Source: Ischnura elegans
Lineage: Eukaryota > Arthropoda > Insecta > Odonata > Coenagrionidae
Length of the DNA stretch: 64,000 nucleotides
Assembly (NCBI RefSeq): GCF_921293095.1
Contig: NC_060251.1
Coordinates: 99,496,566 to 99,560,565 of the forward strand
Reading direction: 5' to 3'
Program-made: the position numbers and the translations under genes
In this document: piece by piece, positions 1 through 64,000 of the stretch
Layout of the letters: the number at the start of each line of letters is the position of its first letter
How positions within the stretch are numbered: position 1 is the first letter of the stretch
The notes under the pieces: model-generated
What the model was told of the DNA's origin: nothing
What the model saw: only the letters and a program-made list of their open reading frames with translations
Database searches by the model: none

Positions 1-2626
1 GACTGTGGAGTAATAATCCAGTTTTTTTTTCAAATTATACCTCAGTCCACCTCATTAATTGTTAGGTAATCTACTTAGGTAGCATAAATAAGGGGCATTG
101 AAACTGCTTCAATATGCTACTTTTTTAGCTGTGCTGGAGGTAAAGCACCCAGTAGCTGTGCAGGCATATTATTATTTTCAAATACATGTACCCACTGGTG
201 GAACATCTGGTTGACTCGTCCTATAGGTTGCCTTGGCTATTAGAGAACTGTACGTAAGTTTCTGAGCATATGAAGTGCTAAAAAAAAATTCATAAAGAAG
301 TCAGTAGCTATGCCAAACTGATAATGCATCTTGTCCTTGCAAGCTCATTTCTCTCTTTACCTCTCTCGCCAGTTAAGTGCAGGAGAAGTGGTCTTTGGAC
401 TTGCCGAGGCAACTTGAGAGTTGCCAATTGCTGGGACAAGTTAGCATCTACCCTGTGGGATCATTGCACTACAAGTTTTTGTATAACTGCATGCCATTTG
501 GTGTTAAGAACTTATTTAAAATTCTTGATAATCCAAAAATTATCTGCAAACAAGCCTAGTGATTTAATCCATCAGAAGCTATTAACTATAAGGCACCCAT
601 GGCACTTCACATAACGCTCCGCTACTGACTGACATAGATTTCACTTTCCAACCAATCAATTATCACCTTCCTTCATCCTGATAGCCTTCATACCTGGTGT
701 TATGGTACCCATTTGTACAATAATTTATGCGACTTAAAAGTTTGTCTATTCATTCAAAACAGAATATTTTGTACACTTATTGAGTCGGAGAGTATTCACA
801 GCACCAGGGAAGACAAACACATGAAGCTACTCAAAAAAAAAGGATTCCCTTGAGCAAAATTAAAAGCTGATGTTTGAAATCCATGTATTTAAATTTCAAC
901 TGATAATAGCCAGATCTTTAAAACAAGTCTTGAGCAAACACAATTCTTAAAAATAATAATAATTAGATCTTTATAGCAACACAACAGTCGAAAACAGCAA
1001 TAAAAACCCCGGAATAAAAAAACAAGTAATTGTACTTGCAAATTTATAATGTTTCCAAAGCCTCGCTTCACACGGAAAACACTATTATCACAGCACACCA
1101 ATTGCATCACCTCTGCAGATATTACTTTGCAATTTGACAGCATATGCTTAATTTCATTCAAAATTTAATTCCTGAAATCACCAGGATGTATGCTTTTTGA
1201 CATAATCAAAATAGGAAAAGACACACACAGGGATATATCTCCAATGCAAGGTAAACCATGCGGAAGATTAAAATTTTGGCGCATTGAAACATGTACCCGT
1301 TCTATTTTTTTTTTTTGAGCGATTCGATTAAACAAAAGCAAACACAAGCCTGAAATTTACAAAAATCAAATCCAGAATTCGTACGTGCAACCCCACACAC
1401 AGTTCACAATTTCATCCCACCTAAGGACAGGAGAAAATTCAGAGAAAACAGTAAATCAAATCTTCAAGACAAAATCCTCACCCTCCACGCTTAGAAGTCA
1501 CCACAAATGCATGATAATTGAAGAATAATTAGGTACACGCACATGAGTCTCTCAAAAACACGAACTCAACAATATTTCACAACTATAACCTAAACCTATT
1601 CCCAAATTTGAAAGTTTCAACAAGAGACTTTATAAAAAAAAGCATTGGTTCTCATTTCAAGGGCAGCAGGTCCACTTTCAATAATCTCTATATAGGTATG
1701 TAGTCACCCTTGAATACACATGGCACATTGGTCTGATTTGGTACGTGATCTTATCATTGCATGAAAATGACTTCATGTAGAGCCTAACATATTAACAATA
1801 TGCTTTCAAAACTACGTGATACTTTCCACCATGCGATATGTTTTACTCAATACAGAGAACTCATTAGATGCATAAATTCTTAAACTCCTTGAAGGATCCA
1901 CAACATTCATTCACCTATCAAGAGCTGTTATGTAAAAAAAGAAATATTAAGTTTAATCTGCTCCATAGAAAATTTAGATAAATAACTTGAATAAGAAATG
2001 AACAACAAATTTGTTTTTTTTCACAATGCATTTTATGGATTAAAATTAACAAAATAATAAAAACACTTTCTTTGACTCATCTCAAATCCCTCGACACTAC
2101 AACCTGTGATAATGTCAAGCATTTAAAAATTGGTGAGGCATCGACTTTGTCTTCCCATGCATAAAACTTGACAATGTTCATTCAGAGATGAACCTACTGC
2201 CTGACAATAAATAGAAAATGTTTTCTCGATATCACAACATTGGTGACAATTTATTACATCAATTCCAATTTTGCTCCTGCTTCAGAGACTCTCAGACATC
2301 CCCAATACCTGACGCTGACTTGCGGAGGTAGAATACAGCCAATACCCACTTACAGCAACATAATAAATAAGTGGCTAAGGCCAGTTTACTCACAAGAAAA
2401 TCACAGTTCAACTGCATCATTTTGGCAGCCCACTGAATATGTTTTGCACTGTTCCACAAAACATTTGGCAATGTCAACACTATGTAATTGGTCCACACAC
2501 GAAGTTTAAAAAATAAACACCATGTGCAAATTTCCAATAAGATAAGGTACTTGCTTCATAGTCCCCCAAAACTCTGACAACAGAGTTTCTTCACCAGGGA
2601 ATAAAATAGTTGACCAAAGAGCAGCA
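1..2626. other. DNAJC3 3' UTR / downstream DNA, no gene seen
   Basis: The right part of this stretch should hold the 3' UTR of the minus-strand DNAJC3 gene, whose stop codon is at 2627-2629. A possible minus-strand AATAAA signal lies at 2250-2255, about 375 bp past the stop. The open frames at 324-614, 889-1161, 2240-2509 and 2506-2763 are short, unlike any protein I recognise, and overlap in opposite strands, so they are not called. I see no clear transposon ends here. Confidence 0.5.
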
Positions 2627-5600
2627 CTAATTGAAATGAAACTTAAATTGGAATGGGCTGCCTCCTTGATGGAACTGATGGAAGTGCTGGAATGGATTGA
2701 AGCCATTAGCACCACCGTATTGGTTTCCAGACTCGGGATCCAAAGGATCTTCACCATTATCAAATCTCTGCCTCTTCTCAGGATCTGTTAAGACTTCTTT
2801 GGCTGCAGCTATGTCTATGAACCTCTTCTCTGCAATTTTCTTTTCGTCACCTTGAAAATTATCAGGATGCCACTTTTGAGCAGCTTTCCTGAAGGATGGA
2901 AGGAAACAGAAGGTTTGAAAACATGGAAATTACTTCAGGCTTAACAGAGAAAGACATCATCTTTTCATCTTTGGCAGTTCAATATATGCACTATTTTTGA
3001 ACCCAGGGGCGGATCCAAGATTTCTTTCTTGGGGGGGGGGGGGGGGGGGGGTGCAAGCAAGGCCGTATCCGGGATTTTAGTCTGGAGGGCACGTGTCCCC
3101 CCCTAGATCCGCCTATGTTCACACCTCAAGAAAGGAGGTTCTCATATACCCATAGCAAGGCTGGGCAAAATACAGGCCAAGGAATATTTGAAATACAAAA
3201 TACCTTTGACTTGGGTATTTGAAAAACAAACTACAAAATAGTACACATTTTAAATACATTTACGAAAACTATGAGATCTTAAAAAATACAACCTGCTTTG
3301 CCACATTATGGATAATTGAAAACATAAAGAAAACTATTCTAACGAAAATGATGTAATCTCTGAATCACTATGTAACAGAAGTGTTATCAGACCTACTTGG
3401 TAAGTATTTCAAAAATGTATCTTTTAATTTCAGAATGAGCTAAGTAATACCAAAAATCTGTACATATTTGAAATACAAAAAAACAATTTAAAAATGTATT
3501 TCAAACATATAAATATTTTAAAATACTAGTTAAATACTGCCCAGCCCAAACCCACGACCACCCAAGTATGTTGAAAAAGAGAATTTGAAGCACTTTCAAC
3601 TCATCCCTAAACACTTGAATTAGAAAATAGGGTACAAGACGGACTCCCACAACCTCATTTCAGTACGGCAAGCAAAAAAAAATGTCAAGAAAAAAAGCAA
3701 GAAAAAAAGTCCCCATGAAGGCACTGCTCGCCAACAACTAAAGTTAGTTCCTTCTAGATCTTACACAATTACTATAAATCAAAACGAGACATCAAACGAG
3801 CTTGATCATAAATGTATATCAAGCTTTTTCGATATCTCATTCCAACTCCTTCGATATCACAGAAGCAAGCAAAATGAGAGTAATATATAATATAAAAAAA
3901 TAAAAGATAAATAAGGTCATGTAGTAGCAATGAGCTTAATAATGATAACTGCAATACACTTCAATTGAATTACAAATATATTTTAGTAAGTATAATGGAG
4001 TCAGTATTGTACATCAACTAATGGAGGTTGAACATAAAAGAGGCAGCTATTAATTTGGAAAAAAGGCGTGCCTTATATGCCGTCAAATACAGTAAGTTAT
4101 TTACCAACCAGGCACGTACCCTGCAGCCAGACATGGTTCATTCAGGTATTCAACACACCACCTTCAAAAATTTTTACCCCTGTAGACTCCCCGCCATACA
4201 AACCCCATCGGAGACAACAAGCCCAGGGGAACTTATCCTCTTTCTCTTAACTTTTTTTTTCAACTCAGCATGTTATATCCAGGGTTTGGGAGTTTTTATT
4301 TCCTCTCAATACATTCACCTCCTCAAGGAGGAACTCCGAGAGGAAATCTGAGATCCTCCTCCGAGAGGGGAGAATAGGAGAAGGGAGAAAGACCAAAAAC
4401 TCTCACGCATTTCTGAAGCCAGAATACTCCCTCCCGATCGAGGAAGAGGACATTTTGTCATGGAGGAAGAGCTATTTTGAGGATTATTTCAGGTAACCAA
4501 ATGTTCTCCTCTTGTTAGAGCTATGCTGTGAGGACTCAGGGAGGAAATGAAAAGTGGGTCCCAACCACCATTAGGGTCCCTCGGCGCGAGAGGTCCGACC
4601 CTTTCCTATTGTCCGTGTGGGGATTACCGCGGCCCATTCCGGCTCTCAGTGTCCCACTCAAGGAAGGGGCTCATGGTCACTTATTTGTTTATAAGTTAAA
4701 ATAATTAAAAACTTTCATGTTGCATTTATTGAAAATCAATGCGAGGAATTTTATTCTGTATGTTCTGCTGATTGGTTCCAAATTTTAAACGGAATTCTAG
4801 CGTTCATATTAACGGAGTTGATCATCACCTAGAATAATTTTTGGAGACGCTAAGGTTAGATGTATAATTGTTATTTTTATAACTTACTAGCAAGTTTATA
4901 GGAGCGATATTGTAATGATTTACATCTAAAAATATACGTTACTCTGTTAGCTACATTCTAAGTGTACATTGGCGGTGAAATTCGATAGAATATCCGATTT
5001 AACTTCTATGAAAAAAAGCCCTCGTAATGTAATAAAATATGATTCTCTCAGTTCTTTGTCGTGAGCCAAAATTACAGCGGCTATTTTTAATAGCCTCTTG
5101 CCAACCTTTGAATACAAAGGTATTATAAACGAATTTCGCTATAAATTCTGATTAATGCATATCCTAAAAAATCGTAAATTTAACCCATTTCTCCTTAACG
5201 TTGCGTGAACGCAACGCAAACTTTGCGATTTTTTTCTCCGCAATTGTTATTGATAAGTAGTTAATATTTTTAATATAGGTAGTTCATTGCTTTCTAAAAT
5301 GATATGAATTTTTTCACGGAAGAAATTTAATAACTTTTGTTTTTACAATGGCCTTTTCATTTATATGTAAGTCGTTATTTTAGGTTATCTTCAAAGTTTA
5401 CATATTATGTTAAATCTTAGACACTCGATGATTATATCTCTCTGCAAGTACAATGATGCATTTTTATCCTAGGCCATTGCAACAAATTGGGTGAATTTGA
5501 CTAAGTGGTTTTCAAATTATTTAAGAATAAACCAAGTGTTGCGTTCACGCAACGTTGGGAGGACCCCGGTAATCTAGGGAAACGGCGCGCCGCGGCGGTG

Positions 5601-8600
5601 TAGAGCGTTTCTTTTTGGACTGGAAAATGAAAATCTTATCAAGAATATGTTACCTTTGTATGGTGAAACTTTAGTTTCAGGCAATTGTACAATGTTTTAG
5701 TCCTACATATTCATCTACATAAGTATTGAAGGGTCTTTACTAGGATGTTTGACAGGTGGTGAGTTTTCACTGAGTTGTGACTGTTTGATATTTTTAACTT
5801 CACGTATCGAGCAAGATTAAATCAGTGTTTACTTGTGCTATGGTGGAAATTTACTGTGACCTAAACAAAGGATGTATAAAAACTTTGCTGTAGAGTTGCC
5901 CAGAAAATATAATGATTTCTGTAGGCGTCTGCAATTTCTAGATATACTGGCATCCTAAGGTAAGAACGATCTGTTTACCACAGCTGACAAGTATGCAAAA
6001 AGCAAGTGAGTATGTGAGGGTTAGCAAATAGATCGTAAATTCGTATTTACGTGGTGTTGTTGACTAGGATCCAAAGGGAAGGTAGTGGGAGGGTAAAAAG
6101 CATAGTTAGGCTGGGCGGGGATATCCCGGCACCAATGGGTCTCCGTGCACAGCGGGGGTTGGCGAGTGAGCAAAATGAATGGAGAGATAAGAGGGATCAC
6201 ACTATCTCAGTATTTTCTGAGAAATTCATGCCCACTGGCCGCTGACGATAATGAGCTGGTAAGGCTCCAAATGAGGGTGCAGGTCATTTTGAAAGAAATT
6301 TTTTGAGAACTATGAGTGACTATGAATGCATTGGGATACCAAGAAAAATATTTCTTGGTATTTTGACTCAGGTAAAGGGCTTTCTGGGTATTACGGTATA
6401 TAGAAGGGGCGATGTTCCGTTCCATCTGCTTTTACTATATCTGCGGTTGTCTGTTGAACAATCGTTCCCTCCAAATTACCTGAACTCACATTTGCAGCCT
6501 AAGTTGTTCACTATCTCCAGTGATCATAGTGCGTGAATTCTCAGAAAATATTCCAATAGCGTGGTATTTCTTCCGTTCTGATGTTTAGTGGTTATTACAC
6601 CTTAGCAAAAAATATTACTGGAGTAAGGACGCGTTCATAATGTGCGTCAAACGATGTCCCGGAAGCGTTTTGTTGAACCTAAAATGTTCTTACGCCTGAC
6701 TGGTAACAGAAGTTTGCACCAGGGGGATAAGTTTTCTAAGATACGTCCATACTTTGCGAGCTCAACCAAATATTTCTACGGTTTGACGCAATTTCTCATA
6801 AATTATCGGAGTCAAATCAAATTAGTCATCGGAGAATTTCGCAGTTGTTCACAGCCCTGCGTGTCTATGCCAAAAATGTCTCCAAAAACTATCCCATATG
6901 GCCCAAAAACTTCGCGGAATAATTTATAAGTGCTCTCCAAAAATGTTTCAAATATAGTTAAAGTTACTAGTCATTTTATATTCAAAGTTTTGCCATTTCT
7001 ATCACTTCTACAGTTAACTCTTTCGCTGCTGTTCAATCTCCGAAAATCTTCTCCTCACATGCGGCGAAAATGTTAAAATGCGTTTCGTGGGCCCATGGAG
7101 CAGGTACTTCCAGGATGGGTGCGGTGCACACTCCGAAGGGTCGCTAATCCGCGGCCCTATCCTCGACGAGCTCATCCACGCAGGACCGTCTCCTCGACCC
7201 TATCAGCGGGGGGCCTACCTCCCGAAAAATGACCACTCTGACTGCGATTTCTAATTCAATTACTCAATCTGATCATCAAAAGTAATTGTTTTCATCGCAC
7301 TCCTGCCAATCAAGCAATCAAGTACGTCTTTGAACCGTGTTTCTACGATGAAAAATAACGATTTTGTTAACTTTTCTAGAAACGTGGCTGCGGACAACCG
7401 GAAAAATGGCCATTTTAGCAAAGTTAACAAAATCTTTATTTTTCATCGCAGAAACACGGTTCAAAGACGTACTTGATTGAATGAATTTTGGGAGTGCGAT
7501 GAAAACAATCATTCTTTGATGATCGGATTGAGTAATTGATTTTCAACTTGCAGTCGGAGAGGTCACTTTTCGGGAGGTAGTCTGCCTGCTCGTAGGGTCG
7601 AGGAGACGGTCCTGCGTGGGTGAGCTGGTCGCGGATTAGCGACCCTTCGAAGTGCTTCGGCGTAAGTGCTGACCGCATGTCTCCACTCTGTCCAGAGCTT
7701 TGCCTCATGTGCCGTAAATACTTTTTTTGTATTGCTCTAGCTCATTTGGGAGGAAACTCTTTTCGGAGGAAAGCCTTTTCATTCTCCTCTCGACATATGT
7801 TGGAGGAGAAAAAAAACTCTGAGAGTTTTTTTATTTCCTCTGAACAGAGTTCTCCTCCCAAGCGTTTCGGAGGTAAGGAGTTGGGAGGAATCCCTCCTGA
7901 CTTTCCTCCAAGGAGGACTCCCAAACCCTGGTTATATCTGAAATTTGCTCATAATCAGGTAACATTAACTATAGCCGTCAAAGCTGTAAAATTTAAAATT
8001 TTTCAAAAAATTAGGCGGATTTCAGAAACATGTGACCAAGACGACGTAGCAATAATAACTACGACCGTTTGGAAACAAGAAACTGTATTTCAGCATCATT
8101 CAAACTAATGTTGATGTTTTATACCTTATGCAATGAAATTTATGATTTTCCGATGCATGGAAATCGAAAAAAAAATATACGCATAGATACGGATATAAAT
8201 AATAAATAACCAGGGTATGCAACCTGCATACCCCACAGGCACCCTCTAGTGACGTAGCCAGGAATTTCGTTCAGGAGGGAGGGGTTAAAAGCTATTGCTA
8301 GCATGGCTTCTATAGGAATTTAAGCTTGGGATAGACACAGTAGCTTAGAGAAATGAAATTGTGAAGAAACATAATCTGCGTACATACCTGTATGCTTTGA
8401 TGATTTCTTTCTTGGTTGCACTCCTTTTGACGTCAAGAATTTTGTAATAATCCCTTCTCTCAGATTGTTTCTGAAGCTTCTGAGCTCTCTGAATGCCCTC
8501 TTTGGCCCTTGGGAAATTTGAGTCAATTTCAAGGGCACGATGGTAGTCGTGGATGGCTGAGAATGGAAGAAATTTATTAACAGTCATTATTATAAAATAT

Positions 8601-11600
8601 CATCCCAAATTTATAAATTAGATAAGAAAATAAGAGGAATGTACCTGAAATACCATAAAATAATGAAAAATAATATTTTCAGGATTACAAGGATAGCAAG
8701 GAAGCATCAGTGCTTACAACTGAAGTCTTCATCATTAGTCAACAATCCTAAGTTTGTTTCCTTTTCAAAGAGACGAATTTCTTTTCTTTTACATCTTTCA
8801 TAATCTGTCCTATGTAACTAATTCTGGGCTGTCCCTTGCCTTTCTTCCCTTACACCTATCCTCCTATGATCGTTTTCATCAGGTCATCATGCCTCACAGT
8901 AAGGCCGACTAAATTGTCCCATCATCTCCTTAAGGTTTTTAAAAGACTTCCCTTTTCTCCCATTCTCCTCATCATTTACTCCGTTATCCATTTTTGCAAG
9001 CCAATACAGAGCTTAAGTATGATCCTGCATTAAGGTATCCTCATTCAGAATTACATACTCTCAATTTGACGTTAACTTTCTGGGATTTTAGTTCATTCCA
9101 ACACAAAACATTCCACAAATTATACTTGTTTGACACTCCCACACACTGCATACCACATACCACATTTTACCGCAAGTGCGCAGAGTTCAGGACAAAAATT
9201 CCTCCAAAATGAATATATATTATCACCTTTGATTAAAAATCAGTGTACATCATAGATATAAAATTGCCTCAAGGAAGAATGCAAGGCATGTAGTTGCTAT
9301 GGCTAAAAATGTGTAAATTCCAATTGCAATTGAGAAGAATCTGTGTTACGAGAACTGAGTATTATAAAGATCGAACATCACATCTGACTGCTAACAGTTA
9401 ACCATTATTAACAGTAAAAATCAAGTTTTCCTGGATATCACACGATTACTAATACCACTTCTTTTTTCCAGAGCACGACCCGGGTTTCATTGAATTATCA
9501 TCATCTTCAGGCGCAAATTATGATTTATCTTATTATTGTTACCTAGTTACTTGATGAATTTTAAAACGGATGCCACTAAACTTACAATGGAATACCACCA
9601 AGTTAATCAAGAGTGAAACCATTAAACCATAGGCATAACATTAATTCAGCTTATTAATATGCGATTACGCCAGTTACAAATGAAATGTAGATTCTTGAAT
9701 ATATACCAGCCGTACTCGGAAGACTCGTGTTTCAGTATATTAATCAGCCATTGAGCCAATGTCACTGAGAAGAATTCACCTGATGATTATACAAATGTAC
9801 TGAAACCAGTTGTAAAATGAGATTAAAGCATTTGAGCAAAATTGCCAGTTACTTTTTACTAATTAGTACATAGTATGTGGGGGTATTTCTACCAACTCCA
9901 CTAGATACCATAAGATAGAATAGTTTTCACCCACAATAAAAAGCTTAACATAAGCAATAGAAAAGAATGAGCTTCATCAGCAGTAACTTACCATCATCAT
10001 ACATTTCTCCAGCAATGTATGCCTCAGCACGATCACAATAAACATCTGGAGTTTGCCTCAAAGCTAAAGCAGCTCCACAAGCCTCAAGGCTGGCAGTGAT
10101 TTGCCCATCTTCATGTAAACATTTACACAAGTGTGACTGAGCTTCAAAAACTATAGGTTCCACTTTGTTCTCCAGCTTCAGGACCTAAGAAAAATTGATA
10201 TGCTTAGCTACATTCAGGTAATATGATGCATTAATCTTTCCCAACAAATACCAGCCATGAAATAAGATACATATTCGTATTATTTCACCTCGAATTCGCA
10301 AAAAAATTACACTTAGAGCAGGGATGTGAACCGATTATTATAGTACTCTAACAATTAAGGTAGGTTTCCATGGAGTGCTTAAGAAGCATTCTGGGAGTCT
10401 TCACTTCCCTCTAGAACAGTGGCTCCCAACCGGTGTGCCGCGGCACTAAGGGGTGCCGTGAGATCTTTTGAGGGTGCCGCCAAAATTTCGGGGAATCGTA
10501 ATACTATTTTTTTTATTAAGGCAGAATAAGTGTAAACAGTATTCTCATATCATCTAGGACTAGGTATAAGGTGTTGTTGCATGCAAACTCTCGAAATGAA
10601 ACAAATAAATAAATAATAATAAAAAAGCAACGGAGATTTTAAATATCTATTTCCTTATAAGGGTGCCGGGAACTTTTGAAAGGCTTTCCAAGGGTGCCTC
10701 AAACAAGAAAAGGTTGGGAACCACTGCTCTAGAACTTCCCTCTTCAATTCACAATAAGGCCTACCCCTTTCATTCTATCTACAAGTCCTATTCTCTTCCT
10801 TCCCCTCCCTCGGTTACCTAACATTCTACCCTCTAACACAGTTTTCAACATTCCCTCCCCGCTAAGTACTCGCTCCATCCAAACATTCTGTCTCCCCCAT
10901 ATCTCATCTTAAAGTTGACATTCCTCACCCACCATGTCCAGAACTTCGTCGTTTCTCCTCCTCTCTGTCCATTTCACTTTCTCCATACCCACATCTCGAA
11001 TGTCTCCAATCTTCTCTCGTCCTCCTTCCACGTTTCTGCACTGTAACGAGCTACACTCCAATTGAACTCTTCACTAACCTTTTCTTTAAACTCTTACATA
11101 ACGATCCTCTCATGAGCTCTTTCCTGTTCATGAACGCTTCCTTTGCTAATGCAATTCTCTTCCTGATGTTCCTACTGCAGTATCCACTTTCCTCTATGTG
11201 CCACTAAAGAACTGAATTGCTCTACCTGCTCAAGTTTTCCCCCACCTACTTATATCTTGAGTCTCATATTCCTCGCTTGAGATGCTTTACAAAACCTGTG
11301 ATCCAATAAATATCTTTATGTTTTGTACCCGATCCGAATTATTTTCATTTCGGATTACACCGGTAGGAAACATTTTGTGTTTAAAGTTATGGATCACATA
11401 CCCTTTACTTTCCGCTTCATAAGGAGGCGTTCATGAACAGGGAGGAGCTTCTGAGAGGATCGTCATGTAAGAGTTTAAAGAAAAGGTTAGTGAAGAGTTT
11501 GATCTGGAGTGTAGCTCTCTACGGTGCGGAAACGTGGACACTGAGGAGGGAGGACGAGAGATTATTGGAGGAATTCGAGATGTCAGAGGGGAGGAGAAAT

Positions 11601-14600
11601 GACGAAGTGCTTGACACGACGTGTGAGGAGAGGCAACTTTTCGATGAGATACGGAGGGGACAGAAGGTATGAATGGGAGGAGTACTTAGCGGTGAGGGGA
11701 TGTTGAAGATGGTGTTAGAGGGTAGAATGTTAGGGAAATGAGGGAGGGGAAGACAAAGAATAGGATTTTTAGATAGATTGAAAGGCAGTAGGCCTTACTG
11801 TGAATTGAAGAAGGCAGTGCTGGAAGGAAAGGGAGGCTCCCATATCACTTCTTTAGTTCTCCATGAAAACCTACCTAATCGGTAGAATACTATAATAATA
11901 ATAGTTTTGTACCTGGAGGCATGAAATTATCCGTTAGGGTAAAGTGACTGACCGGGCATGGTAGGCTACGGTCGGCCAAATGGGTAACAGTTGAGAAAAA
12001 CCCCCACCCCAGAGGGGATTCAGAGCCTGAGGTGGCTTTCGGAATGGAACTGCAACAGCGGCTCACGTCTACAGAGTTCATCTCTCATGTTTTCTCATGA
12101 CCTTAGCGGTACCTATGTACTTACAATGTGGACAGTGGCACGTTTCAAAAATTGCCCAAACTGCATAAACAGCGAATATCTTTCCCAAAGTAAACAGAAT
12201 AACTCAAAATTTGCAGCAAATATTGTAAAAGAGGACTGCTATCAGGGGAGGATTCAGGGGGGAGCAGTGGTACAGAAAGGGGGGATTATGGGAGATAAAC
12301 ACCCCCAGAGCTCGGAGGAATTTTTAAGTTTAATCCATTTTTCTTAATTGGATTTACATTACTAACAGAATAGTGCAAGGATTGATAAAATATCCCCCTT
12401 AGAAAGCTGTAAAACTCACCATTTCTCTCAAAATTACACAATTTATTGATCTCGCACCTACAGCTTATCCTGGTGGGTATTCCGTACCCCCACACATCCC
12501 AGTATGAGTAGCACCTAAACCCCCTCCAGCCATTCCTAGCTGCGCCCCTGGGGGGAGGCCATAGGGACCATGATCCTCCCGAATTTTATCAAATTTTTTA
12601 AATTTTCAGTAATTTAACAGCTTTTTTATCCTTAAATGTCAACATTTGTTCAATGTCATCCATTGTTAAGAATTAAAAAAAGGCAAAAAATACAAACAGA
12701 AAAAAAGGCATAGCAAGGGAGGGGTTCGTACCCCCATCCCCCCGAAATATAAAAACACTATTATTGTCCTTCATAAAAAAAAACAAAACATTGAAAAATC
12801 AGGAATTCAGAAAATGTTTCTTTAACAAATTAAATTCTTTTGATTTTGAAAAGTGTTAAAATTAGTTTAAAATCCATCAATAAGTGCCTGGTTTTTTCAA
12901 AAAATCTCCCCCCTGGTTTTGGACCCCCCCAAACGAAATTCCTGGCTACGCCACTGACATTTAGACTATAAAATGCATTAAAAAATGAGTTTTCAAAAAC
13001 CTTTTTACATGAGAAAACACCCCTCTCTCCTGGAGGGTATACAGTTCCTCCCGATCCACATCTTCAACCCCCCCACCCCCAAATTTGATGCTCATTCCAC
13101 CCCTGACTGTTCTGGACCTATGCCAATCTGATTGTTAATTAGATATACTTTTCTGACCTTTTGATTTACTTATATATTGGCCTCAATTTATAATATCCAT
13201 GCTATTCTTCATCTACATATAGACGTCTACTACCACGATTAACGATTTCAGTCAATTAAAAAAAGGAGAAGCGCTGAAAATGGGTACAGCATAATTTTAC
13301 CCTCGCATAATCCATCTGACCGTATGGTAATTTTTGCTTTTTATTTACACGGTTTTCATGCTAATTGTTCTATGAGCACTTCCTATGACATCAGGACACT
13401 TTCATATCATAGTTAATTTTTCATTAATTAAACTAAAAATTAATGCTTTGTCTAGCATTGAGAAAATCAATAATTAGAAGTGCCAGCAATAATGACACCA
13501 CACTTTCTAATTATTCCCTATCCGATTTCGTATGACGTAACTTCATCCGAGGCTTTCGCCACCTCATAATATTTGAGAGTGAAATCAAAAGAATAAATTT
13601 TTGTATACTTATTTGATGTAAGTATTATTAGAGATGACAAAAAATGAATGTGCATTCAATAAGTTTCATCCGTTAGATCTATGTTTTGATCTTCAATATT
13701 TCTTTTGCCTATGCCCAGGGCGAAACATCACACCCAGTAATAAGAAAACCCAAAAGGTCTTGAAGCACCAATTTTACCAAGAAAACATACTGGAGAGACT
13801 AATAAAAAATTCACTTTCATTGAAAAATTCTATTTCAAACACTACACCAAACATTTCGTCACTTAAGCATTTTTTCAAGTATTCCACTTGAAAACTGGCA
13901 AAATAAATATTGCTACTGTTATAAACTTTGTGATCATCACACTACCCAGGCCTACAAAAGCTTTGATTTGTTTTCTAAAAAAAATTAGAGAGATTAACAT
14001 TTTTGTAAAAAAGATTAAAACTTTTGTGAAAAATATTGATACTCTTATTCAGTGCATTTTGACTGAAAGAAATTGCAATCAAGCCTAATTTTTTTTGGTA
14101 ACCAAGGAATCACTGGTTAAAAGTGTACCACAAGGATGTTAGTCCTGCCTACAATCTTTTCATCTTTCAACACCATAAATTAAAACTTCAAAAGCGAAAA
14201 CTTATTACAGTAAAACCTCTTTACATTGTAATCAAGGGGACCAAAATTTGGATAATTTGATGTATGAAGGTTCACTATAGAGAGGTTTCAGTGATAGGCA
14301 CCATTTTTTTTCATATTCTCAGGAAATGAAGGCACTACTGTCTTTTAAACCATTATATTTGTGTGTTTACACAAACATGCATGCATTAATGAAGATATAT
14401 TAATTATTTAATAAATACAAAAAGCGAGCACTATCCCATGATTTTTACCATGATTTGTGAGAAAACGATGTGATCTCTCTTAATTCAACAGTCACTTAAA
14501 ATGATTAGGATAGATGGATAATTTTTTTCTTATTTACTGTTAGGTATACTCTCATGTGTAACAAAATGGCCACAACTAATGATTTACGTGAAAATTACAA

Positions 14601-17600
14601 CATAATAAAGGTGTATAATAAAAAAATACGGGTGAAACATTTATCGCTGAAAATGTTATGCCATGTACGTAATCCCAGCTGCATTAATAGTCTCTAGTTG
14701 TCTCAGTACAATTTGCAGAGGTAGTTAGGCTGTATTGGGGGTATCTCCTTGGTATGATAAGTGGAGATTTTACGAGATAAAAAGGTTCACTACAAAGAGG
14801 TTTGCCTATAAATTTACATGTAAATCTGACGGGACCGTAGGGGTGGTATGAAGTATGGAGGTTTATGATGTAAAGAGGTTCATAACATAGAGGTTTTACC
14901 GTAACAGCTCCTTAAAAATATTTGAACTGTTACCTTTTTTGCACTCTCACTGCACTCTTTATATGATTTACTGGATTTAGCCTCCTCCATTTCCAGCAAA
15001 TATTTAGCTAATTTCTTCACTTGTTTGTACAGAGTAAAGCATTCCTTGTGATCAGGATCCAACTTGAGGCACTCACGAACTTCCCTGAGGATATACCAAA
15101 AGTATTACAAAATTACAACATGCACTTGATTTTATGATTAGGGTTGAAACAGAAAAAGGCCAAAATAATACATCTACTTGCAACATTGTTATAATTTTCA
15201 ACTACCTAAGAATATTACCAGCTCAAAATTAGTTATAAAACTTAGGAACTTCAAACTTGCGGCTAAAACTGAAACAGATGATAATAATGGTGCAGAAATA
15301 ATTTGTGGGAAACCAAATTGAACCCTGTTTAGCTGTTGAATTCAAAGATTTTTTTGAGGAGTGGAATGAAAGTAGTGATTTCAAATAGGCCGGCCAAGTA
15401 CATTTTCGTAGGGTGTGGACACACACACTGACAAAGGCCCAAATTTTCATGTTCAAAAAAAGTTTCCTAAGCATTGGGCCAAAAGTCAACAACTTCTTAC
15501 CGTCCGAGTACAATAGGGAGGTCAATCTTCATTTATTTCTAAAATATGTAAACAATCGGCTTTTTACCTATCCAACAATCTTTGATTAAATACATAATTT
15601 TTGTTTTTTTCCAAGCAAACCATTGCAGTGAAGTTTTCTCGGGTTTTGCACCGAGTCAAGTCCTCCATTTCTCCTTCCAACGAAATCGAAACGTTGGAAG
15701 GAGAAATGGAGGACCTGACTCAGTGCGAAACCCGAGAAAACTTCACTGCTTTGATTAAATATATTTTTGCAAATATTGGTGCACGTTCTTTTTTTTCCGC
15801 TATTTAAACCAATTTCTCGAAAATTATTATATAATGAGGGTTGCCGAGACAAAGGAAACTTCTTGGTTTCCTAAAGCTCTTGATATTTAGTTTATGTCTT
15901 TGTAAATAATATGGAGTAATAAACACTATTATTATTAGTAGAACTCAGAGAAGAAGTTCCTGGATAGGAACTTCAGCAACGTCTCTCAAATGGAAGGATC
16001 AGGTGGCAGAAATAAAAGGAGTCACTCTGACTAAAAAACAGTGACTTTATTCCCTTTAAGAATGAACTAATGTTTCCCAGCCTCTTGGCCGTGACCACCA
16101 CAGCGAGTCGCCATGCCAAAACTCAGCTGCGAGCCAAGCTAGGTATACCCTTTTAATCTTCCCCCAGGGAGGGTCCAAAAAACCCTCTTATCTACCCTGG
16201 ACCAACATCCACCGATCACGTGCAGGTCATCTCGTAGACTTGCACTTTGGACAAGTATGCCTACGTGCAGGCTCACAAGCAGCAATGGCTGCTGGATGCT
16301 ACAATATCTATCATAGAATATTGTTTAAAAATTGTACATGCTGCTCAAAAGACAAAGAATTCAATTCTGAGTCCAAATTTTTCGTGAAAGGAACAAATAT
16401 TTATTTCAAAAACTGACTGAATGGCCAATTGCATGACCACAGTCCCTTACCACACAGAAGGGTAATATAAGACGAGAAGTCCGGGTACCTGCTCCGGATT
16501 TCAAGGGTACGGCCTAAATCCTACTTTGTTGGGTCTTGAAACTAATACTTCGCGAACATGCGGCCATCAAAAAAGGGAGTGAGTAAGGAAACGTACATTT
16601 TCGGCATTCGTTTTCCTGCATAGAAAAATCCCCAACGAAAATTTGCTGCTTACATCTCCCCGGTCAAGAAATGTCCTGCCACATATTTTCGTCATTAGTA
16701 GCGAAAGGGTCAATCTGAGAGCTTTCATGTGCATTAGGCTACGTGCACCATATCAGTCACATCATATATGCGGCACCTAAGTAGCTGTGACCAACGGTGT
16801 GCTATGAGAAGCCAAAAATGTGACTCATTCTTAGGTCATAATGACCGAAGAACCATGAATATGAAGTACATGTTTTGGTCATTATAACTGAAGAGGCAGT
16901 GAACGTGTTAAATGGTAATAGGCAGAGACCCTTCAAATTTCACCTGCGTTCCTTCATAAGAAGTTTTCAAACCTTGGTCCCTTGAAAAAATTCCCACCAG
17001 GGCTCCACTGTATTAGATTTTGTTTTGAAATACAATTGATTGGGGTGGTTTTTGCTGACCATAGCAAGTGCCATGAAAAGATTTTTCCAGGACTCTCAAA
17101 AAATTCCCCGAGTGCTTTCAGAAGACCAAATTTCTCTGAGTATTCCAGGTTTATCATTTTAACTGACACCCTTTATTAAAAAACTCCAGGTGTTGCTTGG
17201 GAAGGATAGTACCCAGAGAAGTGGGAAACCTGGACCTTAGAATTTATGGTCACATAGTGGAATTTTGATGTATTCTCTCTGAGAGTGTCATAAAGTGTGT
17301 CTACCCAGTAGCATATCCAACCACAGAAGTTGCATGACGTGACGTAACAAACAGTAATGAGAAAATGACGCTAAGGATGCATCCGACACAACCGAATGTA
17401 GCACAACTGGGTTCGACTACATGAGATGTACCAATGTACTAACTTTAGTCGCAATCCATACAGAAATTCATAGCGGACAGACAAACAGACATCCTTTTTA
17501 TCGTAAATATACATATTAAAAAATCACTCACTTTAGGGATGACTCAGCATCACCCAACTGGTAGAGCAGCTTGGCAAGACGGTGCAAACCAGCTGTATTA

Positions 17601-20600
17601 TCTGATCGCAAACGAGTGGCAGCCCTCACATCAGCAATGGCAAGAGACATCTCTTCTAAACTGGTGTAGACATCTGCACGGAGTTCCCTCAAAGTAGGGT
17701 CCCAAGCACACACCTAGGACGAGGAAAAAAGTTAGCAAAATAATGGGGGATATTTTCGTTGCACAATCACAACAAAAACTATATACACAGGGTAATTATA
17801 AAGGAATGGTGCGATTACAGTAATTTGTGCTTTGGCTCACAATGAGTCCCGATCTCACACCTAGTGATTTTTTCTTCTGTGGGTACATCAAGAGTGTTGT
17901 AAATAGAAAAAACATTTGCGATCTAAACCTTTTAATGAACCGGAATAATGATGCAATGACAACCATAGACAAAAAAATTTAAACTAATGTTTCGACAGAA
18001 GTTGAGTATCGCTTGGACATTGGTCGAGAGACTAAGGGCACACAAATTTAAATTAATCAATTAGGGGGGGTGTCTATAATAATGTGATGTGATTTTTGGA
18101 CCCCTTCAACCCCCTTAGCGAGATTTGGCTTGACCTCCAAATCTCTCCTAAGATTGTTCAAAATGCGTGTTTTCAGTGTAAATACATTGATATATTCTTC
18201 ATCGCATTGGATTTATTAAAAAAATTAATTATTTTTATTTAAGATTATTCTGCTTCACTAAAATATAGTATAGTTGAAATCATCTTTTGTCTCCTGGAAT
18301 TTTCCATGGATATCTTCTTCGTATGAGATTTTTAAATAGCGTGTCAGCAACCATTAATTTTTGTCCAGTGCAGATATACTAAGATTCCAATTTTATACCA
18401 TTTCTTGCAGAAAAATCGTGATACTTGCCCCCCCTTCCACACGTGAGACTGGGTGAGAATCTTGACCTCCTCCTCCCCCTAAACACCTCACGTAATTAAT
18501 GGATTATGTAAAACAACTGTTTGAACAACAAATTCAAAAAATAAAAATTACAATAGTTTTCATCAAAACCATGTTTAAAACTGCACCATTCTTTTAAGAT
18601 AACCCTTTATTTAACTGGAATATGATTACATCAGGCTGTTACCTCAATAACTCGACCGAGAACTGCGATGGCATTGTGGTAATCATGGTACCGAAGCAAT
18701 TCCTTAGCACGTGCTATGTCCTCCTTGATAGGATATATTCTGGCATGACCATTGTAGGCTTCCTCATTCTCAGGGTCATGTAATAACTGTAAATGAAGAT
18801 ATAAATCAGTCTATTTACTTATAAATTATACACAAAACAAACATATTACATCTAAATCCAAGATATCTTCAAAACTTCTTTGAACAAAGCTGAAGGAATG
18901 CATTCACTCATCATAATCTTGGACTGCAATTCATCCCTAATGACTACCTATGAACTTTGTTCATTTTGATTATTATTTATGTCATACCTGCCCTTGCTAC
19001 CTGACTTATTTTACCTGCTAAACTCATTCCCTTTGAACCAGGCCCAACAAATGCAGTATTAGTCACCCTAACTTGTCTTCTTACTAGGCACCTTTATCTC
19101 TTCCTTACCCACATATGTATAGAAATTAGCTCTTATATCACAAATGGATAACATATATTGTGTTGAATGGAGAACAGGTATCTATTTGAGGGGGATGTTG
19201 AAAGAGTAGGTAAATAAATGTCAAATAGAGATCATGACGTCAACATAGGGAATGAGGCATCATGCCAAACTATGTTCTGAACATAAAAAAATAAAAGTAT
19301 GACATAGACACTCAGGATATAGAAGTTTCTAAAAGTTTCTAAGCATTCTTCCCCCTAGCATGGTTTTCAACATCCCCTTCCTGCCCAGTGCTCACTCCAT
19401 CTCAACCCTATGTCTCCACCGTATCTTAGCAAGAAGCTTCATCTCCTCACCAACCTCAGCAACTTTCCCACTTTTCTATCCCCTTCCACACGCACAGTTG
19501 CGACCAGTAAGGAAATTTGGTATTTGCTAATCACACTATAGCAACTATGTTTTCCAAAACCCCAAATGCTAAAAACTTATAGATATAACACCTACACATA
19601 TCAACAGTGTACTCCTTAGTAGTCGCTTAAAAGCCTCGAAAGTCTACTGAGAAACAATGGCAAACAATAAATTCTATGTTCACTCTCCTTAGTTCACCAT
19701 TGGTCAATTCTTCTAGATTTTATTTTAAAACAACAACTAAACTGAAATCCAATCTCATACAATACCGTATAATGGAGAGCGGATGAAAATAACATTACGT
19801 GGACGAAAAATTTCCAATTTAAACTATCTGAACCCACTGACGGCCTCAGATCATTCGGTGAAATTCGCCAATATTTGCTATTGCAATTAAAACTCATCTC
19901 ACGCCACAACATTAAATGAAGGGATACTTACCACTCTTTCATACTCCTTTTGAGACTCGTCTAAATCACCCTGCTTTAGCAGAATATTGGCTCTCTGCAA
20001 CCTAGCCTGGAAGTTAAACACCCAATTATGCAATAGAAAGATAGTGGGCATCCTTATTTATATATACGCCGACAATACAGCTAGACGGTACTCACAGGAA
20101 TAAAATCAGGTTTCAGCTCAAGCACTTTATCCACATCTGAAAGAGCAACTTTTGATTTTCCTAAAGCTAAATATACTGTGCCTCTTTTAAAATAAGTTAA
20201 ATGGTTATTCGGGTCGCCCTCTGAAATAGAAAGGTAAAATAAATTTTCAGCGACGAATCAATTGATGAATAATTACACGTTGATCGGAAAACTTACCCAC
20301 AGCCGCATGATAATGAGAAAGGGCATCTTGTAACTGTCCCCGAGAAAGTAAATCTCTTCCCATTTCGAGGTGCTTGTTGACATCATCCTGAGAAGTGCCC
20401 CAAGATTCTACAAGGGAAAAAGTTCACACGTTTTCGAACAACTTCGTTATATTACTAACAAAAATATCATAAACTTAAAAAGTGTACATCTATAAAGATC
20501 AAGATAAAATGCAAGCACAAAAATGAAAGTTAACACTGACCTGTTATCATCAACTGAACCAAAACTATAAAGAACCATTTCTCAATTCGCCTAAAGTTAA

Positions 20601-20628
20601 GTAGAAAAGAATGAATAACCATTGCCAT
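2627..20628 (-). CDS. DNAJC3: DNAJC3 / p58IPK, ER-lumenal TPR and J-domain co-chaperone (10 exons)
   Basis: Family role: ER-lumenal co-chaperone that binds misfolded clients through TPRs, stimulates BiP through its J domain, and was first described as an inhibitor of PKR/PERK. Minus-strand exons in order: 20628-20541, 20407-20297, 20220-20096, 20006-19932, 18786-18643, 17713-17532, 15084-14934, 10184-9992, 8556-8388, 2888-2627. All junctions are GT-AG, the phases agree, and the exons sum to 1500 bp (499 residues plus stop; human is 504). The start is ATG at 20628, with a second in-frame Met two codons on. A hydrophobic stretch (WFFIVLVQLMIT) at about residues 18-29 looks like a signal peptide. 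TPR-type helices run from about 31 to 385. The J domain starts RRDYYKILDVKRSATKKEII (390-409) and keeps HPD at 420-422. The C-terminus FQFKFHFN is the family signature. Introns are full of transposons but no exon is damaged. An ERSE lies upstream. Confidence 0.96.
3004..3117. mobile_element. Short hAT-type MITE (CAGGGGCGGATC termini)
   Basis: The ends are inverted: CAGGGGCGGATC on the left and GATCCGCCTATG on the right. The flanking 8-mers TTTGAACC and TTCACACC agree at 5 of 8 positions, as expected for an old duplication. It holds a long G run and shares internal sequence with the element at 57729-57940. It lies in the last DNAJC3 intron. Confidence 0.55.
3156..3549. mobile_element. MITE of the CAGGGCTGGG family
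   Basis: The left end CAAGGCTGGGCAAAATAC and a right end running into CCCAGCCC are inverted repeats. The interior is rich in GTATTT/AAATAC-type repeats, as in the better copy at 36248-36672. The flanking 8-mers ACCCATAG and ACCCACGA are similar but not identical, so this copy looks older. Confidence 0.55.
5178..5575. mobile_element. Inverted-repeat MITE, possibly piggyBac-like
   Basis: Near-identical inverted termini share AACGTTGCGTGAACGCAAC (left at about 5194-5217, right at about 5537-5560). Outside them, TTAACCC on the left faces GGTAA on the right, which would fit a decayed piggyBac-type end with a TTAA duplication. It lies inside the 3.65-kb hAT-like element, so it jumped in later or came along with it. 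The superfamily is a guess. Confidence 0.45.
7134..7649. repeat. Long foldback (arms about 240 bp, loop about 45 bp)
   Basis: The arm 7134-7375 is the imperfect reverse complement of 7419-7649. The outer pair is CGAAGGGTCGCTAATCCGCG against CGCGGATTAGCGACCCTTCG, and the inner pair includes GTTAAC against GTTAAC. Open frames crossing it on both strands are products of the symmetry, not genes. It is inside the hAT-like element at 4280-7930. Confidence 0.8.
8557..9991. other. DNAJC3 intron 8, no clear feature
   Basis: Intron between exons 8 and 9. No protein similarity is recognised in its open frames. A stretch near 9475-9520, read on the minus strand, resembles an interspersed CCTGAAGATGATG...GAAACCCGGGTCGT motif whose origin I cannot name. 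Confidence 0.4.
10337..11299 (-). mobile_element. LINE fragment, minus strand, split by a hAT MITE
   Basis: This is the reverse complement of the 3' half of the LINE at 43780-44765, including the conserved stretch that gives WSVALYGAE there. It runs from the 3' tail (TATTAT-rich, about 10337) to about 11299 and is interrupted at 10417-10726 by a younger hAT MITE. It lies in the intron between DNAJC3 exons 7 and 8, beside a second copy in the opposite orientation (11419-11905). Confidence 0.7.
10417..10726. mobile_element. 310-bp hAT MITE with exact 8-bp target duplication
   Basis: The ends are CAGTGGCTCCCAACC and GGTTGGGAACCACTG, the classic hAT-type terminal inverted repeat. CTCTAGAA flanks both sides (10409-10416 and 10727-10734). 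The interior repeats GGGTGCCG-like words and has no coding capacity. It sits inside a LINE fragment, so the LINE is older. Confidence 0.9.
11419..11905 (+). mobile_element. LINE 3' fragment, plus strand
   Basis: The reading frame includes KSLIWSVALYGAETWTLRRE, a C-terminal signature of reverse-transcriptase ORFs of RTE-like non-LTR elements, and runs on to a 3' tail of ATAATAATA. It is a 5'-truncated copy of the family at 43780-44765, oriented against the neighbouring copy at 10337-11299. Confidence 0.75.
12243..13105. mobile_element. hAT-type element with nested C-rich MITE pieces
   Basis: The left end CAGGGGAGGATTC and right end ATTCCACCCCTG are inverted. The flanks ACTGCTAT (12235-12242) and ACTGTTCT (13106-13113) agree at 6 of 8. 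Inside are further MITE-like ends, such as CCTGGCTACGCCACTG at about 12942-12957, so the stretch is a nest of several small insertions. Confidence 0.5.
14208..14901. mobile_element. Pogo/Tigger-like MITE (TA target)
   Basis: The termini are CAGTAAAACCTCT and AGAGGTTTTACCG, flanked by TA on both sides, as in pogo/Tigger members of the Tc1-mariner group. The interior repeats GAGGTT and AAAGAGG words. No transposase is seen. It ends 32 bp from the donor site of DNAJC3 exon 7 (exon end 14934). Confidence 0.7.
15085..17531. other. DNAJC3 intron 6, unidentified repeats
   Basis: The intron contains the perfect-arm hairpin at 15625-15749. An ATTATTATTA stretch near 15930 resembles the tail of a retroelement. 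The span 15950-16900 reads like repeat-derived DNA without a frame I can name. The open frames at 15601-15852 come from the hairpin's symmetry. Confidence 0.4.
15625..15749. repeat. 125-bp hairpin with 58-bp arms
   Basis: The arm 15625-15682 pairs almost perfectly with 15692-15749 across a short loop (AAATCGAAA). The inner arm sequence is CTCCATTTCTCCTTCCAACG against CGTTGGAAGGAGAAATGGAG. TTTGATTAAATA occurs on both sides (about 15583 and 15750), perhaps a target duplication. Confidence 0.85.
17842..18050 (+). pseudogene. mariner-type DDE transposase C-terminal fragment
   Basis: The frame reads SPDLTPSDFFFCGYIKSVV and, after one stop codon, ends with TNVSTEVEYRLDIGRET. The (S/T)PDLTPxDFFLWGxxK block and EYRLD ending are typical of mariner-like transposases common in arthropods. 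Only the last part survives. It is in the DNAJC3 intron between exons 5 and 6. Confidence 0.7.
18787..19931. other. DNAJC3 intron 4, mostly featureless
   Basis: A C-rich stretch at about 19340-19480 resembles, in minus orientation, a diverged copy of the LINE 3' part at 10337-11299 (shared pattern around TTTTCAACATCCCC). Otherwise nothing is recognised. Confidence 0.35.
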
Positions 20629-21548
20629 GATATTACGCCGAATAATATTCCTCAACTGACAACGTCTCTATAAGTAACAGACAACTTGGCCGACATAACA
20701 TCCTCTCAACAGAAACCAACACAACAGTCAGCTTTACATCTCGTCAGTCCAAGTCGTGAACGTTCGTGGTTCGCGTTCATTGGCCATAAGCATTGAAGGA
20801 AATAATTGACGAACTAAAATACAATTTCGCGGCATATCCGAACACCATTACCACAGAGAATGGCTATAATTCTAAGACCGTGGCTATAATCTTGGCCATT
20901 ACCTTGATCATTTACTATTCTAGACGCAAGATTTAAAACATGAAAGCTATAAATTAATTGGCGCCGCTGAAAATTTATTTTAATATACTCTTTTCATTTA
21001 ATGTCGATAAAATTATTTAATCCTTACAGTTGTTTCAAAATACTGTGTAATGAGTCTCTGTAAATTGAGCCTTATAAAAGAATATCCCAATTAGAAAAAA
21101 AAATGTTTAAAAATGATTTTTAATCATTTCAAATAATTATAAAATGAAAATGTCATAAGATGGGTAAATTCGTGACTTTTCAATATTTTTATTTAATGCA
21201 TAATAAATTGCCCTTTTAAAGTTTAGTATCATATTGTTTTATTTTGTTGATTACTTTTATATGGATATATAGGAAGTAGTGACTTATTTATTTGCATTAA
21301 AATTTTATTTCTCGTAGAAATACGATATGCGAATTATTATTTCAAAACAGTTGCAAAATTATTTTCACTACACTTTAAAATTTTACATGTTTGGAAATAG
21401 TTGGACATTTTTAAAAATAATTTCAAAATCCTCAAATAAATTTCAAATAGTTCATAATATTCTCATAATCGCTATGGCATCATGGGTTGATTTTCCTTTT
21501 TTTGCCCCCCAAATAATTGCTTGCCTCAAATCCATTCACCTGTTTAAA
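20629..21548. other. DNAJC3 5' flank and intergenic DNA
   Basis: The first 150 bp should hold the 5' UTR and promoter of DNAJC3, including the ERSE at 20765-20783. No TATA box is obvious. Beyond about 20900 the DNA is very AT-rich, without frames or repeats I can name. Confidence 0.45.
20765..20783 (-). promoter_or_regulatory. ER stress response element (ERSE) upstream of DNAJC3
   Basis: On the minus strand the sequence reads CCAATGAACGCGAACCACG, an exact match to CCAAT-N9-CCACG. It lies about 137 bp upstream of the DNAJC3 ATG in the gene's own orientation. In animals this element binds NF-Y and ATF6/XBP1 and drives unfolded-protein-response genes; p58IPK is a known UPR target in mammals. 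Function here is inferred from motif and position. Confidence 0.75.
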
Positions 21549-21649
21549 ATCCATTTTTGCCACATATACATGTGGCAAAAATGGATTAATTGGACATTAT
21601 GATTACTGGACTAATATTACGTAATATTAGTCCAGTAATCATAATGTCC
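21549..21649. repeat. Two adjacent perfect inverted repeats
   Basis: The first (21549-21588) has 18-bp perfect arms, with AATCCATTTTTGCCACAT against its complement, around a 4-nt loop. The second (21592-21649) is a 58-bp perfect palindrome with no loop, beginning GGACATTATGATTACTGG and centred on ATTACGTAAT. Neither shows other ends or a target duplication. Confidence 0.85.
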
Positions 21650-21692
21650 CCTAGTTCTAAAGCTATCTTCTTTTTCAGAACTGGATTAATAT

Positions 21693-22221
21693 CCCAGTGA
21701 GAAATGGGTGGTGGAATCCACGTGGAAATGTAACGTGGATACCACGTGTTTTTGGTCGTGGAATCAACGTGGAAATTTGGTGGAAAAATTAAAACAGCAG
21801 TAGGTGCTGCCCTGAAACATTCTTATACATTACCATGGCAATGCATAAGAATGTATAAAAATTTGAAACAGGTTTATACAATTTTTTCATAGGGGATACC
21901 ATCATTTTCTGCTCCACCATCAGGCTGTCAGTTGAAAAATAAACATATCTAATACAGAAATATTACATTCATGTCATTTATCCTGAATTTTCCCTGTGGG
22001 TCCAGTTTGAATATGATTATCTAGAACATATCTTCTCAAGACATCTTGTAGATATCAGAAAAGGGGAACATTCAGAAGCCTACAAAATGTCTGGAAGCTA
22101 TTACAAAATATTTTATGGATATTTTATGCTATGATGATCCTTTATCTCATCTATGAAATATTGTCCACGTTACATTTCCACCTAATTTCCACGTGGATTC
22201 CACCACCCATTTCTCACTGGG
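21693..22221. mobile_element. 529-bp MITE with long inverted termini
   Basis: The left end CCCAGTGAGAAATGGGTGGT and right end ACCACCCATTTCTCACTGGG are perfect inverses, and the similarity runs on through GGAATCCACGTGGAAAT. ATAT flanks both sides, a 4-bp duplication or an extended TA. Several CACGTGG words lie in the termini. No coding frame. Confidence 0.75.
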
Positions 22222-22859
22222 ATATGTTTTCACAAAAGCATAAGATCCCTCCTCGCATAGACCCTACGTACTAGTTCAGAAGTTCACATGGGCATTTATA
22301 CATGCACACAATTTGCTTAGCCTTCATATCCTGTGGGGCTCTCATGAGTTCAAGGTTTATGATTCCTGGCCCAAGATTATCACTATCGAGCCATCACTCT
22401 TATGCTTGCTCAGCGGAGATTCTCTTATAGTATGCCAACTGTGGCAATGATCATCATGCCAGTGATTGGAAATGCCCTCAGCACTTGATGGAACTTGCAT
22501 GGCTGGCAAACGTAGTGCCTATTGATCTCTTGTCATGTTCTCCCATCTCTAGATTGAGATTCCGATGCCCTGGTGTTAAATTAAGACCTGCTGCCTGCTG
22601 CTATTGAGGTGAACGGATGAGCAAGAAAAACTTTTCTTCTCTAATAATTACTTTAATCATAAGTTTTCTTTGATTAAACTCTTTAGACTTTGAAAGCATA
22701 TATCTAAAGTTATATCTTTTACTTCATTTAATTAAATTATACTCTGAATTCTTTAAATTAAAATACATATTTATGCAATTCAAAACGTCATATAATTATC
22801 ATATGCAGTTTTAGATTAACACTCCCTCCTAGGCCTTAACGAAGTTACTACTACATGTA

Positions 22860-23240
22860 TGACACGCATTTTATCCAGCAATGCAGTGGTAGGGGAGAGT
22901 GGGGCAAAACAGACTGTGCGGGGCAAAACCGACTGGGCGGGCCAAACTGACCCTTTTAAAATCACCAGGTAGTTGTTGCTTTCAAGCAGCAACATTATTA
23001 AGTTTTAGGCAGTTTTCTTAAGGGTTTTTATTACATTTGTTTTGGATCTGGCAGCTATTATGCCAATCTGATTTACCAAAAGTAAGTTAATATGATAATT
23101 TAGTGTTTTTAGTAGTGTTTTAAGCCCGTGTGAGTAGTAGTAGTAGCTGAGTAGTTGATTAAGGATATGTTTGTATTGCCATATTTCTTACACTGTGTGT
23201 CATGGAGCAAAACCGTCATCGGAGAGTGAGGCAGGACTAA
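22860..23240. repeat. GGGGCAAAAC-type interspersed repeat
   Basis: The stretch near 22894-22944 reads GGGGAGAGTGGGGCAAAACA followed by two more GGGCAAAAC/GGGCCAAAC words. This pattern recalls repeat elements scattered in arthropod genomes. I could not find a matching second end. Confidence 0.3.
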
Positions 23241-23620
23241 TTAAATGAAATCGACTAATTAAATTAACACCCAATTCCAAAGCCTTCATGGTTTGGGCAA
23301 TTATGTTTTAATAGCTCTGCTACCTAATACCTGCCAATTTACCTCCAAGCATTGCACAAGTAAGTTGAAAGAAAGCACTATGCACACTTGGAGTATTAAC
23401 CGAAAATGTCCATTTTTGGCTATGATTGGAAGATATTAGTAAATATAGCTTACAGCACTCATGCTCAGTCTGCACAAGGTGGCAGCTGTCTGTCTGTTTA
23501 TCCCAGGATCCCCTCCCGGGGTACAAGGAAAGATACCTACAATATGGATTCACCATCCTGGAAATAAATATCCTGTGAGGATCATACTAGGGTTATTCTC
23601 CCACAATCGTACAAAATGTG

Positions 23621-24496
23621 GTCCATGGACTGCGATGAAAAAGCTAAAATAGGTCAATCAAAAATAAAGTGGCATAGGTATTATTTTATGTACCATTTTA
23701 CTAATTTTAGTAACAAATTATCAAAGAAAAAAAATTATATTCCCCAACTTTAATGTCCACAGATTATGATATGTCATGTCCGTGGACAGTCCCACATAGA
23801 TTTTTGAAGAAGTGTTTATGGAATTAACAATCTTCACTAAATAATTTATTATAAAATCTATGATTAAACAAGTTAAAAAAATATAAACATTCCAAAATAG
23901 TTTTTTTGGGTTGCTTAATTTCATATTTATCATAAAATAAAAAAACATTTATTCTACCGAAAAAAAGCAATATCCGTGGACACACAGGAAAAAGAGGGAA
24001 TTATTCATAGGATATGGTGGCAGCCTTGAACAACCAGTGTGTAGAGAAAGATATTGTCAGGTTTATTGGGTTATTTAAGTTCATACTTGGTTTATTGAAT
24101 GTTTTAATGCTGGAGGAAATTTTTTTTTTCAGTCTTTTAAAAGTGCCAAGATCATCAGTCATGTCTGTGGACAGGTAAAAATTAGTATAAGTAAAATCTT
24201 TTACTGATTACAATTGAGATATCTTTTGAAGCTATATAATGCAATTTAAATGTAGTAAGGACAGTGCTCTAACTTATATTAAGTCCTAACTATAACTTAA
24301 TTTAGTGGAAATCGTCATGTCCGTGGACATCACGTTCGTGAAATCTGCAGTCCATGGACATTACGGATGGTAACGGGCATGATGATACCTACACAATGAC
24401 TAGTCACAGAATGTCCGATGACAAATTAAAAAAAATTCTTGTGAATAAATCAATATTCCTCTTCTTCTATGGACATATATATCGTGTCCGTTGACA
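23621..24496. repeat. Cluster of palindromic TGTCCGTGGACA-like motifs
   Basis: Palindromic copies lie at 23621-23630 (GTCCATGGAC), 23777-23788, 23971-23982, 24162-24173, 24318-24329, 24349-24360, 24412-24423 and 24485-24496, most within one or two bases of TGTCCGTGGACA. The DNA between is AT-rich, without a frame. They may be subterminal binding sites of an unidentified transposon; no element ends were found. Confidence 0.65.
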
Positions 24497-24830
24497 GCAC
24501 AAAAGTAAAAATAAAAAAATTGTAAACATTATAAAAATGATCTCTGCCACTTACGTCATTAGATTGTTTGATTGACAAACTGCAATTACACAATTTTGGT
24601 TCTCAATAAACAAAAATTAACTTTTAAAATTTTGCCTGTAGAAAATGTACGTTTTTTTGGAGATGGACCCTTTTGAGTATGCCAGGAATAGCAGCAAGAT
24701 GAATGTCTGGTTAACCCTTATGTGCTGAATTTTGAGTGGAGCCAATGAGCATTTTCTAATGCAGAAGACCTAACGTTTGGTAAAGCTGGCATGGATTTTT
24801 CAACGTAAATGACTGGACGTTGGCTATAAC

Positions 24831-25185
24831 CAGGGGCGCCGACTTATAAAAAATATTGGGGGGGCCCATATCGGAGGTCTTGCACCAGGAAGAGGTTAAA
24901 TTGAAAGTGTGTCGCAGCACCGAAACACTACCATGATTCACAACACTTGATTCAGCTAACCTGCTAAACCATATAATTATTTGTTTCAACACTCATTGTT
25001 GAATTTATTTTAAAAGGTAACTATCGTCAAGCATGGGAAATAAAAATCACCAATATATTTTTGTGATTTCACAAAGCATTATATAACTTAAATATTTTCT
25101 TGAATTATTGAGGGGGCTCCGCCCCCCCAAACGAATCTTTGAGGGGGCTCAGGCCCCCTCAGGCCCCATGGAGTCGGCGCCACTG
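24831..25185 (-). mobile_element. 355-bp hAT MITE (CAGKGGCGCCGACT family)
   Basis: The ends are CAGGGGCGCCGACT and AGTCGGCGCCACTG. The exact 8-bp duplication GCTATAAC is at 24823-24830 and 25186-25193. It has the same internal sequence as 49264-49614 in the opposite orientation, and 42664-42925 is a third, shorter copy. Confidence 0.88.
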
Positions 25186-25193
25186 GCTATAAC

Positions 25194-26707
25194 TGGTACG
25201 AGGAAAGGCTGAGGTAGCAATGGTATGATGCATTCAGGCCCTGAATAAGACCCAGCTTTGCGAGCACTTGGGTCAATTCCTAGGCAATTAAGCCTGACCT
25301 TCCCACTTATTTATGATCCTCCTCACGGCAGGGTCCGTATTGAAGCGGTAAAATAATAATGTTTTATGCAAAAAATATTTTGTCGCATAATCCAAATTTT
25401 TCATACTTTGAAATGAATTCTTCATTTTATTCTGAGCATAAGCAATTTTCAAACAAAATTTTAGCATTACTAATAAGGGACTTATGGATTTAGTAAGGTA
25501 AGATTGGTAAGACTATTAGTACCTTATACATATTTACTAACTTTCTCATTATCAATATCACATATGTATATCTTTGCTATACTTGCCAGATACTTAACAC
25601 ACTTAAAATTTCAGATCCCTTGCACTGACTGGGTACTTAAAAATGTTATCATTCATTACATTCTTCAAGCCATTGATCTCCTAAATTTGAACCAATAAGA
25701 ACATTCATATATGAATTTCTTGGCACTGATAACAATATTCTCCTTCCTCAGATAAACCAAAATATTTAATTTAAGTATACTGGGGCCAGCCATGGTGATA
25801 ACTTTACCGAGTCACCTGCAATGTACAAATTGTGCGAAAGATCCACAGAAAAAATCATTCGCATTGACTCGACCAGAAATCTGGGTATCCGTGTCTGAAT
25901 CCTGGTCAAGACGAATGAATTTGTCTCTGTGGGTTTTTCGCACAAAATATATAAATTGATTGCATGAATGTTCCATGCAAAGGAAATTGAGGGATATACT
26001 TTGGGTACATATGTGGTAAAGGAAGGATTCATAGAGCGTAGGATGTCCAAATTACATCACATGGTTTAAAATCAAACTCAAAAACTCACTTTTTCATGGT
26101 CACAAAATATGTATATTATTTGATATGGCATGGAAAAAAAATTGGTAACAGTTGATAACAATCCACAAAATATTGTGCACTTCAATAGGACAATCATTTG
26201 GGAGAGAAAATTTTCTACCCAATGATGTGTTGGTAACAGCAAATAGGTTGTTGTGCAAGTAACATCTTATATGTAGTTGCATAATGAGTGAAATTCTCTA
26301 TGGCACATGACACTTCAGAATAATAATGGACCCCAATTCATCAACAGCTGAATGCTAAATTTAATAATGACAACATTAAGATGCACCCTTTGACAAAGAA
26401 AAATTCAAATTACAAACAAATTGTCTTAATGATGAAAATCCATGAAGCCCTCATTGAATACAGGCAATGATCTTTACTCCAATTAATATTCAATTGTAAG
26501 GGGCCACTATTACAACGAAGCCTCATAAAGTCACATAAAATTGTGAGAATACTTAGTTGTCTTTACAATGAAAAATATACAAAAGATTAAAAAATAACAT
26601 TATAGTAACTTATATGGCAAAATCTGTAGGTAAAGCTAATGTTTGTCTCAAATAATACTCTCAAGGTTCACTAAACTACATCAAAAAATGCTCAGAGTGG
26701 GTCAAAT
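25194..26707. other. Intergenic DNA, MGST3 3' flank
   Basis: The right end should contain the MGST3 3' UTR (stop at 26708-26710). On the minus strand, 25780-25930 has a weak tRNA-like A/B-box pattern suggesting a decayed SINE. Nothing else is recognised. Confidence 0.35.
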
Positions 26708-29700
26708 TTAGATCCAACCCAGAAGATTAGCTGCAAGTTTAATAGTTGCACCAAGCAACATGAATGTCCCTATGTATCCAAATGCACCATTCATCCTCTT
26801 CTTAGGATCTGCAATAAGATTTAAAAAGACATTTTTACATAGGATTTTGGAAAATATGTCATGACTTTTTATACTACCCAGCCTGCACAACATTGTAAAT
26901 AGAACCAAAAAAATATATATATATATATTAAAACAGAGAAAACATACCGTATATGTCTGAATATAGTCCCCCCTTTTTCTCCATATTCAAATGCATTTTT
27001 TGTTAACTTTTCCCGAAACTCAAGCCTCAAAATTAGGGGGGGACTATATTCGGAGAAATACGGAACACGTTAAGAGAAAATATACATGTACGTATATTTT
27101 TGGTGAAAAGTTTTTTCTCTATAGAAACCCGTTTTAGGAATTAACCTAAGGGAAAATGACATTTTTGTAAAAATGCCTACTTGGCTTTCACCTGGAATAT
27201 TCAGTGAGGGTGCATAAATGATTATTTCACTTCTGTTCCACAAATGTTTGACCATTACGGACTGAGATTTTGATGCAGATGCTGTGCAGGTGTAGATATA
27301 ACTCAAACTAAATATCTATGTACTCAAGCAACCATTTCATGAAAAATGTGCAACTTATGACGTGTGCTCATTTTATTCACATTTCTGCCAAAAATAAATG
27401 CTTAAATAATGGAATTCCTTACATACACCTCTCCACCCAATTGACATAGACACATGACTTTTGTCACATTTTTAGCTAAGACTTCACCTAAAATGACAGA
27501 TTCAATAAATTATGAATGAATTAATTTCCTATGTTTGCAAGTTTAAAATGTTTAAAACATATTGTTTATTTTCTTTTCTCAAATATCCCATCTCCGAACT
27601 GGAACTCACATTTCATAATCTAAACATGCCTACATTTGATTTAAAAAATAAAATTTAGCGGCAATCAAATGCATTTAAAAAGATTTAACAACCATTTTTC
27701 ACGTGAGGCAATGTCTTTTCCTTCGGAAACATATATGGTAGGCTAATAGTATTAGAATATATGCCACCATTATTAAATTATACCAATATAATTTAAATTC
27801 ATTCATCATGCACATTATACTAACAGTGCGAGATCCTTCATGCCATACCAACAGTCGCATCCACCAACTCCAACGACACCAAAAGTGAAATTTCGGGCAT
27901 GCTTAAATTTTTTGATTGGGCATGAATAATCTGTTATTTTATAGGCACTAGAAGGACACACACCATGTTTAACACATGACTTTAATGGCGACTTTGACCT
28001 TAAATACATAACTCATTCTCGTCAACAAGTACAAACAATAGAATATCATAAATGAAAAAAAAATTCCAGGATACAGCACAAAGCACAATATGATGAACTG
28101 AATGTGTTAAACTAAAAAGCAAAAATTGGACATACCCCCAGTCGAATATCCCAGAGCATAAGTAATTCTTCCTAAACACCAGATGGTCCCACCAACAGCA
28201 CAGAAGCGTGGTAACTCAAGACCCCCAAGAAACAGCATGTAGAGAAATTGTGGGTAATTCTCCAATCTAAAAGATAGGTTAGAAATAATTATTTCCAAAT
28301 TTCTACCTCCTTCGAAATTAAAATTCACAAAAAAATTACAATTAAAGCTTACGTGTTTTGGTGGGCACGCTGAAGACAATTGAAAACATTATTGTCATTG
28401 CTGTACATGATAGGATACGGTATATTGTACTTCTTTCGTGCAGCCCCAACCTGTAATAATATGATACATTAACAACAATCACTCTCTAACTAAATTTTGA
28501 AGTCATTTATCTAAAATATTTCTTTATTAGGTCATTAAATATTTTTTTATTAGGTCATAAGCAAAGCAGGCATAAATGCAGAGAAGTAAACTAGTTGGTG
28601 AAGATGGACTATCGATTGAGCAAACAGTGATAAACTTCGGTGACAAATCAACAAGGAGTCTGGATTGAATATTTTAACTCGGTAACAAGAAAAAAAAGGA
28701 ACCATACCTGGACGGCGTCAAAATCAAATGATGGATAGCGAGTCATCCCAGGGGTAATTACCTCTTAGGGATGAACTTGAGGAACTCAACTATTAAGAGC
28801 GGACTTTAGGAATGAAAGGATTATTCCTGAAACCTCAATTTATTGAAGCCATCCAAGGATTTGAAGAGTGGATGATAAAAGAGAACGATGTGTTAGTCAC
28901 GGCATATCCGTTGGAATATGAGGTGAAATGGAGGAAAAAGCTGGATAACACACATCTAAGCTCATCTATTGCAATGTTCAGAAGACTTGCACCAGTTATG
29001 GCTGTTCTGAGCTATGAGCTTCAATCAAGATGTGTGGAACTCTCAGAAGACAAAGGAGATGAGTATTCATCACTATATTGCCATAATAAACAATTAATTT
29101 ATGACGGGGAATCAAGAAATGTGGTAAGGAGATTGATGACGACATGCGAGCTAATGTCTATCTGAATGGTCTTCCATCTGACTGGAATTATTTTGTCCAG
29201 AGTTACAGGAAAGGAAAATTAGCCTCAATGGAAGTATTGGGTGACATGCTTGTGGAAGAGCAGAAGATGCTATTCATGCGAAATTAGAATAAACGACTCA
29301 AATCGGAAGATAATAGCAATACACATCAAGTTTACAATGTCACAAAGGAATCAGTGTTCTGAGAATGGAGTGTGTTCAAATTAAAAATAAGTGTATGCTG
29401 CATGTTGTACTGGAGATTGCCCCGATGTTTTGCGGCCTACTGCTGGTCACTTTTTCAAGGGAATAATGTTGGGATTTGTTTTTGCTGCCTTTTTATATAT
29501 CATTATCTTCCATGAAGATGTCCATCGAGATTTCAAGCATCTTTTTAGATATTTGTCCATCTAGTAGTTAAGCTTTTATGTTATCAAAAATGTCAAAGTA
29601 AAATTATTGCATACTCGGATGCACACTGGACAGGCAGAAATGGTTATTTAAGTCCATTGATACCACATACTCTTAAGCAGGGGCTCCATTTATCTGGTGA

Positions 29701-30566
29701 GCCAGGAAGCAGAAATGCATGACAACCTCATCAACTCATGCAGAGTTTATTTATTGCATTGTGTGAGTGTGTAACTGAAATAGTATGGTTGTCAGAGCTG
29801 TAAATGGAAATTCACATAGGATGTTTAATGCCTAAACCTTGTGTTATATACTGTGATAATGGGAGTTCCATTGCCATAAGATAGCAAAACCTGATTATAT
29901 ATTTTTCCGGACTATCTGCTGAAGCTTCTTCAGTTGTGCGAAGACTTTGTCTATAGTTTGTCGCTAAAATATCAATTACAAGTAGAAATACACAGCATAT
30001 TCAACTTGGTATCTTAAATGAGCAGCAAATACAAAAATTGCATAGGTACCTTCAGAGTAAAAAAACATATAGTATAATGATACATGATCATGTAAAACCG
30101 TAAGGAAAAGTTAGTCAGTTATAATTGTTTATCTAATACACATCCTATTTTAATCGATGAGCACGTATAAAAGCTGCTGATGTGAAATACAAAATGGACT
30201 GATTAAAAGACACCTAGTCAGTGTCCACTAATAAAAACTATTGGTGAAAGCAAATTTATCCAGCGCTTATCAGAAATCCCACAGTTAAATCGAAACAGAC
30301 GCACCATATTTCTAACAGAGCTCTGCCCGCTGTACTCAGCTAGCTGAGTACAGCGGGCGACCTTTCTTTTCGCATCTCACACGGCATTGAAACAATTTAT
30401 GGTGACGAAGCTTAAACGTGATGAGTGGAATACTGGTATAGGCGAGTAGCGTAACACATATAGGCATGCACCATACCCTCATAGCTTTCCAAGTAATGAC
30501 GAAAGACGAGCCGACTGCGGTCAAGATCACCCATCCGTAGTCTGCGGGTATGGTTATGGTAGCCAT
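26708..30566 (-). CDS. MGST3: Microsomal glutathione S-transferase 3-like (MAPEG), 4 exons
   Basis: Family role: membrane glutathione transferase/peroxidase of the ER and outer mitochondrial membrane, acting on lipid hydroperoxides and electrophiles. Minus-strand exons: 30566-30477, 28450-28353, 28266-28136, 26808-26708; all GT-AG with matching phases, 420 bp in total (139 residues; human MGST3 is 152). The start is ATG at 30566, giving [20 protein letters not shown]; upstream codons have no in-frame ATG close by. The family block [17 protein letters not shown] (52-68) is intact. Hydrophobic segments at about 9-26, 68-84, 85-102 and 117-138 fit the four-helix MAPEG fold. The C-terminus lacks the longer tail seen in vertebrates. 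Intron 1 contains a Copia relic and a 34-bp palindrome; intron 3 a small MITE. Confidence 0.93.
26947..27063. mobile_element. 117-bp MITE in MGST3 intron 3
   Basis: The left CCGTATATGTCTGAATATAG and right CTATATTCGGAGAAATACGG are inverted, with CCCCCC facing GGGGGGG further in. It probably inserted at TA, but the flanks do not settle the target duplication. No coding capacity. Confidence 0.65.
28800..29920 (+). mobile_element. Copia (Ty1/copia-type) retrotransposon relic
   Basis: The left part (about 28812-29290) resembles a Copia gag, including a [12 protein letters not shown]-like stretch. The right part (about 29610-29880) resembles the Copia RNase H region ([16 protein letters not shown]-like). 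The middle is missing, no LTRs are seen, and the remnant carries multiple breaks. It is an old, non-functional fossil in MGST3 intron 1, opposite to the gene. Confidence 0.7.
30325..30358. repeat. 34-bp perfect palindrome
   Basis: GCCCGCTGTACTCAGCT is followed at once by its exact reverse complement. It lies in MGST3 intron 1, about 120 bp past the exon 1 donor. GC content is higher than in the surroundings. Confidence 0.85.
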
Positions 30567-32113
30567 TTTCGCCAAATGTTACACCTAATATTTATATGAG
30601 AAAAGAAGAAAAGACTGCAATTAAAACCAACAGAAAACAAAGAAGAGCCGTGAAGGATTGATTCTTATGACCTGACATAACCATAGAGTACTGATGACAA
30701 CAGCAAAGCTTAAAGAAATTACCTTCTCTTCAGGGAGATACGACGAAATGTGGGACCGTATGCTAGCACCCAAATTTCACTATCAAAAAATCACAAGTCA
30801 TGAAACACGTGACGTAGACACAGATAACGTTATACACGGTGAGAGAGGTGAACTTTTGAACGGCATCAACGCGCCTCTCACTTATCTTTCCCTAGAATCT
30901 CATGCTCCCCCCCACGCTCGCCGCTAATAGCTTTTCAAAACACACGCAACATAGCTCAAGGCGCGGTTGCCGTATCTATGATCAAGTCTGAGGATGAATC
31001 ATCGGCATCATCCAATCGGATAAGATCGCTCGAAGTTTGAAAGCTTTAAAATGGTTTATTTTATTAAGTTCGTGGCAAAAAATAATTTTAGGGAGTAATT
31101 CATTAAAAGAGTTTCAGTTGGTAGAACAAAGCGCAACTAAAGTTAATAAGCTGGAATTTGAGATTCGTGGTTCATCTCAACGGAGAGGTTGCTGGTGAGT
31201 GAGGGTTGCAGGGGGATCGTTACCTTAAAATATTTTTGAATCCATCACGTCTTATTTTCTGTAAACATACTCTGGGTTGCCCAAACTCCTAGCCTTATTT
31301 GTTTATGTCCATCACTCTTATGCATTATCTCGTGCTTCCCTATCATAACAGGTGATAAAAATCATTTACAAAATTCACTTGCATCCGTAAAGCATTTTTA
31401 CGATTTTATGAGTATCCCCCTGGCTCCAACAGAGGAAAGTCTTCGAAAAAGTAATTTCAGAAACGGGCATACTCTTTGAAAGCTCCTCTGTTTCTGAAGA
31501 ACACCACGACAAGCAACAGTCTTTGTGCTCTCATCATTGACCAAAGCCAGTTTTGCCATAAAGCCGGTTTTGATGTTTTCAAACCTCCTGTTTCCTAAAA
31601 TATTTTATTTATTTCTCGAAAATGGACATAAAATTTCTATTAATTATCCGTGGGTTTATTCAAGCCTCTAGGTTCACCAAAATTATCAATTTCACTAGAT
31701 TTTGAACTCTTCGGCAATCGGTTCTCTGGAAGTCGAGCTCTATCGATACTGCGGCTACGCGATAGCTATCGCAGTATCAGCTGTTTCCGCTGTTTCCGGC
31801 GTTCTGCTGCTTTTAGGCGCGCTGTTGTGCTGTTGTTGTTTACATTAGCTCATCTATTTGGCTTGTATTCATCTGCATAGTATAGGTGGATACATCGTCA
31901 ACGCTTTATTATGAGCGACGGCTTTTGTCTACTAAATGATTAATTGCTCAATCAGTATTGTTAGTCACTTTCGATAAAGTTCTGACTGCGAAGAAAAATG
32001 GACCATCAATTTAAAATCAACTTCGGCCGATGAGGAGATTCGCTATCAAGTACTTTATGACCATTGTATCCTACCGACAAAACCTTTACTATTAGCATTG
32101 AATCACAGAATGG
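30567..32113. promoter_or_regulatory. Shared upstream region of MGST3 and the AKAP7-like gene
   Basis: The two genes diverge from this 1.5-kb stretch. On the MGST3 side, 30805-30820 holds an ACACGTGACGTAG word (E-box next to a CRE-like core). On the AKAP7 side, 31720-31880 is GC-richer, with a broken inverted repeat GATACTGCG...CGCAGTATC, and could hold a 5' exon. No TATA box or proven start site is visible, so promoter positions are inferred. Confidence 0.4.
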
Positions 32114-35100
32114 ATGGAAAGGAAGAAGGTTTGGTTGAACGCTGTTATTTTGGTTGTGTTTTTGTATCTATCAACTCTTTGGCTTACATTTACTCCTCTT
32201 TCAGAGCCAAGTCCTAAGAGGACCCGAACTTCGTCTGATGGTAGAGGAAGGCCTAATTTTTTCGTTGCCATCCAAGTTACCAATCCTGAGGTGCGTTGAG
32301 TGATTAATTGTAATATTTTGCCGTGTAGTTTATAGTGTACACTTTCAAAGTATACGTGTGATCATGCTATATTTAAATTTTCAGATTCATAAAGCTGTGC
32401 GTGTGGTTCAGGATCTTGTTACGTCCAAAAAGCCCCTTTATAAATCAGTCTTAATTAAACTCATTACGTTGCACATCACACTGTGCACTCTTTGTCTTCC
32501 TGGAAATGATGACATTAGAAGGTATGGAAATTTTTATCATAAGGCACATATTGTTTGACTGGTCGTTTATTTTTTAAGACTACCTCGTCTCGATGGATGA
32601 AAAATTCATGGAAGTCATAATTTTTTCTACTTTCTCTTCAGGGCCAAGAATGCGCTCAGAAACATAGAGAAGGATGTGAAAGAAACTTTAAAGAATAACC
32701 CAGTAACATTGAAATTCAAGGGAATAGGATCATTCAAAAATGAGGTGGCTTGGCTACTATTTAGGAAAATGTGTTACTCTTGTGTCATTGTTTATGATTC
32801 CTCATTTTGCATTTGATTTTGCTAGGTTGTGTTTGCCAAAGTTGAACCAGGCGAGCCATTGACACAGGTGAAAAATATTCACTCAGGATTACTTAAAGCT
32901 CTCATTGATGAAGGTCTGCTTGTGACTGATGACTTCACTCCGCATCTTACCATAATGAAAATGTCCAGAGATAAGTCCTTGAGGAAAAAGGTACAATGGA
33001 GGATGGTGGTCCCTTCTTATCCAAAAACGCATATGTTCTCTATAATGGGTATCAAGTATTGAATGTTAGGCTAAATTGTATTTTTTCATTCATGAAAAAT
33101 AATGTGCAAGTAACTCTTCAGTACTCATTTTAATAACTATCATCATAAGGGTAATCATAGGGGTGTGCGTTCTGATTATGTAATGTTAAAAATTGCCAGT
33201 ATATAATTAATGCTCAATGATGGGATCTTGATAATGGAATTTTTTTCACATTTTAATAATCTTGTCCAATTTCCCCATATATTCTATTGTATATGACTAT
33301 TAGTTTTAATGGTAAATTTTGCATGATATCATTCCTCAAATGTGAAAAATTACTTTTTCAATGTACTCCAAGCCTCTTTCCTTCTTACAAAAAAACATAC
33401 TTACATATTCTCCATAATAAAAAACTCTATCAGCAGCCTTAATAGGAGCACTCTGGACAAATCTGAACACTTGTTCAGATTTGTCCAGCATACCATAGTA
33501 GATGACCAGCCATCTAATCTTTATTTGTTAAGTTCTTCTTCACCGCATCTCTTATTTTCGGAAGTATTCATGAGCTGTTCTCAGTGGTGGATTTATGGGG
33601 GATATTCAGGGGCATTATGTAAGATTTTACTCTTTCCCGGCGAACAATATGTATAAACTCTCTCTCTCTAGTCATACAACATTGTCTCATGCAAATGAAG
33701 CACTGAAACAAGCCTGAGCCACCAAAACAAGCCCTTTCTCCGAATCACCTAAACAAAAGATTCTTCCTTTGGGTCCTTCACGTTCGTCGTCCCTTCTGGC
33801 TCCTTTCTTAAGGGAACCCTTTTGTTTACATGTGACATGGGTGTTTCCCTTTCTTACTTGGCAACCTTGACCCCTACCCCGAACTAGACCCTTCTAAAAG
33901 TCATCGGACAACTCTCAGCGGCTGCACTGTAAGTCTACGCTGGTCCACGGTCCTCCGCAACAACAATTGGGACTGGACCAATCTGGCCCCTCCTAATGCT
34001 GAGCTTCAACAGTCACTTCAAATATTCTTTCATTAGCCGTGAGAATGGGTAACGAGTCAGTACCCGAAACGTCAGCACTTACACATAATCTTACATCCTG
34101 ATAAGAGTTTATACATATTCAGGGGCGGTCTGGGATGATTGGGTGCCCTCGGCTAGGGCTTATGATGGGCCCCCCCTTACTGGGGAATTTGTGGGTCCAC
34201 GTTTTTTATTTCCCTTCAATTTTATGAAATTGCATGCCCTGAAATGGATTTTGATTAGGGCTGTTCTAAGAGTTAATGAAAAAAGCTATTTTGTAAGGAA
34301 AAATACCGTCAAAAGTGAAAATTTCACAGATTACAAAATTTAATAACGTTTGTATTATGGTTTATGGTTTTTTATTGCACCTTTAATATATGCGTCACGA
34401 TATACACGTGTGTTTTGGGGGCCCCCTAGGCTAGGGGCCCTCGGCGATTGCCGACCTGGCAAGACCGCCCCTGAGCAGCGTCAACCATTTATTTACGTCA
34501 ATGTTGACAACTACATGACAATTGCTATTTTCAAGCACACTAAGCGTAAACTATGAAATTTGAGAAGTTGACAATTAATTGAACACATGGGCCATTATAC
34601 AACTGCACTTTGATTCCCCCATAATTTCCAGAAAAATTGAAAATATGGTAATCTTGTAGATGGCTCTCTAATGCAAATTTTTATTCCACCAGCTTAATCA
34701 ATTGACACTCCAAATGTCGATATATTGGCCTTCAGTTTTCACCTCTAAATGCTTTACTTTTTTTTAATAAATCACATTTAAGGTTCACTCCAAGAAACAA
34801 TACCCATCGATAATTGATTGCCTCCATTATCGACTCATTGACATTCCTTCTTGCCTCCGCAGCCGGTTGAAATGAAGGGTAGGAGTCAATAATTGACCCC
34901 ATAGTTAATCGTCTGTAAACATTTTTGTTTATTATATTTTGAGTTTATTTCACTTTTGTACTGGAGATTATACAGATGTTCATTACTCCTCAGGGAATAG
35001 TATTTCTTATACTATGTTAGTGTTCTGTATACATATATGCAAAAGGTTTGTCTCTTCCTTCAACCTTCTGAACTGTTCTTGAATTGGGCTTGAGCTTTCT

Positions 35101-37892
35101 GGGAGTGAAAACAGAAAAGTGAGAGGTTGACAAACAATGTTTAAAAATAATTGTCAAATATCTAAAAGCCACTTGTCTACATATATCAGGCTTCAGAAGC
35201 ATTATTTCGGCAAGGTATTTCATATTATGTAGGTGCCATGGGAATTAATGAACCACACCATCCCTACCCCCCTAAAACTATGACCTTAATCTACCGCCGT
35301 CTGTTCTGTCCAGCTTATCTTTGTGGTCATCCTGTAGTGTTACATCTTGAGTGTCCACTGCGTTTTCCTTTACCCATGTCTCGCAGTAATGTAGCTCCAT
35401 TTGATGTACATATTAAACGTAAGGAGTAAGTTTGATTGCTGTAATTAATCTTCAATTTTAGAATCTGCTCTATGATGCTTATCAAATCTACTTCTCCAAA
35501 CAGAAACTTTTATTTTTATTTAAAATAATTGTGAAGGAATGCAATTATTTTTTACTTTTAATATGCCGAACTTCCAATAGGTATATCACTCCTGAATTGG
35601 TTGAATGAATTTCTATGCTACCCAAGTAAGGAATATATTGCTTGAATGTTCTGTTATATTCGTAACTTCTGTTTTCTTCTCAATTGCATGTCTTGTGCTC
35701 AAAAATTTACTTTTTCAGAGAATATTCAAAATTCCGAAGGACCTATATGAGGACAAATGTGATTTGGAATTTGGGGATCAAACTGTGAGGTCCATTCAGC
35801 TTCTCAGAATCGGAGATCATAAAGAAAACACTTACTACAACTGCTACCACAGAATTGACTCAGGTACGCAAGCCATTAGGTTAAGATGTTTCCATGCATT
35901 TTTGGTGGAATGAAGGTGTTGATGAACACCAATGTATCATTGAATTCACCCTGAAGACAATTATGCTGTACGCTATTGTTATGTTGGTTATCATTAACCT
36001 TGTCAACCTCAGTAGAGGTGGGGTAAAGTCTTTGCCTTCTAAATTGAAGGCTGTGGGTTCTGGTCCCACCTGGGTATGTTTTCCCTATCTGTAAATGAAT
36101 TTTTATGTCCTACGTTGTTATTCATCAGATTCCCTCACTGTAAAGGTCTTAAATGCACTGTTTTCAGGGTGATGAAGATAAAATAATAAAAAAATAAATA
36201 AAGAACCAAATTACGAGGAGATGGCGATATTTTATGTAATGGGTAACCAGGGCTGGGAAGTATTTTAAAATATGTAGGTATTTGAAGTACATTTGTAATT
36301 TGTATTTAGTATTACATGTACAGATTTTTGGTAATTTCCCATTCTTAAATAAAAAAATACATTTGTAAAATACTTCTAAAGTAGCTCTGATAACACTTCT
36401 GTATCATTATGCTTTAGAGATTACTTTGTTTTTAGGATCTTTTTCTTAATTTTTGCAAGTACATATCCATAACGTGCCATGGAAGGTTATATTTATCTAA
36501 GATCTCTTAGTTTCTATACAAATGTATTTTTTATTTTAAATTTTATTCAAAATAATATTTTTTAGTTTGTTTTTCAGCAGGTCAAAGGTACTTCGTATTT
36601 CGATTTCGAAATACTTTTGAAGTGGTATTTTGTATTTCGAATTCTCCTCGTCATGTATTTTTCCCAGCCCTGTGGGTAACATTTGATGAGTTAAAACCAT
36701 GTGCTTGGTCCACAGATTTTTATATCCTGACCAATGTTCGGACAAACTGTAATTTTCAAGTTAGAACCATGTATGATGCAAGCTCATTTTTACAATTGTT
36801 TTGGAGGTAAAGGGGAGAGGTTAGAAATTGGGGAGGTGATAAAAAGTGTATTGGGAGACTTTCTCAGGGACAAAGAGCTGATGTGTTTGGCTCAAAGTCA
36901 AGGAAATGTGACAGTTCACAACCTCAAGCTTCAGTCCCGAACTTCAAGCCAAATGCATCAGCTCTTTGTCCTTGAGAAAGTTGTCCTGTGCTCCTTTAAC
37001 CTCAATTTCTAACCATCCTCCTCCACCTCCAAAACAGTTGTATATAGTAGCTTGCATCATGTGTAGTTCAACTTTGAAAATGACATAGTTTGTCAAAACT
37101 TGGATTGTTAAATCTGTGGACTCCATAAACGTTTTCTGTCATAATGGTATCATCACCTTAACGTTGCCAGAAATTCAAGTAATTATAAATTATTGTTTGA
37201 CCAAACATTTATTTATTTACAGATCATTTGGTACCTAATTACCCACTTGCTTATCTATCCTGTATTTGGTACCTATTGGTTTGTAGTGAGTTCAAATGAG
37301 TATATCATATCATCCTAAAGCATATACATATCATTATTGAATAGCAATTAAACTGCTTTCCTTAAAGTTTTAAACTATGTTTTCCAATTATGTACTATTT
37401 TTTATTCGTTCAAATTCCATTGATATTTTATTTCCAGGAATTGATGATGATGTGGAGGATGATCATATTGATTGCTGTGGTGTGAAATCTGTGACACCAT
37501 CATGTGTGATTGAGGTGCCTCCTGAAGAAACTCCGAAAGAAACTAATACTTCTAGAAGTGTTAAGATAATTGATATGGATGTCGGTGGAAAGGAATTATA
37601 TTACAAGGCTGTTACTTCTTCTGAGGCTTCATTGCCCAAGGGCAATGACGTTGAATCAACTTCTGATTTAAGTGTAGCTGAAATTAAAATGACCGAGTTG
37701 TTGAAACCTGAGAAAGGCGTCTCTTCTAATCCAAGCGTTGACGCTATGGGTGAGGGCAAGAAGGGGTCTTCGGCGGAGGAAATGAACGAAGCAGGACAAG
37801 GTGATGCTGACACCCCAAGGACTGATCCGGAGAAGACAGTTGATTCAGGATTGCAGCATCAAGATGATTCTGGTGGGAAACCAGGAAATTAA
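32114..37892 (+). CDS. AKAP7: AKAP7-like protein, 2H-phosphoesterase fold (6 exons)
   Basis: Exons: 32114-32290, 32385-32521, 32642-32744, 32826-32990, 35719-35863, 37438-37892; GT-AG with agreeing phases, 1182 bp (393 residues). RPNFFVAIQVTNPEIHKAVR (about 46-65) opens the AKAP7 core domain, related to 2'-5' RNA ligase/LigT. Both H-x-T motifs are present: HIT at about 89 and HLT at about 179. The core ends near YYNCYHRID (about 232-240). The last exon gives a long acidic, Ser/Thr-rich tail (about 243-393) with no domain I recognise. In vertebrates AKAP7 anchors PKA through a C-terminal helix; I cannot identify such a helix here. With ATG 32114 the N-terminus has a membrane-like segment (VILVVFLYLSTLWLTF), but a good splice acceptor at 32204 could instead begin the exon after it. 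Core assignment is firm, N-terminus is not. Confidence 0.88.
32991..34119. other. AKAP7 intron 4, left part
   Basis: No coding signal is seen. A perfect hairpin lies at 33453-33488. The stretch 33660-34100 is richer in CT and reads like repeat DNA of unknown family, ending in a GGGTA...TACCCGAAACGTC stem motif near 34047-34072. Confidence 0.35.
33453..33488. repeat. 36-bp hairpin
   Basis: CTGGACAAATCTGAACA and its exact complement are separated by two bases. It lies in AKAP7 intron 4 and has no flanking duplication that I can see. Confidence 0.8.
34120..34473. mobile_element. 354-bp MITE (CAGGGGCGGTCT termini)
   Basis: CAGGGGCGGTCT on the left and AGACCGCCCCTG (with one change) on the right are inverted, followed inward by G- and C-rich blocks (GGGCCCCCC, GGGGGCCCCC). 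The flanking 8-mers do not match, so the target duplication is lost. It resembles the hAT-type MITEs elsewhere in the window. Confidence 0.6.
34474..35718. other. AKAP7 intron 4, right part
   Basis: The open frames at 35017-35223, 35238-35429 and 35605-35700 match nothing I know and carry no splice-consistent context. Nothing else is recognised. Confidence 0.35.
36001..36075 (+). mobile_element. Possible tRNA-derived SINE head
   Basis: An A-box-like stretch (CAGTAGAGGTGGGG) is followed about 40 bp on by a B-box-like stretch (GGGTTCTGGTCCCACC), the spacing of a tRNA gene or SINE. No tRNA cloverleaf closes, so it is not called a tRNA. Confidence 0.3.
36248..36672. mobile_element. 425-bp hAT MITE with exact 8-bp target duplication
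   Basis: The ends are CAGGGCTGGGAAGTATTT and a right end AAATAC...CCCAGCCCTG. TGGGTAAC is duplicated exactly at 36240-36247 and 36673-36680. The interior consists of AAATAC/GTATTT words. A sister copy is at 3156-3549. It lies in AKAP7 intron 5. Confidence 0.85.
36708..37121. repeat. 414-bp foldback element
   Basis: The arm starting GTCCACAGATTT (36708) is the diverged reverse complement of the arm ending AAATCTGTGGAC (37121). Inner arm pieces include GACAAAGAGCTGATG against CATCAGCTCTTTGTC. The two opposing open frames (36734-37012 plus, 37126-36944 minus) look alike only because of this symmetry. It lies in AKAP7 intron 5. Confidence 0.75.
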
Positions 37893-38917
37893 AAAGCTGA
37901 GGTGGCTCTAGCCAATAAAATTGCATGCAATTGGAAAATTTCCAATCTATTTTGTACAGTCTGGCTCAAAGTGAGCCAAAAAGTTTTTCATTTTTTTTTG
38001 GGAGTGACATTTTTGAGCTTCCTATAGCAAATAGGTTTCCTTATACAAAATGAGCCACGAGAACTTATGGAGTAATTGGGAAATTCTAGATTATTTTATT
38101 AATAGCATTTCTGCTAATTTGATTTTAGTACCTGACATTCTATCTTTTCACTCTTTGCTGTTGGGAGATTAGGAATGTAAATTTTAATATCCTCAGATAG
38201 AATAAACAGGATAGTGTTGGCTAAGCATTGTGTTAGAAAGGCTATTTTGAAGTTCAGGCATAGTTGTTTTGTCCATTTGATGGATTCTGTGGGGTAGATA
38301 TGTACAAAAAGACTAATAATGTACATAAATGGGAAAATATATCATCCATTGCATGTGTATGTAATGAGATACACATATATTTAGAAAACAAGGTTAGTCT
38401 TGCTCAGTGACTAAAGAAAAACATGAATAATTGTGTGTGAATAATCCTGTGTCTCTTCTGACAGCTGTGGTGTTTTCTGATATGACCACTGGAAATGTTA
38501 TTTTGACATTTTTTAGCATTGTACAAACTCAGTAATTTGCGAGGGTTATTCTTAGTTCAATGTACGATCAGTCTTAAAATGAAGACCACAGCAAAATGTT
38601 TTTTTTTGACACTTTACCGTCTAGTTACATTTTTTGTATATACTCTATTCGGACTAGGAAATTTGTAGGACTAGGATTTGATGTAGTATGGTAACAATTT
38701 TCAAGTGTCCCTGTGGTAGAAGTTAGCCCCCTGTGCTCTCAGCCAACTTTCCGTCTTCAGCTCTTTGTTGGTGCCAAAATGGTGTCCCCTTAGCAAGCGT
38801 TTTATGCAAACAAAGGGATGACTATTGGAGAGAGCAAATCCCTTAATACAGAATTGTGAACTGAAGACCATCTTGATTCACCTAATCCACTTGTTGAGCA
38901 GGATCATAGGTTGACAC
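37893..38917 (+). other. AKAP7-like 3' UTR and flank
   Basis: An AATAAA signal lies at 37914-37919, 22 bp after the stop codon; further A-rich signals follow, so the true mRNA end is unknown. No other feature is recognised. Confidence 0.5.
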
Positions 38918-39104
38918 TCATTGGCATCCTTCCTTGACCGCCTGCATCATGAATACCTCTAGGTCCTGCTTCAAAGTTCCTGAACCATTGCCGCTCGTTG
39001 CTGTCACTAATGGAAGTTTCACCGTACACATTACCCATTCGTTAATGAATTTTGGCTGCATAGCACGCCTCAGCATGAAGAAGTCTAACTGTTGCACAGT
39101 GCTC
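38918..39104 (-). pseudogene. mariner/SETMAR-type transposase HTH fragment
   Basis: One minus-strand frame reads EHCATVRLLHAEACYAAKIH, a stop codon, then NERQWFRNFEAGPRGIHD and GGQGR. This matches the pattern of the N-terminal helix-turn-helix of mariner-like transposases (VRFLxAEGxxAxEIHRRM...YG...WxxxFxxGRxxxxDExxxGRP). The DDE part is not found nearby. Confidence 0.65.
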
Positions 39105-39942
39105 ATTACACTCTCGGAACCATGTAACAATTACAAAGTGACGCGGTTGATGGACATACTAGAGATACTGCGCTACACTTTTGCGAAGAGAAAATTGAAA
39201 TTGTCTCCGTGGTTTGAATTTTATGACCGATCAGACATTGAAAAAAGGATAGCCCTCAATCCGTCATCATGCATTATTATTATGCATTGAAGTTTACATC
39301 TTTAAATTGTATTTGTGGGGTTCTTATTTTTTATTATGTAACAATTCTTTTCTTTTACTTTTTTTGTTTCAATATTTCTTTTAATTTTTTCGTTAGTACA
39401 GTCAGTTTTACTTTATGATATGATCGTTTATGTATTTCTATCTTGACCTGGAGCAGATTTTTTAATTACAGCCACTTATTTAGCTCTCAATTTATCAAAT
39501 TCTTACATTTAACTTGGTAGCCTTTAGATAGAATGATAGGCATAGCCAGAAAATATTTTGAGGGGTTATTGTGATGGGCTCCACATAAAACTTTTCCTGT
39601 AAAAATGTTGTCTTTAAGGTGGATACATCTCCGAATTTTAGATATCTGAATTGCAATGGGTTCACTTATAATGTAGTTGTTTCTGTGGTGTTTCAGAGTT
39701 ATGTTGGCAATGCTGATGTGTAGATGGCAGTGCACTGTGTCCAGTTAGTAGAATAAAGATAGAGAACCTAAAAGAACATGTATTTTAATAATAAAGGCCC
39801 TTTGTATTGAAATAAGTGTGGAAAGTACTATGTGCCTTTATTAGTACTATGCATAAATTCCACAAAGTAAATTCACCCTCTAACAACTTGATTGGAGCAT
39901 TTATTTGTTTGATCGCTTATGATTTTGGAGAAATATTTAGTG
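39105..39942. other. No supported feature
   Basis: AT-rich DNA. The open frame at 38934-39290 lies antisense to the transposase fragment and is not a gene. Confidence 0.4.
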
Positions 39943-40270
39943 AACGAGAGTACAGGCCCAATAGGTTCTTGCCAAAATCATCTATGTGTGCTTATTAAAA
40001 AGCTCTGATGTGAAAATAATTTGGATAATTTATCTTAGATTTAGAATACTGATTTTCACTATTTTATATCATTTCTTTAGAGCTTTTTTGTATACATACC
40101 TCCTCTAACGAGAGTACAGGCCCAATAGGTTCTTGCCAAAATCATCTATGTGTGCTTATTAAAAAGCTCTGATGTGAAAATAATTTGGATAATTTATCTT
40201 AGATTTAGAATACTGATTTTCACTATTTTATATCATTTCTTTAGAGCTTTTTTGTATACATACCTCCTCT
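39943..40270. repeat. Perfect tandem duplication of a 164-bp unit
   Basis: 39943-40106 and 40107-40270 are identical by eye, both starting AACGAGAGTACAGGCCC and ending CATACCTCCTCT. Perfect identity means a very recent duplication or an assembly artefact. Confidence 0.9.
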
Positions 40271-42371
40271 ATCATACCCCACTAAATCATTTAGTATATT
40301 CAATTTTCTCTTTTCTACTGTGGTAATCTGCAAGTTCATATCATGAAAGAACTTGAACAGGTTATCACATTAAGCATGAGTATTGCCACTGTAGTAAAGT
40401 CTGAAAAGTGAAATCATGAAGTCCGTTCCAAATATAGACTTAAGATTTTGTAACTGTTTTTTATCATCAGTCATACATATGTTATACGACTGGATATTTT
40501 ATTTTACAAAATAATTAAATAAATGAAAAAAATCAAGTCATATTCTCACTGCAGTCAACATTTTCATGGTAAGTGTTTTTGTCACATTAGGTAGCTATTA
40601 GAATTACACATCCAGCCCCAATATTTTTGTCAGTAGTCTTGACTGGATGGATTAGTTATAGGGGGTAAGTTAAGAAACTCGCTGAAACCTATTTATTATA
40701 AACCTCTGCACAGCAGAACACCTCTATTCAGCAAAATAATTGTGACTCTGATTTGAATTCCATTGAATATGTATGCATTTTCCCTCTCTATACTGTAAAC
40801 ATTTCTGTGTAGTAAAAGAAAATTTTGGCAAGTAAAAGATTTTTCTCATCTTTAGAAGAAAAGTTAAAGAATCAGGGACTGACAGTCACAATTTTACTAT
40901 GTTTTCTTCATAATGCATAGCGCCAATTGCTTACGAGTGGCTAATGAAATAATTTCTGTTTCACTGTTGTGATTTGGATTTTTTAAATAGGTACCCTAAA
41001 AAGTGCACATCATTACCATAACTCATTTGAGTTTGAACATTTTTTGGAAGGGGTATTTGGCAGAAAAGGCTTGCCATTGTTTGTGGTTATTGTGATGCCA
41101 ATTTATTGCTCCAGCCAAATCTGACCTGGACAAATTATCTTGTGCCATAGCAATAATACATGACATGATGTCAGGGGCAAAGAGGAATCTACCTATGTCA
41201 AATTAATATTCATGAATTTCCTTCAGAGATCAACATTTATTGCCTTAATTTTGGCAATAGTATAGTGGAGGGAATAGTAAAATATTTGTCATTCATCCAG
41301 TAATGAGATTCTATTGCATGAGAACTATTTTTATCTCTATACAATGAACACTGGCATATAATATTATATAACACAAAAATTTGTTATTAAGAGGTTAGAC
41401 TGCATTGATTCTATAAGCAGCTGTTGTGTTGGCAGACCATTACAAACTTCTCCTTTATTTGTATTTATTTACTTCTTCTCTCCCATACTCTTACTCTCGT
41501 ACTTCCATCTCGGTAAAATGCAACTATATCGCTGTAACATAGCCCTTGACCTTTCATTCTAAGCGTTTTCTAATTTTTTCTCATATTCTAAGCGTTTTCA
41601 GAGATTTGTTAACAGTTACAAATGAGTTTGTTTCCTGACACTTAAATTATTCCCTTTTATAATGCTCCCGTAACATTATTTTAGTAACAAATCATTCAAG
41701 AATGCTGCTGAGAATATTTCAGCCATGTGTATGGGATATAATGTTTGATGTTGGGAAAAATAACTCATGATGTGCTGTGATGTTAATGGAAATCACCAAG
41801 AGTTTTTTTTGGGAAATTTATTATTTCCGAAGAGCAGTTCAAATCCCAATCATACATAATTGGATATAGCATATATTTGATGCCATGTTTCATGAGCCCT
41901 AAGATTTTATGGACTCCTTGATGGACAGTCAAATTACTTGACCCTATATGTATACATATATTATGTAATGCATGTGGTATTTGTTGTTGACTGTTGAATT
42001 TTCTATTGTGAAGTGATATTTTATATGATTCTTATAATGTGATGGAGTTTTTATGTCACTTTTTTCTTTTGCTGTAATAAGAAAATAAAAATTAATTCTT
42101 TGGAATAAGTCTTTTCCTATTTCATAAATACATGCTAGATGTTTTCGTTAATGGGGGGGCATGGGGGCAGGTGCCCCTTCCCCCCAGACGCTTAAATAAT
42201 AGGTAAGATTATTAATGCAGTTATCATAACGTGCATTTTGCTTTGTATATTACGGAGCCTTAATCATTTAATTTCATATTAATAACTTTCTTATTAAAAT
42301 AAAAAAATATTTTGCATGTGCCCCCTCCCCCCCAGAAAAAATTCAGAATCTGGCCACTGGCCAGATCCAGA
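40271..42371. other. No gene seen; MITE debris at the right end
   Basis: From 40271 to about 42140 there is AT-rich DNA without a recognisable frame. At 42150-42370, G-rich and C-rich blocks and a TTTCATATTAATAACTTTC stretch match the MITE at 52394-52677, so this is a fragment of that family. Confidence 0.4.
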
Positions 42372-42490
42372 ATTGTGGCCGACTCCATGGGGCCTGAGCC
42401 CCCTCAAAAATTCATGATGGGTGTGAGGAAGAAATGTGTCAGGTATTTGCCCTTTTTCCTTCTTATCAATACCGAATCTGTCCGAAAGTT
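42372..42490 (+). mobile_element. Fragment of the CAGKGGCGCCGACT MITE family
   Basis: GGCCGACTCCATGGGGCCTG and the following CCCCCTCAAAAATTC repeat the start of the element at 42664. Only the left portion is present. Confidence 0.5.
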
Positions 42491-42663
42491 CTGAATAATA
42501 TTTGCAGGTGATCTTTTACCATTTTCAAAATAATGCATGTAAATGGCACTACGTGCATCCCAAAAACTGTGGCCATGACCTTGTTGGCCGACAGACCCAC
42601 CTTAGCCTTCTCAGGTGTACGTTCACCCACAGAAACCGATGGTCTTGATTGTTCTTTGGTCTC

Positions 42664-42925
42664 CAGTGGTGCCGACTCCATGGGGCCTGAGGGGGCCCAA
42701 GCCCCCTCAAAAATTCGTTATGGGTGTGAGGAAAAAATGGGTCAGGCTTGTCGATTTTTTCCCGAAGTGTCCAGATATCAAGATTCGAGTTATTAGGGTT
42801 CTAATGTTGATCATATGGCTCTTCTAAAATTCTTAAAAAACTTAAAACTCACTACTTATATAATTTCCGAGGGCAAGATCCCCGGTTTGGGCCCCCCCAA
42901 TATTTTTTGTAAGTCGGCGTCCCTG
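42664..42925 (+). mobile_element. 262-bp hAT-type MITE
   Basis: CAGTGGTGCCGACTCCATGG begins it and AAGTCGGCGTCCCTG ends it, as inverted termini. The inside is shorter than in the sisters at 24831-25185 and 49264-49614. The flanks show no matching 8-mers. Confidence 0.65.
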
Positions 42926-43779
42926 GATCCGGCCTTGATTAGAGCCATAGAGTTTCCTCATAAAATATCTTCAACATAATCAATGTGTAACCATTCAGGG
43001 TTTCCCTGTACAATATCTTAAATTCTTGAGTTAAATTACATCAAAAAAGGTCACTACATTTGAGATTATCTTTGTAGATATTCCAAGGAGTACATCTCTT
43101 GCCTCCAAAAATGCACCTGATAAACATAGTACCTCTGTCCACATTGAGATTCATCTCTGAAGCTTTGGAGTCGAGAGTCGACAATGCAGTTTGCTTCTTT
43201 GTTATCCAGATATTCCGCTGCCCATAGAAATTCTATTTATGCACCAATGTGGCTTAATTATTTATAGACAGAGTTGACACGTGGTGTAAAAGATGAGGGA
43301 AATTAGTTACAATAGTGTACCATTAAGTGGGTAAAAAAGATGTTCGAACTGATGTATCGGAGGCACACATTATTCCTGTCTCACATCTCATATATGTATT
43401 TCAATAATTTTTTCTGCAGAGTATAATGCAATATATTACCATGCTCCCCATAATATACTAGCTGTGAGGCAGAGCAACTTCAGGCAGAATCTCTTTTAAC
43501 TCAGCAGTACTCAGTGTTGCCAACTATAAAAAGTTTTTCGCAATTGTAACCATCACATGTATGCATCACCCAAAGTTACCATAGGTAGTTGTATTTTTCT
43601 GTTCTTTATGCTATAATTATTTGGGTGATATTTCATTATGCATGTTTAATGACATCATTTAAACGTCGATAGATTAAAAAAAATAAGCTGAAATAACAGA
43701 CTAGCTCAGCATAGAAATATTATGATGTTGTTAAAATTTTACTTTTTTAGGCCCTAATATAGGCGACTGATTTGTAATC
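42926..43779. other. No supported feature
   Basis: AT-rich intergenic DNA without a recognisable frame or repeat. Confidence 0.4.
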
Positions 43780-44765
43780 TGCATATGGCCCAGACTGCGC
43801 AAGTGAGGGTAGTGGACGGAGAATCTGGGTGGGCAAGCATTAACTGGGGAGTGAGACAAGGTTGTCTTTTATTGCCGCTGCTTTTTAACCTATATGCTGA
43901 GGAGATGGTAAGAAAAGCGTGGGACGAGTTGGAAGCTGGAGTGGAAGTGGGAGGAATGATGTTTAAATCGCTAAGGTTTGCTGATGATTAGGCTCTCATC
44001 ACCTAATCAGCGAGGGGACAGCAGGCTGTTGTGGATGTGCTAGACAAGCGGTGCAAGGAGTATGGGATGAGGATTAGGTAATCACAAGAAGACCAAGGTA
44101 ATGGAGTTTTGTAAAGCATCGCGAGCGAGGAATGTGAGACTCAAGATAAAAGTAGGTGGGGAGAAGCTTGAGCAGGTAGAGCAATTCAACTATTTAGGCA
44201 GCACATTAAAAGAAAACAGATACAGTAGTAAGGACATCAGGAAGTGAATTGCACTAGCAATGAACAGGAAGGAGCTTTTGAGAGGATTGTTATGTAAGAG
44301 TTTAAAGAAAAGGTTGGTGAAGAGTTTGATCTGGAGTGTAGCTCTCTACGGTGCGGAAATGTGGACACTGAGGAAAGAAGACGAGAGAAGATTGGAGGCA
44401 TTCGAGATGTGGGTATGGAGAAGATTGGAGAAGGTGAAATGGACAGAGGAGGAGAAACGATGAAGTGCTGGGCATGGTGGGTGAGGAGAGGAAACTTTTA
44501 GATGAGATACGGAGGAGACAGAAGGTATGGATGGAGGGAGTACTTAGCGGGGAGGGGATGTTGAAAATGGTGTTAGAGGGTAGAATGTTATGGAAATGAG
44601 GGAGGGGAAGGAAAAGAATAGGATTTTTAGATAGATTGAAAGGGAGTAGGCCTTACAGTGAATTGAAGGAAAAGGTGCTGAAAGGAAAGGGTGGCTCTCA
44701 AATGACTTCTTTAGTACTCCATGGAAACCTACCTTAATCAGTAGAATACTTTAATAATAATAATA
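43780..44765 (+). mobile_element. Non-LTR retrotransposon (RTE-like) 3' half
   Basis: The frame reads SINWGVRQGCLLLPLLFNLY followed by FADD at the reverse-transcriptase catalytic box, and later KSLIWSVALYGAEMWTLRKE. A stop codon follows directly after FADD, and the frame shifts after about 44460, so the copy is dead. It is 5'-truncated and ends in a TTAATAATAATA tail. Two more copies lie in DNAJC3 intron 7. The RTE-like assignment rests on these motifs only. Confidence 0.8.
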
Positions 44766-45071
44766 TAGGCTATATCCGCAGAAAAAGACATAAACTGGTA
44801 AAATCGACATTTTTGGCAATAACAATTGCTTAATTATCATATCATAATTTTCATAAATAGACATTTTAGCAATGTCCTCAGCTTAGTCATCATCATGTGG
44901 TTGGTAATAGAAACCAAGAAAACTGAATTGTTTTTCATTAATTACTGCCATGCCTCATCCCACTGGTTGGCAAAGCTCAGCTCCAGAGCTGCATGTGGCT
45001 CTCTGGCTCCTTAAATAATGGAATACGTAAGAGCCGATATATCGGCCTGCAGCACTAAAACAGTTAAGAAT

Positions 45072-45396
45072 CATGGGTGTACCCAGGGAGGGGCAGGGGG
45101 GGGGGGGCAGAAGCAAAAATCGCAAAAGTTTTTATGGAAAATCAGGACTGGCCTCTGAAATGAAAGTTTTCAAGAAGTTTTCTTAAAACCCACAAAAAAT
45201 GATTTTATTAGTACATATAAGATATGTAACTAAAATACAACCATTTTTTCAAGGAAATAATCTCATAAGCTAATAAAGCGCTATTATGATTTTCTTAAAT
45301 GTTGGTTTCATTCATGCTTAAATGTCACAACTTGGCTTGACCTCCCTCTAGGCCATGGCTTGCTCCCCCCTAGTTATGATCCTGTGTACGCCCTTG
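45072..45396. mobile_element. 325-bp hAT MITE with exact 8-bp target duplication
   Basis: The ends are CATGGGTGTACCCAG and CTGTGTACGCCCTTG. TTAAGAAT is duplicated exactly at 45064-45071 and 45397-45404. A solo end of the same family is at about 52890, and a relative at 57599-57720. Confidence 0.85.
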
Positions 45397-45596
45397 TTAA
45401 GAATAATAAAATTTTATTAGCACTACACTATAAAATGTTTTTCTGTGGATCTAACTTTTTCAAGCAATATTGACATTTTGAACTGAAAACTATCAAATTC
45501 CACGCTGAATTTGTAATTGACCATTATGAGTCCCTTTACTGAGGCAATGTTTTAATCTTTTCTCACATCAGTCCGCTGAAATGAGTATCCTTTCCG

Positions 45597-45876
45597 CAGT
45601 GGCTTAACCAGGAATGTCGTCTTGGGGGGGGGTTCAAAAGCGGAGGGGAGAATTTCGGAAAAACAGGGTACTAAGTAGAGTGTTTTAAACTAATTTTAAC
45701 TCTTCTCCTAATCGGAAAAACGTCATTTGTCAAAGAAATATTTTGTAAATCCTTTTTTTTTTTTTAAATTTGCTTGTGTTTTCTGTTATGAAGCAACGTA
45801 ACGGTGTTTTTATATTTTTGGTGGGTGGGGGGGGGGTTTGGGACCCCCTAAAATCCCGCCCCTCGCTACGCCACTG
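45597..45876. mobile_element. 280-bp hAT-type MITE
   Basis: CAGTGGCTTAACCAGG and the right end GCTACGCCACTG are inverted. The flanking CCTTTCCG and CTTTTCTG agree at 6 of 8. The interior has G runs near both ends. Confidence 0.65.
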
Positions 45877-45901
45877 CTTTTCTGCATTTACTTTGTGACC
45901 T

Positions 45902-47216
45902 CCCTAGTAGAAAAAAGTGTGTTCATTCAGTGTTCTTTTTATGTTCATTTAATGTTCAAATTGTGTTCCTTCTATGTTCACCGAATGTTCACGTTATGTT
46001 CTTTTTATGTGTTTTGTGACAGAAAGAACATAAAAAGAACACAAAATGAACACTCGTCTGTGAACATAAAAAGAACATAATTTGAACACAAAATGAACAT
46101 TTTTTTTTAACATCAAAAGAACACAAAATGAACATAAAAAGAACATTTTGTTGAACAACAAAGAAAAAGCTTTCACGGAAGTCCCATCATTACCATGAAC
46201 ACTTTCACATCGTTGTGAATCAGATGTCAATGTTTGGATAAGTTTCAAATCATTTTATTGCCAGCTTTTTTTTATTAGAAACGAACTTATTAAAAGCCAA
46301 ATGCTCAAGCCTTATCCCTGTTTAGTATGCAATAAAGTACATATTGAGAGTGTTTTCAGGTGTTCCTTGATTGCATTCTCGGATCGTTCAATGTCCATTT
46401 TTTTATGATATGCCTTCATTTTGGGATAATTTTTCCGGAAATTCATTATTTTAAATTTCTAGAAATATTATGGAAAACTGCTAAAAAATACAGTTTTGTT
46501 GATTTCAAGATGGCGAAATTCAAACTCATTTTTGGTAGACAAAGTCTCCAAAATCATCTGTATTACTTGTTTTATGTAAAGCTACTTGTCATGACACATG
46601 AACTGCAGTTATCCACAATCACCTCCAAGGAATGAGAATTTTTATACTGGTTTATTTTAAAGAACAACAAAGAAAAATGTTCATTTTTTGTTCAACATAG
46701 TGAAAATAAAATGAACATATAAAAAAATGTTCAATTTGTGTTCACCATGGTGAACATAAAATGAACACAAAGTGAACATAAAATGAACGCATAAAAAAAA
46801 TGTTCATATTGTGTTCACCATGGTGAACATAAAATGAACTCAAAGGGAACACAAAATGAACATAAAGAAAAATGTTCATTTTGTGTTCAACATAGTGAAC
46901 ATAAAATGAACATATAAAAAAATGTTCAATTTGTGTTCACCATGGTGAACATAAAATGAACACAAAGTGAACATAAAATGAACGCATAAAAAAATGTTCA
47001 TATTGTGTTCACCATGGTGAACATAAAATGAACTCAAAGGGAACACAAAATGAACAAAGAAAAATGTTCATTTTGTGTTCACTGAGATGAACATAAAAAG
47101 AACATAAATTGAACATCAAAAGAACACACCAAGAAATTGGTGAACATCAAAAGAACACTTGAACACTGAATGAACATATAAAGAACACCAAAAGAACACT
47201 ATTTTTTCTACTAGGG
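45902..47216. mobile_element. 1.3-kb element built of GTTC/GAAC repeats
   Basis: The termini CCCTAGTAGAAAAAA and TTTTTTCTACTAGGG are perfect inverses. From both ends inward run dozens of short words of the type TGTTC(N)n or GAACA(N)n spaced about 10-12 bp apart, many forming palindromes around CCATGGTGAACA. Within the right half, a unit of about 193 bp occurs twice in tandem (about 46671-46865 and 46866-47057). The centre (about 46180-46650) is unique; its one open frame (46360-46635) matches nothing I know. The target duplication could be TA or CT; the family is not identified. Confidence 0.7.
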
Positions 47217-47301
47217 CTGTTATGCTGAAGATATATTCGGAAATTTTGAGAAAAGTCTGAATGGTTATCAACAGATTTACTTACTCACATTTACTGTATA
47301 T

Positions 47302-48578
47302 TGTAACGGTTCAAACCGCGAGAGCCGCCCGCTTGCCTCCCGTTCGATATCTCCCCGTACATGTGATTGTTAACTCTCCACTCCCCCAAAATAGAAAATT
47401 GCCCCTACGGAGACTTACCGTTTCCGGGCTTAAAATCAAGTTCCCCAATTGTTCGTGCCTGCACGCACACTCACTTACAACAGGATTTAAGGAAATCGTG
47501 GCAATAGCAAAACAAATAACATCAATGACATCCCTTTTACAATTGATTTTTAATAACTGAACTACCATAGGTTCCAAAATTTACACTGACACTTAAGTAT
47601 TCCCCAAACACACACAATAAATCCCCGTTCCAAAATCCATCGGCGTCACCTCCAACATGAAATATGCACCTTCGGCTTCTCCTTCAAAATTACAAAAGCA
47701 CTTTCTCAATGATTATAAAAAAATGATGTTTTCAACAACAAAATATACCCACGCTCTTTGGCGAATAAGCAACGTAAAAAATAGTGACATCAAACTTACA
47801 CAAAAAAAACTTTCCGTGCAAAGCAAGTATAAATTGGGCGTTACTGTTCAAGTGGCCATCCGTCTTGAAGTCGGGCTCAATGATCCGCCAAGTGACACTA
47901 ACATTCAGATATTATGCTCAAGCTTCACCACGTGCCGCACTTAAGTCTTGCAGGGCCGTGACTAAAATCAGCCAACAGTAAATTCACTAGGGCCTTATTG
48001 TGGGGAGTACACTTGGGACTTTCAAAGGGTGGAACAATCTGGACACAAAAGGATCTATTCGGGCTTTGGTAATTTCCAAGCTTACTTCCTTTATCCGATG
48101 TTCTCGCCACCCCTGAAGAGCTGTCCTCGTATCTGCCTCCACCACGTGCCGTAGCTTGGCTGCTGCTGCTTGGCACTGAACACCACTATTTGACTTATCT
48201 CGTGTCAGACCGTAGGAGAGAGAGAGAGCTATCCTTCTTGTCTCTCCCTTTTATAAACTCTGCACTACCCACAATCACCTCTGGTGCACCACAACGCCAC
48301 AACGCCCTCTTTTTCCCCGGCCGAAAGGCGGGTTTTCAAACGCATTCCGGGAGAGAACCACTGCGTCGCCTCTCCCGGAAATCCACTCTCACACAATTTC
48401 ACATACATAAAAAATATGCTACAATAAACACAAATGATAAACCCTTTACATAAATCTATTATAGAACTCCTTAAACAAAAAAAAATGCTAAAATTGTGAG
48501 TGTGCGCGCAAACGTAACCCCCCCAGCCGCGATGTTAAAACAAGATGCGTCGGGCCGGCTCCGGTCCGTACCGCTACA
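47302..48578. mobile_element. Probable solo LTR (or long TIR element), 1.28 kb
   Basis: It starts TGTAACGGTTCAAACCG and ends CGGTCCGTACCGCTACA, so it has TG...CA ends that are also partly inverted. ATAT flanks both sides (47298-47301 and 48579-48582), a 4-bp duplication. A TATA-like TTTATAAACTCTGC lies near 48248. No internal retroelement genes are present. It is GC-richer than its surroundings. I read it as an old solo LTR, but another element type is possible. Confidence 0.5.
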
Positions 48579-48589
48579 ATATATAGTCA

Positions 48590-48950
48590 CAATGACCTGA
48601 ATGGAGGATGTTTTCCGATACTTTCTTTTTCTTCATTTGCGTTTTCTTCCGTTGAGGCATCTATATATTTATAAGGTCCTACGATATTTTTATGCTAGAA
48701 GTGGCAACTCTAAAATATTTCAGTCCCTGCCTTCTCCCTTTACCCTGCATAAAATAAGTCTGCCCTTACCACAACCAAATTTGACTTTGTTTAAAAGATG
48801 TTTTTTGCACGTAGGACCAAAGGTTTTTAATTTGTTACCCCCGTCATGCTTTATTTCAAAGTCTTTGAAAAAGTTTTTGCAAAATGCATATTCTTGGCTT
48901 CTCACTAAAGAAAGTGTAGAGCAAATATTGTTATAAAATATTGATGTAAA
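48590..48950 (+). mobile_element. Non-LTR retrotransposon C-terminal fragment
   Basis: The frame from 48601 includes PLRHLYIYKVLRYFYARSGN, then LPQPNLTLFKRCFLHVGPKV and FNLLPP. This is the pattern of the extreme C-terminus of CR1/L2-type LINE ORF2 proteins (basic, then 'GPK.FN.LP'). Only this tail is present; it differs from the RTE-like family above. Confidence 0.55.
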
Positions 48951-49263
48951 TGAATTATGAATACTACTTTAGTTGTTTTTTTTCATGTACGCACTTAAGT
49001 TTTGTTAGTATAGATTATCAAGGTAACACAAACTGAGCTACACTACATGTAAAGCATAATGTATTATTATTTTTGGATGGTATCCTCAAACAGGTTATCC
49101 TTCGCGGCTACCTAAAATTACTCAATTTTGCTATTGTCATGCAATTTGTGTTTGGAGTAATAGTATTATTTATTATTATTATTATACTTAAAATATCCGC
49201 CTGGTCACCGGACGAACATCTACATCTCCAGGACGACATGTCTGGATTAATCCGGATGCCTTG

Positions 49264-49614
49264 CAGTGGCGCCGACTCCATGGGACCTGAGGGGGCCCGA
49301 GCCCTCTCAAAGATTCGTTTGGGGGGGCGGAGCCCCCTCAATAATTCAAGAAAATAATTAAGTTATAATATGCTTTGTGAAATCACAAAAATATATTGGT
49401 AATTTTTATTTCCCATGTTTGAAGATAGTTACCTTTTAAAATAAATTCGACAATGTGTGTAGAAACAAATAATTATAAGATTAAGCAACCGAATCAAGTA
49501 GTGTGAATCATGGTAGTGTTTCGGTGCTGCGACACACTTTGAATTTAACCTCTTCCCGGGGCAAGACCTCCGATATGGGCCCCCCCAATATTAAGTTATA
49601 AGTCGGTGCCCCTG
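49264..49614 (+). mobile_element. 351-bp hAT MITE with exact 8-bp target duplication
   Basis: The ends are CAGTGGCGCCGACTCC and AAGTCGGTGCCCCTG. ATGCCTTG is duplicated at 49256-49263 and 49615-49622. It is a near-full sister of 24831-25185, inverted. Confidence 0.9.
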
Positions 49615-49622
49615 ATGCCTTG

Positions 49623-50077
49623 TCACCATAGAAAGGCTCTATTCCCTACCCTTCCCTCATGGCACTAATGGCCTTCGCTGTTGATTGCTTCCTCTAAATC
49701 CCATGCCATACAATACCTTTCATCCAGTGTTGTGCGTGAGACGTGGCAGTAGAAGTTTAATCCCAATTCTAACCAGAAGTGACTGGCTCGTGAATTATCC
49801 TAAAAGGTATGCTCATTGCAATTTATACGCGAAATGCACAATAGTAGACTTTAAGGAGCTAACCAGGAGGAGTTTATTTTGAGTGGTGGTTCATTTCTAG
49901 GTGATCTAAATTTTTAATTAAAAAAGGCTACTAGTAGTAGTAGTTTTTCTAAGCAAGCTTGCTTAGGGAAAAAACATTCATAATGTAATCCCCATAGTAG
50001 AGTCCCGGACGCAAAAAACCGTTACCAGAATTGACGCCATTTTTGTGCGCATTTTCCGGTTTAGACATGTCAGGATA
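49623..50077. other. No supported feature
   Basis: The open frame at 49685-49882 matches nothing I recognise. A TAGTAGTAGTAG run lies at about 49930. Confidence 0.35.
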
Positions 50078-50754
50078 CAATAGGGTAGTTTCCTTCATCA
50101 AAGAAAACGAAAGTCATTGATTGCGATTCGTTACCCACCATTACTGTATTCATAATATACAAATTATTTCGTTTTAGAAATATCGGTTTAGACGAATGGC
50201 AATGGTCCATTTTTATCCTCATTTGAAAAGGGCCAGATTGGCGCCCATGCGATGCCACTCCACGTGACGTCACAGGGACCTAGTTTCTATACGAGTAGAT
50301 AGGAGTTATACGTCGTCTGAGGTTACCAATGCATGCATGAGGCGCAGAGCTCAGGGAAACATGCCTTAATAATCACTTATTAAAACTGGCTAAGGTCGGA
50401 AAGTTTTCTTCATTTGATAAGGTATTAATAATCCTTATTTAAGCCAAGCGCTACCAGCCAGCAGGGTACTCAGCTACCCACTAGCAGCCTGCGTCGTATC
50501 AGCGCTCAACTCGCCTCAAGGTCACCTCACAAGGCGGCAGTGGGAACCAGAAATACGCCACACGGAGAGATTTCCCGACATTCATACTTACGCGTCGCGT
50601 TTTCGCGCGCTAGAAAATTTTCACTTTTCATTTAATCGCGAAAAATAGATATCGTCATTTAAAAATCTAAAATCGTGAAATACGTACTCCAGGAGTAATA
50701 AAACTAAATCTTTCGATTTAGGCAATAAAAAAATAATAGGAAACCACCCTATTG
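50078..50754 (+). mobile_element. 677-bp repeat element carrying a CRE, copy 1
   Basis: The ends CAATAGGGTAGTTTCC and GGAAACCACCCTATTG are inverted. The interior is matched, in reverse complement, by 58315-58955. Both copies keep CACTCCACGTGACGTCACAG-like sequence with the palindrome TGACGTCA (here at about 50265-50272). The open frames it contains differ between copies, so it is probably non-coding. Confidence 0.75.
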
Positions 50755-51030
50755 AATAGCCATTTTGTCGCAACTTTTAGATAAACGTCGCATCAAATTC
50801 TTGGAAATTCCCTCGCGATCGTAGTTATGAGGGTTTGTCCAACTGCTATGCTTCGCCTTTCGCAGAGGAGAACATAAGTCCTGGGATAATCCTTACATTT
50901 ACGAAAGCGCTGGGCTTTTAGTGGGAAGAGCATTAATTAGCTGCGACTATATCCAAAGAATTAGTCAAAGCAATCTATTAATTTTCAAAGTATTCTCATT
51001 GCAAAAATTCTCAAATTTTCATTTATCGCA

Positions 51031-51859
51031 GTGGCGGATACAGATGGGGGGCGCAGGGGGCGCGCGTCCCCCCTTTTCGGGGTCACCCGTGTTGCCAAAC
51101 ATAGAATAACCATAATTGTAACTTTTTTATACCATAAGATGGCATTGTCTTGAATATGATCAAGCTATTTGATCGTTGGATTATTCTTCCTCATAGGATA
51201 ATCCTCTAAAATCGCTGGCACAGTAATGGCCTGGTTTCGCTAGTGTGTGGGCCCTTTTCGCTTCCATAGCGTTCAGATGTTTTTCCCCGTCCCGTCCCTT
51301 CCAACCCTTTCCCTACCCCAGAGACGTCGTTGGGCTCCTATCGCGGCGGCGCCTTTTCCTTTTTCCTTCCTGTCCCCCCCCTCCCCGGATGATCGGGCGT
51401 ATCAGCAGGATTGCTGGGTCCCGGACCCGGTGTGTTGTACCCCCGCAGGGCTCCCCTGAGCGTCCATTATTTCTTGTCTTGAATATGCATCCAACAATTT
51501 CATCGATAGATTTTTCTCTTTAATAGGAAAATCCTCCAAAATCGTTGGCACATTAATGGCTGGTGCCGGGTTTCGCTAGTCAGTGGGCCCTTTCCGCTTC
51601 TATAGTGGCGAGGGTGTACCCCGTCCCTCCATTCCAACCCTATCCCTGTCCCACAGGCGTCGTCGGGCTCCTATCGCGCTCCTTCCTTTTTCCTTCCCAT
51701 CCAAACCCCTCCCCGAGAGCGCGGGCGTATAAGTCTCTGACTTGGTTAAGTTAAAAATTTCTGAAGCTCTGCATATGACTTAATTATTTTTTATTACGAT
51801 AAAAGTAAAGGTAACTCAAGATATCTTTTGCGCCCCCCCTTGAGATTTCTCTGCATCCG
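51031..51859. mobile_element. 829-bp MITE with internal direct duplication
   Basis: TTATCGCA lies on both sides (51023-51030 and 51860-51867), an exact 8-bp duplication. The left GTGGCGGATACAG and right CTGCATCCG are partly inverted. Inside, about 51205-51500 and 51535-51730 are diverged direct repeats sharing GGGCTCCTATCGCG and CTTTTTCCTTCC words. It is GC-richer than the flanks. The open frames are not convincing. Confidence 0.65.
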
Positions 51860-52089
51860 TTATCGCACAGCGCACCCCCTTCGTCATCTTTCATAAAATC
51901 CGTGATAGAACCTCTAATAGCTTCCTTTCCTACCCAATATCCTTAATCAACACCCGGGTCACTATTATATTCACGATTGCCCAGAGCCTCATTTACGATA
52001 ACGCACGAGCCACTTTAAGTAAGGTACCTACCCTTTCCCAAGCAATATGGAGAAAATCAAACGTGATCACCTTTCGCCGTAAATGCAGC

Positions 52090-52393
52090 TAATTCTGTAT
52101 GCTATGATACTATTGCAGCAACTGTATGTATCAAATCCTAGGCAGCGATATTGGGTGGATTTGAAGAAAGTAATGCGTTATTTCAAACAAACTCGTGATT
52201 CGCCATTAAATATTTGTGCCAGTGGAGGTTTTAAACTGAAAGGCTACGATTTTGGGGAGATTGGGGAGGTGTAGAAAATCAACAAGTGCAATTTTTCAGT
52301 TGAGAAATAGCGCAATTTCCTGGTCCAGTAGGTCAATTTGGTTTTCTACAGAAGCTGATTATATTTCAACAGCTTGGAAGCTCATGCCTATAC
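52090..52393 (+). mobile_element. Copia retrotransposon relic (RNase H region)
   Basis: The frames resemble the C-terminal Copia pol region: SNPRQRYWVDLKKVMRYFKQ, then an ISWSSRS...EADYIS-like stretch. It is a short fossil with several breaks, without LTRs, cut on the right by the MITE at 52394-52677, which is therefore younger. Confidence 0.7.
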
Positions 52394-52677
52394 GCAAAGG
52401 CGGATTTGGGGAGTGGAGAGGGGACACGGGGGAGCGTGACCCCCCAAAGATGATTAAAAATAGAAAAGATATTTAATATGGCTATCATTACATTTGTTTT
52501 ATACATATATTAAGGAGCCTCTACCTTTTGATTTCATATTAATAACTTTCATATCAAAATAAAGAGAATATTTCGCATAGTAATAAGTGTGTGTTGTTTT
52601 TAATCTCAAGTATATGAAGACCGTTTTCCTGTCAGGACCTTATGTCCCCCAGAAAAATAATCCTGGACCCAGCCTTG
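52394..52677. mobile_element. 284-bp MITE inserted at the Copia relic
   Basis: CAAAGGCGGATTTGGG and CCTGGACCCAGCCTTG are inverted termini. The flanks CCTATACG and CCTAACCA share 5 of 8 positions. It shares its interior (TTTCATATTAATAACTTTC) with 42150-42370. Confidence 0.6.
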
Positions 52678-54227
52678 CCTAACCAGCAATTATATTTTGA
52701 GAGCCATAAAAGAAATAGCCGATTGTGAATAATATTAGAGACTAAAAGATTTAGGATTCTGGGTAAAATCCGTATGTACTTAGCTGAGCACTCAGCACAA
52801 CTGTGTTACCTAGACCCTTAACCTGCTTCTGCGTCCCATCTCTTTATCTGGACTTTTCCTACCGATGCTGGTTTTCCCACTCCATTGTGTCAAGGGCGTA
52901 CCCAGGATCATAACTAGAAAGATTTCTTTCTTAGACATATATATGGAAGAACTCTTAAGACTTATGTTACACTTGAAAATGTTGTTTGTAGCAAAAAAAC
53001 GCGTAGTGTCAAAAATAAAACTCAGTGGAAATGTTGCAACGTCCAATTTTACTAATCTTCTTCACCGTTTCTTTCTTGAACTATCCAAGATTCTTGCCCA
53101 TTGCTCTTCCTCTGGGGACTTTCCCGTCAATTTTTTTATTTCTCACGTAAAACTCAGTGGAAGTATTGCAATGTCCAATTTTACTTATATTAAGAACTTC
53201 CACCACATCGTGTCAAACATTATAAAAGGTGAAAAAAAGAATTTTCAAAAAATACATAAAATATAGATAAAGTTGAAACCTTTCGCTGCATCCCAAATCC
53301 CAAAACACTATACCACTTCTCTCACAGAATAAGTTGACTGATTTGACGGCGTAGAATTAAGTGATGTCGGAGAATGAATTGATCCTGCTAGAGGAGAAGA
53401 AACTGCTCGCAACTGCTGTATCCTCTCCAGAATGTTCAATACCTCGATTTGGGAGTTAACTGTTTCCCCATCCTTGAGGTTATGCATGCTTGGTAGAGTT
53501 CCTTTAAAAAAGTTTAAATTACAAGGCTCCTCTTTTCCTCAGGCTCCACTTTTATGTCCATGTAGGATTATAAAAAAAGGATCACCGAGTTACCTCGAGA
53601 TATTTACACCACATATGCAACAAAACCTATAGAGAGTGATACCAAAAGGAGAAAGCGACCACCCGCGACGCCGAAATTAAGATCGATTTTTCGAACCTGC
53701 GGCACAGTTCGGAGCTTTCAGCTGTCCACAGGGAATACCGTGCTCGACGGACGTTGGAAAGTGAATTTTTTGCAAGTTAATTACGTATAAGATATAATTT
53801 ATTTAGTGCCACCTTCAATTTACATTTCATATAACCTAATTTCTTCGTTATAATTATCGATATTTATCGTCGATACGATAAAAATTGTAGGACTGTTTTT
53901 CGTCGAAATTTTGTGTTTATTTGGGATTATAAGAAAAGGATCACCGTGCTATCTCAAAATATTTACATTAAATTACATCAAACGTTTTAGAGTGTCCATC
54001 AAAAGAAATCAAATACGACCATTAGAATCAACTAAAAATAAAAATCGATGTTTTTGCCGCGCGCGCAGTCCGCGGCAGCTCCCCGATTGTATGGAATGTC
54101 TAGACTCGGTGTAATTTACAATTGATATGTACATAAAGTCATATAGACTATTTTTGCGTACATCGTTAGTCTTATTATTTACTTAATAGAATACACATAT
54201 TTTAGCCTTTTTTCTCTATTTCTCCAT
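52678..54227. other. Repeat debris, no gene
   Basis: A solo MITE end CAAGGGCGTACCCAGGATCA lies near 52890. A direct repeat with AACTCAGTGGAAATGTTGCA at about 53021 recurs at about 53151. A pair of related stretches with ATAAAAAAAGGATCACCGAG and a near copy lie at 53571 and 53931. No protein is recognised. Confidence 0.4.
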
Positions 54228-54231
54228 TTAA

Positions 54232-57090
54232 CCCTAGAACGACGGACTGGGTCCAATGGACCCAGTTGGTAGTTTTAAAAGTTTATAATTCTATCAAAAA
54301 TGCACGAAACTGATTTTGATGCCGTGACTTTTCCTAAATGTATGTTCTCTATAACATAGCAAGAAATAACTAGAATAGGCTCATGATATTTGATAGTATA
54401 CTACAAAGTTACATAGTAGACGGACTGGGTCCATTGGACCCAGTCGACTATTTTCAATGCTATGGGTAATTCATTTCAACTTATCAGCAATTTTCTTATT
54501 TACTTTGTATTTTTGTGAGATTCAATGTGTATGGAGTTATAAAAAAAGTTGTAGGCAATACTAATTACCAATTAGTGGGCAATTTTTATGGATTGGCTTG
54601 AAGCCTTTCATGTGCTCTTACAACGTCACATTTAGAGAGATACGGTCAGAAACATGTACCCACATCGTTTTGTAATGGGTAGTATTTGCAACTTTCTCTG
54701 GTTTGACGCATACACAGTGTGAATTATCTACATTCAGTCCCATAATCTGCCAGTTTTATATGTGAGACCGTTCATCTAACGTCTGAGGTGATTTCGTGGT
54801 GGTTAGTCAGAAGTTACGCTCGCAAGCTGGAGTGGTCTTGCTGCCTGCCGACATATGCTGTTATTCCAACTACCTAACTGAAGACATTGAAGAATTTGAA
54901 TTCCATCATTACATTTTGATGCCGCACATGATAAGTACAAATCTTTATGGGTTATATAAAAGATTATATTCTTTCATTCTAATGCACTACTTCTGTATTT
55001 ACCTCATTTACCAAATCGTTTACTCCTCAGATGGATTAGTTAGATGAAGTGGTGTATTGATTTTCATCTACTATGATATACAGCAATTTCATTATTCCTA
55101 TCTTTACAGGATGCTTAGTGGCACCAAATTTTGTGTAGTGAGGTATTGATGTGACTGAATTCAAAGAGTGACTATTGATTTACTGTGTAGTTGAGGAGCT
55201 AAGAAATCGGCGTCACCCTTTGGATATTACAGTCAAAATAACTATCAAGATATTTTTGAGGTAATAATAAAAATAGCATTTTTTATAATCATTATAAAAA
55301 TTAGTTGTTCTAGTAAAATTATTGAGCTCTATTGAATGGGTTGAATTGGTTGATGATATCAGAAACATAATACAAAACAGTGCTTTGCTAATATTTACCT
55401 CAATTCACAACTAAGGAGTAGCACCAGCAATAATATCTTCCATTTATATCTAACTAAAGTTTGGAATGAAAAATAGATAAATTTCATGGTCACTTTATTC
55501 ACAGGCTTGCTAATAGGGACACACATTTGGAGTAGATTCATCTAAAGATTGCAGAAGGACATGTTCAGCATCTCAACATACTGCGCTGACAGGAGGAGGG
55601 TAGTAGTGACTCTGGTGGAGATGAAGCCTAAAATGTTGAATGAGGATGGAGTAAAACTGAACCGTGGGCGATTTTTCTTCATCTTGCTGAGAAGATGATA
55701 GAATTACAAAAATGGGGAATTCCTACCGGGAGACAATTTTTATTTCACGCAATCTGAAAGAGGAGTGGTAAAAAAAATCCCATGCCACTAAAAAGAGTAA
55801 AATGCGAAGGCATAATATTTTTGCGCCATATCCTGTACGCCGTGCGGAATTTTTGTTCTGTCTTCTGCTCTTTTGCTAATTTTGCGTCCTAACATCTTTG
55901 ATATTGTTAGAAAATGGACCACCATTGAAAGGCATATAGTTTTTCAAGCTTTGTAGAATGAAAACGATGACTTTGTAATAAATAAGGTTCTGAGATTGCT
56001 AATATTTATCGTTTTTACAAGTCAAAAATGAAACTTTTTTACAACTTTGGAGTAAACTAGACAGGCAACCAATATTCAACAGTATTATAGGGAGGGATAG
56101 AGTCAAAACATTACTGCGGGTATTTCGCTTTGATGATGCGCCAGAAATGAGGAAAAGCAAAGTCAAAGTAAGTTGCAGACAATTAGAGAGATAGTTGATG
56201 GGCGCAATGAATATTGGAAATATGAATTTGTGCCACGATCCTGCATGACAGTTGACAAACGGTTATTGATGCCCGTGGGCGCTGTACCGTACTTTAGACA
56301 GGTTGTTTCATCGAAACCAGAAAAGTATGGAATTAAAATTTTGAATAAAATTAAAAATTTGGCTGCAAGTGGTAGTAATGATTCATACAAGTGGAATATC
56401 CAACTTTACACAGGTAGAGACTCTAATAAATGTCGAGAGGTCAATCAAGAGAAAATATTAGTTACAGGTATTTTTGAGGGACTAATCAGCCAGAAACATA
56501 ATATGTGAAGTAGGCCGTCAACTACTTTCCAAAGGTTTAGTGATTGTAGAGATCATGAGGTAAAATAAACGAGGAATTCTACCCGATCTCACGTCTATAA
56601 ATGCCATACAGCCTACAGGGTTTCCTAAAAAGTGGTATCACATGAATCTCATAGAATCGAAGAAAAATCAACTATCGGAAGAATTGACATCATGAAAAAG
56701 AAAATGTGACACACTCCTTGACAACCTTAGCAACCTAGGAAATTAAGTGTCTTAATTGCAACTACAAAAAGGATAGAAAGACACGCTTATCCTCTTCACG
56801 ATGTGCACTAAATATATGCCAAAAGCATTCAGAAATTTTATGCAAACAGTGCTTGTAGTAGCATATCAGAAGGAATACTATTATACTTTGCTGCAGCAAT
56901 AGCTTCCAAAAAAATTATTCAATAGCAATAAGGACGTGAATAATTACGTTGAGGAAGTAAATAAGATGAAAACCATCACTTAACTCAGCCTAAATTCATC
57001 ATAAACTGGTAATATTGTGGAAAAAAGTTTAAGGGTCCATTGGACCCAGTCAGGCTACTATGCGACAATTTTTTTTCAGTCTTCCTAGGG
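54232..57090 (+). mobile_element. piggyBac transposon, complete ends, decayed transposase
   Basis: The ends are CCCTAGAACGACGG and the inverse of CCCTAGGAAGACTG, with TTAA on both sides (54228-54231 and 57091-57094): the exact target rule of piggyBac. Palindromes built on GGGTCCATTGGACCC lie just inside the left end (about 54249 and 54428) and near the right end (about 57030). The middle keeps pieces of the transposase: IIGRDRVKTLLRVFRFDDAP (about 56080-56140) and CMTVDKRLLMPVGAVPYFRQ with SKPEKYGIKI (about 56245-56340). The protein is interrupted by many stops and frame changes, so the copy is inactive. At 2859 bp it is close to the usual full length. Confidence 0.88.
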
Positions 57091-57279
57091 TTAAATAAAT
57101 GATTAGCTCTAGATAGGTTGATAGCTGTTGGACATATCGCACACGTAATTGCATGACTTGGATTTGGTAGAAAAGCGTCAACGTCCACTACAAAATCTCC
57201 CATCTCGCTCAAAAACACAATTTAAAATATGGGAACGATGAAATATTATTCATGTCCGCATTTCTTCGCCGATCACGCT

Positions 57280-57560
57280 ACTCTGAATTCTATAGAACTA
57301 CGCGGCGGACCGCATAAGTCGACGCGTCTGAACAGTCCAATACACCACAGTGTTTATTTCACGCCGTGGACGGCGTACGCCGGGCCGGATTGAAATGGGA
57401 GCCGTGGATACCACGGCGGCCGTCCACGGCGTCGTGTCGTCCACGGCGTGATTTTACTCGTCTGAAGACACCCATTGCTAACTATGGTTATTTAAAGGCA
57501 TTGTGCCGTGGACGGCGGCCGGCGAAAAGCCGTCACGTCTGAAAGGGGCCTGGTGGTAAT
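57280..57560. repeat. GC-rich palindromic repeat, possible DNA transposon
   Basis: The word GCCGTGGACGGC and its relatives occur at least four times in both orientations between 57363 and 57520. The left GACGCGTCTGAACAG and right GACGGC-like ACGTCTGAAAGGGGCCTG suggest inverted ends of a DNA element. No clear target duplication. Confidence 0.45.
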
Positions 57561-57598
57561 AAAACGAGCTTGGAGTAAAAAGAAATGAAGGGCAGAAA

Positions 57599-57720
57599 CA
57601 AGGGCGTACGCAGCATCAAAAATAGAGGGGGGCAAGCCGTGCTCGTTCAAGTTGTGACGCAGAAAAGTTAAACATTACTTTTGCTTTTAGGGGGGCTGCC
57701 CCCCGCTGGGTACGCCCAGG
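57599..57720. mobile_element. 122-bp MITE, abutting a second MITE
   Basis: CAAGGGCGTACGCAG and CTGGGTACGCCCAGG are inverted. The flanks GGCAGAAA and GGCTGAAG agree at 6 of 8. Its right flank is also the left target copy of the next element. Confidence 0.6.
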
Positions 57721-57728
57721 GGCTGAAG

Positions 57729-57940
57729 CATAGGTGGATCTAGGAGGGCTGGGGGCACGGGGGAACGTGCCTCCCCCTAGACCCTTAAAAAATATGCAAG
57801 GTTTTTAATACGGTCCCATTACGATTGCGTTCGCTTTGCATTACGAGCTATCCTTGTGCCCCCCTCAGAAATAAATCCTGGATACGGCCTTGCTTGTGCC
57901 CCCCCCCCCCCCCCGGAAAGAAATCCTTGATCCGCCCCTG
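57729..57940. mobile_element. 212-bp hAT MITE with exact 8-bp target duplication
   Basis: CATAGGTGGATC and GATCCGCCCCTG are inverted. GGCTGAAG is duplicated exactly at 57721-57728 and 57941-57948. It inserted directly beside the element at 57599-57720. It is related to 3004-3117. Confidence 0.8.
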
Positions 57941-58314
57941 GGCTGAAGTATACCAATATTAAGATTGAAATATTATTTAAGATCTTAGATTCCCCCGGCG
58001 TATCAAGTGCAGAAAGGTTTATTGGGTTTTCCACCGGGTAAGAGAAGATCCACATGGATGAAAGCTTCTCGAGTTTCCAACCGGGCTAGGGTCACAGACA
58101 CCCGAGAAAATTTCATCCATGCTATTCACCGGGAAAAGCTCAGATTATTCAGAATATCCTCATGACCGTTACAAAAGATCCCTGTAGGTGAAGAGCAAGC
58201 CGCTTTTCGAAACATCGGGTGACATATACCCAATTACCCGGTGGAAAACCCGAGAAAATGTTTTGCAATTGAAATACTATGTAGGTACGCAAACGCGCCA
58301 TACCCTTGAAATCC

Positions 58315-58955
58315 CAAATATGATGGTTTCATATTATTTTTTATTGCCTAAATTGAATGATTATTACTCCTGGAGTACGCATTTCACGCTTTTAGATTTT
58401 TAAATGACGATAACTATTTTTCGCGTAAAAATGAAAAGTGAAAATTTTAAAGCGTGCGAAAACGCGACGGCTAAGTATGAATGTTGGGTAAACTCCGCGA
58501 GACATCATTCTGGTTCCCGCTGCCGCAAGTGAGGTGACCTTGGGGCGAGGGTATGTGCTTTGCTGCGATGCAGGCTGCTAGCAGGTAACAGAGTACCCTG
58601 CCAGCGGGTAGGGTTTGGCTTAAATAAGGATTATAAATAACTTATCAAACGAAGGAACCTTTCCGACCATAGGCAGTTTTAATATGTGATTATTAAGACA
58701 TGTTTCCCTGAGCTCCCTCCTTCATGCTTGCATTGGTTATCTCAGATGATGTATGAATAGGTCCCTGTGACGTCATGTGGAGTGGCATCGCATGGGCGCC
58801 AATCTGGCCTTTTTCAAATGCGGTTAAAATTGACCATTGTCATTCGTCTAAACAGGGATTTGTAAAACCAAATAACTTGTATATTATGAATACTCTGATG
58901 GTGGGTAACGAATCAATGCTTTTGGTTTTCTTTGATGAAGGAAACTACCCTATAA
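58315..58955 (-). mobile_element. 641-bp repeat element carrying a CRE, copy 2
   Basis: This is the reverse complement of the element at 50078-50754 with scattered differences. Both share ATTACTCCTGGAGTACG, the CCTGCCAGC/GCTGGCAGG-type region and GGTCCCTGTGACGTCATGTG. Its left end is more diverged (ATGGTTTCATATTATT) than its right end (GGAAACTACCCTATAA). Confidence 0.72.
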
Positions 58956-61900
58956 TGCGATAAGCTCCGTGAACGGACGCACGGCAACTCGGCTTCGAAT
59001 TCCTGGAGAGACGCGAAGTGGAGATTTGAGTGGAAAAGCTACGTCAAACCAATCTTAGGATCCTAAGATTTCGTTTTTTCTCGGCGAATTATTTAAATAA
59101 ATAATTATCGGGTTACTTGCCGAGAGTTTTTTAAATTTTATTATGTAAAATAATCTCACTCGGCTATTAACCAGGTAATTATTTATCACTCTTAGGATTT
59201 TTGATCAGTGATGATAATGATAGATAATGCTTCTTGCTGTCTCAAAAAGTCTTCCATCATTTTTAAAATCCCAGTTTTGTTTAGATGATTAAAAATTTAT
59301 TATTTTATCCACGAAATATCGCCATCTACTCTTTGAGCTGGTTCTACGAGGAGGTGGAAGATCGATAAGCTATGAGTGTTGGGGGAAAGTGAAACAGTCC
59401 CGACATTGAGGAAGGACATTACGGCCGACTGATGTCCAAGTGAGGAAATCGATCGCTTTCATTCCTGACCCACATTTTCAGTGCAGTTCACGGCGCCCTC
59501 TTCGGGATGTGGGGATGGGGCGGAAGGAGGGGAGAGGGAGGGAAGGGGCCTTGCGGAGCTGGCGTGGGAGGAGGCGGGAAGGGATTTTTGATCAAAGGGA
59601 ACCTGCAGATTGAGGTGGATATTACCGACGCACAGTGGGCGGAAATCGGAAAAAGCCGGACAAAATTACAAAATGGCTTTTTTTGAGTTATAAACTTGAA
59701 ACTTTGCAATTATACTCAAAAATGATTGAAATTTATGGATATGTACTTCATTTGACATAGATCCCACCCGTTACTGAGATACAGAGGCTCAAACGTGAAC
59801 AAATTTCCATAAAAACACCCGTCTTCAATTTTCTCTGAAAATCTTCCAAAGTAAGTAGATGGTGAAGTTATGGGTGGATTCTTGCGGAATAAAAAAACCA
59901 CATTATCTGTTGGCATAGGGTTTTTTCTTTAATTTGCCGTAATCTTAAAGAATATCATCGATAAATTGTTACCTTGCAGTTACAAAATGGCGGACACTGT
60001 TTTTCGGCAAAGTTTTACATTTAGGTAGAGTTTCAAATGAGTTTTCGGCAAAGTCACGCGGAGTAACTTATATGAGAGCATTCTTTGAAGATTTCTTGAG
60101 GTGCTTATACAGTTATCTTTAAAATAAGTTTGCGTCGCCGGAAATTACATCGATTTTTCGATCGCGCGGCAGGGTTTGTCTCCGCGCGTTGGGAGTTGGA
60201 TTAGCCGCGACGCGGTAAGTTTATTTGAAGCTTTATGGGTTTTAACGCTCAGCATTCACCGTTTTTATGTTTTGCTTCAAGACACCGATTCTCAAATGGT
60301 CTATGGTGAAGACGTTGGAGGTTTTTCAGCCGAGGTAAGTGCACGTTTCATTGAAGTTCATTTCGTTTTCTTTGGATACGATCGAAGACCATGCTTCTAT
60401 TAAAAGCGTTCAAATCTCGAAAAAGTGAGTTGTTTTCCTGGGACTCATACAAAAAGACCTACCAGAAAGACCCCAGCTGGGACTCTTATACCTTCTTTAC
60501 TCTCCGCACCCCGACCCCCGGGATTCTACTGCGAAAACGGTCGTTTTATGACACCTGATATGACATATGATGATATCCTCTGAAAGCGGTGAGGCATAGT
60601 AGGCTTAAATCGAAAAAAGCTGGACAAAACGTCAAAAATATTTTTTTTAGAAAGGAAGTTGAAAAATTGCACGGTTGTTGGCAATACATTATTACATGTT
60701 TTGACTAAAACCATTTTTCATAAGTCACTTTTTCAAAAAATAGGCATAGCCTCGAATTTGATCCAATTTCGTAATTAGAAACCTGGATCAATAGCTGAGT
60801 ACTTAAAAATTATACGACATCCATTGAGTAATAAATTTAAACAGTGGCACAGAGAATGCATATAATTTATTTCTATTCGTAAGTTAACGCACGTTAAGGT
60901 GTTGGCTTCTCATCCTAGGGGTCCGAATTCAAATACCGGTGAAGGTGGAGATTTTTCCAATATTTCCCGGTGCCTGCTAGAGTACTTAGATGAAGGCACT
61001 TGGAGCACAGCACTGCTTTCGTCGGACGGTGTTACAAGTAATAAAACAATTACCATGGATACTACCGTGATAATGTAATCTTACCTTTCCCTCTCAACTC
61101 TTGCTGCTCATGTGGGGTTAAGTTTTAGCTTTCTTTTTTATTGCATTGACTTCATTACATTATTACATCATTACATTATTACATTTAATCTGCTTGAATC
61201 AAGGAAGTGCATCTGGTGGCTGGTTTCAAAATGTTTTTGTTGTAAATTATAACATAAACATGAATTATTACTTAATAATGTGTAACAGCAAACAATATAT
61301 CAATTCTGTGTCAAGGAAATGGATATGCCCCAAAATTGAGCATTGAACACCGTCTCTCATTTAGAAAATTATAATTCACACAGCAAGGTCCTCATCTTAG
61401 GATATATACCTCCTCAAGCCTTTTCAATGAATCGATATCATGAATACTCCTCTTCCGTGATGGCTTGTGATCTGACATTCGTCCGAGACGTCAGCGAAAA
61501 CCACAAATAAAACGCCGTGTACTCATCAGGGACGGTTATTGGTGGATGCGAAGTGCCCGCTGAGTTGCCATGCGACGCTGTCTTCGAGTCTCGTCGCCAT
61601 TGCTGTCGTAGCCCATGTCATGGTGATGCTGTTTTGTGAGGTGATGTAGTTTAATTAATTGGAATTAGTATGCTACATTATGAGATTTTTACCCTTCAAA
61701 AACTCGTCCTTTTAAAATAGCCAAGCCTCTCAGACTCAGACAGACAAAAGACTCAGGTCACTGAGGTAATTTACAATATACATTTACTTTCATTGGTGGA
61801 GAAAAGGTCCCACTAGTTCTCTTAAGATATTTTCATCGCCACGACAATTGTTTGGTAGTCACACGAACATTTTCATGAAATAATTCATAATTTATTTGGC

Positions 61901-62090
61901 GATAGATGCTCTCAAAGAAAAGGTTTAGTGATTTGAGAAGTTCAGATGGACACAATGCTTCTGAAGGAGGGTAGAAGGAGATAAATGCATGGTGCGTAAA
62001 GGGCGCCTTATTGATAGTTGGAATTTTAAGTATTTCATTGATTTTGCCCAGGTGAGGAAGAAATTTTATTTCAGAAACACGCGAAAAAAT
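58956..62090. other. No gene; unidentified interspersed repeats
   Basis: The stretch near 59632 (CAGTGGGCGGAAATCGGAAA, then AAGCCGGACAAAATTAC) is echoed near 60593 (GGCTTAAATCGAAAAAAGCT, then GGACAAAACGTC) in the same orientation. A GGAGGGGAGAGGGAGGG low-complexity tract lies at 59520-59590. A tRNA-like stretch (TTCTCATCCTAGGGGTCCGA) near 60905 may be a SINE. ATTACATTATTACATCATTA-type simple repeats are near 61155. No coding frame is supported. Confidence 0.4.
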
Positions 62091-62094
62091 GATG

Positions 62095-62229
62095 TCTACA
62101 TTCTCTTTGGATTTTCACCACGTCAGATCGAAGGTGAACTTTGGACCTGAAGACGCTGACTACAATGTCAGCGAAACTGTTGTCGCCAAAAGCAAACGTA
62201 GGTGGTGAAAACCCAAAGAGAATGCAGAG
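62095..62229. repeat. Stem structure with hammerhead-like core
   Basis: The outer arms TACATTCTCTTTGGATTTTC and GAAAACCCAAAGAGAATGCA pair imperfectly. Between them, 62146-62177 reads CTGAAGACGCTGACTAC, then AATGTCAGCGAAAC: a CUGANGA-stem-GAAA arrangement. It may be a ribozyme remnant of a retroelement, but stems I and III are not shown. Confidence 0.35.
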
Positions 62230-62624
62230 ATTATCTGGTCAACGCTGTAAAAATCTTCGAAATATGCGAAAGAAACTTAACTTCGATGATAATGTGAATG
62301 CTTGAAACACCTTGCTTGAGATTCTAAAATTTGATTTACGTGGAAGAAGGAAAAATGAAATATTACTTCAAACATGTGAAAGGAAGTTTCTCTAAATTTA
62401 AAGGTTACATATCGAGAAGAGCTTAGAAAGTATGGGCGTCAGAGAAGACTATTTGAAATTAGACTTTGTTAGAATGTTTTTTCCTCATCCGTCAGCCTTC
62501 CGATCACCTGCTGATTCCACGAGCACGAGACCGACTTAGCGCTGTCCCCCAGACCGTCGCGAGCCGCGCTCTTCAAGACTTTGGCCACCGATGTCCTCTC
62601 GGCTGGTAGACTCGGAATCCGTAG

Positions 62625-62835
62625 CAGGGGCCGTATTCTGTAACTCCAAACCGATCGGTGCGGCACCGATTCGTCGGGTGCGACGTCACACCGACTCCCG
62701 GTAAGAAGTTGTGCGATTCTGTACGAACCCGATCGGTGCGGCACCGACGAGAGGACGGGAGATCGTCGGTAGCCGTACCGACAGCAAAAAGGTGTCGGTA
62801 CGGCCACCGACTAGTGGGTTTCATGAACTCCCCGG
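62625..62835. repeat. Palindrome-rich GC repeat (CCGATCGG words)
   Basis: ACCGATCGGTGCGGCACCGA at about 62650 recurs as CCCGATCGGTGCGGCACCGA at about 62728, followed by GTCGGTA and TACCGAC words in both orientations up to about 62812. It begins near GGGCCGTATTCTGTAA, a start seen in interspersed MITEs. The overlapping open frames on both strands are not genes. Confidence 0.5.
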
Positions 62836-64000
62836 TGCGCATTGTACGTTTTATTTTGTTTTTACCTCATCACCGAGTAAATAATGAGGTTTTCTGCAAT
62901 GTTATCTTTTCTGCCCCTTCGAATACGCCTCTATAATTCATTGTGTCATCATCTATATTAATTACCTTGACAGAAATATAAGATAATGGTTAATAAACAT
63001 GAGGTTTGCTAAAATATAATGACTTTCTCTCATTTATGTTACCACTTAAGTGAAATTTCACTCGCTTGTAATAGGCTTTATTTCTCTCTATCATCATTTA
63101 TTTGCTCCTTTGACATAAAAAAGATATTTTTGATTAAATATGAGTTTTTCCGTAATGTTATCACTTTATCTCACTCTGAATAGGAATCTCTCTAATTTGT
63201 AACAGGCAACTATATTTCATTTCATCGTCAGCCATTGATTCCCTTGACGATAAAAGAAGATATTTGTTAATAAGTATGAGGTTTACCGCAATATTATAAT
63301 TTTCTCTCGCTTGGAATGCGCAATTTATACACATGTATTTCACCCAATCACAATTTATTTACTTCCTCGTCATTACACTTCTTTTAATTACACCCAGCTC
63401 CATATTTTTAAAGCAATTTCCTAACTTGTTCCTCTAATATGACATTTACATTTGAATCCTACGTTCACGTTCCATGGTATGTTATTTTCGTCTGCTACGG
63501 TGCCAATGGCATAACCTTCCGTTGATAACATTTAGACGGAACTTACTTAATGACAACTATATTACTAAATCATGAATAAATAGCATTATACGGAACCAAT
63601 ATTTAAAAAAAGAAACTACGATCTCAAGGATAGTTTCAATAATTCATTCCAGCAACAACAATCTCCATCACATACCAACTTTATTGTGATGTTGTAATAT
63701 TGTTTCCTTCGATTCTGTAGGTACAGCATTACTACCACACATTATATAAGCATTGTTAACAACTTATCCGGTTAATGTCGCTCTCGTGGGGACTACCGAT
63801 GGTCAGTCGCCCAGTCAGTGGTCAGTTGGCATTCTTGGCTGTCGGACGCTTTGGGCCCGATAGGGCTTTCTCACCTCACCCCACAGATGACGGCTGCGCC
63901 GTTGCCAAGTCAAAAGGGGACTTTTAGCGCACATTGGACAAAATTCTTGAAAATCATCGTAGAAAGACGATAAAAAAAGGACCGTATTTCTGGTGTCATC
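62836..64000. other. No supported feature
   Basis: AT-rich DNA with loosely repeated words (TATGAGGTTT, TTTCTCTC) between 62880 and 63350 that suggest an old degenerate tandem array. The last 200 bp are GC-richer but hold no frame I recognise. Confidence 0.35.

What the first reader, a model, noticed from the sequence alone, without database searches (positions are those of the whole stretch)
20765..20783. Exact ERSE upstream of DNAJC3
The minus strand reads CCAATGAACGCGAACCACG, with the exact 9-base spacing of the mammalian ERSE, in the gene's orientation and about 137 bp before the ATG. Because p58IPK is a UPR gene in mammals, this points to a conserved NF-Y plus ATF6/XBP1 input in this lineage.
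Basis: partly seen in the sequence, partly recalled or inferred. Interest (0 to 1): 0.7.

Follow-up and report, generated by a model that had tools for sequence, protein, structure and literature searches.

The report
Real stress-response switch before DNAJC3
The DNA just before this animal's DNAJC3 gene carries the same two-part stress switch that mammals use, and the same switch with the same exact spacing sits before several other protein-folding genes in its genome, so it is very probably real rather than a chance match, although it has not been tested in the living animal here.

Summary
Confirmed. CCAAT-N9-CCACG lies exactly at 20765-20783 on the minus strand, in the orientation of DNAJC3/p58IPK, with 136 bp between it and the ATG at 20628. 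One motif in 64 kb is weak alone (5 of 100 shuffles). The decisive evidence came from the same genome (1.72 Gb). Within 450 bp before the anchor (usually the ATG) of 17 ER/UPR genes, exact ERSEs occur in 4: DNAJC3, GRP94, CALR, PDIA6. The published form CCAC(G/A) occurs in 6 (adding HYOU1 and a DERL gene); a one-mismatch form in BiP and SDF2L1; 9 of 17 have none. Nine control genes have none. Only the 9-base spacing is used: 6 hits at N9, 0 at the 40 other spacings from N0 to N40. Without DNAJC3, 0 of 3000 shuffles reach the observed counts. ATF6, XBP1 and NF-YA/B/C candidates exist. A mammalian-type ERSE regulon is the best explanation. XBP1 lacks the ERSE and carries an exact UPRE instead. 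Not shown: ER-stress induction, the DNAJC3 start site, conservation in relatives (none available), the lineage itself. New member of a known kind.

The parts
20765..20783 (-). ERSE, CCAAT-N9-CCACG (CCAATGAACGCGAACCACG); with two flanking bases GGCCAATGA it also fits the NF-Y consensus RRCCAATSR (consensus recalled)
20779..20783 (-). CCAAT half-site, predicted NF-Y site
   Evidence: NF-Y binding inferred from the published ERSE model (PMC6448932, PMC11282107 passages)
20765..20769 (-). CCACG half-site, predicted ATF6/XBP1 site
   Evidence: binding inferred
20654..20659 (-). TCAGTT, initiator-like (consensus recalled); candidate DNAJC3 transcription start region about 31 bp before the ATG (guess, not mapped)
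20541..20628 (-). DNAJC3 exon 1, ATG plus hydrophobic N-terminus
20297..20407 (-). DNAJC3 exon 2
20096..20220 (-). DNAJC3 exon 3
19932..20006 (-). DNAJC3 exon 4
18643..18786 (-). DNAJC3 exon 5

Best explanation
The motif is a working ER stress response element (ERSE) of the mammalian type in the proximal promoter of DNAJC3. NF-Y sits on CCAAT. When misfolded protein accumulates in the ER, cleaved ATF6 and/or spliced XBP1 joins it on CCACG, which the 9-base spacer places at the right distance, and DNAJC3 transcription rises with that of GRP94, CALR, PDIA6, HYOU1, a DERL gene and probably BiP and SDF2L1. Shown here: the motif, its position, its recurrence with fixed spacing before ER-chaperone genes of the same genome, and candidate genes for the factors. 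Inferred: occupancy, stress induction and the DNAJC3 start site.
For: Exact ERSE in 4 of 17 ER/UPR upstream windows and CCAC(G/A) form in 6 of 17, against 0 of 9 control genes. At N9 there are 6 CCAAT-Nk-CCAC(G/A) hits; at the 40 other spacings N0-N40 there are none. Leaving out DNAJC3, exact in 3 of 16 genes against a shuffle mean of 0.0053, 0 of 3000 shuffles reaching 3; genome-rate expectation 0.0115, P about 2.5e-7. The four exact motifs lie with their upstream edge 135-165 bp before the ATG. In all 58 gene loci L031-L088, exact ERSEs occur at three places only: the GRP94, CALR and PDIA6 promoters. RRCCAATSRN7CCACG has 82 matches in 1.72 Gb, and three are the DNAJC3, GRP94 and CALR promoters. 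A processed BiP retrocopy begins about 203 nt before the BiP ATG, about 44 bp downstream of BiP's imperfect ERSE, which suggests a promoter-proximal site there. Candidates found for NF-YA, NF-YB, NF-YC, ATF6 (offsets) and XBP1. Human DNAJC3 has an ERSE at -233 and PDIA6 at -157, both listed as XBP1/ATF6 targets (PMC6111088 Table 1, section read; that study also accepts one mismatch). C. elegans dnj-28/DNAJC3 is up 6.7-fold with the xbp-1s transgene (PMC11282107, passages).
Against: No expression, ChIP or start-site data; no related species. Nine of 17 ER/UPR windows have no ERSE even with one mismatch in CCACG (MANF, DNAJB11, PDIA3, SEL1L, CRELD-like, CANX, SEC61G, DNAJC10, XBP1), although four human counterparts are listed with one (DNAJB11, CANX, PDIA3, XBP1). 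Stretches fetched near P4HB, SYVN1, KDELR and SEC61A also show none, though their promoters were not pinned down. The 79 other RRCCAATSR-ERSE sites were not identified; the reversed pattern gives 29, so chance could explain many. A second refined pattern, CCAATSRN6ACCACG, has 88 matches against 63 for its reversal, little genome-wide excess. The CCAC(G/A) variant was adopted after I had seen the one-mismatch hits. Controls are few, taken from loci that happened to be held, and five of nine are anchored near, not at, an ATG.
Confidence: 0.86

Rival explanations
1. Chance match: a CCAAT and a CCACG happen to lie 9 bases apart in an otherwise ordinary promoter.
For: 5 of 100 shuffles of the 64-kb window contain an exact ERSE; the genome holds 2754 exact matches, and the listed ones include recurring repeat-like sequences.
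Against: Expected 0.0007 in this promoter; 1 of 5000 promoter shuffles; co-occurrence in GRP94, CALR and PDIA6 with N9-only spacing, 0 of 3000 shuffles.
Confidence: 0.05
2. Basal NF-Y (CCAAT-box) promoter element only: NF-Y drives constitutive expression and the CCACG half is not used by ATF6/XBP1 here.
For: CCAAT boxes without a CCACG partner at N9 occur in other ER windows such as PDIA3 (three) and MANF (one).
Against: The fixed N9 spacing to CCAC(G/A), 6 against 0 at 40 other spacings, is not explained by NF-Y alone.
Confidence: 0.05
3. The CCACG half is read by another bZIP factor (a CREB3/OASIS-type protein, for example), so the element is ER-related but not an ATF6/XBP1 site.
For: Factor identity cannot be read from 5 bases; no binding or knock-down evidence was available (sequence tools only).
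Against: ATF6 and XBP1 candidates exist in the genome and the NF-Y spacing is that published for ATF6/XBP1.
Confidence: 0.04

Closest known systems
Mammalian ERSE (CCAAT-N9-CCACG) of HSPA5, DNAJC3, PDIA6
   Same: Sequence, exact 9-base spacer, promoter-proximal, same target genes (DNAJC3 and PDIA6 in human Table 1 of PMC6111088; human GRP94 and CALR ERSEs and action in either orientation recalled).
   Different: XBP1, DNAJB11 and CANX lack it here but are listed with it in human; HYOU1 has the ERSE form here, a UPRE in human; BiP has three same-strand CCAATs, only one of them with a one-mismatch partner at N9.
C. elegans hsp-4/BiP promoter elements
   Same: Same pathway and factors; a TGACGTG-type site also occurs here, at XBP1 and SEC61G.
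   Different: The worm elements deviate: ATTGG-N6-CCACA plus a TGACGTGT site (PMC6448932 passages); here the canonical N9 ERSE is kept.
UPRE (TGACGTGG)
   Same: Present exactly in 2 of 17 windows of this genome, XBP1 (-41, inverted) and SEC61G (-246).
   Different: Not the element at DNAJC3, which has no TGACGTG within 450 bp.

Membership tests
ERSE (type I) | CCAAT half-site | tested here: met
ERSE (type I) | CCACG half-site exactly 9 bases downstream | tested here: met
   spacing control
ERSE (type I) | Promoter-proximal position upstream of an ER-stress gene's start site | tested here: inconclusive
   136 bp before ATG; start site not mapped
ERSE (type I) | Shared with other ER-chaperone genes of the same genome | tested here: met
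   exact in GRP94, CALR, PDIA6; absent in 9 of 17 even with one mismatch
ERSE (type I) | NF-Y and ATF6/XBP1 genes present | tested here: met
   (exon-level matches; NF-YA and ATF6 short)
ERSE (type I) | NF-Y plus ATF6/XBP1 binding | not testable with these tools
   needs ChIP or gel shift
ERSE (type I) | ER-stress induction lost on mutation | not testable with these tools
   needs reporter or RNA data
ERSE-II | ATTGG-N1-CCAC(G/A) | tested here: not met
   0 of 17 ER windows, DNAJC3 included
UPRE | TGACGTG(G/A) | tested here: not met
   absent within 450 bp of the DNAJC3 ATG

The most novel reading that the evidence does not exclude
The composite ERSE code (NF-Y, fixed 9-base spacer, ATF6/XBP1) is an ancient bilaterian arrangement that this invertebrate keeps as a chaperone regulon, while its XBP1 and a translocon gene use the NF-Y-independent UPRE; the ERSE at mammalian XBP1 and the deviating elements of C. 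elegans would then be lineage-specific rewiring of one ancestral code.
Probability: 0.4. Interest if true: 0.6.

Novelty: new member of a known kind. Interest (0 to 1): 0.45.

Why it matters
It gives a genome-internal, statistically clean sign that the mammalian ERSE grammar, spacing included, operates in an animal that does not look like a vertebrate (lineage not proven), and it names a small target set that one tunicamycin RNA-seq experiment would test. It also shows how a single promoter motif can be checked without expression data or relatives: by testing its spacing across the gene's pathway partners in the same genome.

Tried and rejected
Repeat-borne motif: not supported, the promoter stretch matches only itself. 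The MITE-like element at 21689-22225 holds CCACGTGG but no exact ERSE and lies 0.9 kb or more upstream; not part of the finding. ERSE-II and ERSE-26: 0 of 17 ER windows. Bacterial promoter scan: irrelevant to a eukaryote. Telomere motif as a lineage clue: one internal (TTAGG)6, uninformative. DNAJC3 retrocopies that would hint at its start site: none with the 293-bp promoter/exon-1 query. Cross-matching by eye the 82 refined ERSE sites with the matches of SYVN1, KDELR, SEC61A, CANX, SEC61B, SEC61G, CRELD-like, HERPUD1 and LMAN1: none within 100 kb. A variant pattern with A before CCACG showed little genome-wide excess (88 against 63).

ER genes queried whose promoter was not counted: P4HB, SYVN1, KDELR, SEC61A (stretches fetched; no ATG exon recognised; no ERSE or one-mismatch form in them); a TXNDC5-like gene (locus L064 scanned, none; start not identified); PDIA4 and DNAJB9 (no gene assigned); PPIB (ambiguous among cyclophilins); SEC61B, HERPUD1, ERO1, SEC63, LMAN1 (located, upstream not fetched). 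Held loci not used as controls: the DnaJ locus L056 and the BiP retrocopy L033.

Literature for arthropod or invertebrate ERSEs (listings): of what they listed I opened a shrimp paper that mentions ERSE and tests a UPRE (PMC3634759, passages) and two bee papers that look for the mammalian consensus in other promoters (PMC11942726, PMC8586346, passages), besides the worm paper PMC6448932 (passages). No arthropod ERSE regulon appeared in these listings, which cover open-licence PMC papers only; one search returned nothing. Searches looked for DNAJC3/p58IPK ERSE papers.

Full report
Observation. The minus strand at 20765-20783 reads CCAATGAACGCGAACCACG, an exact CCAAT-N9-CCACG, the only one in the window; 5 of 100 dinucleotide shuffles of the window contain at least one. 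The DNAJC3 ATG is at 20628, with 136 bp between motif and ATG, same orientation. Exons E1-E5 joined by me match human and mouse DNAJC3 chains at E 1.1e-47 and 2.3e-46; an engineered consensus TPR protein ranks first at 1.5e-49.

Test in the same genome. The window lies in a held 1.72-Gb assembly. Exact ERSEs number 2754 in it (reversed-pattern control 1162; the listed part of the hits shows recurring repeat-like sequences), or about one per 626 kb. I located ER/UPR genes with human protein queries and read 450 bp upstream of the anchor of 17 of the 30 or so considered; the rest are named in Tried and rejected. Anchors are ATGs with these exceptions and doubts: DNAJC10 is anchored at an out-of-frame ATG inside its first recognised exon; HYOU1's ATG exon appears to start at a splice acceptor, so its promoter lies further up; SDF2L1 is anchored at the second of two in-frame ATGs. 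Exact ERSEs: DNAJC3 (-155), GRP94 (-165, inverted), CALR (-156, inverted), PDIA6 (-135). CCACA forms: DERL (-248, inverted), HYOU1 (-318). One mismatch in the CCACG half: BiP (-266), SDF2L1 (-53). None: MANF, DNAJB11, PDIA3, SEL1L, CRELD-like, CANX, SEC61G, DNAJC10, XBP1. Controls (two HSC70, HSP90, four DnaJ genes, NF-YB, NF-YC): 0 of 9; four are anchored at an ATG and five a few bases off one or near the first recognised coding exon. Across the 58 gene loci L031-L088, exact ERSEs occur only at the GRP94, CALR and PDIA6 promoters.

Statistics. CCAAT-Nk-CCAC(G/A) in the 17 windows: 6 at k=9 and 0 at each of the other 40 spacings from 0 to 40. With one mismatch allowed in CCACG (16 windows, before XBP1 was added) there are 8 at k=9 and at most 2 at any other k from 0 to 30. 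Without DNAJC3 (16 genes): exact in 3 (shuffle mean 0.0053), CCAC(G/A) in 5 (0.019), up to one mismatch in 7 (0.154); 0 of 3000 dinucleotide shuffles reach any of these. The genome rate predicts 0.0115 exact hits, P about 2.5e-7 for three or more. The three exact hits all come from the first seven other ER genes I chose; the nine added later gave no exact hit and two CCACA hits. The CCAC(G/A) consensus is published (PMC6448932 passages), but I adopted it after seeing the one-mismatch hits; the exact-only result does not depend on it. For DNAJC3 alone, 1 of 5000 shuffles of its promoter gives an exact ERSE.

Refined patterns. Adding the recalled NF-Y consensus, RRCCAATSRN7CCACG, gives 82 sites in the genome (reversed control 29), three of which are the DNAJC3, GRP94 and CALR promoters. 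CCAATSRN6ACCACG, shaped on the four exact motifs, gives 88 sites, those four included, against 63 for its reversal, so there is little genome-wide excess of that form.

Start site. BiP has a near-identical processed retrocopy that keeps the 5'UTR. Gap-free homology begins about 203 nt before the BiP ATG (the computed alignment, with gaps, begins 16 nt further up), about 44 bp downstream of BiP's imperfect ERSE, with two further CCAATs above it. A retrocopy can be 5'-truncated, so this is a hint, not a mapped start. By analogy DNAJC3 probably starts downstream of 20765; an initiator-like TCAGTT lies at 20659-20654. This is inference.

Factors. Exon-level matches exist for NF-YA (81% over about 36 residues), NF-YB, NF-YC and ATF6 (61% over 44) (offsets), and for XBP1 (72% over 32), whose bZIP exon was read. 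The XBP1 stretch has no CCAAT in its 1,500 bp, about 1 kb of it upstream of the ATG, but an exact inverted UPRE TGACGTGG at -41; SEC61G has one at -246. In human, XBP1 is listed with an ERSE at -78 (PMC6111088 Table 1, section read). So the chaperone side looks mammal-like, and the XBP1 promoter does not.

Mechanism. In the published model NF-Y on CCAAT allows ATF6 or XBP1s to act on CCACG (PMC11282107 and PMC6448932 passages). The strict N9 spacing here is what that model predicts and what an NF-Y-only or chance account does not. Worm DNAJC3 (dnj-28) is up 6.7-fold with the xbp-1s transgene, and human DNAJC3 is listed with an ERSE at -233.

Limits. No expression, binding, start-site or relative data.

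Verdict. Very probably a real ERSE, part of a set of ERSEs on ER-chaperone genes of this genome: a new member of a known kind, of moderate interest for the evolution of UPR promoters.

Noticed in passing
window 21689-22225: MITE-like element with perfect 41-bp terminal inverted repeats rich in CCACGTGG/AACGTGG, about 0.9 kb upstream of the ERSE.
   Followed up: partly
window 20739, 20701, 20696 (minus strand): Three upstream ATGs between ERSE and DNAJC3 ATG: a start-stop ATGTAA, a 22-codon and a 14-codon uORF; they matter only if transcription starts above them.
   Followed up: partly
L033 (G000:C13:17196522-17199893): Recent-looking processed retrocopy of BiP that keeps the 5'UTR and so hints at BiP's start site.
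   Followed up: partly
L099 (G000:C1:39155840-39157339), reverse strand: XBP1 promoter without any CCAAT but with an exact inverted UPRE TGACGTGG at -41; TGACGTGT also lies, by my reading, just inside intron 1.
   Followed up: partly
L098 (G000:C12:47166560-47167459): Exact UPRE TGACGTGG 246 bp before the SEC61G ATG.
   Followed up: no
G000:C2:7998620-8000001: Two identical ERSE-like sites as an inverted pair 1.36 kb apart, perhaps in a transposable element.
   Followed up: no
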